Part shown: positions 1 through 40,437 of the stretch, piece after piece
How positions within the stretch are numbered: position 1 is the stretch's first letter
Layout of the letters: every line of letters begins with the position of its first letter
Assembly (NCBI GenBank): GCA_016871175.1
Contig: VFZL01000037.1
Span: 1 to 40,437, forward strand
Source of the DNA: Acidimicrobiia bacterium
GTDB taxonomy: Bacteria > Acidobacteriota > Vicinamibacteria > Vicinamibacterales > CAVVIG01
Length of the DNA: 40,437 bases
Direction: 5' to 3'
The notes under the pieces: model-generated
What the model saw: the letters and a program-made list of their open reading frames with translations, nothing else
Database searches by the model: none
What the model was told of the DNA's origin: nothing
Translations under genes and position numbers: made by a program

Positions 1-138
1 GGAGTATCCCCTCAGGCACCGCCGCTGGACGCGCAGCGTCACTCGTCGCGGGCCCGCGGAGGTGCTCATAGTAGCGCGCCTCGTATTCAGCGGGCGGCAC
101 ATAGCCAATCGGTTCGAGCAGACGGCGGTGCAATTCGT
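1..138 (-). mobile_element. IS3-family transposase OrfB C-terminal remnant
   Basis: Read on the minus strand, this stretch encodes LLEPIGYVPPAEYEARYYE and a polar tail. This is the hallmark end of IS3-family OrfB proteins, where a W..WFNHRRLLEPIG motif is usual. The WFN portion is absent, so the similarity starts abruptly near position 135. The DDE catalytic core is missing and the true 3' end of the IS lies beyond the left edge. Recognition is by motif memory, not by alignment. Confidence 0.75.
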
Positions 139-510
139 CATTCCCGATCGTGGCATCCTCAGCGCGAACCCGATCGGTGGCCGCCCTTTCGACCATCGAA
201 ATAAGCGTCAGAGACATCAGCGCGACGACCGCGCTTAGAGTGTCGCGAAGCGGCGTGAAGCCCCCGTACTCATCGACTCCGCCGATCCCGTATGGCATCC
301 ATGACAGCATGCCTTGTGCGGCAAAGAATGCGGCAGCGATCCAGCCAATGACGAGCAAGCCGTAGTAGATACCGAATCGGGCGCCCTGCAGCGTGCGGAG
401 AAATGCAATGAATCGCCGAGGCGACAACGACGCGAACACGAGGTAGTGGACGATCACTGCGGAGCAGGCAACCGCTCCGATAGCCAGTACGAGCCGCAAT
501 GCTGTTGTCA
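1..510 (-). CDS. Membrane protein fused in frame to IS3 transposase tail (partial)
   Basis: An open frame starts at ATG 508-510 and runs off the left edge with no stop (170 codons visible). A purine-rich GCGGAG lies directly before the ATG. Residues 1 to about 120 look like a small membrane protein with three hydrophobic segments, near residues 5-27, 47-68 and 88-110. From about residue 125 the sequence becomes HRRLLEPIGYVPPAEYEAR, the typical C-terminal tail of IS3-family OrfB (integrase core) transposases. The two parts share one frame without a stop. I do not recognise the membrane part. The natural reading is a gene whose 3' end was replaced by an IS remnant; a chimeric assembly at the contig end is the alternative. 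Confidence 0.55.
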
Positions 511-784
511 TCTCCGCTCAGTCACCGAGACATCAAGGCACACCGCGCGCGGGCCGCCTCAAAGTCGGCCTACCTTTGCCGTTGGGGCGCGTGGAGGAGA
601 GATTAGTGCCACGTGCCGAACAAGATCAATGGACGCCAGAACAAGTGACGCCAGAAAAACGTGACGCCTCTGGCTGGATCGCGTTGATCGTCGCAGCCCG
701 TCCCTACCCCTTGGACAATTCAACCGACAACATCGACATCCGATCGCCTGAAACCAGAATCGCGATTGTGCTGCAACGTTTCTC

Positions 785-812
785 TTGACGACGACGTATA
801 TACACGTATAGT
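785..812 (+). promoter_or_regulatory. Sigma70-like promoter with internal inverted repeat
   Basis: TTGACG (785-790), a 16-nt spacer and TATAGT (807-812) make a near-consensus promoter. The GTG start of the next gene is at 819, only 6 nt past the -10 box, so the mRNA would start at or next to the start codon (leaderless). The inverted repeat TATAC-AC-GTATA (799-810) overlaps the spacer and the -10 box. It is a plausible operator for the ribbon-helix-helix protein encoded immediately downstream. The stretch 511-784 upstream holds no gene I can support. Confidence 0.6.
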
Positions 813-818
813 ACACTC

Positions 819-995
819 GTGGATCAGCCGAAAAAGATCATGTATTCGATCCGACTCGCTCCCGAGCACGCGCGACTACTCAAGGCCGTGAAGGCGCGCG
901 ACGGGATCCCGGAGTCGGAGCAGATCCGACGTGCATTGCTCGTCTGGTTCGAGCAGAAAGGAGTGTTGAAGGGAACGCGGAAGCGGAAAACGTAA
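819..995 (+). CDS. Small ribbon-helix-helix DNA-binding protein
   Basis: This is a 58-residue basic protein starting at GTG 819; an internal ATG at 840 is an alternative start. The core MYSIRLAPEHARLLKAV fits the beta-strand and first helix of ribbon-helix-helix (CopG/MetJ/Arc-like) repressors. IPESEQIRRALLVWFEQ fits the second helix that packs the dimer. The Lys/Arg-rich tail (KGTRKRKT) would add DNA contacts. No Shine-Dalgarno precedes the GTG, but a strong promoter ends 6 nt before it, which argues for leaderless translation. An inverted repeat within that promoter suggests autorepression. Proteins of this size are common as copy-control or antitoxin-like regulators of mobile elements, and this one heads such a module. 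No toxin gene follows directly. Confidence 0.65.
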   Translation: MDQPKKIMYSIRLAPEHARLLKAVKARDGIPESEQIRRALLVWFEQKGVLKGTRKRKT

Positions 996-1120
996 GCATC
1001 AGAGAAGCGGGACGCCCGCGTGTGTCACCACGCGAACGCCCCTAACCGGCAACCAAACGTACCTTGGCTGACGGCTCCTGCCATTATCGCAGGCCGTTGG
1101 CCCTCCCTCAGGAGGGACAC

Positions 1121-1456
1121 ATGGCACCTGACCACGTTGTTTCCGATCTGACCGTCAAGGTCATTCCCAACGATCGCAACAACCCGCCCGGCAAGCTGGC
1201 GGATGCCGAATTGCATTTCACGGCTGGCCCGCTGGCCGGCCTTAAGCTGATCGGGTTTGGCATCTGGGAACGGCGCATGTCTGCCGGCCGCAACGTCACA
1301 TTTCCGGCGCGTCAGTACTCGGTCAATGGCGAACGGCGATCGTTCGCCTTGCTGCGGCCGATCGTCGATGCCACGGCCCAGGACCGGATCCGGGATCTGG
1401 TCCTGGAAGCATTCGCGGCGTACGAAGCGCAGGCAGATCAGGCGGTGCAGTCATGA
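1121..1456 (+). CDS. SpoVG-like small protein of mobile elements
   Basis: This 111-residue protein starts at ATG 1121, chosen because a strong Shine-Dalgarno (AGGAGGG) ends 4 nt before it; a longer frame upstream lacks such a site. The layout resembles the SpoVG family: an N-terminal strand (DLTVKVIPND), a central ADAELHF..G strand pair, a conserved FPARQY turn and a C-terminal amphipathic helix (RIRDLVLEAFAAYEAQ). Known SpoVG proteins bind nucleic acids site-specifically. The similarity here is weak and judged by eye. The stop overlaps the start of the ArdC-like gene by 4 nt (ATGA), indicating translational coupling. Another possibility is an uncharacterised family specific to ArdC modules. 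Confidence 0.5.
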   Translation: MAPDHVVSDLTVKVIPNDRNNPPGKLADAELHFTAGPLAGLKLIGFGIWERRMSAGRNVTFPARQYSVNGERRSFALLRPIVDATAQDRIRDLVLEAFAAYEAQADQAVQS

Positions 1457-2259
1457 CGCCTGGCACCAGCTCGGCGCCCTCGTTTGCCGATCTGCTCCGG
1501 TCTACTGTGACGGAGCCCGGCATCTTGTCGGCCGCCTATTCCGCGTTCCACAACTACAGCATCGGGAATCAGTTGTTGGCGTGGTCGCAGTGTCTGGCCC
1601 GTGGCATCCAGCCCGGACCGATGGCCACGTTTCCGAAATGGAAGCAAATCGGCAGGTACGTGCGCAAGGGCGAGCGGGCGATCACGTTGTGCCAGCCCGT
1701 CACGGTCAAACGGCCGGCGGACGCCGACGACGACGACGGCGAGTCGGGAGTGTATACCCGGTTCGTTTACCGCCCTCACTGGTTCGTGATCGCGCAGACG
1801 GACGGGCAACCCGTTGCCGATCCGCCGATGCCCGCATGGGACACAGCCCGGGCGTTGGCTGCCCTGAACGTGGCCGAGATTCCGCTCGACGAGCTCGACG
1901 GGAACTGCCTAGGCTACGCCCGCCAGCGATCAATCGCCATCAGCCCGATTAATCCGATGCCCCACAAGACGCGGTTTCACGAGGTGGCGCATGTACTGCT
2001 GGGCCATACCGGCGAGGGTCTGCAGGCCGATAGCGAGCTGACGCCGCGGACCTTGCGCGAATGCGAAGCGGAGGCCGTCGCGTTGCTCTGCTGCGCCGCG
2101 TTGGATCTGCCGGGCGTCGAGCAGTGCCGCGGCTACATTCAAAACTGGTGGGGTGCGGGGAATCCGATCCCAGAACGTTCAGCACAGCGGGTGCTCAAGG
2201 CGGCCGATCAGATCGTCCGCGCTGGCCGTGAGTCGGTACCGGATCGGGAAGGGGAGTGA
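1453..2259 (+). CDS. ArdC-like antirestriction protein with zincin domain
   Basis: This 268-residue protein has two parts. Residues 10-115 match the N-terminal ssDNA-binding region of ArdC/DUF1738 proteins: AFHNYSIGNQLLAWSQ, then the turn-rich YVRKGERAITLCQPV. Residues 165-235 carry a metallopeptidase-like motif, FHEVAHVLLGH, with His176, Glu177 and His180, and a downstream acidic ECEAEAVALL stretch that could give the third zinc ligand. ArdC of IncW plasmids protects entering single-stranded DNA from restriction, and this protein most likely acts in the cytosol on newly entered DNA. An Asp-rich loop (residues 90-97) separates the domains. It overlaps the upstream gene by 4 nt and precedes the next by 3 nt, so it is part of one transcript. 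Confidence 0.8.
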   Translation: MTPGTSSAPSFADLLRSTVTEPGILSAAYSAFHNYSIGNQLLAWSQCLARGIQPGPMATFPKWKQIGRYVRKGERAITLCQPVTVKRPADADDDDGESGVYTRFVYRPHWFVIAQTDGQPVADPPMPAWDTARALAALNVAEIPLDELDGNCLGYARQRSIAISPINPMPHKTRFHEVAHVLLGHTGEGLQADSELTPRTLRECEAEAVALLCCAALDLPGVEQCRGYIQNWWGAGNPIPERSAQRVLKAADQIVRAGRESVPDREGE

Positions 2260-2262
2260 GCC

Positions 2263-2814
2263 ATGGCCAGGACTACGGCTCGACTCCGTGACCAGATCGC
2301 GGCCCTTGCTGCGCTCCAGTACGAGCACGCGCAGATCCTCGACGGCCGGGTGATGAACCCGGCCGCCGCGGCCGTCATCATGCAGGCGGTACAGGCACAC
2401 GTGCGCGCGTTGGCCGCCTGCCTGCCACGTACAACGCCCGCGCGCGTGCAGCCGGCCGATGTCGATCCGGTCGCCATGACCGACGCGGAGCTGTACGCGT
2501 ACTACAAACGCACAGCGCCGGCTGAAGATCTCCGCTTCTTTCTTCGTGGCCGCCTGTCGGACGCCTTACGACGCCGCGCCGAAGCCATTACGAAGCCGAC
2601 CGCGCGTGACCTGATCAGTCTGCGCGAAGCGTGGCGAATTGAACGGCAGGCCCACGACCGAGCCGCCGGTATTCCCGCGATCGGGACGGCGGAATGGCAT
2701 CGCCAGTGCGCCAGTCAAGCATCAGCAGACGCCGATGTGCTGGCCGTTGACGCGGACGCCGAGCACCGGCCGACGGCCGATGCACAGGCCGAGACGTGTG
2801 GGGTGTCGTCATGA
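2263..2814 (+). CDS. Helical hypothetical protein of the mobile module
   Basis: This 183-residue protein is not recognised. It starts at ATG 2263, 3 nt after the ArdC-like stop, with GGGAGTG as a Shine-Dalgarno just upstream. The composition is Ala/Arg rich and strongly helical. Residues 1-60 form a likely coiled hairpin (LRDQIAALAALQYEHAQIL). Residues 70-130 include AMTDAELYAYYKRTAPAEDLRFFL and an Arg-rich helix. The C-terminal 40 residues are acidic and low in complexity. It ends in a 4-nt overlap with the next gene. No catalytic motif, signal peptide or membrane segment is visible. Its position between ArdC-like and recombinase genes suggests an accessory DNA-transfer role, which is inference only. 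Confidence 0.6.
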   Translation: MARTTARLRDQIAALAALQYEHAQILDGRVMNPAAAAVIMQAVQAHVRALAACLPRTTPARVQPADVDPVAMTDAELYAYYKRTAPAEDLRFFLRGRLSDALRRRAEAITKPTARDLISLREAWRIERQAHDRAAGIPAIGTAEWHRQCASQASADADVLAVDADAEHRPTADAQAETCGVSS

Positions 2815-3023
2815 GCCGCACCGTACCCCCTCGTGAGATCCGCGCCGTGCTGGACGACGTAGCGAACGCGTTACAGGGGGCGATCGGTTTGGCCACCCAT
2901 GTTCGCCGGAACGCGCAGACGGTCGCAGACGATGCCGTCGCGCTGGAAGCCGCTATCGGCCGGGCCGTGTCGGCGCTTAAGCGTCTGCGACCCCGCTCCG
3001 GACCGGGAAGGGCCGCGCGATGA
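2811..3023 (+). CDS. Very small helical protein, possible DHp-like hairpin
   Basis: This is a 70-residue protein from ATG 2811, overlapping the previous stop by 4 nt; its own stop overlaps the recombinase start by 4 nt. Two long helices are expected, roughly VLDDVANALQGAIGLATHVRR and ALEAAIGRAVSALKRL. The pattern recalls the helical hairpin of histidine-kinase dimerisation domains (D.AN.L..I.G.A..LRR.......A..RA..L..RL). The phospho-accepting His is absent and no ATPase domain follows. The resemblance may simply reflect a four-helix dimer. The tight overlaps on both sides make it very likely a real gene. Confidence 0.55.
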   Translation: MSRTVPPREIRAVLDDVANALQGAIGLATHVRRNAQTVADDAVALEAAIGRAVSALKRLRPRSGPGRAAR

Positions 3024-3601
3024 GGGCCGCGATCTACGCGCGCGTCTCGACGGTCGATCAGGAGCCGGAGAACCAACTACAGGAGCTACGGCGGTACGTC
3101 CAGGCACGGGACTGGACGGCCGCCGAGTACGTCGATCGTGGCGTCAGCGGCGCCAAGGATCGCCGGCCGGCGCTCGATGACCTAATCCGCGACGCCCGGC
3201 GGCGCCGGTTCGACGTGCTGGCCTGCTGGCGGCTGGATCGGCTTGGCCGCAACCTCCGGCACCTGATCACCCTGCTCGACGAGCTGCAGGCCCTCGGCGT
3301 GGCGTTCGTGAGCCTCGCCGAGGGGATCGACGCCACCACGCCCGCCGGCAAGCTCCAGATGCACATTCTCGGAGCAATCGCCGAATTCGAGCCGGAACGG
3401 ATCCGGGAACGGGTGCTGGCCGGCCTACAGCGGGCCAGAGCGCAGGGCCGGCGGCTCGGTCGTCCGCAGGCCCGCCCGCCGATCGACGGGCTCCGGCGTG
3501 TTGCTGGACTGCCCGTACCTGTCGCGGCCGAGCGGCTCGGTGTGTCCCGGTCCACGGTCAAACGCTGGCGCCGGCAGGTTCAACAACCCCCCTCGGAATA
3601 G
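3020..3601 (+). CDS. Serine recombinase (resolvase/invertase family)
   Basis: This 193-residue small serine recombinase is complete. The catalytic N-terminal domain begins RAAIYARVST, with nucleophile Ser10. It continues through GVSGAKDRRPALDDLI and CWRLDRLGRNLRHL (the usual Arg-rich active-site segment), then TPAGKLQMHILGAIAEFEPERIRERV, the long E helix. A C-terminal helix-turn-helix (residues about 160-188, VAAERLGVSRSTVKRWRR) binds DNA. Proteins of this size resolve cointegrates or invert or integrate short elements through a two-base staggered exchange. The start overlaps the preceding gene by 4 nt, so it is the last gene of the operon. A direct repeat and a perfect palindrome just downstream may be its site. 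There is no sign of truncation or frameshift. Confidence 0.93.
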   Translation: MRAAIYARVSTVDQEPENQLQELRRYVQARDWTAAEYVDRGVSGAKDRRPALDDLIRDARRRRFDVLACWRLDRLGRNLRHLITLLDELQALGVAFVSLAEGIDATTPAGKLQMHILGAIAEFEPERIRERVLAGLQRARAQGRRLGRPQARPPIDGLRRVAGLPVPVAAERLGVSRSTVKRWRRQVQQPPSE

Positions 3602-3612
3602 CCCGCACTTTC

Positions 3613-3652
3613 GCCCCGGATCCATGGGCTCGGCCGGCCCCGGATCCGGGGC
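3613..3652. repeat. Direct repeat plus 16-bp palindrome after the recombinase
   Basis: GCCCCGGATCC occurs at 3613-3623 and again at 3637-3647, 24 nt apart start to start. The second copy extends into the perfect palindrome GCCCCGGATCCGGGGC (3637-3652). It begins 11 nt after the serine recombinase stop. It could be part of a recombination site or a hairpin terminator; there is no T tract behind it, which weakens the terminator reading. Confidence 0.5.
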
Positions 3653-3776
3653 TCATGAATCAGATGATTTCTGGACTGGCCAATGCGCCGTGCGGCTCAG
3701 GCCAAGGAGCGCACGGGTGAAAGCTGGTCCGCGCATGCGCCCCGAATCGGTTTGTTAGACGGTTGTTAGATAAAAC

Positions 3777-3811
3777 CGAAAAGGGGCCACGACGAAACGC
3801 CGTAACCCCTT
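3777..3811 (-). terminator. Rho-independent terminator of tRNA-fMet
   Basis: On the minus strand a stem begins AAGGGGTTACGGCG and closes with CGTCGTGGCCCCTT across a 3-nt TTT loop. It has 14 pairs including three G-T wobbles and is followed by more T residues. It lies 9 nt past the CCA end of the tRNA gene on the same strand. Confidence 0.8.
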
Positions 3812-3819
3812 GAAAAATT

Positions 3820-3896
<77 letters not shown>

Positions 3897-4094
3897 ACAA
3901 GGTTCTTAGAGTAGCACGAAACTCGAATCAGCCATCCGACCTTCACTCGCGGGCGATGCGCCGCTCGTCGCGTTGAGCTGCGCGCTGCCTCATCAACGCG
4001 CCCAACCGCCTCCAAACGCAGCGGCGGAGTGGTCAGACGGCAACGAGGGCGGCGCCCCGTCCGGGCGTGTTTGCCGTGTGGCGAGCTTGATCGT

Positions 4095-4472
4095 CTAGTG
4101 GTCCGATTCGTTCCTCGTGGGCGGAAGATCGTACGACTCGAGGTGGCGCGCGAACACGGTCGTCATGACATCGGCGAGCCGGCTGACGTCGCCCGTAAAG
4201 GGTGTGGGTTCCCAGGGGCCGGTGTGGCGATGAAAGCTCAAGCCGTACTGATGGCGTGCGAGGGGATCGAGGCGGATGATCGGCTCCCCGTCGACCGCTA
4301 CGTAGAGCACCCTCCGGTCCGCCCTGACGGTGACGTGGTCGTGGCAGCCATCGGCACGGATGGCCGTGGTCCACGTCTGCGCGTCAGCGGCAAGCCAGTG
4401 TGCGCTCCGAGGCGCGGCGCGCAACTCGGCCACGGAATGGAAGTCGCCGTGTCGCAGGCACTGCCGATGCAC
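4095..4472 (-). CDS. Unknown ORF fused to IS630 transposase C-terminus
   Basis: This open frame of 125 codons begins with residues resembling the end of IS630 transposases (VHRQCLRHGDFHSVAELRA). In normal proteins that part follows LNQIE and precedes HWN...F.W. From about residue 22 it turns into a sequence I do not recognise: an Asp/His-rich beta-like domain with RVLYVAVDGEPIIRLDP, YGLSFHRHTGPWEPTPF and a terminal helix. The stop TAG is supplied by the TA target duplication. The terminal repeat therefore encodes its last residues. It may be a cargo protein or a product of the internal deletion. A real product needs a start inside the transposase remnant. Confidence 0.35.
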   Translation of the reverse strand: MHRQCLRHGDFHSVAELRAAPRSAHWLAADAQTWTTAIRADGCHDHVTVRADRRVLYVAVDGEPIIRLDPLARHQYGLSFHRHTGPWEPTPFTGDVSRLADVMTTVFARHLESYDLPPTRNESDH

Positions 4473-5116
4473 GAAACTGAGGACGAGCTCGATCTGGGTG
4501 ACCTATTCCCGAAACTGGGGATCCGGGCTGTGCAGCCATCCGCGCACCAGATGCGGCCGTACGGCGCCCTGCGCGATGATTCGTTGCACGGTGGTCGTCG
4601 CGATCGTCGGGACGATGCCCCGGGCGATGGCTTCTTGGCGCACGTGCTCCAGGGTGCGCGTGATCGGGATGTACTTCGGCTTCGCGCGGCGGTCCGTCCC
4701 GGTGCTCTTCTGCCCGACTGGCCCACAGGCCAGCGCGATGATCTCGCAGCGGGTCACCGCGCTGAATTCTGGAGCATGGACGGCGCCGAAGGTCTCCCAG
4801 CCCCTGGAGACGCTTCCGCAAGAAGCGGCCTCGCCAGCGCTCAACCTATCGGACGGGAATCCTCAGGCGTGCCGCAATGGCTCGCGCGCTGCCACCTTCA
4901 GCACACGCCAAGATGATGCCCGCGCGCCGCATCCCGTTGGTTGCTGGTGGGCGCTCGCACCCGGACACTCAGTTCGGTGGCTTCCTCGGGTGTGAGCTCG
5001 AGCACCACCGGCGGTCGTCCACGTCGCGCCGAGGCTCCCTCCTCGACGGCCTACCGTACCGGAGTCGCGCCGAAATGTACAGCGCTCTTTCCGTCGCTAT
5101 GAGCGGATCGGACCAC
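4098..5116 (-). mobile_element. Decayed IS630-type element with intact terminal repeats
   Basis: GTGGTCCGAT at 4098-4107 is exactly inverted as ATCGGACCAC at 5107-5116. The match extends to about 16 bp with two mismatches. Each end is flanked by TA (4096-4097 and 5117-5118), the target duplication of IS630/Tc1-type elements. Inside, on the minus strand, lies a broken IS630-like transposase with its central DDE part missing. The 1,019-bp length is close to a full IS630, yet about 100 codons of unrelated sequence occupy the 3' part. The sharp ends and clean TA duplication say it moved here as a unit. Confidence 0.85.
4473..5050 (-). pseudogene. IS630-family transposase, N-terminal half, frameshifted
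   Basis: Conceptual translation needs two frame changes and contains at least two stops. The pieces are VVLELTPEEATELSVRVRA, then GIILACAEGGSARAIAARL (helix-turn-helix), then VERWRGRF, then SAVTRCEIIALACG, and finally a segment ending HSPDPQFRE before a TAG. This order matches the helix-turn-helix half of IS630 transposases, which usually continues for about 180 residues with the DDE catalytic core. Here the next recognisable piece is the very C-terminus, so the catalytic core is deleted and the element cannot move by itself. Confidence 0.8.
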
Positions 5117-5118
5117 TA

Positions 5119-5460
5119 GGTGGTGGTCTGCGCGATGACCTGCGCGCGGAAGAGAGGCGCGCTGAGCAGGGCGAGGCGTTCGTGCTTCGTGGTCCGCTCG
5201 ATGGTGTCGGTGCCGAGCGCGACCCGTCGGTCCCAGCCGTGCAACGTCGCCGCGGCCCCAGGGCCCATCCTGGCGACGAGCAGGTTCCGAGCGGCAGGCG
5301 CGAGCCTGCCCCGTGCGACGGGGCCGTGGACTTCGGTCTCGCCTTCCGAACGGCGCCTCCAGGCCCAGTGTCGCCGTTCGCGTCACGACCCTCAGCCCAT
5401 ACGAGACACACCCTGTCGCGACGCGACCGAGACCCGGCGTCGCGGTGAACTCTGGTGATA
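5119..5460 (-). pseudogene. Possible broken gene interrupted by the IS630 element
   Basis: A stretch with strong GC3 bias on the minus strand reads VSYGLRVVTRTATLGLEAPFG in one frame. After a one-base shift it continues GETEVHGPVARGRLAPAARN and ends LFRAQVIAQTTT with a stop at about 5119, right at the edge of the IS. I do not recognise the product. The codon bias is the main argument that it was coding. It could equally be fortuitous in a GC-rich region. Nothing else is supported between the IS and the dehydratase. Confidence 0.25.
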
Positions 5461-5495
5461 GCATGGAACGCGCTCGCTAACAGAGCGCTCGTCTG

Positions 5496-6527
5496 GTGAC
5501 TGACGCGTTCCCACCGCGCTCCCTGCCCACCGCAGACGATGTCCGTCGCGCCGGGCGTCACATCGCCGGCATCGCGCATCGGACGCCGGTGGTCACGTCG
5601 CGCACGATCGACGCTCGAGTTGGCGCGCGCGTGTTCTTCAAGTGCGAAAACCTGCAGCGCGGGGGCGCCTTCAAGTTTCGCGGCGCGTATCACGCGCTGG
5701 CGCAGCTCTCAGCCGACCAGAAGCGCCGCGGTGTGGTCACCTATTCGTCCGGCAACCACGCACAGGCGATCGCGCTCGCGGGTCAGCTGCTCGGCATCCC
5801 GCGCACGATTGTCATGCCGTCCGATGCGCCCATCATGAAGAAAGCCGCCACGCTCACGTACGGCGCGACCGTGGTCGAGTACGACCGAGCGAATGAGTCG
5901 CGAGAGGGAATTGGCCGAGCGCTCGCTGAGCAACACGGCCTCACGCTGATTCCCCCTTTCGATCACGCGGACGTGATCGCCGGACAGGGCACGGCGGCGC
6001 TCGAGCTCTTCGAGGACGTCGGCACGCTAGACGCGCTCCTAGTTCCCTGCGGAGGCGGCGGACTGCTATCAGGCACGGCACTCATGGCACGCGAACTGGC
6101 GGAACCGTGCCGCGTCATCGGCGTCGAGCCGACCGCTGGTGATGATGCGACACGCTCGTTCAAAACGCGCATGCTGCAGACGGTGCCGGATCCGGAGACC
6201 GTCGCCGACGGCGCTCGCACGCCATCACTCGGCACGCTCACCTTCCCACTGGTCCTGACCCACGTGGCGGACATGGTCACCGTCGACGATCCAGCATTGT
6301 TGCGCGCGATGTTCTACCTGTGGGAGCGGCTGAAGCTCCTGGTCGAACCCACGGGCGCGCTCGGTGCAGCAGCCTTGTTCGAAGGCGAACTGACACGCAG
6401 CCTGGCGACGACCGGAGCACGTGTCGGCATCATCCTCAGCGGTGGCAACGTCGACCTCGGCCGCGTCGCGGCATGGCAGTCTCGCCTCGCGGCGCGTTCG
6501 GCAATTCGTAAATCCCCTCCTTGCTAA
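5496..6527 (+). CDS. PLP-dependent threonine/serine dehydratase
   Basis: This 343-residue fold-type II PLP enzyme fits the single-domain threonine dehydratase / serine racemase family. It would deaminate threonine or serine to 2-oxo acids. The PLP lysine is Lys60 in GGAFKFRGA. The substrate loop SSGNHAQ is at 84-90 and the phosphate-binding CGGGG loop is at 184-188. EPTGA and SGGNVD near the end complete the family motifs. There is no C-terminal ACT regulatory domain, so it is not the feedback-controlled biosynthetic IlvA type. The start is GTG 5496. An inverted repeat GCGCTC/GAGCGC (5470-5488) sits just upstream, and no clear Shine-Dalgarno is present. Threo-3-hydroxyaspartate ammonia-lyase is an alternative activity. 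Confidence 0.9.
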   Translation: MTDAFPPRSLPTADDVRRAGRHIAGIAHRTPVVTSRTIDARVGARVFFKCENLQRGGAFKFRGAYHALAQLSADQKRRGVVTYSSGNHAQAIALAGQLLGIPRTIVMPSDAPIMKKAATLTYGATVVEYDRANESREGIGRALAEQHGLTLIPPFDHADVIAGQGTAALELFEDVGTLDALLVPCGGGGLLSGTALMARELAEPCRVIGVEPTAGDDATRSFKTRMLQTVPDPETVADGARTPSLGTLTFPLVLTHVADMVTVDDPALLRAMFYLWERLKLLVEPTGALGAAALFEGELTRSLATTGARVGIILSGGNVDLGRVAAWQSRLAARSAIRKSPPC

Positions 6528-6548
6528 CTGTCGCACAATGGTGAGGCA

Positions 6549-7792
6549 GTGGTACCAGTAGCCGCGGCACGTGCGTCCCGTCTTGTCATCGCGCTGTTGA
6601 TCGCGATCGCCGCCTCGAGACACGCGTCCGGCCAAGAGGCGCCGCCCGAAACCCGATCGGAAGAGCTCCGAAGACAGCGTGAGCAGAAAGCCCGCGCGCT
6701 CAAGCCGCCAAGGCAGGGCCGCTTCGAGCGGACGCTGCTGGCACTTGAGAGCGGCCGCCTCTTCGAGCGCTTCCTGAATCCCCCAGAAGGCCTCTACCCG
6801 AAGATTGGCACCATCACGCCCGGTGGGGGATTTTCCGTCGGACCGGCGTATCGGCGTCCGGGACTCTTCGGCGGTCACGCGGACTTCAGCACGGTCGCCC
6901 TCGGATCGCTCAAGCGATACTGGATGGTCGACGCGAGGCTGACGCTGCCGCGTCTCGCGGACGGACGAGTCGTCGTGCACGCGTACGGCCGGCGCACCGA
7001 CTACACGCAAGAGCCTTTCTTCGGTCTCGGCCCAGCCTCCGATCGCGCGCGCGCGAGCCTCTATGGCCTGGGCAACACCGACATCAGTACCTCGGTGGAC
7101 ATCGCACCGCGACCATGGCTCACCGTCGGAAGCGGTCTCAGCTACCTGAGGCCCCGCGCCCGAACCGTCGATGGCGCACGCTCGATCGACCGCATCTTCG
7201 CCCTCGAGGAAGCGCCCGGATTGGGGCACACACCGACTTCCTCAGGTCTCGGGTCTTCATCGATCTGAACTACCGCGAGCCGCGCGGCAATCCTCGAGCC
7301 GGTGGCCGCTATGTGCTGTCGGCGGAACACTACGACGGTCGCGGCGACGGCCGGTCCGCCTTCAACCGGTACGAGGCAGGCCTGCAGCAGCACATCTCAC
7401 TGCTGCGCAACCGGCGCGTCATCGCCCTGCGCGGGCTCATCTCCATCACCGACACCGGCGCGAATACCGAAGTTCCCTTCTGCCTCCAACGCACGCTGGG
7501 CGGACCCGATGATCTTCGTGGCTTCAGGCGCTTTCGCTTCCGCGATCGACACCTGCTGCTTCTCCAGGCCGAATACCGTTGGGAGATTTTCACCGCCGTG
7601 GACGGGGCTCTCTTTTATGACGCGGGGAAGGTCGCGTCCCGCCGGGAGGACCTGGACTTCTAGAAGCTGGAATCCAACTGCGGCATCGGCTTCCGTTTCG
7701 AGACCATCAACGGAGTCTTCCTCCGCGTCGAAGGCGCGTTCGGCAGCCGAGACGGCAAACACTTCGTGTTGAGGATCGGACATGTGTTTTGA
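6549..7792 (+). pseudogene. Omp85/BamA-like outer-membrane beta-barrel, broken
   Basis: Translation starts with a signal peptide (LVIALLIAIAASRHASGQ) and runs through beta-barrel repeats rich in alternating strands. It shifts by -1 near 7222-7232 at a GGGG run and continues as FIDLNYREPRGNPRAGGRY, LGGPDDLRGFRRFRFRDR and LLLQAEYRWEIF. This is the pattern of the last strands of surface-antigen (D15/Omp85) barrels. A TAG at 7661-7663 (after EDLDF) interrupts it again, and the frame then resumes to a natural C-terminus GKHFVLRIGHVF, ending in the aromatic residue required by the BAM machinery. Two lesions argue for a pseudogene, although a G-run indel may be a read error. The next gene overlaps it by 11 nt, so the pair was once an operon. 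Confidence 0.75.
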
Positions 7793-9320
7793 AAGCCGTC
7801 GATGGACTCGTGCCGTAGTAGGCTTCGGCCTGTCAACCGGCCTGCTGCTGTCAACCGTGAGCCGCAGCGCCTCACCGCGGTTCTATCCCGACGATCCGCT
7901 GCAGATCGACGATGACAGGGTATTGGATGCAGGTGGGGTTCGTCCGATCGAAGGGAGCAATGCCTTCGACTTCGCCGAGCACACCTTCATCAAGTCCGGC
8001 GATCACAGGGCCATCGCAGCCACCAACGTCAACATGATAGGCGAGGTCCCAGATTCGTCGTGGTTCACCAATCGGATCGGCGCTCGCGAGATGTCCGTCG
8101 ATGACGTCGCGCGCGGCCCCAACGCACAGGACAGCTTGAACATCGACGACTGGTCGATCGTGCAAGAGAAGAGCTCCGGGATCACTCCCGGCTACCGCGT
8201 GGTCGATCCGAGCGGCCGCCTCTACCAAGTCAAGTTCGATCCACCCGGGCATCCGGAAATGGGCAGCGGCGCTGAAGTCATCGGTGCGGCCATCTACCAC
8301 GCCATCGGCTATAACGTCGTCCAGGGCTACATCGTCGAGATCGATCCGGCCAAGATCGTAGTCGGGCCGAAGGCGACGACGGTGGATCTGTCAGGCCGGA
8401 GACGGTCGATGCGGCGAGCCGACGTCGACCGCATCCTCACACGCGCGGCGCGACTGCCGAACGGCAAGTACCGGGCGCTCGCGAGCCGGTTTGCCGAAGG
8501 ACGACCGGTCGGCTACTTCAAGTACTACGGGACACGCCCGGACGACCCGAACGACACGCATCCACACGAGCATCGGCGAGAGCTCCGCGCCAATCGCGTG
8601 TTCGCGGCCTGGGTCAACCATGACGATTCACGCGGCATCAATACGCTAGACATGCTCGAGGGCGGAAAGGGACGCCAGTTCATCCGCCACTACATGTTCG
8701 ACTTCGGCTCGACGCTCGGAAGTGGGAGCACGGTGGCCCAGGTCCCGCGCGCCGGCAACGAGTACATCCTCGAGTGGGGTCCTGCGCTCAAGACGCTCTT
8801 CAGTTTCGGGTTCTACGTACGGCCGTGGATTCTGACCGACTACTGGGAGGACGCGAAAGCGGCCGGGCGTTTCGAGTCACGCGACTTCGACCCGGTCGCC
8901 TGGCGACCCGAGTATCCGAATCCCGCGTTCGACAACCTGCGCCCCGATGACGCGTTCTGGGCTGCTCGTCTCGTGGCACGCTTCTCGGACGGCATGGTGC
9001 GGGCCATCGTGGCCAAAGCGCGTTACTCGGAACCGAGTGCTGCGGATCACGTCATCCGGACGCTCATCGCCAGACGAGACAAAGTGCTCCGCGCGTGGCT
9101 GACGGGCGTCAATCCCGTCGATAACATCCAGCTCAGCGCCGACGGCACGCTGCGATTCACCAATCTGACCAGACGAGCGCAAACCCGCCTTCGTGGCCGA
9201 GCGGATCTTCGTTCGTGCGCTGCGCCTCCGGATCTGCACGCGCGGTCTCCTGACGGTTTGCGAGCCAGGTCACCGCAAGCGCCACGATCAGCACCAACGC
9301 GGCCAGCAGCATCAGCGTAA
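7782..9320 (+). CDS. Secreted protein of unknown function, 3' end replaced
   Basis: The frame of 512 codons begins with a signal peptide (VVGFGLSTGLLLSTVSRSAS). The body has conserved-looking segments such as FIKSGDHRAIAATNVNMIGE, VKFDPPGHPEMGSGAEVIG and AWVNHDDSRGINTLDML, then HYMFDFGSTLGSGS. A D-x-G-S-T-L arrangement near HY.FD is reminiscent of a kinase-like or hydrolase active site, but I cannot assign a family. From memory such genes follow Omp85-like genes in Acidobacteriota and run further than FTNL, where this one loses its natural sequence (about 9165). The remaining residues are the reverse strand of the transporter gene read backwards. The product is therefore probably truncated and carries a random basic tail. 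Confidence 0.7.
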   Translation: MCFESRRWTRAVVGFGLSTGLLLSTVSRSASPRFYPDDPLQIDDDRVLDAGGVRPIEGSNAFDFAEHTFIKSGDHRAIAATNVNMIGEVPDSSWFTNRIGAREMSVDDVARGPNAQDSLNIDDWSIVQEKSSGITPGYRVVDPSGRLYQVKFDPPGHPEMGSGAEVIGAAIYHAIGYNVVQGYIVEIDPAKIVVGPKATTVDLSGRRRSMRRADVDRILTRAARLPNGKYRALASRFAEGRPVGYFKYYGTRPDDPNDTHPHEHRRELRANRVFAAWVNHDDSRGINTLDMLEGGKGRQFIRHYMFDFGSTLGSGSTVAQVPRAGNEYILEWGPALKTLFSFGFYVRPWILTDYWEDAKAAGRFESRDFDPVAWRPEYPNPAFDNLRPDDAFWAARLVARFSDGMVRAIVAKARYSEPSAADHVIRTLIARRDKVLRAWLTGVNPVDNIQLSADGTLRFTNLTRRAQTRLRGRADLRSCAAPPDLHARSPDGLRARSPQAPRSAPTRPAASA

Positions 9321-10008
9321 ACGGCGTGAAGTCGAGCCTGCGCACCAGCGGCGCGACGCTCGAGGCCCCCACCCAGGCGCCTAGCGACGCACCCACGCCG
9401 ACGAGCGGGAACAGTCGACGGCCTTGGCCCTCCGTGTACAGGTCGTTCGCGAATGACCAGAACTGTGCGACGACGAACACGTTGAAGACGCCGAACCAGA
9501 TGTAGAACATCGCAGCCAGTCGCGCACCCGAGCGCCCGGCGAAGTAGAACAACACGAGGTTGGACACGAGAAACACGGTCGTGAGAGTCAGCAGGCGCAG
9601 TCGCGGCACCTTCGACGCCAACCAGCCAAAGGCCGGAACCACCAACAACAGGGCTAGCGCCATCCCGGCTGCGGAATACGCCGCCAGCTGCGCGCCCGTC
9701 CATCCAAACGGTGCTCCCTCTGTGAGAATGAGCGCTTGTCGCGCCGACCGCAGGAGGTAGTACAGCGCGAGCAGCAGAAACACGTTCAGCGTGAGCAACA
9801 GCACGCCGATCCCTTCGCCCGCGCGCACGTCGGCAAACGGGGACAACGCACGCTCGAGGAGCCCCTTCTTCGCCTCGTCCAGGGCGCGAAACACCGGGAA
9901 CGAGCGGTGGGACACGAGCTCCGGATGTGTCACGAGGGTGCGCGGCTCGGACGCGGAACGACCCGCATTCGATGCGCTTCCCGAGGGCGAGTGTGATGCG
10001 CTCGACAT
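9157..10008 (-). pseudogene. Nucleotide-transporter-like MFS protein, 3' truncated
   Basis: The start is ATG 10006-10008, giving MSSASHSPSG; a longer frame upstream lacks support. The protein has a soluble Ser-rich N-terminus and then membrane segments such as GIGVLLLTLNVFLLLALYYLL and MALALLLVVPAFGWLASKV, and FYIWFGVFNVFVVAQFWSFA. These fit the Npt1/Npt2-like (ATP/ADP translocase-related) branch of the major facilitator superfamily. After about six to seven helices the frame reaches EGGFALV and stops five codons later at 9157. Homologues normally go on with a second half of equal size. The remainder is absent downstream, where the 3' end of another, oppositely oriented gene begins. The gene is therefore cut in half. 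Confidence 0.7.
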
Positions 10009-10038
10009 AGAAGCTCGCCTCGACGTACTCGAGGCGCT

Positions 10039-10054
10039 TCGATTGTACAATCGA
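10039..10054. promoter_or_regulatory. 16-bp perfect palindrome, candidate bidirectional -10/operator
   Basis: TCGATTGTACAATCGA is a perfect palindrome between the divergent genes at 10008 and 10112. It contains TACAAT, a good -10 hexamer, on both strands (10046-10051 on + and 10042-10047 on -). It could act as a symmetric two-way promoter core or as a repressor site. No clear -35 box was seen on either side. Confidence 0.5.
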
Positions 10055-10111
10055 GGTCCGGCCTGCGCGGGGCGAGTTCCCGTTCCAGTCGGTCTTCGAG
10101 CCACGTTGAAC

Positions 10112-11653
10112 ATGGGCCGCTACAACTGCCCTTACGCCGTCGGTGCGCCTCGCGTCCTTGCAGTTGTCGTCTGCCTCTGGATCCTGCCCCTCCGTTCGGG
10201 TGCCCAGTCAGTCGACGAAACGCACCCGCGTCGCGGCGCACCGGTCACCCTGCTCCAACTCAACGACGTCTACTCCACGGTCCCGGTCGATGGTCGCGGC
10301 GGCCTGGCGCGCGTCGCCACGCTCGATCGCCAGATCGCGGCGACCGGCCGTACCCCGCTGATGCTCCTGGCGGGTGATTTCCTCTCCTCGTCGGTGGCAT
10401 CCACCGTGTTCAAGGGTGCCCAGATGATCGAGGCGCTCAACGCCATCGGCCTGGACGTGGCGACGCTGGGCAATCACGAGTTCGATTTCGGCCTCGACGT
10501 CTTGCGCCAGCGGATGCGCGAGGCCAAGTTCGACTGGGTGGTCTCCAACGTGATCGATCGGGAGACGGGGAATCCGATTGGGGGCGCCGCGCCATACCTG
10601 ATTCGGACCATCGACTCGGTGCGGATCGGCATCATCGGACTGTGCTTGACCCACGAAGGGATGCCGACCGACCGTCTGGCACGCGTGGAACTGGTCGATC
10701 CGCTGGCAGCCGCCGGCACCTACATCCCGGAGCTTCGCAAGCAACGCGTCGACGTCATCGTCGCGTTGACCCACCTGACCTACGCAGAGGACCGGGCGCT
10801 GGCCGAACGGTTTCCCGAGATTGACGTCATCATCGGCGGACACGAGCACTCGCCGATCACGTCCGCAGTGGGCACGACGCTCATCAGCAAAGCGGGGTCG
10901 GAAGCCAGGTTCGTCGCACGTATCGATTTGAATCGGCGGGACGCCGATGCGGTCGAGAAATTCTACGAGCTCATCCCGATCACGGACGCGCTACCAGACG
11001 ACCCCGCGGCCGGTGAGGTCATCAACGCGTGGGAGGCGCGCCTCGGCAAGGAACTCGAGCTCAGCGTGGGGCGCACCAGCGTGCCGCTCGACGGCCGCAA
11101 CACGCGCGTCAGGTCGATGGAGACGAACCTGGGCAACCTCATCGCGGATGCGATCCGCGCGGATGTCGACGCCGAGATCGCGATCGTCAATGGTGGAGGC
11201 ATCCGCAGCGACAAGGTGTACCAACCAGGTTCGTTGTCGAGGCGCAATCTGGTCGAAATGCACCCCTTTGGCAACGTCGTGTGCAAGATCGCCCTGAGGG
11301 GACGCGTCGTGCTGGAGGCCTTGAACGCAGGCGTGTCGGGGCTTCCAACCGCCAGCGGCCGATTCCCGCAAGTGTCGGGCCTCACCTACCGTGTTGAGCT
11401 CTCAGCACCGACCGGGGACCGTGTCCGCGACGTCAGTGTCGGCAGCAAGCCGCTCGAGCTGGACCGCGAATACACGGTCGCGTTGCCCGACTACATTCTC
11501 GAAGGCGGAGACGGCTACACGATGTTCGCCGGCGCGAGGCGGCTGGTGTCGCCTGAGGCCGGACATTTGATCATCACCGCGCTCGAACAGTACCTCGCCG
11601 CGCGCGGCGAGGTTGCGCCCACTGTTCAGGGGCGCATCACGATCGGCCAATAG
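10112..11653 (+). CDS. UshA-like periplasmic 5'-nucleotidase/phosphoesterase
   Basis: This 513-residue protein starts at ATG 10112, which gives a proper signal peptide (VLAVVVCLWILPLRSGAQS); a longer open frame upstream is antisense to the transporter. Residues 45-270 are a calcineurin-like metallophosphoesterase domain with LLQLNDVY, LLAGDF, GNHEFDFG (from 120), ALTHLTYAED and IIGGHEHS. Residues 290-510 are the 5'-nucleotidase C-terminal domain (NLGNLIADAIR, NGGGIRSD, MHPFGNVVC, LPDYILEGGDGY). The usual metal ligand of the D-x-H motif reads D-x-Y here. It likely releases phosphate or nucleosides from nucleotides or related substrates in the periplasm. The divergent partner is a nucleotide-transporter-like gene, which hints at joint nucleotide salvage. 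Confidence 0.9.
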   Translation: MGRYNCPYAVGAPRVLAVVVCLWILPLRSGAQSVDETHPRRGAPVTLLQLNDVYSTVPVDGRGGLARVATLDRQIAATGRTPLMLLAGDFLSSSVASTVFKGAQMIEALNAIGLDVATLGNHEFDFGLDVLRQRMREAKFDWVVSNVIDRETGNPIGGAAPYLIRTIDSVRIGIIGLCLTHEGMPTDRLARVELVDPLAAAGTYIPELRKQRVDVIVALTHLTYAEDRALAERFPEIDVIIGGHEHSPITSAVGTTLISKAGSEARFVARIDLNRRDADAVEKFYELIPITDALPDDPAAGEVINAWEARLGKELELSVGRTSVPLDGRNTRVRSMETNLGNLIADAIRADVDAEIAIVNGGGIRSDKVYQPGSLSRRNLVEMHPFGNVVCKIALRGRVVLEALNAGVSGLPTASGRFPQVSGLTYRVELSAPTGDRVRDVSVGSKPLELDREYTVALPDYILEGGDGYTMFAGARRLVSPEAGHLIITALEQYLAARGEVAPTVQGRITIGQ

Positions 11654-11680
11654 CCGAGCCCCGCTCGCAACGTCGTGAGT

Positions 11681-12370
11681 CTACTGCCGCTGGGGCGCCG
11701 TCGATCGGATGGGCGTCGGACGTGGTGCTCGGACCTTGATGCGGGACCAGGCGAGCCGCGCCACCAGCAGCACGCCGATGATGACGGCGTATCGATAGGG
11801 GCTGGTCACGTCTGACTTCACGAGCCACCAATAGTGGATGACGGCGGTGACACCAGCCACGTACGCCAGCCGATGCAGCGCCTGCCAGCGCTTCCCGCCA
11901 AGCCGGCGAATCATGCCGGCAGTGGACGTGAGCGCCAGCGGCAACAGCATCATCAGCGTCGCGAAACCGATCGTAATGAACGGCCGCTTGTAGATGTCCT
12001 CCGCCACTGAGGCCGTGAGATTCGTCACCGTGCTCCACGCGACGATCCCGTCCGGGAAGTCGAGGGCCGCGAACCGATCGGCGATGACGTAGATGAGGAA
12101 ATGGAGCGAGCCGTAGAAGAAGGCGTACAATCCCATCATCCGCCGAAACTTGATGAGGGGCTGCCAGCCGGTCAGCCGCCGCGCCGGCGTAATCGCGAGC
12201 GAGATGGCGAGGAAGCGCAGCGCCCAGACCCCTGTCTCGTTCGTGATGTCACTGAGCGGGTTCGCGCTGAGATTCCCCGTCAGCCCCGCCCAGATGATCC
12301 ACGTCAGCGGACCCAGGCCGGCCAAGAACACAGCCGGCTTGAGCACCCACTTGACGATGTTAGGAGACAT
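11681..12370 (-). CDS. msrQ: MsrQ, heme-binding membrane subunit of MsrPQ
   Basis: This 229-residue integral membrane protein starts at ATG 12368-12370; a GTG one codon earlier is possible. Six helices are expected: FLAGLGPLTWIIWAGL, WALRFLAISLAITPARR, LYAFFYGSLHFLIYVIAD, FITIGFATLMMLLPLALTS, LAYVAGVTAVIHYWWLV and YAVIIGVLLVARLAW. The conserved His residues in SLHF and VIHYWW, and the WQALHRL stretch, match the heme-ligand pattern of YedZ/MsrQ. The complex takes quinol electrons to MsrP, which repairs methionine sulfoxide in the periplasm. It lies 18 nt downstream of msrP on the same strand and is the second gene of the operon. Confidence 0.93.
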   Translation of the reverse strand: MSPNIVKWVLKPAVFLAGLGPLTWIIWAGLTGNLSANPLSDITNETGVWALRFLAISLAITPARRLTGWQPLIKFRRMMGLYAFFYGSLHFLIYVIADRFAALDFPDGIVAWSTVTNLTASVAEDIYKRPFITIGFATLMMLLPLALTSTAGMIRRLGGKRWQALHRLAYVAGVTAVIHYWWLVKSDVTSPYRYAVIIGVLLVARLAWSRIKVRAPRPTPIRSTAPQRQ

Positions 12371-12388
12371 CACTTCGCCGCGCGAGCC

Positions 12389-13363
12389 TCAGTAGTTCTT
12401 CTTCAGGTCCAAGCCGGAGTACAGGCTCGCCACTTGGTCCCCGTAGCCGTTGAACATCAGGGTCTTACGCCGGAAGAACTCCCCGATTCGCCGCTCGGTA
12501 GCCTGCGTCCAGCGAGGATGGTCCACGCTCGGATTCACATTCGAGTAGAACCCGTACTCGCTCGGCTGCATCTCCTGCCATGTGTTGAGCGGCTGCCGCT
12601 CGGTGAAGCGGATCTTCACGATGGATTTGATGTTCTTGAAGCCGTACTTCCACGGCACGACCAGACGAAGCGGCGCCCCGTCCTGCTTGGGGATTACTTC
12701 GCCGTACAGCCCGACCGCGATGATGGCGAGCGGATGCATCGCCTCGTCCATGCGTAAGCCCTCGGTGTACGGCCACCGCAGGCCGGCGGTCCTCAGCCCC
12801 ACCATCGTCGACGCGTCGACGGCGGTCTCGAACTGCACGAACTTCGCTTTGCCGGTAGGTTCGGCCTTCTTCAACACCTCCGACAGTGGAAAGCCAACCC
12901 ACGGGATGACCATGGACCACGCCTCGACGCAACGCAGTCGATAGATCCGTTCTTCCAGGGTGATGCCCTTGAGCAGATCTTCGAGCTGGTACGACGCAGG
13001 CTTGGCGCACTCCCCCTCGACCACGACTTTCCACGGCTCGGTCTTGAGCTTGCCCGCGTAGAGCGATGGGGCTTCCTTGTCGGTCCCAAACTCGTAGAAG
13101 TTGTTGTACGTCGTAATCTGCTCCCAGCTATTCAGCTTCTCGTCGCTGACGCTGAAAGCGCTCTTCTGGACGTTCTCGAGCTTGCGCCCGCGGGGGGCGG
13201 GCTGCGCCCCCTGCACGACGGCGCCCGCGCCGAGCACGCCTGCGGCGGTTGCGGCGCCAGCAGCGGCGCCGGTCGCCGTGCGAAGGAAGTCACGGCGATT
13301 GACGTACAGCTTCTTGTCGGTGATCTCCGAGCTGCGAACGTCGGGCGCAGGTTTGATCAGCAT
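12389..13363 (-). CDS. msrP: MsrP, periplasmic methionine sulfoxide reductase
   Basis: This 324-residue molybdopterin enzyme of the YedY/MsrP family starts at ATG 13361-13363 with AGGAG close upstream. A twin-arginine signal ([11 protein letters not shown], Arg23-Arg24) is followed by an Ala/Gly-rich hydrophobic core, so the folded cofactor-loaded protein is exported by Tat. The molybdenum-binding cysteine is Cys145 in [19 protein letters not shown]. Further family motifs are [20 protein letters not shown] and [20 protein letters not shown]. It reduces protein-bound methionine sulfoxide using electrons from the adjacent MsrQ. It is the first gene of the pair, with a promoter candidate upstream. 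Confidence 0.95.
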
Positions 13364-13456
13364 AGCTCCTGTCCGATTTGACGCCGGCAGGCCGGCGGCG
13401 GTTACTCTCCGACGAGCCGCGCCACCCCGGCCACGGCTCGAACCGGGACAGCGCCC

Positions 13457-13484
13457 ATTATAGAAGACTTCATGGAGTGGTCAC
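13457..13484 (-). promoter_or_regulatory. Promoter candidate for msrPQ
   Basis: On the minus strand there is a perfect TATAAT (13457-13462), preceded by GTGACC (13479-13484) at a 16-nt spacing. Transcription would start near 13450 and give a leader of roughly 85 nt before msrP. On the + strand the same place has no convincing promoter for the kinase gene. Confidence 0.45.
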
Positions 13485-13581
13485 GCTCGCGATTCGCTTG
13501 ACCTTCGCAAGCCAAGACTGCACGGGGATTCGGCCTCCGGGCCCTGGCTCCCGTCACGCTCTTGCTACGCTCCGGGCGGGT

Positions 13582-14301
13582 ATGGCGAATCCAGTGTCAG
13601 CGAATCAGCCCACGGACTACACGCGCATAGTCACCCTCGCGGTCCACGAGATGCGTACGCCCGCGTCAGTGGTTGGCGGTTACCTTCGTATGCTCTTGAC
13701 CGACGCGACGATCCCGCTTGAGAGCCGTCAGCGGCGTATGGTCGAGGAGGCGGACAAGGCCTGCCAACGGCTGGTGGCGCTGATGGCCGAACTGAGCGAC
13801 CTCGCGAAGCTCGACGCAGGTACGGTCAAGCTGAACATCGACCGGTTTGACGCATTCGAGCTCGTACGGGAGGTGACCGGGCAGGTGCGCGAGGGCGAGG
13901 ACCGGGGGCTCGTGCTCGATGTCCAGGGCCCCTCGACCGGGGCCCCTCTCGCTGGTGATCGCACCCGCCTGCGAGGGGCCCTCGAGGTCGCTGTGCGGGC
14001 GGTCATGCGCGAACAGCCCTCATCCACCGTGATCGTAGTACGCGTCGACCGGACCCTCGACGCCGGGCGGCAGCACGCCCGCGTGGTGATCGCGCCAGCC
14101 CCTGACGCCGATCGAGCCGCTGCGTCGACCGGCGGTCCCTTCGAAGAGTATCGCAGGGGGTTGGGCTTGGGCCTCCCACTCGCACGGCGCGTGATTGCGA
14201 ACGTGGGTGGCCGGATCTGGTCGGCCCTCCCAGCAGAGGGGACCGAGCTCCCTTTAGGCTCGCGCGGCGCCATTGTGATCGTGCTGCCGATTCTGGATTG
14301 A
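13582..14301 (+). CDS. Orphan histidine kinase with degenerate ATPase domain
   Basis: This 239-residue protein starts at ATG 13582 with a GGGCGGG stretch upstream; the longer frame is less likely. Residues 12-80 form a DHp domain with a good H box (VHEMRTPASVVGGYLRML, His22). Residues 110-238 should be the ATPase domain, but the N box reads LRGALEVAVRAVMRE, without the usual Asn, and the D-x-G-x-G segment is replaced by APAPDADRAA. Only the last glycine box (GLGLGLPLARRVIANVGG) is kept. There is no sensor or membrane segment and no response regulator next to it. It may be a phosphotransfer protein or pseudokinase partner of another kinase. It is divergent from msrP by about 220 nt. Confidence 0.75.
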   Translation: MANPVSANQPTDYTRIVTLAVHEMRTPASVVGGYLRMLLTDATIPLESRQRRMVEEADKACQRLVALMAELSDLAKLDAGTVKLNIDRFDAFELVREVTGQVREGEDRGLVLDVQGPSTGAPLAGDRTRLRGALEVAVRAVMREQPSSTVIVVRVDRTLDAGRQHARVVIAPAPDADRAAASTGGPFEEYRRGLGLGLPLARRVIANVGGRIWSALPAEGTELPLGSRGAIVIVLPILD

Positions 14302-14309
14302 CCGGTCAG

Positions 14310-16031
14310 CTAGCGGACGTCTCGCCAAGCGCGACCGCGGTTTACTTGTCGGGCGAAGCAGCCACGTGCGTTGGCGTAGGCCTGTGCCAGTGCCCCGGCC
14401 GAGAGCGGCTGCAGGAGCTCGATATCGGTCGGGCATGGGTGGCGCAACTCAGCGTCCTCGGCATCTAGATCAGCGTAGTGGAGCGCGGCGCCGTCACGCA
14501 CCCACTGCGGACGCTGGCTGAGGTAGGGATCGACTAATGCGTGCGCGACCTCGCGTCGGATCACGCGCTCGAGAACCCCGCGTTGCCGCAATTGATCGGT
14601 GGGCATCAAGTGAATCGTCCCGCCCACCACCGTCCCGAGCGTGAACCAATGACGACCAGTCGCGCGCTCGTAGCTCTGATCGCTACCATGCACGAGCACG
14701 GACAACGTCGAGGACGCCTGAAGGCCCAACCGCGTTGTCAGCTGCGCTCGCGCCGAGGCGACGAGCGCGTCAAGGTCGCGCCGCTCCGCGTTCAGACGAT
14801 CGAGATCGCTGACCTCGCCCACAGCGGCCGAGGGTCCCGAGGCGCTGGTGCCTATCCCGGGCGTGCCAGCCGAGGCGGTCGTCGACAGGCCGGCCGCTCC
14901 TGCGCCCGACGTAGTTGCTGCACTCCCACGACGGCCGTTCGCCGTCGCGCCATTGGCCGACCCGGACCCCGCGCCGGCACCCGTCGGCGCGCCCGCTGAC
15001 GGAGGCGATGCGGGAACTCCGCGCACCGAAGCGTCCGCCGCCAGTGGGCTGACGCCGCTCGTCTCGATCATCCCGATGATGGTGCCCGGATAGTAACGCA
15101 GCAGCAGCGCCTCCGCCGACTCGCCCCTCGCCGCGAGGCGCGTGGCGCCGATGACACACATGCCGACACCATGTCCGTACCCGCGACCGACGAACACATA
15201 TCGCTCACCCTGGTCGTGCACATCAAACAGGGTGCTTTTGATCTGCGTGGGACCGAGCGACATGCGCAGGTCCGGACCCGCAATGAACGAGGGTTGCATG
15301 CCGTCCAATCCGAGGCGGCTGACGCGGCCCGATTTGTCGCGGGCCAGCACCCGAATCCGCCGGAGCGAGCCCGTGAACCCCGCGTCCCGCAGCGTTCGCT
15401 CGATGTCGGCGGCGCGGACATCTGCGTTCCACACCGGATCACCGCCGCAACCGACCTCAGGTCGCGACGGCAGATAGGGCAGATCCTCGGCGCCAGTCCA
15501 CACGGCTGACGGCACCTGTGTGTGCCCCCCGCACGAGGCGCTGTAGTACACCGTGGCGAGCGCGCCACGGAACGTCAGGACGCGCCCGGCGGTTCGGTCC
15601 GCGGCGGCGGTCGTCGCCGGTGCGGGTCGGCGCAAGACCTGGCAGTGCGTTTCGTCACACACGTCAAACCCCTCGGCATCGTGCCGACGGAGGTTCTGCA
15701 GCGCGTAGGTGCGCGCCGCAATCGCGAGCGCCTGTAAGACGGCAGGATCGCTGTCTCGCGCCGCCTCACCGGTCAGCACGCCGGCGACGTACTCCTCGAG
15801 GGGTATGACGCGCACGGCATATCCGGCAGGCCCCGCCAGACCCACTCGAACGACCGACGGCACGCGGACGACAGGTCTGTCCGGGTCGGCAGGACGTCTG
15901 CGGACGTCGGTCGGCGCGGGCGGCGCGCTGCGCTGGCGCCCAGGCATCGGCGTGACGGCTCCGAGCCCTCGCCCCACGGCCGTCCCGAGCGTGCCACACA
16001 CGAAGAGGAAGATGAGCGCCCGTCGCATCAT
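14310..16031 (-). CDS. SpoIID-domain secreted protein with degenerate protease-like end
   Basis: This 573-residue protein starts at ATG 16029-16031, overlapping the esterase stop by 4 nt. A signal peptide or anchor (ALIFLFVCGTLGTAVG) is followed by a SpoIID/LytB domain: IPLEEYVAGVLTGEA (78-90), VLQALAIAARTYAL (98-111) and GRGYGHGVGMCVIGA (283-296). SpoIID-type domains cleave peptidoglycan glycan strands lacking stem peptides. A long Gly/Ala/Ser/Thr linker spans 330-405. The C-terminal part resembles peptidase-MA-like domains (LMPTDQLRQRG, then ALVDPYLSQRPQWVRDGAALHYA), but the zinc motif HExxH reads REVAH (493-497), so one ligand is lost. It probably acts in cell-wall turnover. It is the third gene of the SET-esterase operon. 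Confidence 0.85.
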   Translation of the reverse strand: MMRRALIFLFVCGTLGTAVGRGLGAVTPMPGRQRSAPPAPTDVRRRPADPDRPVVRVPSVVRVGLAGPAGYAVRVIPLEEYVAGVLTGEAARDSDPAVLQALAIAARTYALQNLRRHDAEGFDVCDETHCQVLRRPAPATTAAADRTAGRVLTFRGALATVYYSASCGGHTQVPSAVWTGAEDLPYLPSRPEVGCGGDPVWNADVRAADIERTLRDAGFTGSLRRIRVLARDKSGRVSRLGLDGMQPSFIAGPDLRMSLGPTQIKSTLFDVHDQGERYVFVGRGYGHGVGMCVIGATRLAARGESAEALLLRYYPGTIIGMIETSGVSPLAADASVRGVPASPPSAGAPTGAGAGSGSANGATANGRRGSAATTSGAGAAGLSTTASAGTPGIGTSASGPSAAVGEVSDLDRLNAERRDLDALVASARAQLTTRLGLQASSTLSVLVHGSDQSYERATGRHWFTLGTVVGGTIHLMPTDQLRQRGVLERVIRREVAHALVDPYLSQRPQWVRDGAALHYADLDAEDAELRHPCPTDIELLQPLSAGALAQAYANARGCFARQVNRGRAWRDVR

Positions 16032-16681
16032 CGGCGCCTCCCCACCATCGCTCGGACGCCTTCCCAGATAAGCGGCAAGCTCTCTGCCAAAGAGTGGTCG
16101 TCGTCGAGCGCCGTGAGCCGAACATGGGGTCGCTGCCTGGCGAATTGCTCCACCGTCCGATAGTCGACCGACGCGTCCCGTAGGCCTTGATAAATCCACG
16201 TCGGCTGCGCCACCACCGCGTCCATGGGCTCGTACTGCAGCGAGTCCTCGTAGAACGCGACGTCGAGGAAACGTTCCACTCCAAATCCGTAGTGGAAGAA
16301 CGCCATGCGCCCCTCGCGTTTCCAGGCCTCCATGCGCTCCGGCGGCAGCAGATGGTGTCCTGGCTTCGCGAACATGACGGCCGGCGCCAGCAGCACGAGA
16401 TTGGACACGCGTGGGAGGCGATCGGCGGCCAGGACAGCCAACGTCCCGCCCAGGCTCGAGCCTACGAGTGTGACGGGCCCTGGCGGGAGCCCAGACACTT
16501 CAGCCTCCAGCTGAGCGAGCATCCGCGTCATCGTCAGCGTGGAAAAATCGGGGGCATTGAAGTCGGGACGCCGCAAGGCCACGCCGCACGCGAGGAGTCG
16601 TTCGGCCAGGTAGCCCGCCTTGGACGACTGCGGCGACGAGGCAAAGCCGTGCAGGTAGACAACCTGCGGTGCCTCGTTCAC
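16028..16681 (-). CDS. YqiA/UPF0227-like alpha/beta-hydrolase esterase
   Basis: This 217-residue cytosolic hydrolase starts at GTG 16679-16681, overlapping the SET gene stop by 4 nt. Its stop overlaps the SpoIID start by 4 nt. The fold begins VVYLHGFASSPQSSKAGYLAERL, the characteristic opening of YqiA/YcfP esterases. The nucleophile elbow is GSSLGG with Ser76. The probable acid is Asp169 in YQGLRDASVD, and the His is His196 in LDDDHSLAE, so the triad is complete. The natural substrate is unknown; YqiA hydrolyses short acyl-CoA and p-nitrophenyl esters. The strict overlaps suggest it is made in fixed ratio with the SET methyltransferase and the wall protein, though no biochemical link is known. 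Confidence 0.88.
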   Translation of the reverse strand: MNEAPQVVYLHGFASSPQSSKAGYLAERLLACGVALRRPDFNAPDFSTLTMTRMLAQLEAEVSGLPPGPVTLVGSSLGGTLAVLAADRLPRVSNLVLLAPAVMFAKPGHHLLPPERMEAWKREGRMAFFHYGFGVERFLDVAFYEDSLQYEPMDAVVAQPTWIYQGLRDASVDYRTVEQFARQRPHVRLTALDDDHSLAESLPLIWEGVRAMVGRRR

Positions 16682-17070
16682 AACAGCGTCTTGCAGCCCT
16701 GACAACAGCGGCACTCGATCAATCCCTCCCCGTCCGTATGGTAGTTGTATGTCAGCTCCTCGCCCCTGCGGATTTTCCTCGCCGCGCGAATCCAGATCAC
16801 ACCGTCGACAATGTGGACGTAGCAGTTCGGCGAACAGGAGTGGTTGATGAAGCGCGCCACGTTGCCGCCGACGCCCGCGTCGATCGCCGTCCGGTTCGTG
16901 AGCTTGAAGCACCAGATGTGGCCTCTCCGGATATACCGCCGCTCCCTCTTCAGGCTTTCGGCGTTGGTGATCCTTTCGCCGGCGTAGTCCACGATGCGTG
17001 TGTTCTTGTTGATGGCTTGAGTGGCAAAGACCCCCCAACCCGCAATCTTCGAGTGCCGCTTTACAATCAT
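16678..17070 (-). CDS. SET-domain lysine methyltransferase with post-SET cysteines
   Basis: This 130-residue protein is almost only a SET domain. It shows IAGWGVFATQAI (9-20), VDYAGERI (27-34), the AdoMet/pseudoknot motif NHSCSPNC (76-83) and GEELTYNY (103-110) with the active-site Tyr. A compact cysteine cluster follows (Cys120, 122, 123, 126), like a post-SET zinc site. Such proteins transfer methyl groups from AdoMet to lysine side chains. In eukaryotes the targets are often histones; in bacteria the targets are mostly unknown. The start is ATG 17068-17070, with no clear Shine-Dalgarno. It is the first gene of a three-gene overlapping operon and is divergent from a radical SAM gene. No target protein is evident in the window. 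Confidence 0.93.
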   Translation of the reverse strand: MIVKRHSKIAGWGVFATQAINKNTRIVDYAGERITNAESLKRERRYIRRGHIWCFKLTNRTAIDAGVGGNVARFINHSCSPNCYVHIVDGVIWIRAARKIRRGEELTYNYHTDGEGLIECRCCQGCKTLL

Positions 17071-17291
17071 CGATATTTGCTGATCCCTGTGTGTCGTGCG
17101 AGGAACCGTGTCCGGCTCATCAAGTGCGAAAGAGCCAAGGGTCCTCTACGCCAGCCGATCGCCCCCGCGCGGGCCGTGACGCAGGCAGCGCGCGCCCCTC
17201 GCGCAACTAAGATACACGCGTTGCCCGGTCGGTGTTCTGTCTCCGGGCGCTCATGTCTCGGAAGGCCGACTCATCTGTGGATCATCAGCCT

Positions 17292-17299
17292 GCTATGAT
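17292..17299 (+). promoter_or_regulatory. Extended -10 promoter, probably leaderless
   Basis: TATGAT (17294-17299) is preceded directly by TGC, giving an extended -10 element. The ATG of the radical SAM gene begins 8 nt later, so the transcript would start at or within a base or two of the start codon. No good -35 was seen and no Shine-Dalgarno is present. Confidence 0.5.
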
Positions 17300-17307
17300 T
17301 CGAACGT

Positions 17308-18282
17308 ATGGAAAGGATCATCGCTGCTTGGGGTCGCATCCTTCGGGGCTACGCCCCCTCAATGTCCATCGAAATCACGCGCGAGTGTCCGCTACGATGC
17401 CAGGGCTGCTATGCCTTCGGCGATGACCATCTGGGTGGCACGGTCACGCTGCGGCAAGTCCGCGACTTCAAGGGGTATGAGCTCATCGACGGTGTGCTGA
17501 CGCTCGTCGACAAGCACAAGCCGCTGCATCTTTCGATCGTCGGCGGTGAGCCCCTGGTGCGCTACCGCGAGCTCGACACGCTGCTCCCGCTGCTCTCCGA
17601 GCGAGGGATCCACGTCCAGCTCGTCACCAGCGGCGTCCGCGAGATTCCCAAGGGCTGGCACGGGCTGCGTCGGTTCACGATCGTCTTGTCGGTCGACGGT
17701 CTCCAGCCGGAGCACGACGCGCGGCGAACCCCCGCCACGTATGAGCGGATTCAGAACCACATTCTCGGCCATCGCGTCACTATACATTGCACAGTGACGC
17801 GGCAACAGATTCGCCGGCCTGGGTATCTCGAAGAGTTCATCGCGTTCTGGTCGGCCAAGGCAGAGGTTCGGAGGATTTGGATGAGCCTCTACACGCCGCA
17901 GATTGGGGACATCTCCCAGGAACGGCTAACGCCTGCCGATCGGCAACGCGTCGTCGCGGAATTGATGGCGCTCCGCCTCCGCTATCCCAAGCTTGAGGCA
18001 CCGAAGGGGATGTTGGATGCGTACCTGAATCCGCCGAAATCGCCGGAGGAATGCGTGTTCGCGCGCACGACGACGCCGATCTCTGCGGATCTGAAGACAC
18101 GGATCACGCCGTGCCAGTTCGGCGGTAAGCCCGACTGTGAGAACTGCGGGTGCGTCGCCTCAGCAGCCCTCGCCGCCGTCGCGCGCCATCATTTGTGCGG
18201 CTTCATCCCAGTCGGTACCATTTTCACCGGCTCGGTGCGGGTCGGTGAGCAGCTCAAGCGGCTCCTGCCGGCGGAGAGCTGA
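17308..18282 (+). CDS. Radical SAM protein with C-terminal cysteine cluster
   Basis: This 324-residue enzyme carries the [4Fe-4S]/AdoMet motif CPLRCQGC (Cys27, Cys31, Cys34; CX3CX2C) close to the N-terminus. It continues with LSIVGGEPLVRYRELDTLL, the GGEP motif, and VLSVDGLQPEHDARR. A C-terminal set of cysteines (249, 269, 277, 280, 282, 297; CQFGGKPDCENCGC) resembles the SPASM/twitch auxiliary-cluster domain of peptide-modifying or dehydrogenating radical SAM enzymes. The exact subfamily is not recognised. No short precursor peptide gene was seen within 500 nt on either side. It is divergent from the SET operon and convergent with the TonB receptor gene. Confidence 0.85.
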   Translation: MERIIAAWGRILRGYAPSMSIEITRECPLRCQGCYAFGDDHLGGTVTLRQVRDFKGYELIDGVLTLVDKHKPLHLSIVGGEPLVRYRELDTLLPLLSERGIHVQLVTSGVREIPKGWHGLRRFTIVLSVDGLQPEHDARRTPATYERIQNHILGHRVTIHCTVTRQQIRRPGYLEEFIAFWSAKAEVRRIWMSLYTPQIGDISQERLTPADRQRVVAELMALRLRYPKLEAPKGMLDAYLNPPKSPEECVFARTTTPISADLKTRITPCQFGGKPDCENCGCVASAALAAVARHHLCGFIPVGTIFTGSVRVGEQLKRLLPAES

Positions 18283-18304
18283 GGGTTCCTGAGTCCGGAC
18301 CCTC
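18281..18304. terminator. Hairpin between convergent genes
   Basis: GAGGGT (18281-18286) pairs with ACCCTC (18299-18304), with partial extra pairing inside (TCC/GG). It lies exactly between the stops of the radical SAM gene and the TonB receptor. It has no T tract, so a shared weak terminator is the best guess. Confidence 0.35.
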
Positions 18305-18308
18305 CTTC

Positions 18309-20717
18309 TCACCTCGCCGCGAGCCGGATTCGCACGCCGGCGGTGACCAGACGCGGCGCCCCCACCGTGGAGGGGTTCGTCTGCACGAAGAACACCTTGT
18401 TCGTCAGGTTCTGAGCGCCGACGAACGCCAGGAACCTTGAACCGAAGTCGCGGGACACCATGAGATCAAGGACCGTGTAGCCGGGAAGCCCGAGCCCGAC
18501 GTTCGTGTCGTACCCCGCGGCGGCGAGCGTCGTGACCGGGATGAACTGGGTGTTCTGGTCGTCGTTGTATTGGAGCCCCACGAACTGAAATCCCAGCGAG
18601 ACGTTCGCAAGGCGCGCGTTCGAGTACGCAATCTGCAGTGACCCGCGGTTCTTGGGCACCTGGGCAAGATACTTGCCGACCAAGGTGGTATTGACCAGGC
18701 CACCGTCGGTGACCTTGGCGTCGTTGTAAATGTAGCCGCCATTGATGCGCCAGTCCCGGCCAATCAGGTACTCGACATCCGTCTGGACGCCGGTGATCTT
18801 CGTGCGACCGAGGTTCCGCTTCTGGACGCAGTTGCCCGGGGCGAGACCCACGCAGACGGTGGCGAAGTCGGGCGATGTCGCCAGGACGGTGACGTTGCTA
18901 ATCGGATCCCTCACGCGATTGTCGAACCACGTGAGGCGTGCCGTCAGGTTCTTAGCGGGCGCGACGTTCAGTCCGAGGTCACCTCCAACGAGGCGCTCCG
19001 GTCCGAGCTGCGCGTTTGGTCGGGTGGTGATCGCCCCAACGGAGAACTGCCGGTACAGCTCAGTGAGCGTGGGTGCACGGAACCCGGAGTTCATCGCGCC
19101 CCACACCGTCACGCGGTCGGTGACGTGGTACAACGACGCGACGCGCGGGCTGACCACCGTGTCCCTACGGTCCGCGATCGACGGTCTGTTGTTCGCCGTC
19201 GGCAGCCCGGTAGCCACCGTCGTCTCCAGATTGTGGCCGTTGTCGTTGCGCCAGTTATCGAGGCGCGCGTTCAACGTGATGACCAGCTTCTCGAATGGTG
19301 TGATCACATCCTGCACGAAGGCGCCAACGCTGCGCTGTGAGCCGCCCGAGAATCGCGTCACCGACAGCGTGGCGCGTTGCGTCACGCCGTCGAACGCCAC
19401 GGGCACTGTCGGCACGTACGCCTCCTCCTGACTCTCGCCGTCCACCCAACGATAGTCGGTGCCAACTGTGACCAGCTGTTTCGTGCCGAGTGGCTTCTGC
19501 CACTGCGCCATGCCACCGATCCCATCGACGGGAACACGTTGGTCCGTCGCTAGGCGGACGAAATTCCGCAAGGTGGCCGGGTTGGTCACCGAGAGGAAGT
19601 TGTAGTGGGCGCGCTGGATGTCGCCGAACACTCGCGCTTGAAGGTTGCTGTAGTCGGGCAGCACCGCGCGCACACCACCGCTCAGGCTCGTCCAACGCGT
19701 GTCGTTCAGTTCGCCAACCTTGCCGTTGTCGCGGTCTTCGCGGAAGTAGCCGACCCGGCCCGAGATCGTGATCCGCTCGTTCGGGAGATACTCGACCTTG
19801 CCGGTGACGTTGCGGTAGTCGACCTTTGCGTTGTTGTCGATGGGCCCCGCTTCGGTGGTGACCGTCTTGAAGCCGTCGGTATTGAAGCCGCTGGCTTCCA
19901 GCGCAAAACCCACCTTCCTCCAGATGTCGCTCGCGAACACATCGATCTTCGGCGTGTTGCCCTCTGGCGAGCCGCCGTTCGCGCCAGAGAACGAGCCGAA
20001 CTGGGGCCGCAGATCGAGCGTATGGCGTGTCGGCCGGCTGGTCACGATGTTGATGACGCCGCCCATCGCGTAGTTGCCGTAGAGTCCGGACGCCGCGTCC
20101 TCGGTGACCTCGATGCGCTCGACGCTGACCATGGGCACACGGGTCCAGTACACCCAGCCGCCGAACGGGTCGTTGAATGGCACCCCGTCGAGAAGCACGA
20201 GCGTGCGGCTCTGACCGCTCGGGCCGATGCCGCGCAGCGAGACACCCTGCGTGGTCGGCTGCGCCACGACGCTGCTGGCCCGTCGAAACAAGCTGAAGCT
20301 CGGCACGCTCCGCAGCACATCGTCGATGGCAACCGCCGGCGAGGCTTCAATCTGCTCGGCCGTGACAACGTTGACGCTGGCCGGTGTATCGCCCAGGCGC
20401 TGCTCAGTGCGACCCGGCGTCACGATGACGGTCTCGAGGATCGATGGTGGCTGCAGCGTCACCTCGATACTCGTGCTGTCGCCGAGCGTCTGGCGATGCT
20501 CGGCGAAGCCGCCGGCCAGGACGATGAGGATGGCGCCGGCCGGCGGAGCGTCGAGGGTGAACCGGCCATCCGGTCCGCTCACCACGGTCTGGTGGTCACC
20601 GCCAGGCGCCCGGACGACAATCGAGGCGCCAGACACTACTCCACCGCTCGTGTCCTTGACGATGCCGGTGACCGAGGTCTGCATGATCGAGAGAGAGATG
20701 AGCAACGCGAATAGCAT
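18309..20717 (-). CDS. TonB-dependent outer-membrane receptor
   Basis: This 802-residue receptor starts at ATG 20715-20717, chosen because GCGGAG lies 6 nt before it and a signal peptide begins there (MLFALLISLSIMQTS). An upstream ATG at 20777 lies inside a repeat and is less likely. Residues 15-95 are a carboxypeptidase-regulatory-like beta-sandwich (VTGIVKDTSGGVVSGASIVV). Residues 100-215 are the plug (TPASVNVVTAEQIEA, SLRGIGPSGQSRTLVLLDGVPFND cut into its two halves, YGNYAMGGVINIVT). The rest is a 22-strand barrel ending RLVTAGVRIRLAAR. The last residue is Arg, not the usual Phe/Tyr, which is mildly odd. The ligand is not predictable; the plug and C-terminus resemble siderophore/cobalamin-type receptors. 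It is transcribed alone. Confidence 0.93.
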   Translation of the reverse strand: MLFALLISLSIMQTSVTGIVKDTSGGVVSGASIVVRAPGGDHQTVVSGPDGRFTLDAPPAGAILIVLAGGFAEHRQTLGDSTSIEVTLQPPSILETVIVTPGRTEQRLGDTPASVNVVTAEQIEASPAVAIDDVLRSVPSFSLFRRASSVVAQPTTQGVSLRGIGPSGQSRTLVLLDGVPFNDPFGGWVYWTRVPMVSVERIEVTEDAASGLYGNYAMGGVINIVTSRPTRHTLDLRPQFGSFSGANGGSPEGNTPKIDVFASDIWRKVGFALEASGFNTDGFKTVTTEAGPIDNNAKVDYRNVTGKVEYLPNERITISGRVGYFREDRDNGKVGELNDTRWTSLSGGVRAVLPDYSNLQARVFGDIQRAHYNFLSVTNPATLRNFVRLATDQRVPVDGIGGMAQWQKPLGTKQLVTVGTDYRWVDGESQEEAYVPTVPVAFDGVTQRATLSVTRFSGGSQRSVGAFVQDVITPFEKLVITLNARLDNWRNDNGHNLETTVATGLPTANNRPSIADRRDTVVSPRVASLYHVTDRVTVWGAMNSGFRAPTLTELYRQFSVGAITTRPNAQLGPERLVGGDLGLNVAPAKNLTARLTWFDNRVRDPISNVTVLATSPDFATVCVGLAPGNCVQKRNLGRTKITGVQTDVEYLIGRDWRINGGYIYNDAKVTDGGLVNTTLVGKYLAQVPKNRGSLQIAYSNARLANVSLGFQFVGLQYNDDQNTQFIPVTTLAAAGYDTNVGLGLPGYTVLDLMVSRDFGSRFLAFVGAQNLTNKVFFVQTNPSTVGAPRLVTAGVRIRLAAR

Positions 20718-20754
20718 CCCGAACTCCGCAAGAAGAGACGAGCGAATTATAACG

Positions 20755-20896
20755 GGTTCGAGGGTTCGAGTGTTCACGGGCTCATGGGCTCGCTGAGGCG
20801 AACCTTCGTGAGGTGATTACCGAAGTTGGGTCCGCGGACCCCGAACCTTCGCCCCCCCCGAACCCATGAACCCGTGAACACTCGAACCCTCGAACC
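20755..20896. repeat. Structured intergenic element with 34-bp inverted repeat
   Basis: Arms at 20755-20788 and 20863-20896 are 34 bp each and match as inverted copies with a single mismatch. The arms are made of short GGGTTCGA-like units. The 74-nt loop holds a second hairpin centred on the perfect palindrome GGGTCCGCGGACCC (20828-20841), extended by CGAAG/CTTCG. It lies between the start of the TonB receptor and the end of dnaE2. It looks like a dispersed MITE-like or REP-like sequence and may also end dnaE2 transcription. A C8 run and its flank (20851-20865) recur inverted near 28386-28400. Confidence 0.8.
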
Positions 20897-20904
20897 GACA
20901 GAGT

Positions 20905-23900
20905 TCAGTAGAAGTCATGCGAGTCGAAATCGACTAAGAGGCCGCCGAGTCCTTGGACGGCGTCCGCGCGGATCGAAATGACCCCTTCCTGATGCTGCAG
21001 CACGCCGTCGATGATCAAGAACGGTTCTTCGATAATCGTCATCCGGTCGCGAGCGAAGAGGTCCGGGCGAACGATGACATTGACGATGCCGGTTTCGTCT
21101 TCGAGCGTGAGGAAGACGAACCCTTTGGCGGTCCCCGGACGCTGACGCGTGATGACCATCCCCGCGACCCGAATCCGGCGGCCCGGCCGCACGGTGGTCA
21201 TGTCGGCCGCCCGCATCACGCCGCGCATCGCGAGCTCGTCTCGCCGAAACGCCATCGGGTGTCGGCCCACGGTCAACCCCATCCCCGCGTAGTCCGCCAC
21301 GAGCCGTTCGGCCTCGGTCATCGGCTTGAGGGGACAATGCTCAGGCTCCGCTTGGCGATGAGACTCGGAAAGAAGTTCGTCCCGGCTCTGCAGCGCCTGC
21401 GGCCACGCCGGGGTCCCCGACGCGGCTGCTTCGTCGAACAGTTCCCCACTTGGACGGACGGCGCGTTCGGCTTGCCACAACGCGGACCGGCGGTCGTAGC
21501 CGAACGCATTCAGCGCGCCGAGGTTGGCGAGCGTCACCACCTCGTCACGGCGCACACCCGTCCGCTCGATGAGATCGTCCAGCGACGTGAAGCGCGCTGC
21601 CACCGGGCCGGCAGGCGTTCGCGTGCCGATCGTCCAGTCGTACGAGCAGTTGTTGCAGAACCATCGCTGCTTCTCCGCCGTCTCCAGCATCGACTCATCG
21701 TCACAGCCGCACTTCGGACAGCGAAAATCATCGTCGTCGTGTCGTGCTGCCGAGAGGCGGCTCGCACCACCCGATGAGGACCGACGGGGATCGTGTCGCG
21801 CGGTGGCGATACGCTGGCCGATCTCCTGTCGCAAGCCAGACACGTATCGCAAGCCGAGTCGGATGGCACCGTCCGCCTCGACCGTGCAGTTCCAATCCGA
21901 GCACTGGACGTCAATCGGTTGAAAACGGACGCCGCGCCGCTGCGCATCTTTCACCAGCGTGGACGGGTGATAAAACCCCATCGGTTGGTTGTTCAGAAGT
22001 GCGGTGTAGAACGCTGCGGGATAGTGGGCTTTGAGATACGCGCTCGCGTACGCGAGCAGCGCGAAGCTGGCGGCGTGCGACTCGGGGAACCCATACAGTG
22101 CAAACGAGGTGATCGACAGGACGATCGCTTCGGCGGCTTGACCCGTGATGCCGTTGCGCGCCATCCCCTCGCGGAGCTGAACTTCGATCTGCTTCATGCG
22201 TTTCTCGGAGCGCTTGAACCCCATCGCACGCCGCAGCTCTTCCGCTTGCCCTCCCGTAAACCCGGCCGCGATCATCGCGATGCGCAGCAACTGCTCCTGG
22301 AACAGCGGCACACCCAGCGTGCGCGCCAGCACCGGCTCGAGCGCGGGATGGGGATACGTCACCGGCTCCTTGCCGGCCCGACGATTCAGGTAGGGGTGCA
22401 CCATCTGTCCCACGATGGGCCCCGGCCGGATGATGGCGACCTCCACGACGAGGTCGTAGAAGCTGGCGGGCTTCAAGCGCGGCAGCGTCGCCATCTGCGC
22501 GCGGGATTCCACCTGGAACACGCCGATCGTGTCCGCGGCCTGCAGCATCTCGTAGACGACGGGATCGTTTTGTGGGAGATGGGCAAGGTCGACCCGTCTT
22601 CGCTCGCCGAGCTGCGTCCCCTCGTCGCTCGTCGAGCCTCGGGGGGCACGTTGGTCGCCGTTGACCAACGCGATCGCGTCTTGAAGCACGGCCATCATCC
22701 CGAGGCCCAGCAGATCGACTTTGACGATCCCCATGTCGGCGCAGTCATCCTTGTCCCACTGGACGATGACGCGTCCCGGCATGCTGGCATTCTCGAGGGG
22801 GACCACGCTATCGAGTCGACCTTGGCAGATCACCATGCCACCCGAGTGCTGGCCGAGATGCCGCGGCAGATCCTGCATCTCCTGCCACAGCTGCGCGAAG
22901 AGCTGCACGCGACGGCGGTTGAGATCGAGCCCAACGCGTGCGAGCTGTCGTGGCACGGCATCGCTCGGATCGCTGAACTCGAACTGGTTCATCATCTTCG
23001 CCAGCCGATCCACCTGCGTCGCGTCGAACCCGAGCACCTTCCCCACCTCGCGCGCGGCGCTGCGTCCTCGATACGTGATGACATTGGCGGTCATGGCTGC
23101 GCCGTGTGCGCCGTGCTGCTCGTAGACGTGCTGAATGACGCGCTCACGCCGGTCTCCGCTCGGCAGATCCAGATCGATGTCCGGCCACTCGCCCCGCTCT
23201 TCCGAGAGGAAACGCTCGAACAACAAATCCATTCCCACCGGATCGACCGCGGTGATCCCCAAGCTGTAGCAGACAGCGCTATTCGCCGCCGACCCACGGC
23301 CCTGCACAAGGATGTCGTGCTGCCGGCAAAAATTCACGATGTCCCAAACGATGAGGAAGTAGCCGGAAAGATTGAGCTTCTCGATGAGATCTAGCTCGCG
23401 CGCGATCTGGGCGCGCGCACGTTCGTGATACGGGCGATAGCGATCCCGCGCGCCCACCTCGGTGATCTTGCGAAGGAACGACGGCTGCGTCTCACCAGGC
23501 GGCACCGGGTAATCCGGAAAGCGATAGCCGAGATTGGCCATCGTGTACTGCAGGCGGTCGGCCAGCTCGCGCGTCCGGGCCACGGCATCGGGCATGTCGG
23601 CGAACAGCGCCGCCATCTCCTTCGGCGGCTTGAGATATCGCTCCACATTCGGAGCAAGCCGTCGCCCAGCGTGCGCCAGATCGGTGTGATGGTGAATACA
23701 GGTGAGCACGTCGAACAACGGACGGGCCGAGGGGTCCACGAATCGCACGCCGTTGGTGGCGAGCGTCGGCACGCGAAAGGCAGAGGCCATCTGGACCAGC
23801 GTCTGGATGTCGGCATCCTCGTCGCGCCGATGATGACGCTGGAGATCCACGTACACGCGATCGCGCCCAAACAGCCCAACGAGGCGATCGAGCAACCCTG

Positions 23901-24393
23901 CGACGCCAAAACGCCGAGCGTCGAGCGCCGCCCGTCCGACGAGCGCGACCAGACCGCTGGTCCGCCCCTCGAAGTCCTGCAACGTCAGCGCACCTTCGCC
24001 CTTAGGCGACTGCAGCTTCATGGTGGTGATGAGCCGGCACAGATTGCGGTAGCCGTCTTGCGATTCGCAGAGGACGGCTACCTGGGTCGGGGAGGAGACC
24101 GGGTGGGGTTGCTCGTCAGCCCTACCGGCCTCCTCACCAGCCCCACCCGGCCTCCCCGGTTTACCCGGCCTCACCAGCCGATCGTCGGTGACCGAGAGTT
24201 CGGCACCGACGATCGGCTTGATTCCGACGGCGAGGGCCGCTTTGTGAAAGCGCGGCAAACCGTACACGCCGTCGGCATCGAGCAACGCGATCGCGGGATA
24301 GTCGAGCGCAGCTGCGTGCTCCACGAGCGTCTCTGGCAGCGAGGCGCCTCGCAAGAAACTGAAGGCCGATGCGGTGTGGAGCTCTACGTACAC
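20905..24393 (-). CDS. dnaE2: DnaE2 (ImuC) error-prone DNA polymerase
   Basis: This 1,162-residue C-family polymerase performs damage bypass with ImuA/ImuB. The N-terminal PHP domain (1-260) begins [17 protein letters not shown] and has lost metal-binding His residues (LLDADG), as is usual for ImuC proteins. The palm has [26 protein letters not shown] and [25 protein letters not shown] and [14 protein letters not shown] follow. The C-terminal OB domain ([25 protein letters not shown]) is complete. Two insertions are unusual: a Gly/Pro-rich stretch at 73-103, and a zinc-ribbon-like segment at 890-916 with Cys892, 895, 897, 913 and 916. It lies 32 nt after imuB on the same strand, so the SOS-type promoter before imuA should drive it. 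Confidence 0.95.
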   Translation of the reverse strand: [1162 protein letters not shown]

Positions 24394-24425
24394 GGCAGGT
24401 AGGCGAGTCAGCAGGGAGGGCCTGA

Positions 24426-26057
24426 TTAATCGAAGATCCCCTCAATGAACCACGCGTCGGAGGCTCGGTCGCGGAACACCCGATACCGGGCTCGATCCGA
24501 CAGCGCCACATCCCACTCATCGCGATCCCAGGGTCCCGAGGCGGCGGGCACCGTTGACGAGCGTTCCTCCCACCAGTGCCCCGAGGTACGCCACGGGCCG
24601 GCGGCTGCGACGACCGATCCCCCTGAGAATCCGCGCCGCTCGCTCGTCACACGCACAGGACGTCCGGCTTCCACGACCACTCGTGCTGGCACCGGCTGTC
24701 GACATCGACGAAACGCCACAATGGGATCGACCTGCCCGTCCACGCATGCCGACGACGTGGGCATCGTGAAGACCGGTCGATCGATGGCAAACGGCGCCAT
24801 GGCAAACGTGCCAGGACGGTTGCTATCGAGCCCCATCGGACCCACCGGCGCACCGACACGGTCGGCCCCGAGCACCGCGGCGAGGCGCGCGAGCAAGGTG
24901 GACAAACGCTCTGGCGTCGGCAGCGCACGCGTGAACAAGGTGTGCTGGACAATCCGGCCAGGCGTCGGATCGATCACGATCGTCACACGATCGATCGCGC
25001 GCTCTGGCGGGTGCGCCTCGATGTCGAGCAGGATCAATGTTCGGAGCGTGCGGACATCGCGCAACGGGGAAGGCCACTGCAGATGCCGCGCATGCACGTC
25101 GCGTGAGACCAGATCGAGGATCACGTGCACCACGGCTGCCCCGCGATCACGCCGCTCGAGCTGCGTGGTCAACGGTTCGAGCAAACGGGTCAACACGAAC
25201 GACAGCGGCTCCAAGCCCTCAATGGGCCACTCGAGCTCGAGCGATTGTTCGAATCGTTCCTCCGGCTCGGTTGGCACCAGCGGACGTACGTCCTCACCGC
25301 GCGCAATCGCCTGCCAGAGCACCGCCGGTCGCCCAAGCCGCGTCATCAGGTCTGCAGTGGGCAGCGCCGCCACCTCGCCCAGCGTGCGCAAGGCCCACTG
25401 CTTGAAGACGCTCACGCCCTCACGTGCGGCGGCGGCATCGTTATTCCCCCGCCGCATGCGTCCGTGCTCGGCGTCGTCTCCCCGCGGGCCACGCTCGTAG
25501 CCCGCGTTTCGTCTGGGCCTATCGGTGGACGGGCTTCGGCGGGACGGCAGGACCACGTCAGCAACGTGGGCCAGCACATCGAGCGGCACCGAGGCAAGCG
25601 CCGCAGCTTCGCGTCCCGGCGGCACCACCGTGAGCCCGGGACGCGCGCGTGCGAGCACCAACGCCGCGACACGGGTTCCGGCTATGGCAACATGCACACG
25701 CAACTGTTTTTTTCCAGCCGCACGCATGAGCTCCTGGCCAATCGTACGCCATGCCTCAGCGTCCTCAGGGCCGTCGCCGTGGGCGATCCGCGCCTCTGCC
25801 GCTCCCACGAGGGGGGATCGAACCGCGCGAGGGCGCATCAACCGCTCGAGACCGGACACATCCACCACGACCGTGTGGAACCGGGGCTCGCGATCGGCCC
25901 CGGAACCATCGCACTCGCAGGGAGCATGTTCATACCGAGGGGAAAACGCCTGCGCGATCTCGAGGAGCACGGTGGCAGTCGGCGTGCGGAAGGCTGCGGG
26001 GGCCGGTGCATACAAACAGGCAAATGCCGGACGCGGGGGAGCCACGCGATCAGACAT
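24426..26057 (-). CDS. imuB: ImuB-like Y-family polymerase accessory protein
   Basis: This 543-residue protein starts at ATG 26055-26057, overlapping the imuA stop by 8 nt; an upstream ATG is less likely. The N-terminal half is Y-family-like (FACLYAPAPAAF, TVVVDVSGLERL, VHVAIAGTRVAALVLAR) but lacks the catalytic acidic residues, as expected for ImuB, which bridges DnaE2 and the sliding clamp. The palm/thumb region (ALRTLGEVAALPTADLMTRLG) is normal. The family C-terminal signature is present: GPWRTSGHWWEE, DEWDVALSD, ARYRVFRDRASDAWFIEGIFD. Low-complexity Arg/Gly/Asp-rich insertions sit at about 75-110 and 171-212. I saw no clear clamp-binding QLxLF-type motif. Confidence 0.88.
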   Translation of the reverse strand: MSDRVAPPRPAFACLYAPAPAAFRTPTATVLLEIAQAFSPRYEHAPCECDGSGADREPRFHTVVVDVSGLERLMRPRAVRSPLVGAAEARIAHGDGPEDAEAWRTIGQELMRAAGKKQLRVHVAIAGTRVAALVLARARPGLTVVPPGREAAALASVPLDVLAHVADVVLPSRRSPSTDRPRRNAGYERGPRGDDAEHGRMRRGNNDAAAAREGVSVFKQWALRTLGEVAALPTADLMTRLGRPAVLWQAIARGEDVRPLVPTEPEERFEQSLELEWPIEGLEPLSFVLTRLLEPLTTQLERRDRGAAVVHVILDLVSRDVHARHLQWPSPLRDVRTLRTLILLDIEAHPPERAIDRVTIVIDPTPGRIVQHTLFTRALPTPERLSTLLARLAAVLGADRVGAPVGPMGLDSNRPGTFAMAPFAIDRPVFTMPTSSACVDGQVDPIVAFRRCRQPVPARVVVEAGRPVRVTSERRGFSGGSVVAAAGPWRTSGHWWEERSSTVPAASGPWDRDEWDVALSDRARYRVFRDRASDAWFIEGIFD

Positions 26058-26814
26058 GCGCGTGGACTCGCGTGATGAAGGTGGCATGGGTGGTAGCCGG
26101 CACGCGCGCACGCGCCCGAATCACCCGGCTTTCCACGGGGACCCTCGTACAGGGTTCGACCCCTCCCACAAGCCTCCCGGGCTCCGCCATACCGAGCGGC
26201 TCGACCTTTACGGTGAGCCCTGCTGGACTTCGAGCCATCGGGACATTGCCCACGAGCAATGCGATGGTCTGACTTCCTTCCACCATGCGTTGCAGACGCA
26301 GCCAAGTGGTGAACGGCAGCCGCCGGATGACATCCACCGGCGCCTCCGCGACGTCAAGCGCCACCAAGCCGAAGTTGCCTGCTCGCAGCACGAGGGCCAT
26401 CGCCCGAATCGCCTGCTCCATCGCCCGGTGATGCAGCTCACGCCCGAGTCCGGGATTCGTCACCACATGCCCGCGCATCCACAGCAGGCGGTCGAGCTCG
26501 ACGCCAGCCGCCTCGAGCGATGCCACGTCGAGCATGTCGAGCGCATCGACCACGGCGACCAGCTCGCCGCGACGGGTGGCGGAGGCCAAGAGGTGTAAGA
26601 GCAGGCTCATCCGCCCCGACGTCCGTGGGCCGACGATCTCGGAGAGCTGCCCTCGAGGGAACCCGCCCTCCAAGCAGCGATCGAGGGCGTCAACGCCGGT
26701 AGCACCAGAGGCGTATTCATCCGCAGGATCGGGATTCGGATGCGCGGTCGTCAGCGTCCGATCCAGTCGGCGCGTACGGAGGAGCGATTCCAAATCAGCG
26801 CGTGCCAGAGCCAT
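26050..26814 (-). CDS. imuA: ImuA-like RecA-fold protein
   Basis: This 254-residue protein starts at ATG 26812-26814, about 24 nt after the predicted transcription start; the frame upstream runs through the promoter and is rejected. The middle is a degenerate RecA-like ATPase: SGATGVDALDRCLEGGFPRGQLSEIVG and the Walker-A-like GPRTSGRMS (62-70), in which the usual Lys is Arg. LVAVVDALDMLDVASLEAAGV follows as a Walker-B-like region. ImuA partners ImuB and DnaE2 in mutagenic translesion synthesis. It is the first gene of the operon and is probably repressed by a LexA-type regulator. The lost Walker lysine suggests weak or no ATP hydrolysis. Confidence 0.85.
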   Translation of the reverse strand: MALARADLESLLRTRRLDRTLTTAHPNPDPADEYASGATGVDALDRCLEGGFPRGQLSEIVGPRTSGRMSLLLHLLASATRRGELVAVVDALDMLDVASLEAAGVELDRLLWMRGHVVTNPGLGRELHHRAMEQAIRAMALVLRAGNFGLVALDVAEAPVDVIRRLPFTTWLRLQRMVEGSQTIALLVGNVPMARSPAGLTVKVEPLGMAEPGRLVGGVEPCTRVPVESRVIRARARVPATTHATFITRVHAHV

Positions 26815-26829
26815 GTAGTTTCGCTTTAT

Positions 26830-26873
26830 TTTCGCTACGTCGAAACTATAGCGGATCCCGTAGATTGGCTCAA
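26830..26873 (-). promoter_or_regulatory. imuA promoter with overlapping palindromic operator
   Basis: On the minus strand, TTGAGC (26868-26873), a 17-nt spacer and TATAGT (26845-26850) form a strong promoter. The palindrome TTTCG-N6-CGAAA (26830-26845) overlaps the edge of the -10 and the start region. A wider repeat, TAGTTTCG-N17-CGAAACTA (26817-26848), encloses it. This is the right place and shape for a LexA repressor site. The motif differs from the E. coli and B. subtilis boxes. Confidence 0.65.
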
Positions 26874-27057
26874 GCCTCTCCTGGCCCGGCATCGGCGGGC
26901 GGTCAGCGTGCCGGAGAGGCGACTGGTGGCGAAATGACCGGTCCAGGTATGCGACCGGCTGGCAAGACACTGATAAGATACGACGCAGTTTCTTCTTATG
27001 CGGCTAACTTCCCGCGTGTGTTTTGCTTAGCTGACGTCTCCCGCGGTTGAGTGCGCC

Positions 27058-28374
27058 TTGGCCGACTCCGTTTCCGCCGACGTCGTTCCGGCCCCAGTTC
27101 CGCCGCCACGACCGGCCGACTCAACCATTCTCGGATCGCGCGCGCTGGGCCGCATGTTCGCGGCTTTCACGTACCGAGACTTCCGCGTGCAATGGATGGG
27201 CGCCTGCACGTCCAGCATCGGCACGTGGACGCAGTCCACCGCGCAGAACTGGATGATCAAGGACCTGACCAACTCCCCGTTCTATTTGGGGTTGGACGCC
27301 TTCCTCCAGCAGCTGCCGATCATGCTCTTCACGCTCATCGGCGGCGTGCTCGCTGATCGCCGCGATCGCCGTCGAACGCTGCTCACGTCGCAATACATCC
27401 AGATGTCTACGGCCATGGCGCTCGCGCTGTTGGTCTTTCTCGACGTCGTCCAGGTCTGGCAGGTGCTGGCGCTCTCGTTCTGCACGGGGGTGGCCCAGGC
27501 GTTCGGTGGGCCGGCCTATCAGTCGCTCATCCCCTCGCTCGTCGACAAGAAGGATCTTCCTAACGCGATCGCCCTCAACTCGATTCAGTTCAACATCGCG
27601 CGCGTCATCGGTCCGACCGTCTTTGCGGTGACGATTACCCTCGGCGCCCTCTGGGGCTTCGGTGACCCGCAGAGTATGGCGCTCTGTTTCGTGCTGAACG
27701 CGCTGTCGTTCCTAGTCGTGATCTACGCGCTGATCTCGCTGCGTGTGAAGCACATTCCGTCCACGGCGTCGACGCGCATGCTGGACGAGCTCAAGAGCGG
27801 GATCGCCTACGTCCGCGGACACGGCAACTTGGTGGGCCTCATCGTCCTTGCTGCGACGACGACGTTTCTGGGGTTTTCGGTGTTGACGTTCCTGCCGATC
27901 CTCGCGGATCGGGTGTTCTATGGCAGTGCGTCCACCTACAGCCTGTTGATGATTTGCTCCGGCGCCGGGTCGGTGTGTGGCGCACTTGTGGTCGCCTGGC
28001 TCGGCAAATTCCCTCGGATGGGCCTCACGTCGCTCGTGACGCAGGCGCTCTACGGCATCCTCATCATCGCATTCGCGTTGTCGAGCTGGATGTGGTTGTC
28101 CTGTGTGCTGCTTTTCCTCATCGGGGCATCACTCATGGTGGTGTTCTCGAGCGTCACGTCGCTCATCCAGCTCATCGCCCCCAACGAGATGCGCGGTCGG
28201 GTGATGAGCATCTACATGGTCGCGTTCCGCGGCGGCATGCCGCTTGGCAGCCTCGCCAGCGGGTATCTCGCCACGTTCATCAGCCCGTCACTCGTCATCG
28301 GCATCAACGGGACCTTGCTCGTCCTCGTAGCGGCGTACTTTCTCGTACGGAGTCATGGCGTGCGGGAGGCGTAG
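27058..28374 (+). CDS. MFS transporter, EntS-like exporter branch
   Basis: This 438-residue protein starts at TTG 27058, with a weak GGTTGAG upstream. Twelve transmembrane helices are expected. The opening FTYRDFRVQWMGACTSSIGTWTQSTAQNW and the loop GGVLADRRDRRRTLL are typical of the EntS-like MFS branch (enterobactin exporter and related drug exporters). LIQLIAPNEMRGRVMSIYM near residue 370 is another family hallmark. The Pro-rich N-terminal 20 residues are cytosolic. It is most likely a proton-driven exporter of small molecules; the substrate is unknown. It is divergent from imuA with about 240 nt between, and convergent with crcB. Confidence 0.9.
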   Translation: MADSVSADVVPAPVPPPRPADSTILGSRALGRMFAAFTYRDFRVQWMGACTSSIGTWTQSTAQNWMIKDLTNSPFYLGLDAFLQQLPIMLFTLIGGVLADRRDRRRTLLTSQYIQMSTAMALALLVFLDVVQVWQVLALSFCTGVAQAFGGPAYQSLIPSLVDKKDLPNAIALNSIQFNIARVIGPTVFAVTITLGALWGFGDPQSMALCFVLNALSFLVVIYALISLRVKHIPSTASTRMLDELKSGIAYVRGHGNLVGLIVLAATTTFLGFSVLTFLPILADRVFYGSASTYSLLMICSGAGSVCGALVVAWLGKFPRMGLTSLVTQALYGILIIAFALSSWMWLSCVLLFLIGASLMVVFSSVTSLIQLIAPNEMRGRVMSIYMVAFRGGMPLGSLASGYLATFISPSLVIGINGTLLVLVAAYFLVRSHGVREA

Positions 28375-28385
28375 CACGGAAGACG

Positions 28386-28413
28386 AGGTTCGGGGGGGGC
28401 AGGGGTTCGGGGG
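28386..28413. repeat. G-rich intergenic tract, G-quadruplex candidate
   Basis: Between two convergent genes, runs of 8, 4 and 5 G residues occur within 22 nt (28392-28399, 28402-28405, 28409-28413). GGTTCGGGGGGGGC here recurs in inverted orientation at 20851-20864, inside the structured element beside dnaE2. The spacing permits a G-quadruplex if the G8 run contributes two tracts. It may be a fragment of a dispersed repeat. Confidence 0.45.
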
Positions 28414-28415
28414 AT

Positions 28416-28808
28416 TCAGTGAGCGAGCCGGATCCCCAGCCACGCAGCCGCCACGCCGAGAACGACCTGTCCCAGAAGATAGACGAGCGCAAGCCCAGAC
28501 TGACCGTCACGCAGCAACGTCAGCCCGTCGATCGCGAACGTCGAGAACGTCGTGAACCCGCCGAGCACGCCGACGAGCAAGAACGCGCGCGCGTCGTTGG
28601 ATAGCGGCACGCGGTGCTGCGCGAGACCCACGATCACACCGAACGCGAACGACCCGAGCACGTTGACGAGGAACGTCCCGTACGGAAAGAACGGGGTCGT
28701 CGCCCGAAGCACGAGGACCGAGACGAGATAGCGCCCCACGGACCCGATGGCGCCGCCGATCGCGATGAGGAAGACGGTCACTACGCGTACAATGACGAAA
28801 CGCGCCAT
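28416..28808 (-). CDS. crcB: CrcB/Fluc fluoride channel
   Basis: This 130-residue membrane protein has four helices. It starts at ATG 28806-28808 (MARFVIVRVV); a GTG eight codons in is possible. Family motifs are present: IAIGGAIGSVGRYL (helix 1), YGTFLVNVLGSFAFGVIVG (helix 2, with the pore Asn) and VGVLGGFTTFSTFAID (helix 3, with the break and the Phe-box residues). Helix 4 is LVYLLGQVVLGVAAAWLGI. Fluc proteins form dual-topology dimers that let fluoride leave the cell. No fluoride riboswitch lies upstream. Its start is 1 nt from the divergent start of the nickel/cobalt-type transporter. Confidence 0.92.
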   Translation of the reverse strand: MARFVIVRVVTVFLIAIGGAIGSVGRYLVSVLVLRATTPFFPYGTFLVNVLGSFAFGVIVGLAQHRVPLSNDARAFLLVGVLGGFTTFSTFAIDGLTLLRDGQSGLALVYLLGQVVLGVAAAWLGIRLAH

Positions 28809-28809
28809 T

Positions 28810-29535
28810 ATGCCAGGACTCGATCTCCTCGCCGGTTCGGGGCTGGGCTCGCTGCTCGGCATGCGGCATGCCCTGGAACCCGATCACCTGGCCGCAGTCA
28901 CCACGATGGTGAGCCGCGAGCGCAGCAGCCTTCGCGCCGCCTGGTTGGGGCTCTGCTGGGGCATCGGACACACGGCTTCGCTGGTCGCCGTCGGAGCGGT
29001 GCTCATCCTGCTGCGGGCCGAGATGCCAACGTCGCTCACGAACGTGTTCGAGATCGCCGTCTCGGTCATGTTGGTCGGTCTCGGCGTGCGCGCCATTCGA
29101 TTGGCGGCGCAGCAGGGACCTGCCGGTCCCCTCACGGTGCATCGGCACGGTCGAAGGGTCCATCAACGTCCGACAGGTACGGCGCACGTCCACATCGGCG
29201 ACTGGACCCTCGCGCACCGGCCTCTCCTCATCGGCATGGTGCATGGACTCGCAGGGAGTGGGGCGTTAACAGCGCTCGTGCTGGCAACGCTGCCGACGAC
29301 GACCGCGCGGGTGGCCTACCTGCTGCTGTTCGGTCTCGGGTCGACGATCAGCATGGCCGCGATGTCGGGCCTGCTCGGATGGCCGCTCGCACGGCTCGGG
29401 TCCCATCAGGTCGTGGCGCGTGCCGTGTCGTTCATCGTGGGCGTCGCCACCACGCTGCTCGGAGTCGCCTGGGGTTATGCGCCGCTCGCGACCCTCATCG
29501 GTTCGTCGGTTCAGGCCGAGTTCGCAGGTTCATAG
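28810..29535 (+). CDS. Nickel/cobalt-type (NicO/UreH-like) permease
   Basis: This 241-residue protein starts at ATG 28810; an in-frame ATG at 28747 is possible but lies inside crcB. Six helices are expected. Helix 2 carries GMRHALEPDHLAAVTTMV, the H-x4-DH signature of nickel/cobalt permeases. AWLGLCWGIGHTASLVAVGA provides a further His. A His-rich loop (VHRHGRRVHQRP, AHVHIGDW) between the halves could bind metal. LLIGMVHGLAGSGALTALVL is the mirrored motif of the second half. It may move Ni or Co ions, or act like the UreH/SfaD-type proteins of unknown direction. No urease or hydrogenase gene is nearby. Confidence 0.82.
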   Translation: MPGLDLLAGSGLGSLLGMRHALEPDHLAAVTTMVSRERSSLRAAWLGLCWGIGHTASLVAVGAVLILLRAEMPTSLTNVFEIAVSVMLVGLGVRAIRLAAQQGPAGPLTVHRHGRRVHQRPTGTAHVHIGDWTLAHRPLLIGMVHGLAGSGALTALVLATLPTTTARVAYLLLFGLGSTISMAAMSGLLGWPLARLGSHQVVARAVSFIVGVATTLLGVAWGYAPLATLIGSSVQAEFAGS

Positions 29536-29554
29536 AATCTACCTGCCTACCCGC

Positions 29555-30106
29555 TTACCGACCTTTCGTCGTCTCGTAGATCGTGCTCGCGCCGCCGCCG
29601 ATCGCCGCGCCAATGAGCGCGCCCTTCTTGCCGCCGACGATGCCACCGATGCCGGCGCTGGCGGCCGTGGTGCCGCCGATGACCATGGCCGTTCTCTTCC
29701 AATCGCGGCGAGGCCGCTCCACCACGCGAGTCACACGCCGCGGCGCGCGGACCGGTTCGTCGATCTCAACGGTCCGGATGGTCCGGGTCGGCGCCACAAC
29801 AGAGGTGTCATGGCTGACGTCGTAACGGGGCTCCCGACCGAGCGGAGCTGTGGCTGCCCAGGACTCGCGCGCCGGCACGGTTGCAACTGAGGCTGGCGCG
29901 ACAGTAAGGACGTACGTGCCTCCAGGCATCTGGGCGTTCACGGGCGGCAGACGCCCCCACCCGTCCATGCCGGACACGGTCATCGGCGTGACGCCCTGCG
30001 TCTGCGTCGACGGCGTGGATGGAAAGGCCAGGGAGTAGGCAATCGCCATCACGCCCACGGCGATCACGGTCAATACGCCAGCCAGGTACTTGTTCATCGC
30101 GCTCAT
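29555..30106 (-). CDS. Membrane-anchored glycine-zipper protein
   Basis: This 183-residue protein starts at ATG 30104-30106, chosen for the GGAGG 7 nt upstream. An N-terminal signal anchor (YLAGVLTVIAVGVMAIAYSLAF) is followed by a Pro/Thr-rich region with TQTQGVTPMTVSG. An Arg-rich middle (APRRVTRVVERPRRDWKR) leads to a C-terminal glycine zipper, GGTTAASAGIGGIVGGKKG and ALIGAAIGGGASTIYE. Glycine-zipper segments of this kind associate with membranes or form oligomers, and many such proteins in Acidobacteriota are uncharacterised envelope proteins. No enzyme motif is present. It is convergent with the Ni/Co-type permease gene, with 19 nt between. Confidence 0.72.
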   Translation of the reverse strand: MSAMNKYLAGVLTVIAVGVMAIAYSLAFPSTPSTQTQGVTPMTVSGMDGWGRLPPVNAQMPGGTYVLTVAPASVATVPARESWAATAPLGREPRYDVSHDTSVVAPTRTIRTVEIDEPVRAPRRVTRVVERPRRDWKRTAMVIGGTTAASAGIGGIVGGKKGALIGAAIGGGASTIYETTKGR

Positions 30107-30284
30107 CACGCCCTCCGTCCGGTCTGAACTCAAGGACGATGCCAGCGAGCGGCAGGCCCATTGGCGGGGCTTCGAGGCTCTATGTCACCCGAGCAGCACA
30201 GGGCTATCCTCATGTGGGTCCGCTCGGCGCCCGTGGGACCGGCTTGTGGCATCGGGTGAGTTGACGTCAGAATAGGATGCGGTT

Positions 30285-30312
30285 TTGACCAATCCCGCGT
30301 GCAAATTAGACA
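30285..30312 (+). promoter_or_regulatory. Promoter candidate for phoB-phoR
   Basis: TTGACC (30285-30290), a 16-nt spacer and TAGACA (30307-30312) lie about 58 nt before the phoB start. A second TTGACG sits 24 nt upstream (30261-30266). The -10 is a moderate match. I saw no 11-nt-phased repeats like those before pstS. Confidence 0.4.
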
Positions 30313-30370
30313 GCCGAAGACGGCCTGTTCGATCGGTGACGGCGCTCACCTGCATGGCATCATCGGGCGC

Positions 30371-31078
30371 ATGACGCGCATTCTCGTCGTCGAAGACGAT
30401 CCGGACATCGCGGCGTTGGTGCGACGCTATCTGGAGAAGGCGGGGTATTCCGTCAACACGTTGGCGTCCGGCCGTGACGCACTTTCAGCGATCACCGCCT
30501 GCCGACCCGATTTGATCGTGCTGGACCTGATGCTGCCGCATGTCGACGGTCTCGAGATCTGCCGCCGGCTCCGCGCGGAGTCCGCGACGGCCGCCACGCC
30601 CGTCATCATGCTGACCGCGCGTGCCGAGGAAGCCGAACGGATCGTGGGCCTCGAGTTGGGGGCGGACGACTACATCGCGAAGCCGTTCAGCCCCAACGAG
30701 CTCGTCGCGCGTGTTCGAGCGCTCTTGCGTCGGGCGACGCGCGAGCCCGCGACCAGCGGAACGCCGACCCAGGTCGCGTACGGATCCATCGTCGTCGACG
30801 CCGAGCGGCACACCGTGCTCCTTGATGGTTCGCTGACGACATTGACCGCGAAGGAGTTCCTGCTGCTGACGTATCTGCTCTCCCATCGGGGCCGCGTGCT
30901 CTCGCGCGACACGCTGCTCACAGACGTCTGGGGCTATCGTTACACTGGCGGAACACGAACCGTGGATGTCCATGTGCGCCGCCTGCGCGAAAAGCTTCCG
31001 CCGCTTGGCCAGGCACTGGTCACCGTCAAGCAGTTCGGCTACAAGCTGCTCGAGCATCCCCCGGCGTCTTCTCCCTGA
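30371..31078 (+). CDS. phoB: OmpR/PhoB-type response regulator
   Basis: This 235-residue protein starts at ATG 30371. The receiver domain (1-120) has the acidic pocket VVEDD, the phospho-acceptor Asp52 in LIVLDLMLP, the switch Thr in VIMLTAR and Lys near 102 in [14 protein letters not shown]. The winged-helix DNA-binding domain (130-232) has [32 protein letters not shown] and [15 protein letters not shown]. It is followed 29 nt later by its kinase. The name PhoB is supported by the Pit/DUF47 and Pst genes next door; other members of the OmpR family share the same motifs. It should control the phosphate-uptake genes of this region. Confidence 0.88.
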
Positions 31079-31107
31079 GCCCGCACCGCAACTCCCTGCG
31101 CCACGCC

Positions 31108-32889
31108 ATGACCCTGCAACCGGGCTTCCAAGGCAAGCTCTTCCTCACCGCGTTTGCTGCGTCGGCTCTGGCGCTGGCCGTCGCCGGATTCCTCGTCACG
31201 CGCTCGATGCGACGTCAAGCCGAACTGCGGATCGAGCAGACGCTGACCGCCGAAGCCCGTCTTGCGGCGGATCTCCTTGGTCAAACCGCGGCGGTACCAG
31301 ATCCAGCCCGCTCGCTCGACGCCGAAGCGGACCGTATCGGAGCCCTCATCGGCACCCGCGTCACGCTGATCGCACCGGATGGACGCGTGCTGGGGGACTC
31401 GGCCGAACCGGCCGAGGCGCTGAGTGCCCTCGAGAATCACGCCTCACGGCCGGAGGTGCTGGATGCCGCGCGTGGCGGACCTGGCATGGCGCGTCGGTAC
31501 AGTGCCACCGTCGGCGCCGACCTGCTGTACAGCGCCGTCCGCGTCTCGCATCCGCAGATCGCGTACGTCCGTCTCGCGCTCCCGCTGACCGACATCGACG
31601 AGCAGTTGCGCGCGGTCGTGCGGGCCACGACGACGGCGCTCGGCGTGGCGCTCCTGGGTGGCGGGCTGATCGCGTACGTGCTCAGCGCCCGTCTCGGTCG
31701 ACGGGTGCGCGCCATCGCAGCCCGTGCCGAACGCTACGGGCAGGGCGAGCTCCCGTCGTCCCGCCCCAACTTTAGCGATGATGAGCTCGGGATCGTGGCG
31801 CGGGCGCTCGAGCAGTCGGTCCGCGAGCTGGGGACACGCCTCGAGGAGCAGGCACGCGATCGGGCGCAGTCCGAGGCCATCCTGTCCGGCATGATCGAGG
31901 GGGTCCTCGCGGTCGATTCGGCGGGACGCGTGCAGCTCGCCAATGCCGCCGCGCGCCGCATGTTGCACCTCGAGGCGCTCGCGCCGGGCAGGCATTATCT
32001 CGAGATCATCCGCCACCCCGCCATCGCCGATCTCGTCGGTGCGACGCTCGGCGGGCAGGCGCCGGAGTCGGTGCAGCTCTCGCCGCCCCACGACGAGCGC
32101 CGAACGTGGGTGGCGCGCGCGGCCGGGACGACCGCACAGCGCGGGCCGGGCGCGGTGCTGGTCCTGCACGACATCACGGATCTGAAGCGTGCGGATCAGA
32201 TCCGACGGGATTTCGTCGCGAACGTGTCTCACGAGTTGCGCACGCCGCTGACAGCGATTCGCGGATATGTCGAAGCGCTGTCGGAACCGGATATCGACCC
32301 TGCCGACTCGAGACGCTTTCTCGAGATCATCACGCGGCACACGCACCGGATGGAGCGCTTGGTCGAGGATCTGCTGCGACTGGCGCGCCTCGATGCCCGG
32401 CAAGAGACGCTCGACGTGGTCTCGTGTGATTCCCACGCGCTCATACAGGCCGTCATCGCCGATCTGACGCCCGGACTGCAGGCACGACGTCAGCGGGTCT
32501 CGGTCGACATCGCTCCCGACGCGACCCCTCTCTTGGCGGATCCGGCGAAGTTACACGACGTGCTGCGGAACCTGATTGCCAACGCCAGCACCTACGCGCC
32601 AGAGGCGACTGACATCCGTGTGATGGGCCGGCGTGAAGAGACCCAGGTCGTCCTGGCGGTCGAGGACGAAGGACCCGGCATCCCCGACACGGACCTGACG
32701 CGCGTGTTCGAGCGCTTCTATCGCGCGGACAAGTCTCGCGCGCGAGACCCTGGGGGCACCGGGCTCGGCTTGGCGATCGTCAAGCACTTGGTGGAACTGC
32801 ACGGCGGCACGGTAGATGCCGAGAATCGGCCCGAGGGCGGCGCGCGTTTCACGGTGAGACTCCCGGGTTCACCGCAGAGGGCCGCGTAA
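31108..32889 (+). CDS. phoR: PhoR-like membrane sensor histidine kinase
   Basis: This 593-residue kinase has a first helix ([20 protein letters not shown]), a periplasmic region of about 140 residues, a second helix ([14 protein letters not shown]), HAMP (residues 195-250) and a PAS domain ([29 protein letters not shown] cut at its middle). The DHp has His375 in [19 protein letters not shown]. The ATPase domain is complete: N box [27 protein letters not shown] and [19 protein letters not shown]. This is the full PhoR layout. The sizeable periplasmic domain is longer than in E. coli PhoR and similar to B. subtilis PhoR. It pairs with the adjacent regulator to sense phosphate status. Confidence 0.88.
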
Positions 32890-32915
32890 GACCGGCCGGT
32901 CGACTGCCGACTCGA

Positions 32916-33908
32916 CTACTGCGCGCCGAACAACCTGAGGACGAGATACACCGCAGCGCCGATCAGGAACGCCGCCGGAATAGTCAGAATCCAGGCCCAG
33001 ACGATCTGTCCTGCCACCCCCCAACGGACCGCCGAGAGCCGTCGGGTCGCGCCGACGCCCACAATCGACCCGGTAATGGCGTGCGTGGTGCTGACCGGCA
33101 CGCCGATCATCGTGGCCGTCAACAGGGCGGCCGCCGCACCCGTTTCGGCCGCAAAGCCGCCGACTGGCTGCAGCTTGGTGATCTTGGAGCCCATCGTGTG
33201 GATGATGCGCCAGCCGCCGGCCAAGGTTCCGAGTCCGATGGCCGCGTGGGCCGTCAGCACGACCCAGAACGGAATTTCGAACACCTGGATATAGCCGGCC
33301 GCGAACAGCACGCCTGCGATGATCCCCATTGTTTTCTGGGCGTCGTTCGCACCATGGTTCAAGCTGAAGAAGGCCGCTGAGACGAGCTGCAGCTGCCGGA
33401 ACCAGCGATCCACGCGAGAAGGCGGCGTCCACCGAAACAGCCACAGGATGGCCGTCATCATGGTGAGGCCCACGAAGAGGCCGAGGAGCGGTGACACCAC
33501 GATGAAGATGAGGGTGAGCGTCCACCCACTCGGGATGATGGCCGCAAACCCAGCCTTCGCCACGGCCGCACCGGCGTAGCCGCCGATGAGCGCGTGGGAC
33601 GAGCTCGTCGGCAACCCGAAGTACCACGTGATCAAGTCCCAGACGATCGCGCCCGTCAATCCGCCGAACACCACCGCAAAGGTCACGATCTTGAGGTCGA
33701 TCATCCCGCTGCCGACCGTCTTCGCAACGGCGGTGCCAAACACGAACGCGGCGACGAAGTTGAAGAATGCCGCCCAAATCACTGCCTTGCCGGGCGACAG
33801 CACGCGCGTCGACACGACGGTCGCGATCGAGTTGGCCGCGTCGTGAAAGCCGTTGATGTAGTCGAAGATCAACGCGACCGCAACGAGCCCAACGACAATC
33901 CAGAACAT
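32916..33908 (-). CDS. pit: Pit-family inorganic phosphate permease
   Basis: This 330-residue low-affinity phosphate/cation symporter starts at ATG 33906-33908 with GGAG touching the start codon. It has two mirrored halves with the family signatures GFHDAANSIATVVSTRVLSP (residues 20-39) and SLNHGANDAQKTMGIIAG in the second half. YFGLPTSSSHALIGGYAG and MIGVPVSTTHAITGSIVG are the paired re-entrant motifs. About ten helices are expected. It lies 6 nt after the DUF47 gene, the usual bacterial Pit-accessory arrangement. It would import metal-phosphate using the proton or sodium gradient when phosphate is plentiful. Confidence 0.95.
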   Translation of the reverse strand: MFWIVVGLVAVALIFDYINGFHDAANSIATVVSTRVLSPGKAVIWAAFFNFVAAFVFGTAVAKTVGSGMIDLKIVTFAVVFGGLTGAIVWDLITWYFGLPTSSSHALIGGYAGAAVAKAGFAAIIPSGWTLTLIFIVVSPLLGLFVGLTMMTAILWLFRWTPPSRVDRWFRQLQLVSAAFFSLNHGANDAQKTMGIIAGVLFAAGYIQVFEIPFWVVLTAHAAIGLGTLAGGWRIIHTMGSKITKLQPVGGFAAETGAAAALLTATMIGVPVSTTHAITGSIVGVGATRRLSAVRWGVAGQIVWAWILTIPAAFLIGAAVYLVLRLFGAQ

Positions 33909-33914
33909 CTCCGG

Positions 33915-34532
33915 CTACCCGTGCTTGACCATCACGCCCTCGAGCACGTTCGCGACGTCCTCACAGCGGTCGGTAGCGGCCTCGAGGAAATCGAGCGTCT
34001 CCTTCCACTTGATGACCCTGATCGGATCGTGTTCGTCCTCGAAGAGACGACTGACGGCCTGTTGATGAATTCGGTCGGCCTCGTTTTCGAGGCGATTGAT
34101 TTCGACGGCGTGCGTAATGAGGCCCTTGTGTTGCTCGAGCGCGTCGAGCGCGGGTCGAATCTGGGCGGTTGAGGCGGTGATGATCTGCGCCAGCTCACGC
34201 GCTCCGAACCGCACACTCTCCAGGCGATACAGCCGAATCACCGCCGCGGCCGCGTCGATCGCGTCCATGACGTCGTCGAGCGTGCGCGCAAGCGCGTGAA
34301 TATCTTCGCGATCGAGTGGCGTCACGAAGGTGCGATTCAGTCGCTGGATGACTTCGTGCGTGATCGAGTCGCACTTGTGCTCGACACGCTTGATGGCGTC
34401 GGCTTGGTCCCAGACCGGATGCTCAGGTGCCAGCATCGCCTCGAGCAGCCTAGCTCCCTCTTGCAGCTGGGTCGCGAGCGCCTGGAAGTCCGAATAGAAC
34501 TTTTCTTCGCGAGGGATCAGTCGGAAGGCCAC
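33915..34532 (-). CDS. DUF47/PhoU-like Pit accessory protein
   Basis: This 205-residue all-helical protein starts at GTG 34530-34532, preceded by AGAGGAG at good spacing. It matches the DUF47 (YkaA-like) family: REEKFYSDFQALATQL, IKRVEHKCDSITHEVIQRLNRTFVTPLDREDIHAL cut in two, LDDVMDAIDAAAAVIRLY and ENEADRIHQQAVSRLFE. The E..CD and E.EAD repeats resemble PhoU metal-binding bundles. Partners of this kind modulate Pit permeases. An extended -10 box TAGAAT preceded by TGG lies upstream on the minus strand (34574-34579). In this window it is the only PhoU-like gene, as none follows pstA. Confidence 0.9.
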   Translation of the reverse strand: MAFRLIPREEKFYSDFQALATQLQEGARLLEAMLAPEHPVWDQADAIKRVEHKCDSITHEVIQRLNRTFVTPLDREDIHALARTLDDVMDAIDAAAAVIRLYRLESVRFGARELAQIITASTAQIRPALDALEQHKGLITHAVEINRLENEADRIHQQAVSRLFEDEHDPIRVIKWKETLDFLEAATDRCEDVANVLEGVMVKHG

Positions 34533-34803
34533 GAGCTCCTCTGAGCGGGGGGGATGTCGGGCAAGGTGGTCGGATTCTACCAGATCACGTTACATCGTTG
34601 TTCTATCGGGCCCTGTACTGCGCGTGTCTCGTGATGGGCACGTGGTGTGGCCACCAGACCTAGCGAGTTTCCCTGGAGTTAGCGCCTTCGTCACAGACGA
34701 GACCGAACGCGATGACTGCGTTGCGGGTGCGTCTTCGTGACACGCGGCACCAGCTCGTGCGTCTGTCCCGGCCCCGGGCTGGTCGTGCGGTACACTGACG
34801 CGC

Positions 34804-36069
34804 ATGCGCGACGTGCTCGCCGTGGTCCTGGGCGGTAGCCAGGCAAACGGCTGTTCCCCCTCACGCACCTTCGCTCGAAACCGGCCGTGCCGCTCGGGGG
34901 CAAGTACCGGCTGATTGACATCCCGATCAGCAACTGCCTGCACGCCGACCTCCGCCGCATCTTCGTGCTCACGCAGTTCAACTCGGCGTCGCTCAACCGC
35001 CACGTCGGGCAGGCGTACCGGCTTGACCTGTTCAGCCGGGGCTTCGTCGAGATGCTCGCGGCTGAACAGACCCCGGACAACGCGAACTGGTTCCAGGGAA
35101 CGGCCGATGCCGTCCGTCAGGCCGCGCGTCACCTGGTCCGGATTGACGCGCAATACTACCTGATTCTCGCTGGCGACCATCTGTATCGAATGGACTACAC
35201 GGCCCTCATCGACGAGCACATCGACAGCAACGCCGATATCACGCTCGTGGCGCGGCCCGTGAGCGTCGACGATGCGGGCGCGGTGGGGATCCTTCGATTC
35301 GATCGATCGGGACAAATCAGCGACTTCGAGGAGAAACCGAGCCGCCAGCGGCTGGCTTCGATTGGCCGCAGCATCCCCCACGGAGCCAATGTGGCCGGTC
35401 ATACTGCGGAGAAACCGTTCGTCGCCTCGATGGGTGTGTACGTGTTCTCACGCGACGCGCTGCTCGAGGTCCTGGAGCGGGACCAGAGCAGGGACTTCGG
35501 GCGCGCAGTCATTCCAGCAGCGCTCGGGCGCTACAACGTGCAGGCGTACCTCTTTCGTGGGTACTGGGCCGACGTCGGCACCGTGAAGTCGTTCTACGAA
35601 GCCAACATGCTGCTCACGAAACCCGACGCGCCGTTTCACCTCTACGATGCGGATCGGCCCATATACCCACCCGCGGTTCCTGCCGGGCGCCCAGATCGTC
35701 AACTGTGCGATCCGCGACACGATCATCGCGGAGGGCTGCTGGATCGAGCGTGGGACGATCGAGGACTCGATCGTGGGCATCCGCACGAGGATTCAGGCGG
35801 GCTGCACGATCAGCCGGTCGGTTCTCCTGGGCGCCGACTACTACGCCGCCGACGACGCCGCACCCCGGTCGGTGGGCCCGCCGCTCGGCATCGGTCGGAA
35901 TGTCGTCCTGGACGGCGTCATCGTCGACAAGAACGCGTGTATCGGCGACAACGTGCGCCTCACGAATGAGCAGAAGATCGATCATCTCGACGGCGATGGC
36001 TTCTACATCCGTGACGGCATCGTCGTCGTCCCCAAGGACGGCACGGTGAAGGCGGGAACGACGGTCTGA
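34804..36069 (+). pseudogene. glgC: glgC, ADP-glucose pyrophosphorylase, two frameshifts
   Basis: Homology starts at ATG 34804 (MRDVLAVVLGG) and at once shifts by -1 near 34838: the nucleotide loop expected as GGGQGKRLFPLT is spoiled by a missing G and one substitution. The long middle part is intact (VPLGGKYRLIDIPISNCLHA, NWFQGTADAVRQ, LILAGDHLYRMDY, GVYVFSRDALLEVL, YWADVGTVKSFYEANM). A second shift near 35660 returns to the first frame: THPRFLPGAQIVNC and the beta-helix domain to KAGTTV. The enzyme makes ADP-glucose for glycogen. As read it cannot be made. Both lesions sit in short repeats (GGG, ACCCACCC), so sequencing error is a live alternative. A -10-like TACACT lies 7 nt before the ATG. 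Confidence 0.85.
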
Positions 36070-36101
36070 CAGGTCGGACCCACGGTCTTCATCGTCGATC
36101 T

Positions 36102-36995
36102 TCAGTACTTCGTCCTCTGAAACCGATCGCGGACCACGATCGCCACCGCGTTCATCGTGAGCAGGAGCAGGAGAAGGATGAGAATCCCGGCGGCGGCATT
36201 CTCGGCGAATGCGGCTTGCGGACGGGACACCCAGCTGAAGATCTGGATGGGCAACACGGTGAACGGCGACCAGATTCCGTCTGGCAGAAACGGCACGTAG
36301 GTCAGCGCGCCAATGGTGATGAGGGGAGCAGTTTCGCCGATGGCACGCGAGAGCGCCAGGATGAGACCAGTGAGGATGCCGGGGATCGCGGCGGGTAGCA
36401 CTTGATGCTGAATCGTCTGCCACTGCGTCGCCCCGAGCGCGTACGAGCCCTCACGCAACGATTTGGGCACCGCACGAAGTGCCTCGCGCGTGGAGATGAT
36501 GACCGTTGGGAGCACGAGGAGCGCGAGCGTGCTCGCCCCTGCCACGACGCTTCGGCCCATCCCGAGTGATCGCACGAACAATCCGAGCCCGAGCAGGCCA
36601 TAGATTATCGACGGCACGCCGGCGAGATTCGCGATGTTGATCTCGACGATGCGCGCCCAACTGCCCCTGGCCCCGTACTCCTCCAAGTAAATCGCGGCAC
36701 CCACGCCCAGCGGCACCGCAATGAGGGCCGTGATGCCGATGATGTAGATGCTCCCCACGAGCGCTGGCAAGATGCCGGCCTCGGACGCCCGTCGCGACGG
36801 GTAGCTGGTCACGAACTGCCAAGACAGTCGACCAAGACCGTCTCGCGCGATGTCGTACAAGAGCGCCATGAGCGCCACGAGCACGAGGAGCATCACGAGC
36901 AACCCGAACAAGCCGAGCAAGCGATCGCCTGAATAGCGCAGGAACGGCGTCCGGCCCAACGGGGGGTTCGCGGTCGCCGCCGCTGTCGTGGTCAC
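36102..36995 (-). CDS. pstA: PstA, phosphate ABC transporter permease
   Basis: This 297-residue inner-membrane permease starts at GTG 36993-36995 and overlaps the pstC stop by 4 nt. Six helices are expected. The region [23 protein letters not shown] and [11 protein letters not shown] opens the transport fold. The ATPase-coupling (EAA) loop reads [45 protein letters not shown], here given as two joined motifs around GATQWQT and SRAIGET. Together with PstC it forms the channel of the high-affinity phosphate importer. The gene that should follow, pstB, is absent: 32 nt later comes the end of the convergent glgC pseudogene. Confidence 0.95.
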
Positions 36996-37885
36996 GCGTA
37001 CTCCTCTCGGAATCGGTTGCGCAGCCAGGTCGAGGCAAGATTGAGACCGAACGTGCCAATGAAGAGCAGCATGCCGACCGCAAAGATGGTCCGATACTCG
37101 AGTGTCCCTGCTGGGGTGTCGCCCAAACTCACCTGCACGATGTAGGCGGTCATCGTCTCCACCGGCACCCGCGGATCGAGCGTCAACCGCGGCTGCTGCC
37201 CAGCGGCGATGGCGACGATCATCGTCTCACCGATCGCGCGCGACACGGCGAGGATGGTGGCGGCCGAAATACCTGACAACGCCGCTGGCACGACGACCCG
37301 CAAGGCGGTCTGCATCTTCGTGGAACCGAGGGCGTATGCCCCTTCGCGCAGGCCATTCGGCACGTTGTGCAGCGCGTCTTCGGAAAGCGACGACACAAGG
37401 GGCAGGATCATCAAGCCCATGACGATGCCCGGGCTGAGCGCGTTGAATCCGGCCAAGCTAGGCGACAGGCCCTGGAGGAGCGGTGTGACGAACTGCAGCG
37501 CGAAGTAGCCATAGACGACCGTCGGGATCCCGGCCAGGATCTCGAGGACCGGCCGCACCACCCGTCGGAGGCCGGTGCCCGCGTACTCGCTGAGATAGAT
37601 GGCAGTCAGCAAACCCGCGGGCAGCGAGACCATCATCGCGATGAGCGACGTGAGAAGCGTCCCGCTCACGAGCGGCAAAACACCGAACCGCTTCTCAGAG
37701 AAGAGCGGTGTCCACTCGGTGTCGAACAGGAAGTCGACAATCGAGACCTCGCGGAAGAACTCGACCGTCTCGAACACCAGGACGCCGATGATCCCGAGCG
37801 TGATGAGAATCGATCCGGCGGCGCAGGCCAACAGCGATCGTTCGATGAGGAACTCGATCGCCGTTCGACGCCCCCGTTTCGTCAT
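36992..37885 (-). CDS. pstC: PstC, phosphate ABC transporter permease
   Basis: This 297-residue inner-membrane permease starts at ATG 37883-37885, 26 nt after the pstS stop. The N-terminal helix [22 protein letters not shown] is followed by a periplasmic loop with [25 protein letters not shown] cut at its centre. The conserved arginine-containing segment [19 protein letters not shown] and [11 protein letters not shown] are typical of PstC. The coupling loop is [21 protein letters not shown] and [19 protein letters not shown]. It pairs with PstA in the high-affinity phosphate importer. The overlapping GTGA with pstA points to coupled translation. Confidence 0.95.
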
Positions 37886-37911
37886 CAGCGCAGTCCGTCC
37901 CGGTTCGTGTG

Positions 37912-38952
37912 CTATCGCATCAGCCGCTGTTCGAGCGACATCGAACTGTGGCTATCGGTGCCCTGATACATGGATCCGGCCGTCTTGGCGCTGAAGCGCC
38001 CCTGCACCAGCCCGTATTCCTTGTCGCCGAGCGGGATGTAGCCCACCTCTCGGACGAGGGGCGCGCCCTTCGCGAGGTAGAACTCGACGAAGCTCTTGAC
38101 CTCCGGTTTTTCGAGCGACTTCACCTTCACGTAGATGAAAACTGGACGCGAGAGTGGAAAGTAGCTGCCATCCTTCACCGTCTCTGGGGATGGCAAGATC
38201 GGCCCCTTCCCGTTCGCGTCGTTCCCATCATCCACGGCGACGAGCTTCAGCTTCCCCTGGTTCTCCTCATAGTACGCGAACCCGAAGTATCCGAGCGCGA
38301 ACTCGTCGCCACTCACACCCTGGACCACGACGTTGTCGTCCTCGCTGGACGTGTAGTCACCGCGGCTCTGATCGGTCTTCCCGATGATGGCCTCAGTGAA
38401 GTAATCGAACGTGCCTGAGTCGACGCCTGGACCAAAGAGGTGGATCTCACGGTCGGGCCAGCCGTCGCGAACTTGGCTCCATTTCGCGAGCTTGCCTTGC
38501 GCTGCCGGCTCCCACAGCTTCTTCAGCTCTCCCACCGTCATCGACGTCGCCCAGGTATTCCTGGGGTGCACCACGATGGCCAACCCATCGTAGGCCACGG
38601 GCAGTTCGATGAACTGCACCCCGGTCTTCTCGCAGGCATCTTGCTCCGTGGATGAGATCGGACGAGAAGCGTCGGCGATGTCGATCTCATCGCGACAGAA
38701 CTTCTGAAACCCTCCACCCGTGCCAGAAATCCCGACGGTGACTCGGGTGCCTCGATTGGCCTTCTGGAATTCCTCGGCTACAGCCTCGGTGACCGGAAAC
38801 ACCGTGCTCGACCCGTCGATGCGGATGATGGTGTCGCCGGATGTGGTTGGCGAGTTGGAGCCCCCGTCGCCAGCGGAAGTCCCGCCGCAGGACGCGAGGG
38901 TGATGGTCAACAGAACCGCCTCCGCAACGGAGCGCCTAGTGGTCGACAGCAT
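37912..38952 (-). CDS. pstS: PstS, phosphate-binding lipoprotein
   Basis: This 346-residue protein starts at ATG 38950-38952; the frame extends upstream without support. A lipoprotein signal ([15 protein letters not shown]) has the lipobox L-A-S-C, so it is lipid-anchored facing the periplasm. Phosphate-binding loops are present: [20 protein letters not shown] and [25 protein letters not shown] (the GSST and SGTGGGF motifs), plus [17 protein letters not shown]. It delivers phosphate to PstC-PstA. Upstream, two 7-nt repeats phased at 11 nt look like a Pho box, and a TAACGT -10 candidate ends 7 nt before the ATG, suggesting a leaderless transcript. Confidence 0.94.
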
Positions 38953-38977
38953 ATGTTCCACGTTAGCGTGGCGGCGT

Positions 38978-38995
38978 GTCACGCATGAGTCACGC
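38978..38995 (-). promoter_or_regulatory. Pho-box-like direct repeat before pstS
   Basis: On the minus strand GCGTGAC occurs twice, at 38989-38995 and 38978-38984, separated by TCAT. The start-to-start distance of 11 nt is the phasing on which PhoB dimers bind. The box lies 26 nt before the pstS ATG, and a weak -10 (TAACGT, 38960-38965) follows at a fitting distance. The sequence itself differs from the E. coli box. Confidence 0.55.
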
Positions 38996-39139
38996 GTGTT
39001 ACGTCCTTGTAAACTGTGCCCGGCCAGTGAGCGTCGCGACATCGACGAACAGTGTGTGCACGCGCCGTGCCCCTCGGGCGTATCGGGATCCGATCCATTA
39101 GTCGAACCAACGGATGCAACACTTCGAAGAGATGACGCG

Positions 39140-39705
39140 TCACGAGACGACCTCTCGGCCGTCGGCGACGCCGATTCGCAGCCGATTCCAAGAGGAGCCG
39201 GGCGTCGGGTCCGCCGACCGGTCGAGCCATCGCTCGATGAGCTCGACCACGCCGTCGGTCTCACCCGTGGTCACCAGGTCCGCCCGCGCCCGCAGGGCGC
39301 TTCGAAGGACGCATCGGCGTTCTCCGCCTCGCCGATACCCACGACGTTGTGAGGAGAGAGGGCAAGCTCGTCGAGGGCGGCGGCCAGGCCGGTCGCCTTG
39401 TTCACGCCCGACGCCAGCACCATCACGTTGCCCTGGTTGAAGATGACCTGCGCTTCGAGACCGAGCGTGCGAATCGCCTCGAGGGCGACGCGCTCATGTG
39501 GCTCGGCTGTGGCGACGTTCGTGCGCCCGACGGCCAGGGGCGACGCACTCGCGGCGCGCATGGCCTCGACCAAACGCGCGTCGCTCGCAGGTCCGAGCAC
39601 GCGTTCCCGACCAGCGTGGGGGTCGTTCGATGCCTCCAGATCGCGTCGGCCACCGTCGTGGGCCAGAGTGCCATCCTAATCAGACGCAAGGACGAGGTCG
39701 CGCAT
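39140..39705 (-). pseudogene. HAD-IIB-type phosphatase remnant
   Basis: The relic starts at ATG 39703-39705 with MRDLVLASD, then a TAG exactly where the aromatic residue of the D-x-D-G-T nucleophile motif should be, followed by DGTLAHDG. About 80 residues are then missing. The frame resumes at RERVLGPASDARLVEAM and runs through VIFNQGNVMVLASGVNKATGLAAALDELALSPHNVVGIGEAENAD. A second deletion with a frameshift near 39310 joins it to ALRARADLVTTGETDGVVELIERWL and a stop at 39140. The order fits a HAD hydrolase of the Cof/sucrose-phosphatase type, which in some relatives is fused to a HerA-like ATPase. It is certainly non-functional. Confidence 0.8.
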
Positions 39706-39802
39706 TCCCAGACAGGCTATCATCGCGATGAACAGCGGCACGGGAGCGCCGCACGCCGAGAACGCCGTGAGATGGCGCCCGGGGAAACGCCACCGCGAAC
39801 GC

Positions 39803-40303
39803 TTACTGGGACGGCTTGTCGAGTGGCTCGAGCACGATGTACCAGCTCTCGCAGTCCGTTCGCGCGCCGCCGCCGAGCGTGACGGTGAAGGCCAGCTTCA
39901 GGCTGGGGATCTCCCACCGATGCCGCGCCCGCATCCCCTGCATCGGCACGCGGTACGGCTTGAGCAAGTTCGCCGGGGACGCGTGCTCCCGGTGCTCGTC
40001 CTGGACTCCCTCGAAGATCGCGAACTCACGCTTCGGTCCAAGGTGCACTTCGAACTGTGGAACCCCGTTCACCACATGATCCCACACGCGCTCGGTGTAA
40101 TGGCTGCCAGCCTCCTGGCAGGACTGCCAGTTCCCTTCGAGGATGTTCTTGGGGTTGGTCGACATGCGAACGAATTGAGCGGCCGCCTGTTCGGCACCTG
40201 CCGACAGAACGACCACGGTCAGCAGACCAGTCAGCGCCGTCGTTGCCCCTACCCGTACGGTCGGCCGTCCTCGCAGCACCTCAGCAGGATAGCAGAACCC
40301 CAC
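39803..40303 (-). CDS. Secreted protein of unknown function
   Basis: This frame of 166 codons starts at GTG 40301-40303; another GTG at 40279 is possible and neither has a strong Shine-Dalgarno. A signal peptide (ALTGLLTVVVLSAGAEQAAAQ) precedes the mature part. The mature protein has NPKNILEGNWQSCQEAGSHYTERVWDH cut at its middle, FEVHLGPKREFAIFEGVQDEHREHA and a C-terminal LAFTVTLGGGARTDCESWYIVLEPL, a beta-rich fold with two Cys that may form a disulfide. I do not recognise the family. It begins 8 nt from the predicted left end of the IS3 element, so its own promoter may have been displaced by the insertion. Confidence 0.6.
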   Translation of the reverse strand: MGFCYPAEVLRGRPTVRVGATTALTGLLTVVVLSAGAEQAAAQFVRMSTNPKNILEGNWQSCQEAGSHYTERVWDHVVNGVPQFEVHLGPKREFAIFEGVQDEHREHASPANLLKPYRVPMQGMRARHRWEIPSLKLAFTVTLGGGARTDCESWYIVLEPLDKPSQ

Positions 40304-40310
40304 ATGGGGC

Positions 40311-40437
40311 TGACCTGCCTGCCGATTTTCGGACCAGCTGAAGCTTGAGAGAATGGCGCCCTCAGCCTAGTGAGGGAGCCATGAAGAAGACGCGGTTCAC
40401 CGAAGAGCAGATGGTCACGATCCTCCGGGAGGCCGAC
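40311..40437 (+). mobile_element. IS3-family insertion sequence, left end (partial)
   Basis: The sequence TGACCTGCCTGCCGATTTTC at 40311-40330 has the look of an IS3-family terminal repeat, which begins TGA. It is followed after about 50 nt by the start of a typical OrfA. The element runs off the window, so the right end and target duplication cannot be seen. The exact left end is judged from the TGA and from spacing only. Confidence 0.65.
40381..40437 (+). CDS. IS3-family OrfA transposase subunit (partial)
   Basis: The first 19 codons, MKKTRFTEEQMVTILREAD, are visible from ATG 40381 to the window end. This is the standard opening of IS3-family OrfA proteins, which carry a helix-turn-helix binding the terminal repeats and are joined to OrfB by programmed frameshifting. 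GAGGGAGCC just before the ATG supplies a Shine-Dalgarno. Confidence 0.88.
   Translation, partial: MKKTRFTEEQMVTILREAD

What the first reader, a model, noticed from the sequence alone, without database searches (positions are those of the whole stretch)
14310..17070. SET methyltransferase, esterase and SpoIID wall protein in a fully overlapped operon
All three genes overlap by exactly 4 nt (GTGA and ATGA), so their translation is coupled. A eukaryote-like SET enzyme with post-SET cysteines, a YqiA-like hydrolase and a secreted glycan-cleaving protein have no known common pathway. This combination may be an undescribed system linking protein-lysine methylation or ester removal to envelope turnover.
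Basis: partly seen in the sequence, partly recalled or inferred. Interest (0 to 1): 0.6.

Follow-up and report, generated by a model that had tools for sequence, protein, structure and literature searches.

The report
Conserved methyltransferase, esterase, wall-enzyme gene cluster
Soil bacteria of one order keep a histone-methylase-like gene, an esterase gene and a cell-wall-cutting enzyme gene side by side; the wall enzyme looks like the trimmed form of an unusual multi-enzyme fusion, but nothing yet shows that the three act in one pathway.

Summary
In detail: SET (16678-17070), a UPF0227 hydrolase (16028-16681) and a SpoIID protein (14310-16031) lie on the minus strand with two 4-nt overlaps. 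The order is not a quirk of this genome: in 67 SET loci from 14 families of the order, the next same-strand gene is the hydrolase in 52 and the SpoIID gene in 7. It was seen only inside the order: 0 of 8 outside genomes with SET and hydrolase, and 0 of 11 with SET and the wall enzyme, have them adjacent.

The proposed single system is not supported. Each gene is lost without the others, co-occurrence is not significant in the 63 better genomes, and the trio sits inside a longer conserved stretch (dnaE2 … msrP-msrQ).

The newer part is the third gene. In other families it encodes a penicillin-binding transpeptidase, SpoIID and an HExxH domain in one protein, with the catalytic motifs intact; outside the order the transpeptidase is often a separate neighbouring gene. 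The window's copy lacks the transpeptidase and has a broken HExxH site.

Best reading: a conserved, probably co-expressed cassette with independent activities, carrying a trimmed version of an apparently undescribed multi-domain wall enzyme.

The parts
16678..17070 (-). Stand-alone SET-domain protein-lysine methyltransferase, 130 aa, with post-SET zinc cysteines
   Evidence: Pfam SET 2.7e-25; best solved relatives are KMT2A-type SET domains, E 1.7e-22; N76, H77, C79, C83, Y110, C120, C122, C126 invariant in 32 copies
16028..16681 (-). Alpha/beta serine hydrolase, UPF0227, 217 aa, no export signal by eye; triad read as S76-D169-H196
   Evidence: Pfam UPF0227 1.4e-15; S76, D169, H196 invariant in 32 copies; triad assignment is inference from the fold
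14310..16031 (-). Exported (by eye) SpoIID-family protein with a C-terminal metallopeptidase-like domain; probably a reduced form of a transpeptidase-SpoIID-HExxH fusion
   Evidence: Pfam SpoIID 1.3e-17, NCBIfam SpoIID_LytB 164.2 bits, cut-off 83.3; model (mean pLDDT 73.4) matches SpoIID structures, Foldseek E 1.5e-16
15075..15818 (-). SpoIID domain (residues 72-319), with the conserved Glu (E89) and CDxTHCQ motif
   Evidence: E89 invariant in 16 sequences
14541..14555 (-). REVAH, degenerate copy of the HExxH site
   Evidence: HExxH intact in 24 of 33 aligned proteins; RREVAH..RDGAA in the window
16678..16681 (-). 4-nt overlap SET / hydrolase (GTGA)
16028..16031 (-). 4-nt overlap hydrolase / SpoIID (ATGA)
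17308..18282 (+). Divergent radical SAM protein, a frequent neighbour (23 of 67 loci)
12389..13363 (-). msrP, downstream part of the longer conserved stretch (32 of 67 loci)
   Evidence: NCBIfam MsrP 463.7 bits, cut-off 207
11681..12373 (-). msrQ (28 of 67 loci)
   Evidence: NCBIfam MsrQ 152.4 bits, cut-off 130
20905..24393 (-). dnaE2-type error-prone polymerase, upstream part of the longer conserved stretch (26 of 67 loci)
   Evidence: NCBIfam error-prone polymerase 1218.8 bits, cut-off 939

Best explanation
This is a conserved, probably co-expressed cassette of one Acidobacteriota order: SET, then (usually) a UPF0227 esterase, then a wall enzyme. Shown: gene order, conservation, domain make-up, intact motifs of SET, hydrolase and SpoIID. 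Inferred: SET methylates lysines of an unidentified cytoplasmic protein; the hydrolase cleaves an unidentified cytoplasmic ester or thioester; the third protein is exported and cuts peptidoglycan glycan strands by its SpoIID domain. The third protein probably descends from a transpeptidase-SpoIID-HExxH fusion that could cross-link and cut the wall from one polypeptide; in the window's copy SpoIID is the only part with intact motifs. The genes share expression, not a reaction path, which is why any one can be lost alone.
For: Next same-strand gene after SET is the hydrolase in 52 of 67 loci and SpoIID in 7 more. The 55 genomes with both SET and hydrolase all have them within 3 kb. The SET tree largely groups by family. 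SET paralogues in the same order (L100-L112) have neither partner, and no neighbour family is shared by more than 3 of these 13 loci. Independent losses. Fusion: PF00905 in 6 of 7 proteins scanned, SxxK/SCN/KT, SpoIID Glu and HExxH plus Glu invariant in 12 aligned proteins, model matches at Z 27.8 to a penicillin-binding protein and to SpoIID.
Against: Transcription was not tested. The stretch from dnaE2 to msrPQ is conserved too, so the trio may be carried along by slow rearrangement; no genome-wide background of pair conservation could be computed. The 4-nt overlap is frequent only in the window's own family. In 63 better genomes the three genes do not co-occur more than chance. The direction of change (loss of the transpeptidase rather than gain) is inferred from outgroups.
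Confidence: 0.55

Rival explanations
1. Synteny by descent only: the trio is the middle of a long ancestral stretch (imu/dnaE2 ... SET-hydrolase-SpoIID ... msrP-msrQ) that rearranges slowly; no shared expression or function is selected.
For: MsrP in 32, DnaE2 in 26 of 67 loci although many loci were too short to reach them; independent losses and no significant co-occurrence in 63 better genomes.
Against: No other gene counted is found beside SET as often as the hydrolase (55 of 67, 52 of them as next gene). When the hydrolase is gone SET often still abuts the wall gene, with a possible overlap of 4 or 1 nt in L065, L083 and L087. The SET paralogues' neighbours are not conserved.
Confidence: 0.27
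2. A real pathway: SET-made methyl-lysine on a cytoplasmic regulator, tuned by the esterase, controls wall remodelling by the SpoIID enzyme.
For: Conserved order and possible translational coupling.
Against: Family f2 lacks the hydrolase in 6 of 6 genomes and keeps SET in 6 and the wall gene in 5; the SET- and hydrolase-bearing genomes of f8, f10 and f14 have no wall-gene match at E<=1e-70 (weaker SpoIID matches lie elsewhere); five better genomes keep the hydrolase without SET. Compartments differ.
Confidence: 0.13
3. SET acts on the nucleoid or DNA-repair machinery and belongs with imuA-imuB-dnaE2 rather than with the wall gene.
For: dnaE2 is directly upstream of SET on the same strand in f10 and f14 loci such as L073, L074, L079, L093, L095; characterised bacterial SET proteins methylate host histones (PMC3980110, passages).
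Against: In most loci other genes on the opposite strand lie between; no SOS-type site was sought.
Confidence: 0.05

Closest known systems
SET-domain protein-lysine methyltransferases (KMT2/MLL-type SET; bacterial SET proteins such as NUE)
   Same: SET profile and complete post-SET cysteine set
   Different: 130 aa, domain alone, no extra targeting part; found through a free-living order; substrate unknown. The main text of the review PMC3980110 has no word beginning 'Acidobacteri' (passages)
UPF0227 / YqiA-type esterases
   Same: Pfam UPF0227 above cut-off; invariant S, D, H; members have measured esterase activity (PMC11145796 passages; PMC13230378 abstract)
   Different: Far below the YqiA equivalog cut-off; a conserved PDFNxPDFxTLTxTRM-like motif in these copies
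SpoIID glycan-cleaving enzymes (Bacillus SpoIID, Waddlia SpoIID)
   Same: SpoIID domain and fold; a SpoIID of a non-sporulating bacterium cleaves glycan strands (PMC6635528, passages)
   Different: C-terminal HExxH-type domain, degenerate in the window; in relatives an N-terminal transpeptidase domain; the sporulation equivalog TIGR02870 is not met
Class B penicillin-binding protein transpeptidase domains
   Same: SxxK, SxN, KT[GA]T and fold, Z 27.8, in relatives of the third gene
   Different: Fused to SpoIID and an HExxH domain; absent from the window's protein

Membership tests
SET protein-lysine methyltransferase | SET profile above curated cut-off | tested here: met
   89.2 bits, cut-off 22.4
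SET protein-lysine methyltransferase | NHSCxPNC motif, catalytic Tyr and post-SET CxCxxxC | tested here: met
   window reads NHSCSPNC and CRCCQGC; N76, H77, C79, C83, Y110, C120, C122, C126 invariant in 32 copies while S78, P81, N82 vary; motif roles recalled
SET protein-lysine methyltransferase | methyl transfer to lysine | not testable with these tools
   needs assay
UPF0227 hydrolase | Pfam cut-off and Ser-Asp-His triad | tested here: met
   58.2 bits, cut-off 21; S76, D169, H196 invariant in 32
YqiA esterase (equivalog) | NCBIfam NF008291 cut-off | tested here: not met
   32.7 bits against 252
SpoIID/LytB domain protein | profile cut-offs and conserved Glu | tested here: met
   Pfam 64.7/23, TIGR02669 164.2/83.3, E89 invariant in 16; catalytic role of the Glu recalled
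Stage II sporulation protein D (equivalog) | TIGR02870 cut-off | tested here: not met
   116.3 against 234.75
HExxH metallopeptidase (gluzincin-like C-terminal domain), window copy | zinc-binding HExxH plus downstream Glu | tested here: not met
   REVAH and RDGAA in the window; HExxH intact in 24 of 33 aligned proteins
HExxH metallopeptidase, relatives | Peptidase MA-type profile or fold | tested here: inconclusive
   DUF1570 in 3 and Peptidase_MA_2 in 2 of 6 pieces scanned, below cut-off, E 0.026-0.17; this part barely tested by fold
Penicillin-binding transpeptidase, relatives' N-terminal domain | profile, SxxK/SxN/KTG and fold | tested here: met
   L076 and L092 read KTA instead of KTG

The most novel reading that the evidence does not exclude
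A eukaryote-type lysine methyltransferase is coupled in expression and function to a one-chain wall enzyme that can cross-link (transpeptidase), cut glycan (SpoIID) and perhaps cleave peptides (HExxH): protein-lysine methylation as a control of envelope remodelling in a free-living bacterial order.
Probability: 0.1. Interest if true: 0.75.

Novelty: new variant of a known kind. Interest (0 to 1): 0.42.

Why it matters
Substrates of SET enzymes in free-living bacteria are, to my knowledge, almost unknown; a SET gene kept beside the same partners through an order gives a defined place to look. The transpeptidase-SpoIID-HExxH protein puts a wall-making and a wall-cutting activity in one chain, and the two-gene version outside the order predicts that the two act together, which can be tested with purified proteins.

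Tried and rejected
Phage defence: no PADLOC family matches SET, hydrolase or SpoIID at E<=0.001; the divergent radical SAM protein hits viperin models weakly. Sporulation: the sporulation SpoIID equivalog is not met. Host-directed effector: the only NCBIfam hit of SET is far below cut-off (41.8 of 550) and the SET tree largely follows the families, so rejected. Co-occurrence as proof of function: rejected, not significant in 63 better genomes (over all 80 SET/hydrolase p=0.03, which incomplete genomes could produce). Metallopeptidase identity of the C-terminal domain: only motif-level support. Papers on a transpeptidase-SpoIID fusion: searches listed 0, 8 and 1 papers; of these I saw passages of PMC6635528 and PMC10504347 only, and they do not describe it. 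Papers on SET with Acidobacteria or free-living bacteria: searches (2 listed; 1 listed; 20 of 98 listed; 10 of 38 listed) showed none on this by title; of these I saw passages of PMC3980110 only. One search listed 10 of 61, none opened. No significant match of the C-terminal domain was listed by Foldseek or VIA-align, where it is barely tested. ImuB is named from its place; only weak DNA polymerase IV hits (E 2.8e-4) and no Pfam hit. The listed ORF of the hydrolase starts far upstream (TTG); the GTG start was chosen by the alignment of relatives. The E<=1e-70 cut for the wall gene was chosen after seeing the list.
Full report
What is there. On the minus strand of the window lie SET (16678-17070), a UPF0227 hydrolase (16028-16681) and a SpoIID-family protein (14310-16031), with 4-nt overlaps GTGA and ATGA. 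Pfam gives SET 89.2 bits, UPF0227 58.2 and SpoIID 64.7, all above cut-off. The SET domain has the complete post-SET cysteines: C83, C120, C122 and C126 are invariant in 32 copies, and its nearest solved relatives are KMT2A-type domains. The hydrolase has invariant Ser76, Asp169 and His196 but is no YqiA orthologue by NCBIfam.

Is the order more than chance? A SET match was found in 69 of 80 relatives; G052 has only distant matches and G019 only the paralogue, which leaves 67 genomes whose operon-type SET locus I fetched, over 14 of the 15 families sampled (f12 has none). In these 67 loci the hydrolase is the next same-strand gene in 52, the SpoIID gene in 7 (L046, L055, L065, L083, L087, L090, L091), and neither in 8 (L039, L059, L069, L075, L082, L084, L096, L097). 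Of the 8, L059 and L069 have the hydrolase on the opposite strand and L084 has it about 2.5 kb away. The 55 genomes with both SET and hydrolase all have them within 3 kb. A second search, seeded with the third gene in GTDB r220, kept the best 80 of 272 loci; 25 carry SET, and in the 24 of these that also hold SpoIID, SET lies upstream on the same strand with at most the hydrolase and the transpeptidase part between. Thirteen SET paralogue loci (L100-L112) have no hydrolase or SpoIID beside them, and no neighbour family is shared by more than 3 of them. The SET tree largely groups by family, with many forks unresolved. Ten of the paralogues (L100-L108, L111) and L088 group with part of family f2; L109, L110 and L112 form another small clade.

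Where it stops. In a draw of 297 genomes of the phylum, 8 genomes outside the order hold both SET and hydrolase at E<=1e-15 (G140, G179, G203, G239, G250, G295, G332, G343); all 8 have them on different contigs. Eleven genomes outside the order hold SET and the wall enzyme at E<=1e-70 (G103, G150, G208, G236, G243, G259, G294, G299, G329, G335, G345); 9 have them on different contigs, G243 and G299 more than 600 kb apart. The linkage was therefore seen only inside the order.

Are the genes interdependent? In the 63 genomes with completeness of at least 90% and contamination of at most 5%, 10 have SET without hydrolase and 5 hydrolase without SET (G011, G014, G044, G052, G071); Fisher tests give p=0.61 (SET/hydrolase), 0.45 (SET/SpoIID) and 1.0 (hydrolase/SpoIID). 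Over all 80 genomes SET/hydrolase gives p=0.03, which incomplete genomes could produce. In L055 only the first part of the hydrolase is left, joined in frame to the SpoIID gene. The products can do without each other, which speaks against a single obligatory pathway.

The longer stretch. MsrP is found near SET in 32 of the 67 loci, MsrQ in 28, DnaE2 in 26, the divergent radical SAM protein in 23 and a RidA-type protein in 22, although many loci were too short to reach all of them. In f10 and f14 loci such as L073, L074, L079, L093 and L095 dnaE2 is directly upstream of SET on the same strand. Slow rearrangement of this whole stretch is the main rival to selected co-expression.

The third gene. 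In families f4, f5, f6, f11, f13 and in one f2 genome (L090) the gene is some 200-300 residues longer at the N-terminus. That part is a penicillin-binding transpeptidase domain: PF00905 in 6 of 7 proteins scanned (the seventh, L035, belongs to f1). In 12 aligned proteins the SxxK, SCN and KT motifs, the SpoIID Glu and the HExxH with a downstream Glu are invariant; L076 and L092 read KTA where the others read KTG. Three further long proteins were left out of that alignment (L060, L062, L085); L085 lacks the HExxH part. A model of the L058 protein (mean pLDDT 85.2) matches class B penicillin-binding proteins over residues 39-302 and SpoIID over 276-549, both at Z 27.8. The HExxH part has only motif-level support. 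In the 80 GTDB loci the transpeptidase is fused to SpoIID in 28, is a separate gene just upstream in 32, was not seen in 19 (6 of which hold under 1.5 kb upstream), and 1 locus (L252) holds no SpoIID part. None of the 32 two-gene loci carries SET; by title they are Terriglobia, Bryobacteraceae, Acidobacteriaceae and other Acidobacteria records. Five f23 genomes also have two adjacent genes (G208, G236, G243, G299, G335), while G259, G294, G329 and G345 outside the order have one long frame matching both. Neighbouring genes in some lineages and one fused gene in others suggest joint work (inference). Within family f1, G007 and G022 hold a full-length fusion elsewhere in the genome besides the short operon copy; the window's own genome shows one match only. 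The window's protein lacks the transpeptidase and its HExxH reads REVAH, while HExxH is intact in 24 of 33 aligned proteins; its SpoIID part is intact.

Mechanism. Shown: order, conservation, domain make-up, motifs. Inferred: SET methylates an unknown cytoplasmic protein; the hydrolase cleaves an unknown cytoplasmic ester (esterase activity is measured for a UPF0227 protein, PMC11145796, passages, and for a YqiA/YcfP-family one, PMC13230378, abstract); the exported third protein cuts glycan strands, as shown for a SpoIID of a non-sporulating bacterium (PMC6635528, passages). Co-expression rather than a shared reaction path fits the independent losses best.

Novelty. The SET gene and the hydrolase are new members of known families. 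I found no description of the transpeptidase-SpoIID-HExxH protein or of its place behind SET in searches (titles, and passages of three papers, only); I rate the whole as a new variant of a known kind.

Noticed in passing
L058:8522-10717, and the corresponding genes in L054, L057, L061, L086, L090, L099: One protein with penicillin-binding transpeptidase, SpoIID and HExxH domains, catalytic motifs present; outside the order the transpeptidase is often a separate upstream gene.
   Followed up: yes
window 11681-13363 and 20905-26970: msrQ-msrP downstream and dnaE2, a probable imuB and an imuA-like gene upstream form a longer conserved stretch around the trio.
   Followed up: partly
G000:C15:80334-80714 (L100): Second SET copy without the operon neighbours; it groups with part of the family f2 SET proteins, suggesting old transfer or duplication.
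   Followed up: partly
G007:C40:19313-21478 and G022:C306:2579-4672: Full-length transpeptidase-SpoIID-HExxH frames away from the SET locus in two genomes of the window's family.
   Followed up: no
L055:5991-7775: Hydrolase reduced to its first part, joined in frame to the SpoIID gene.
   Followed up: partly
window 17308-18282: Conserved divergent radical SAM protein; all NCBIfam hits are far below cut-off.
   Followed up: no
L192, L193, L197: Records titled Acidimicrobiia, Cyanobacteria and Bifidobacterium carry loci like those of this order (L197 the wall gene only); the record names are probably wrong.
   Followed up: no
L249, L251: Pyrinomonadaceae records with the fused wall gene have msrP-msrQ on the opposite strand within about 3 kb downstream.
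   Followed up: no
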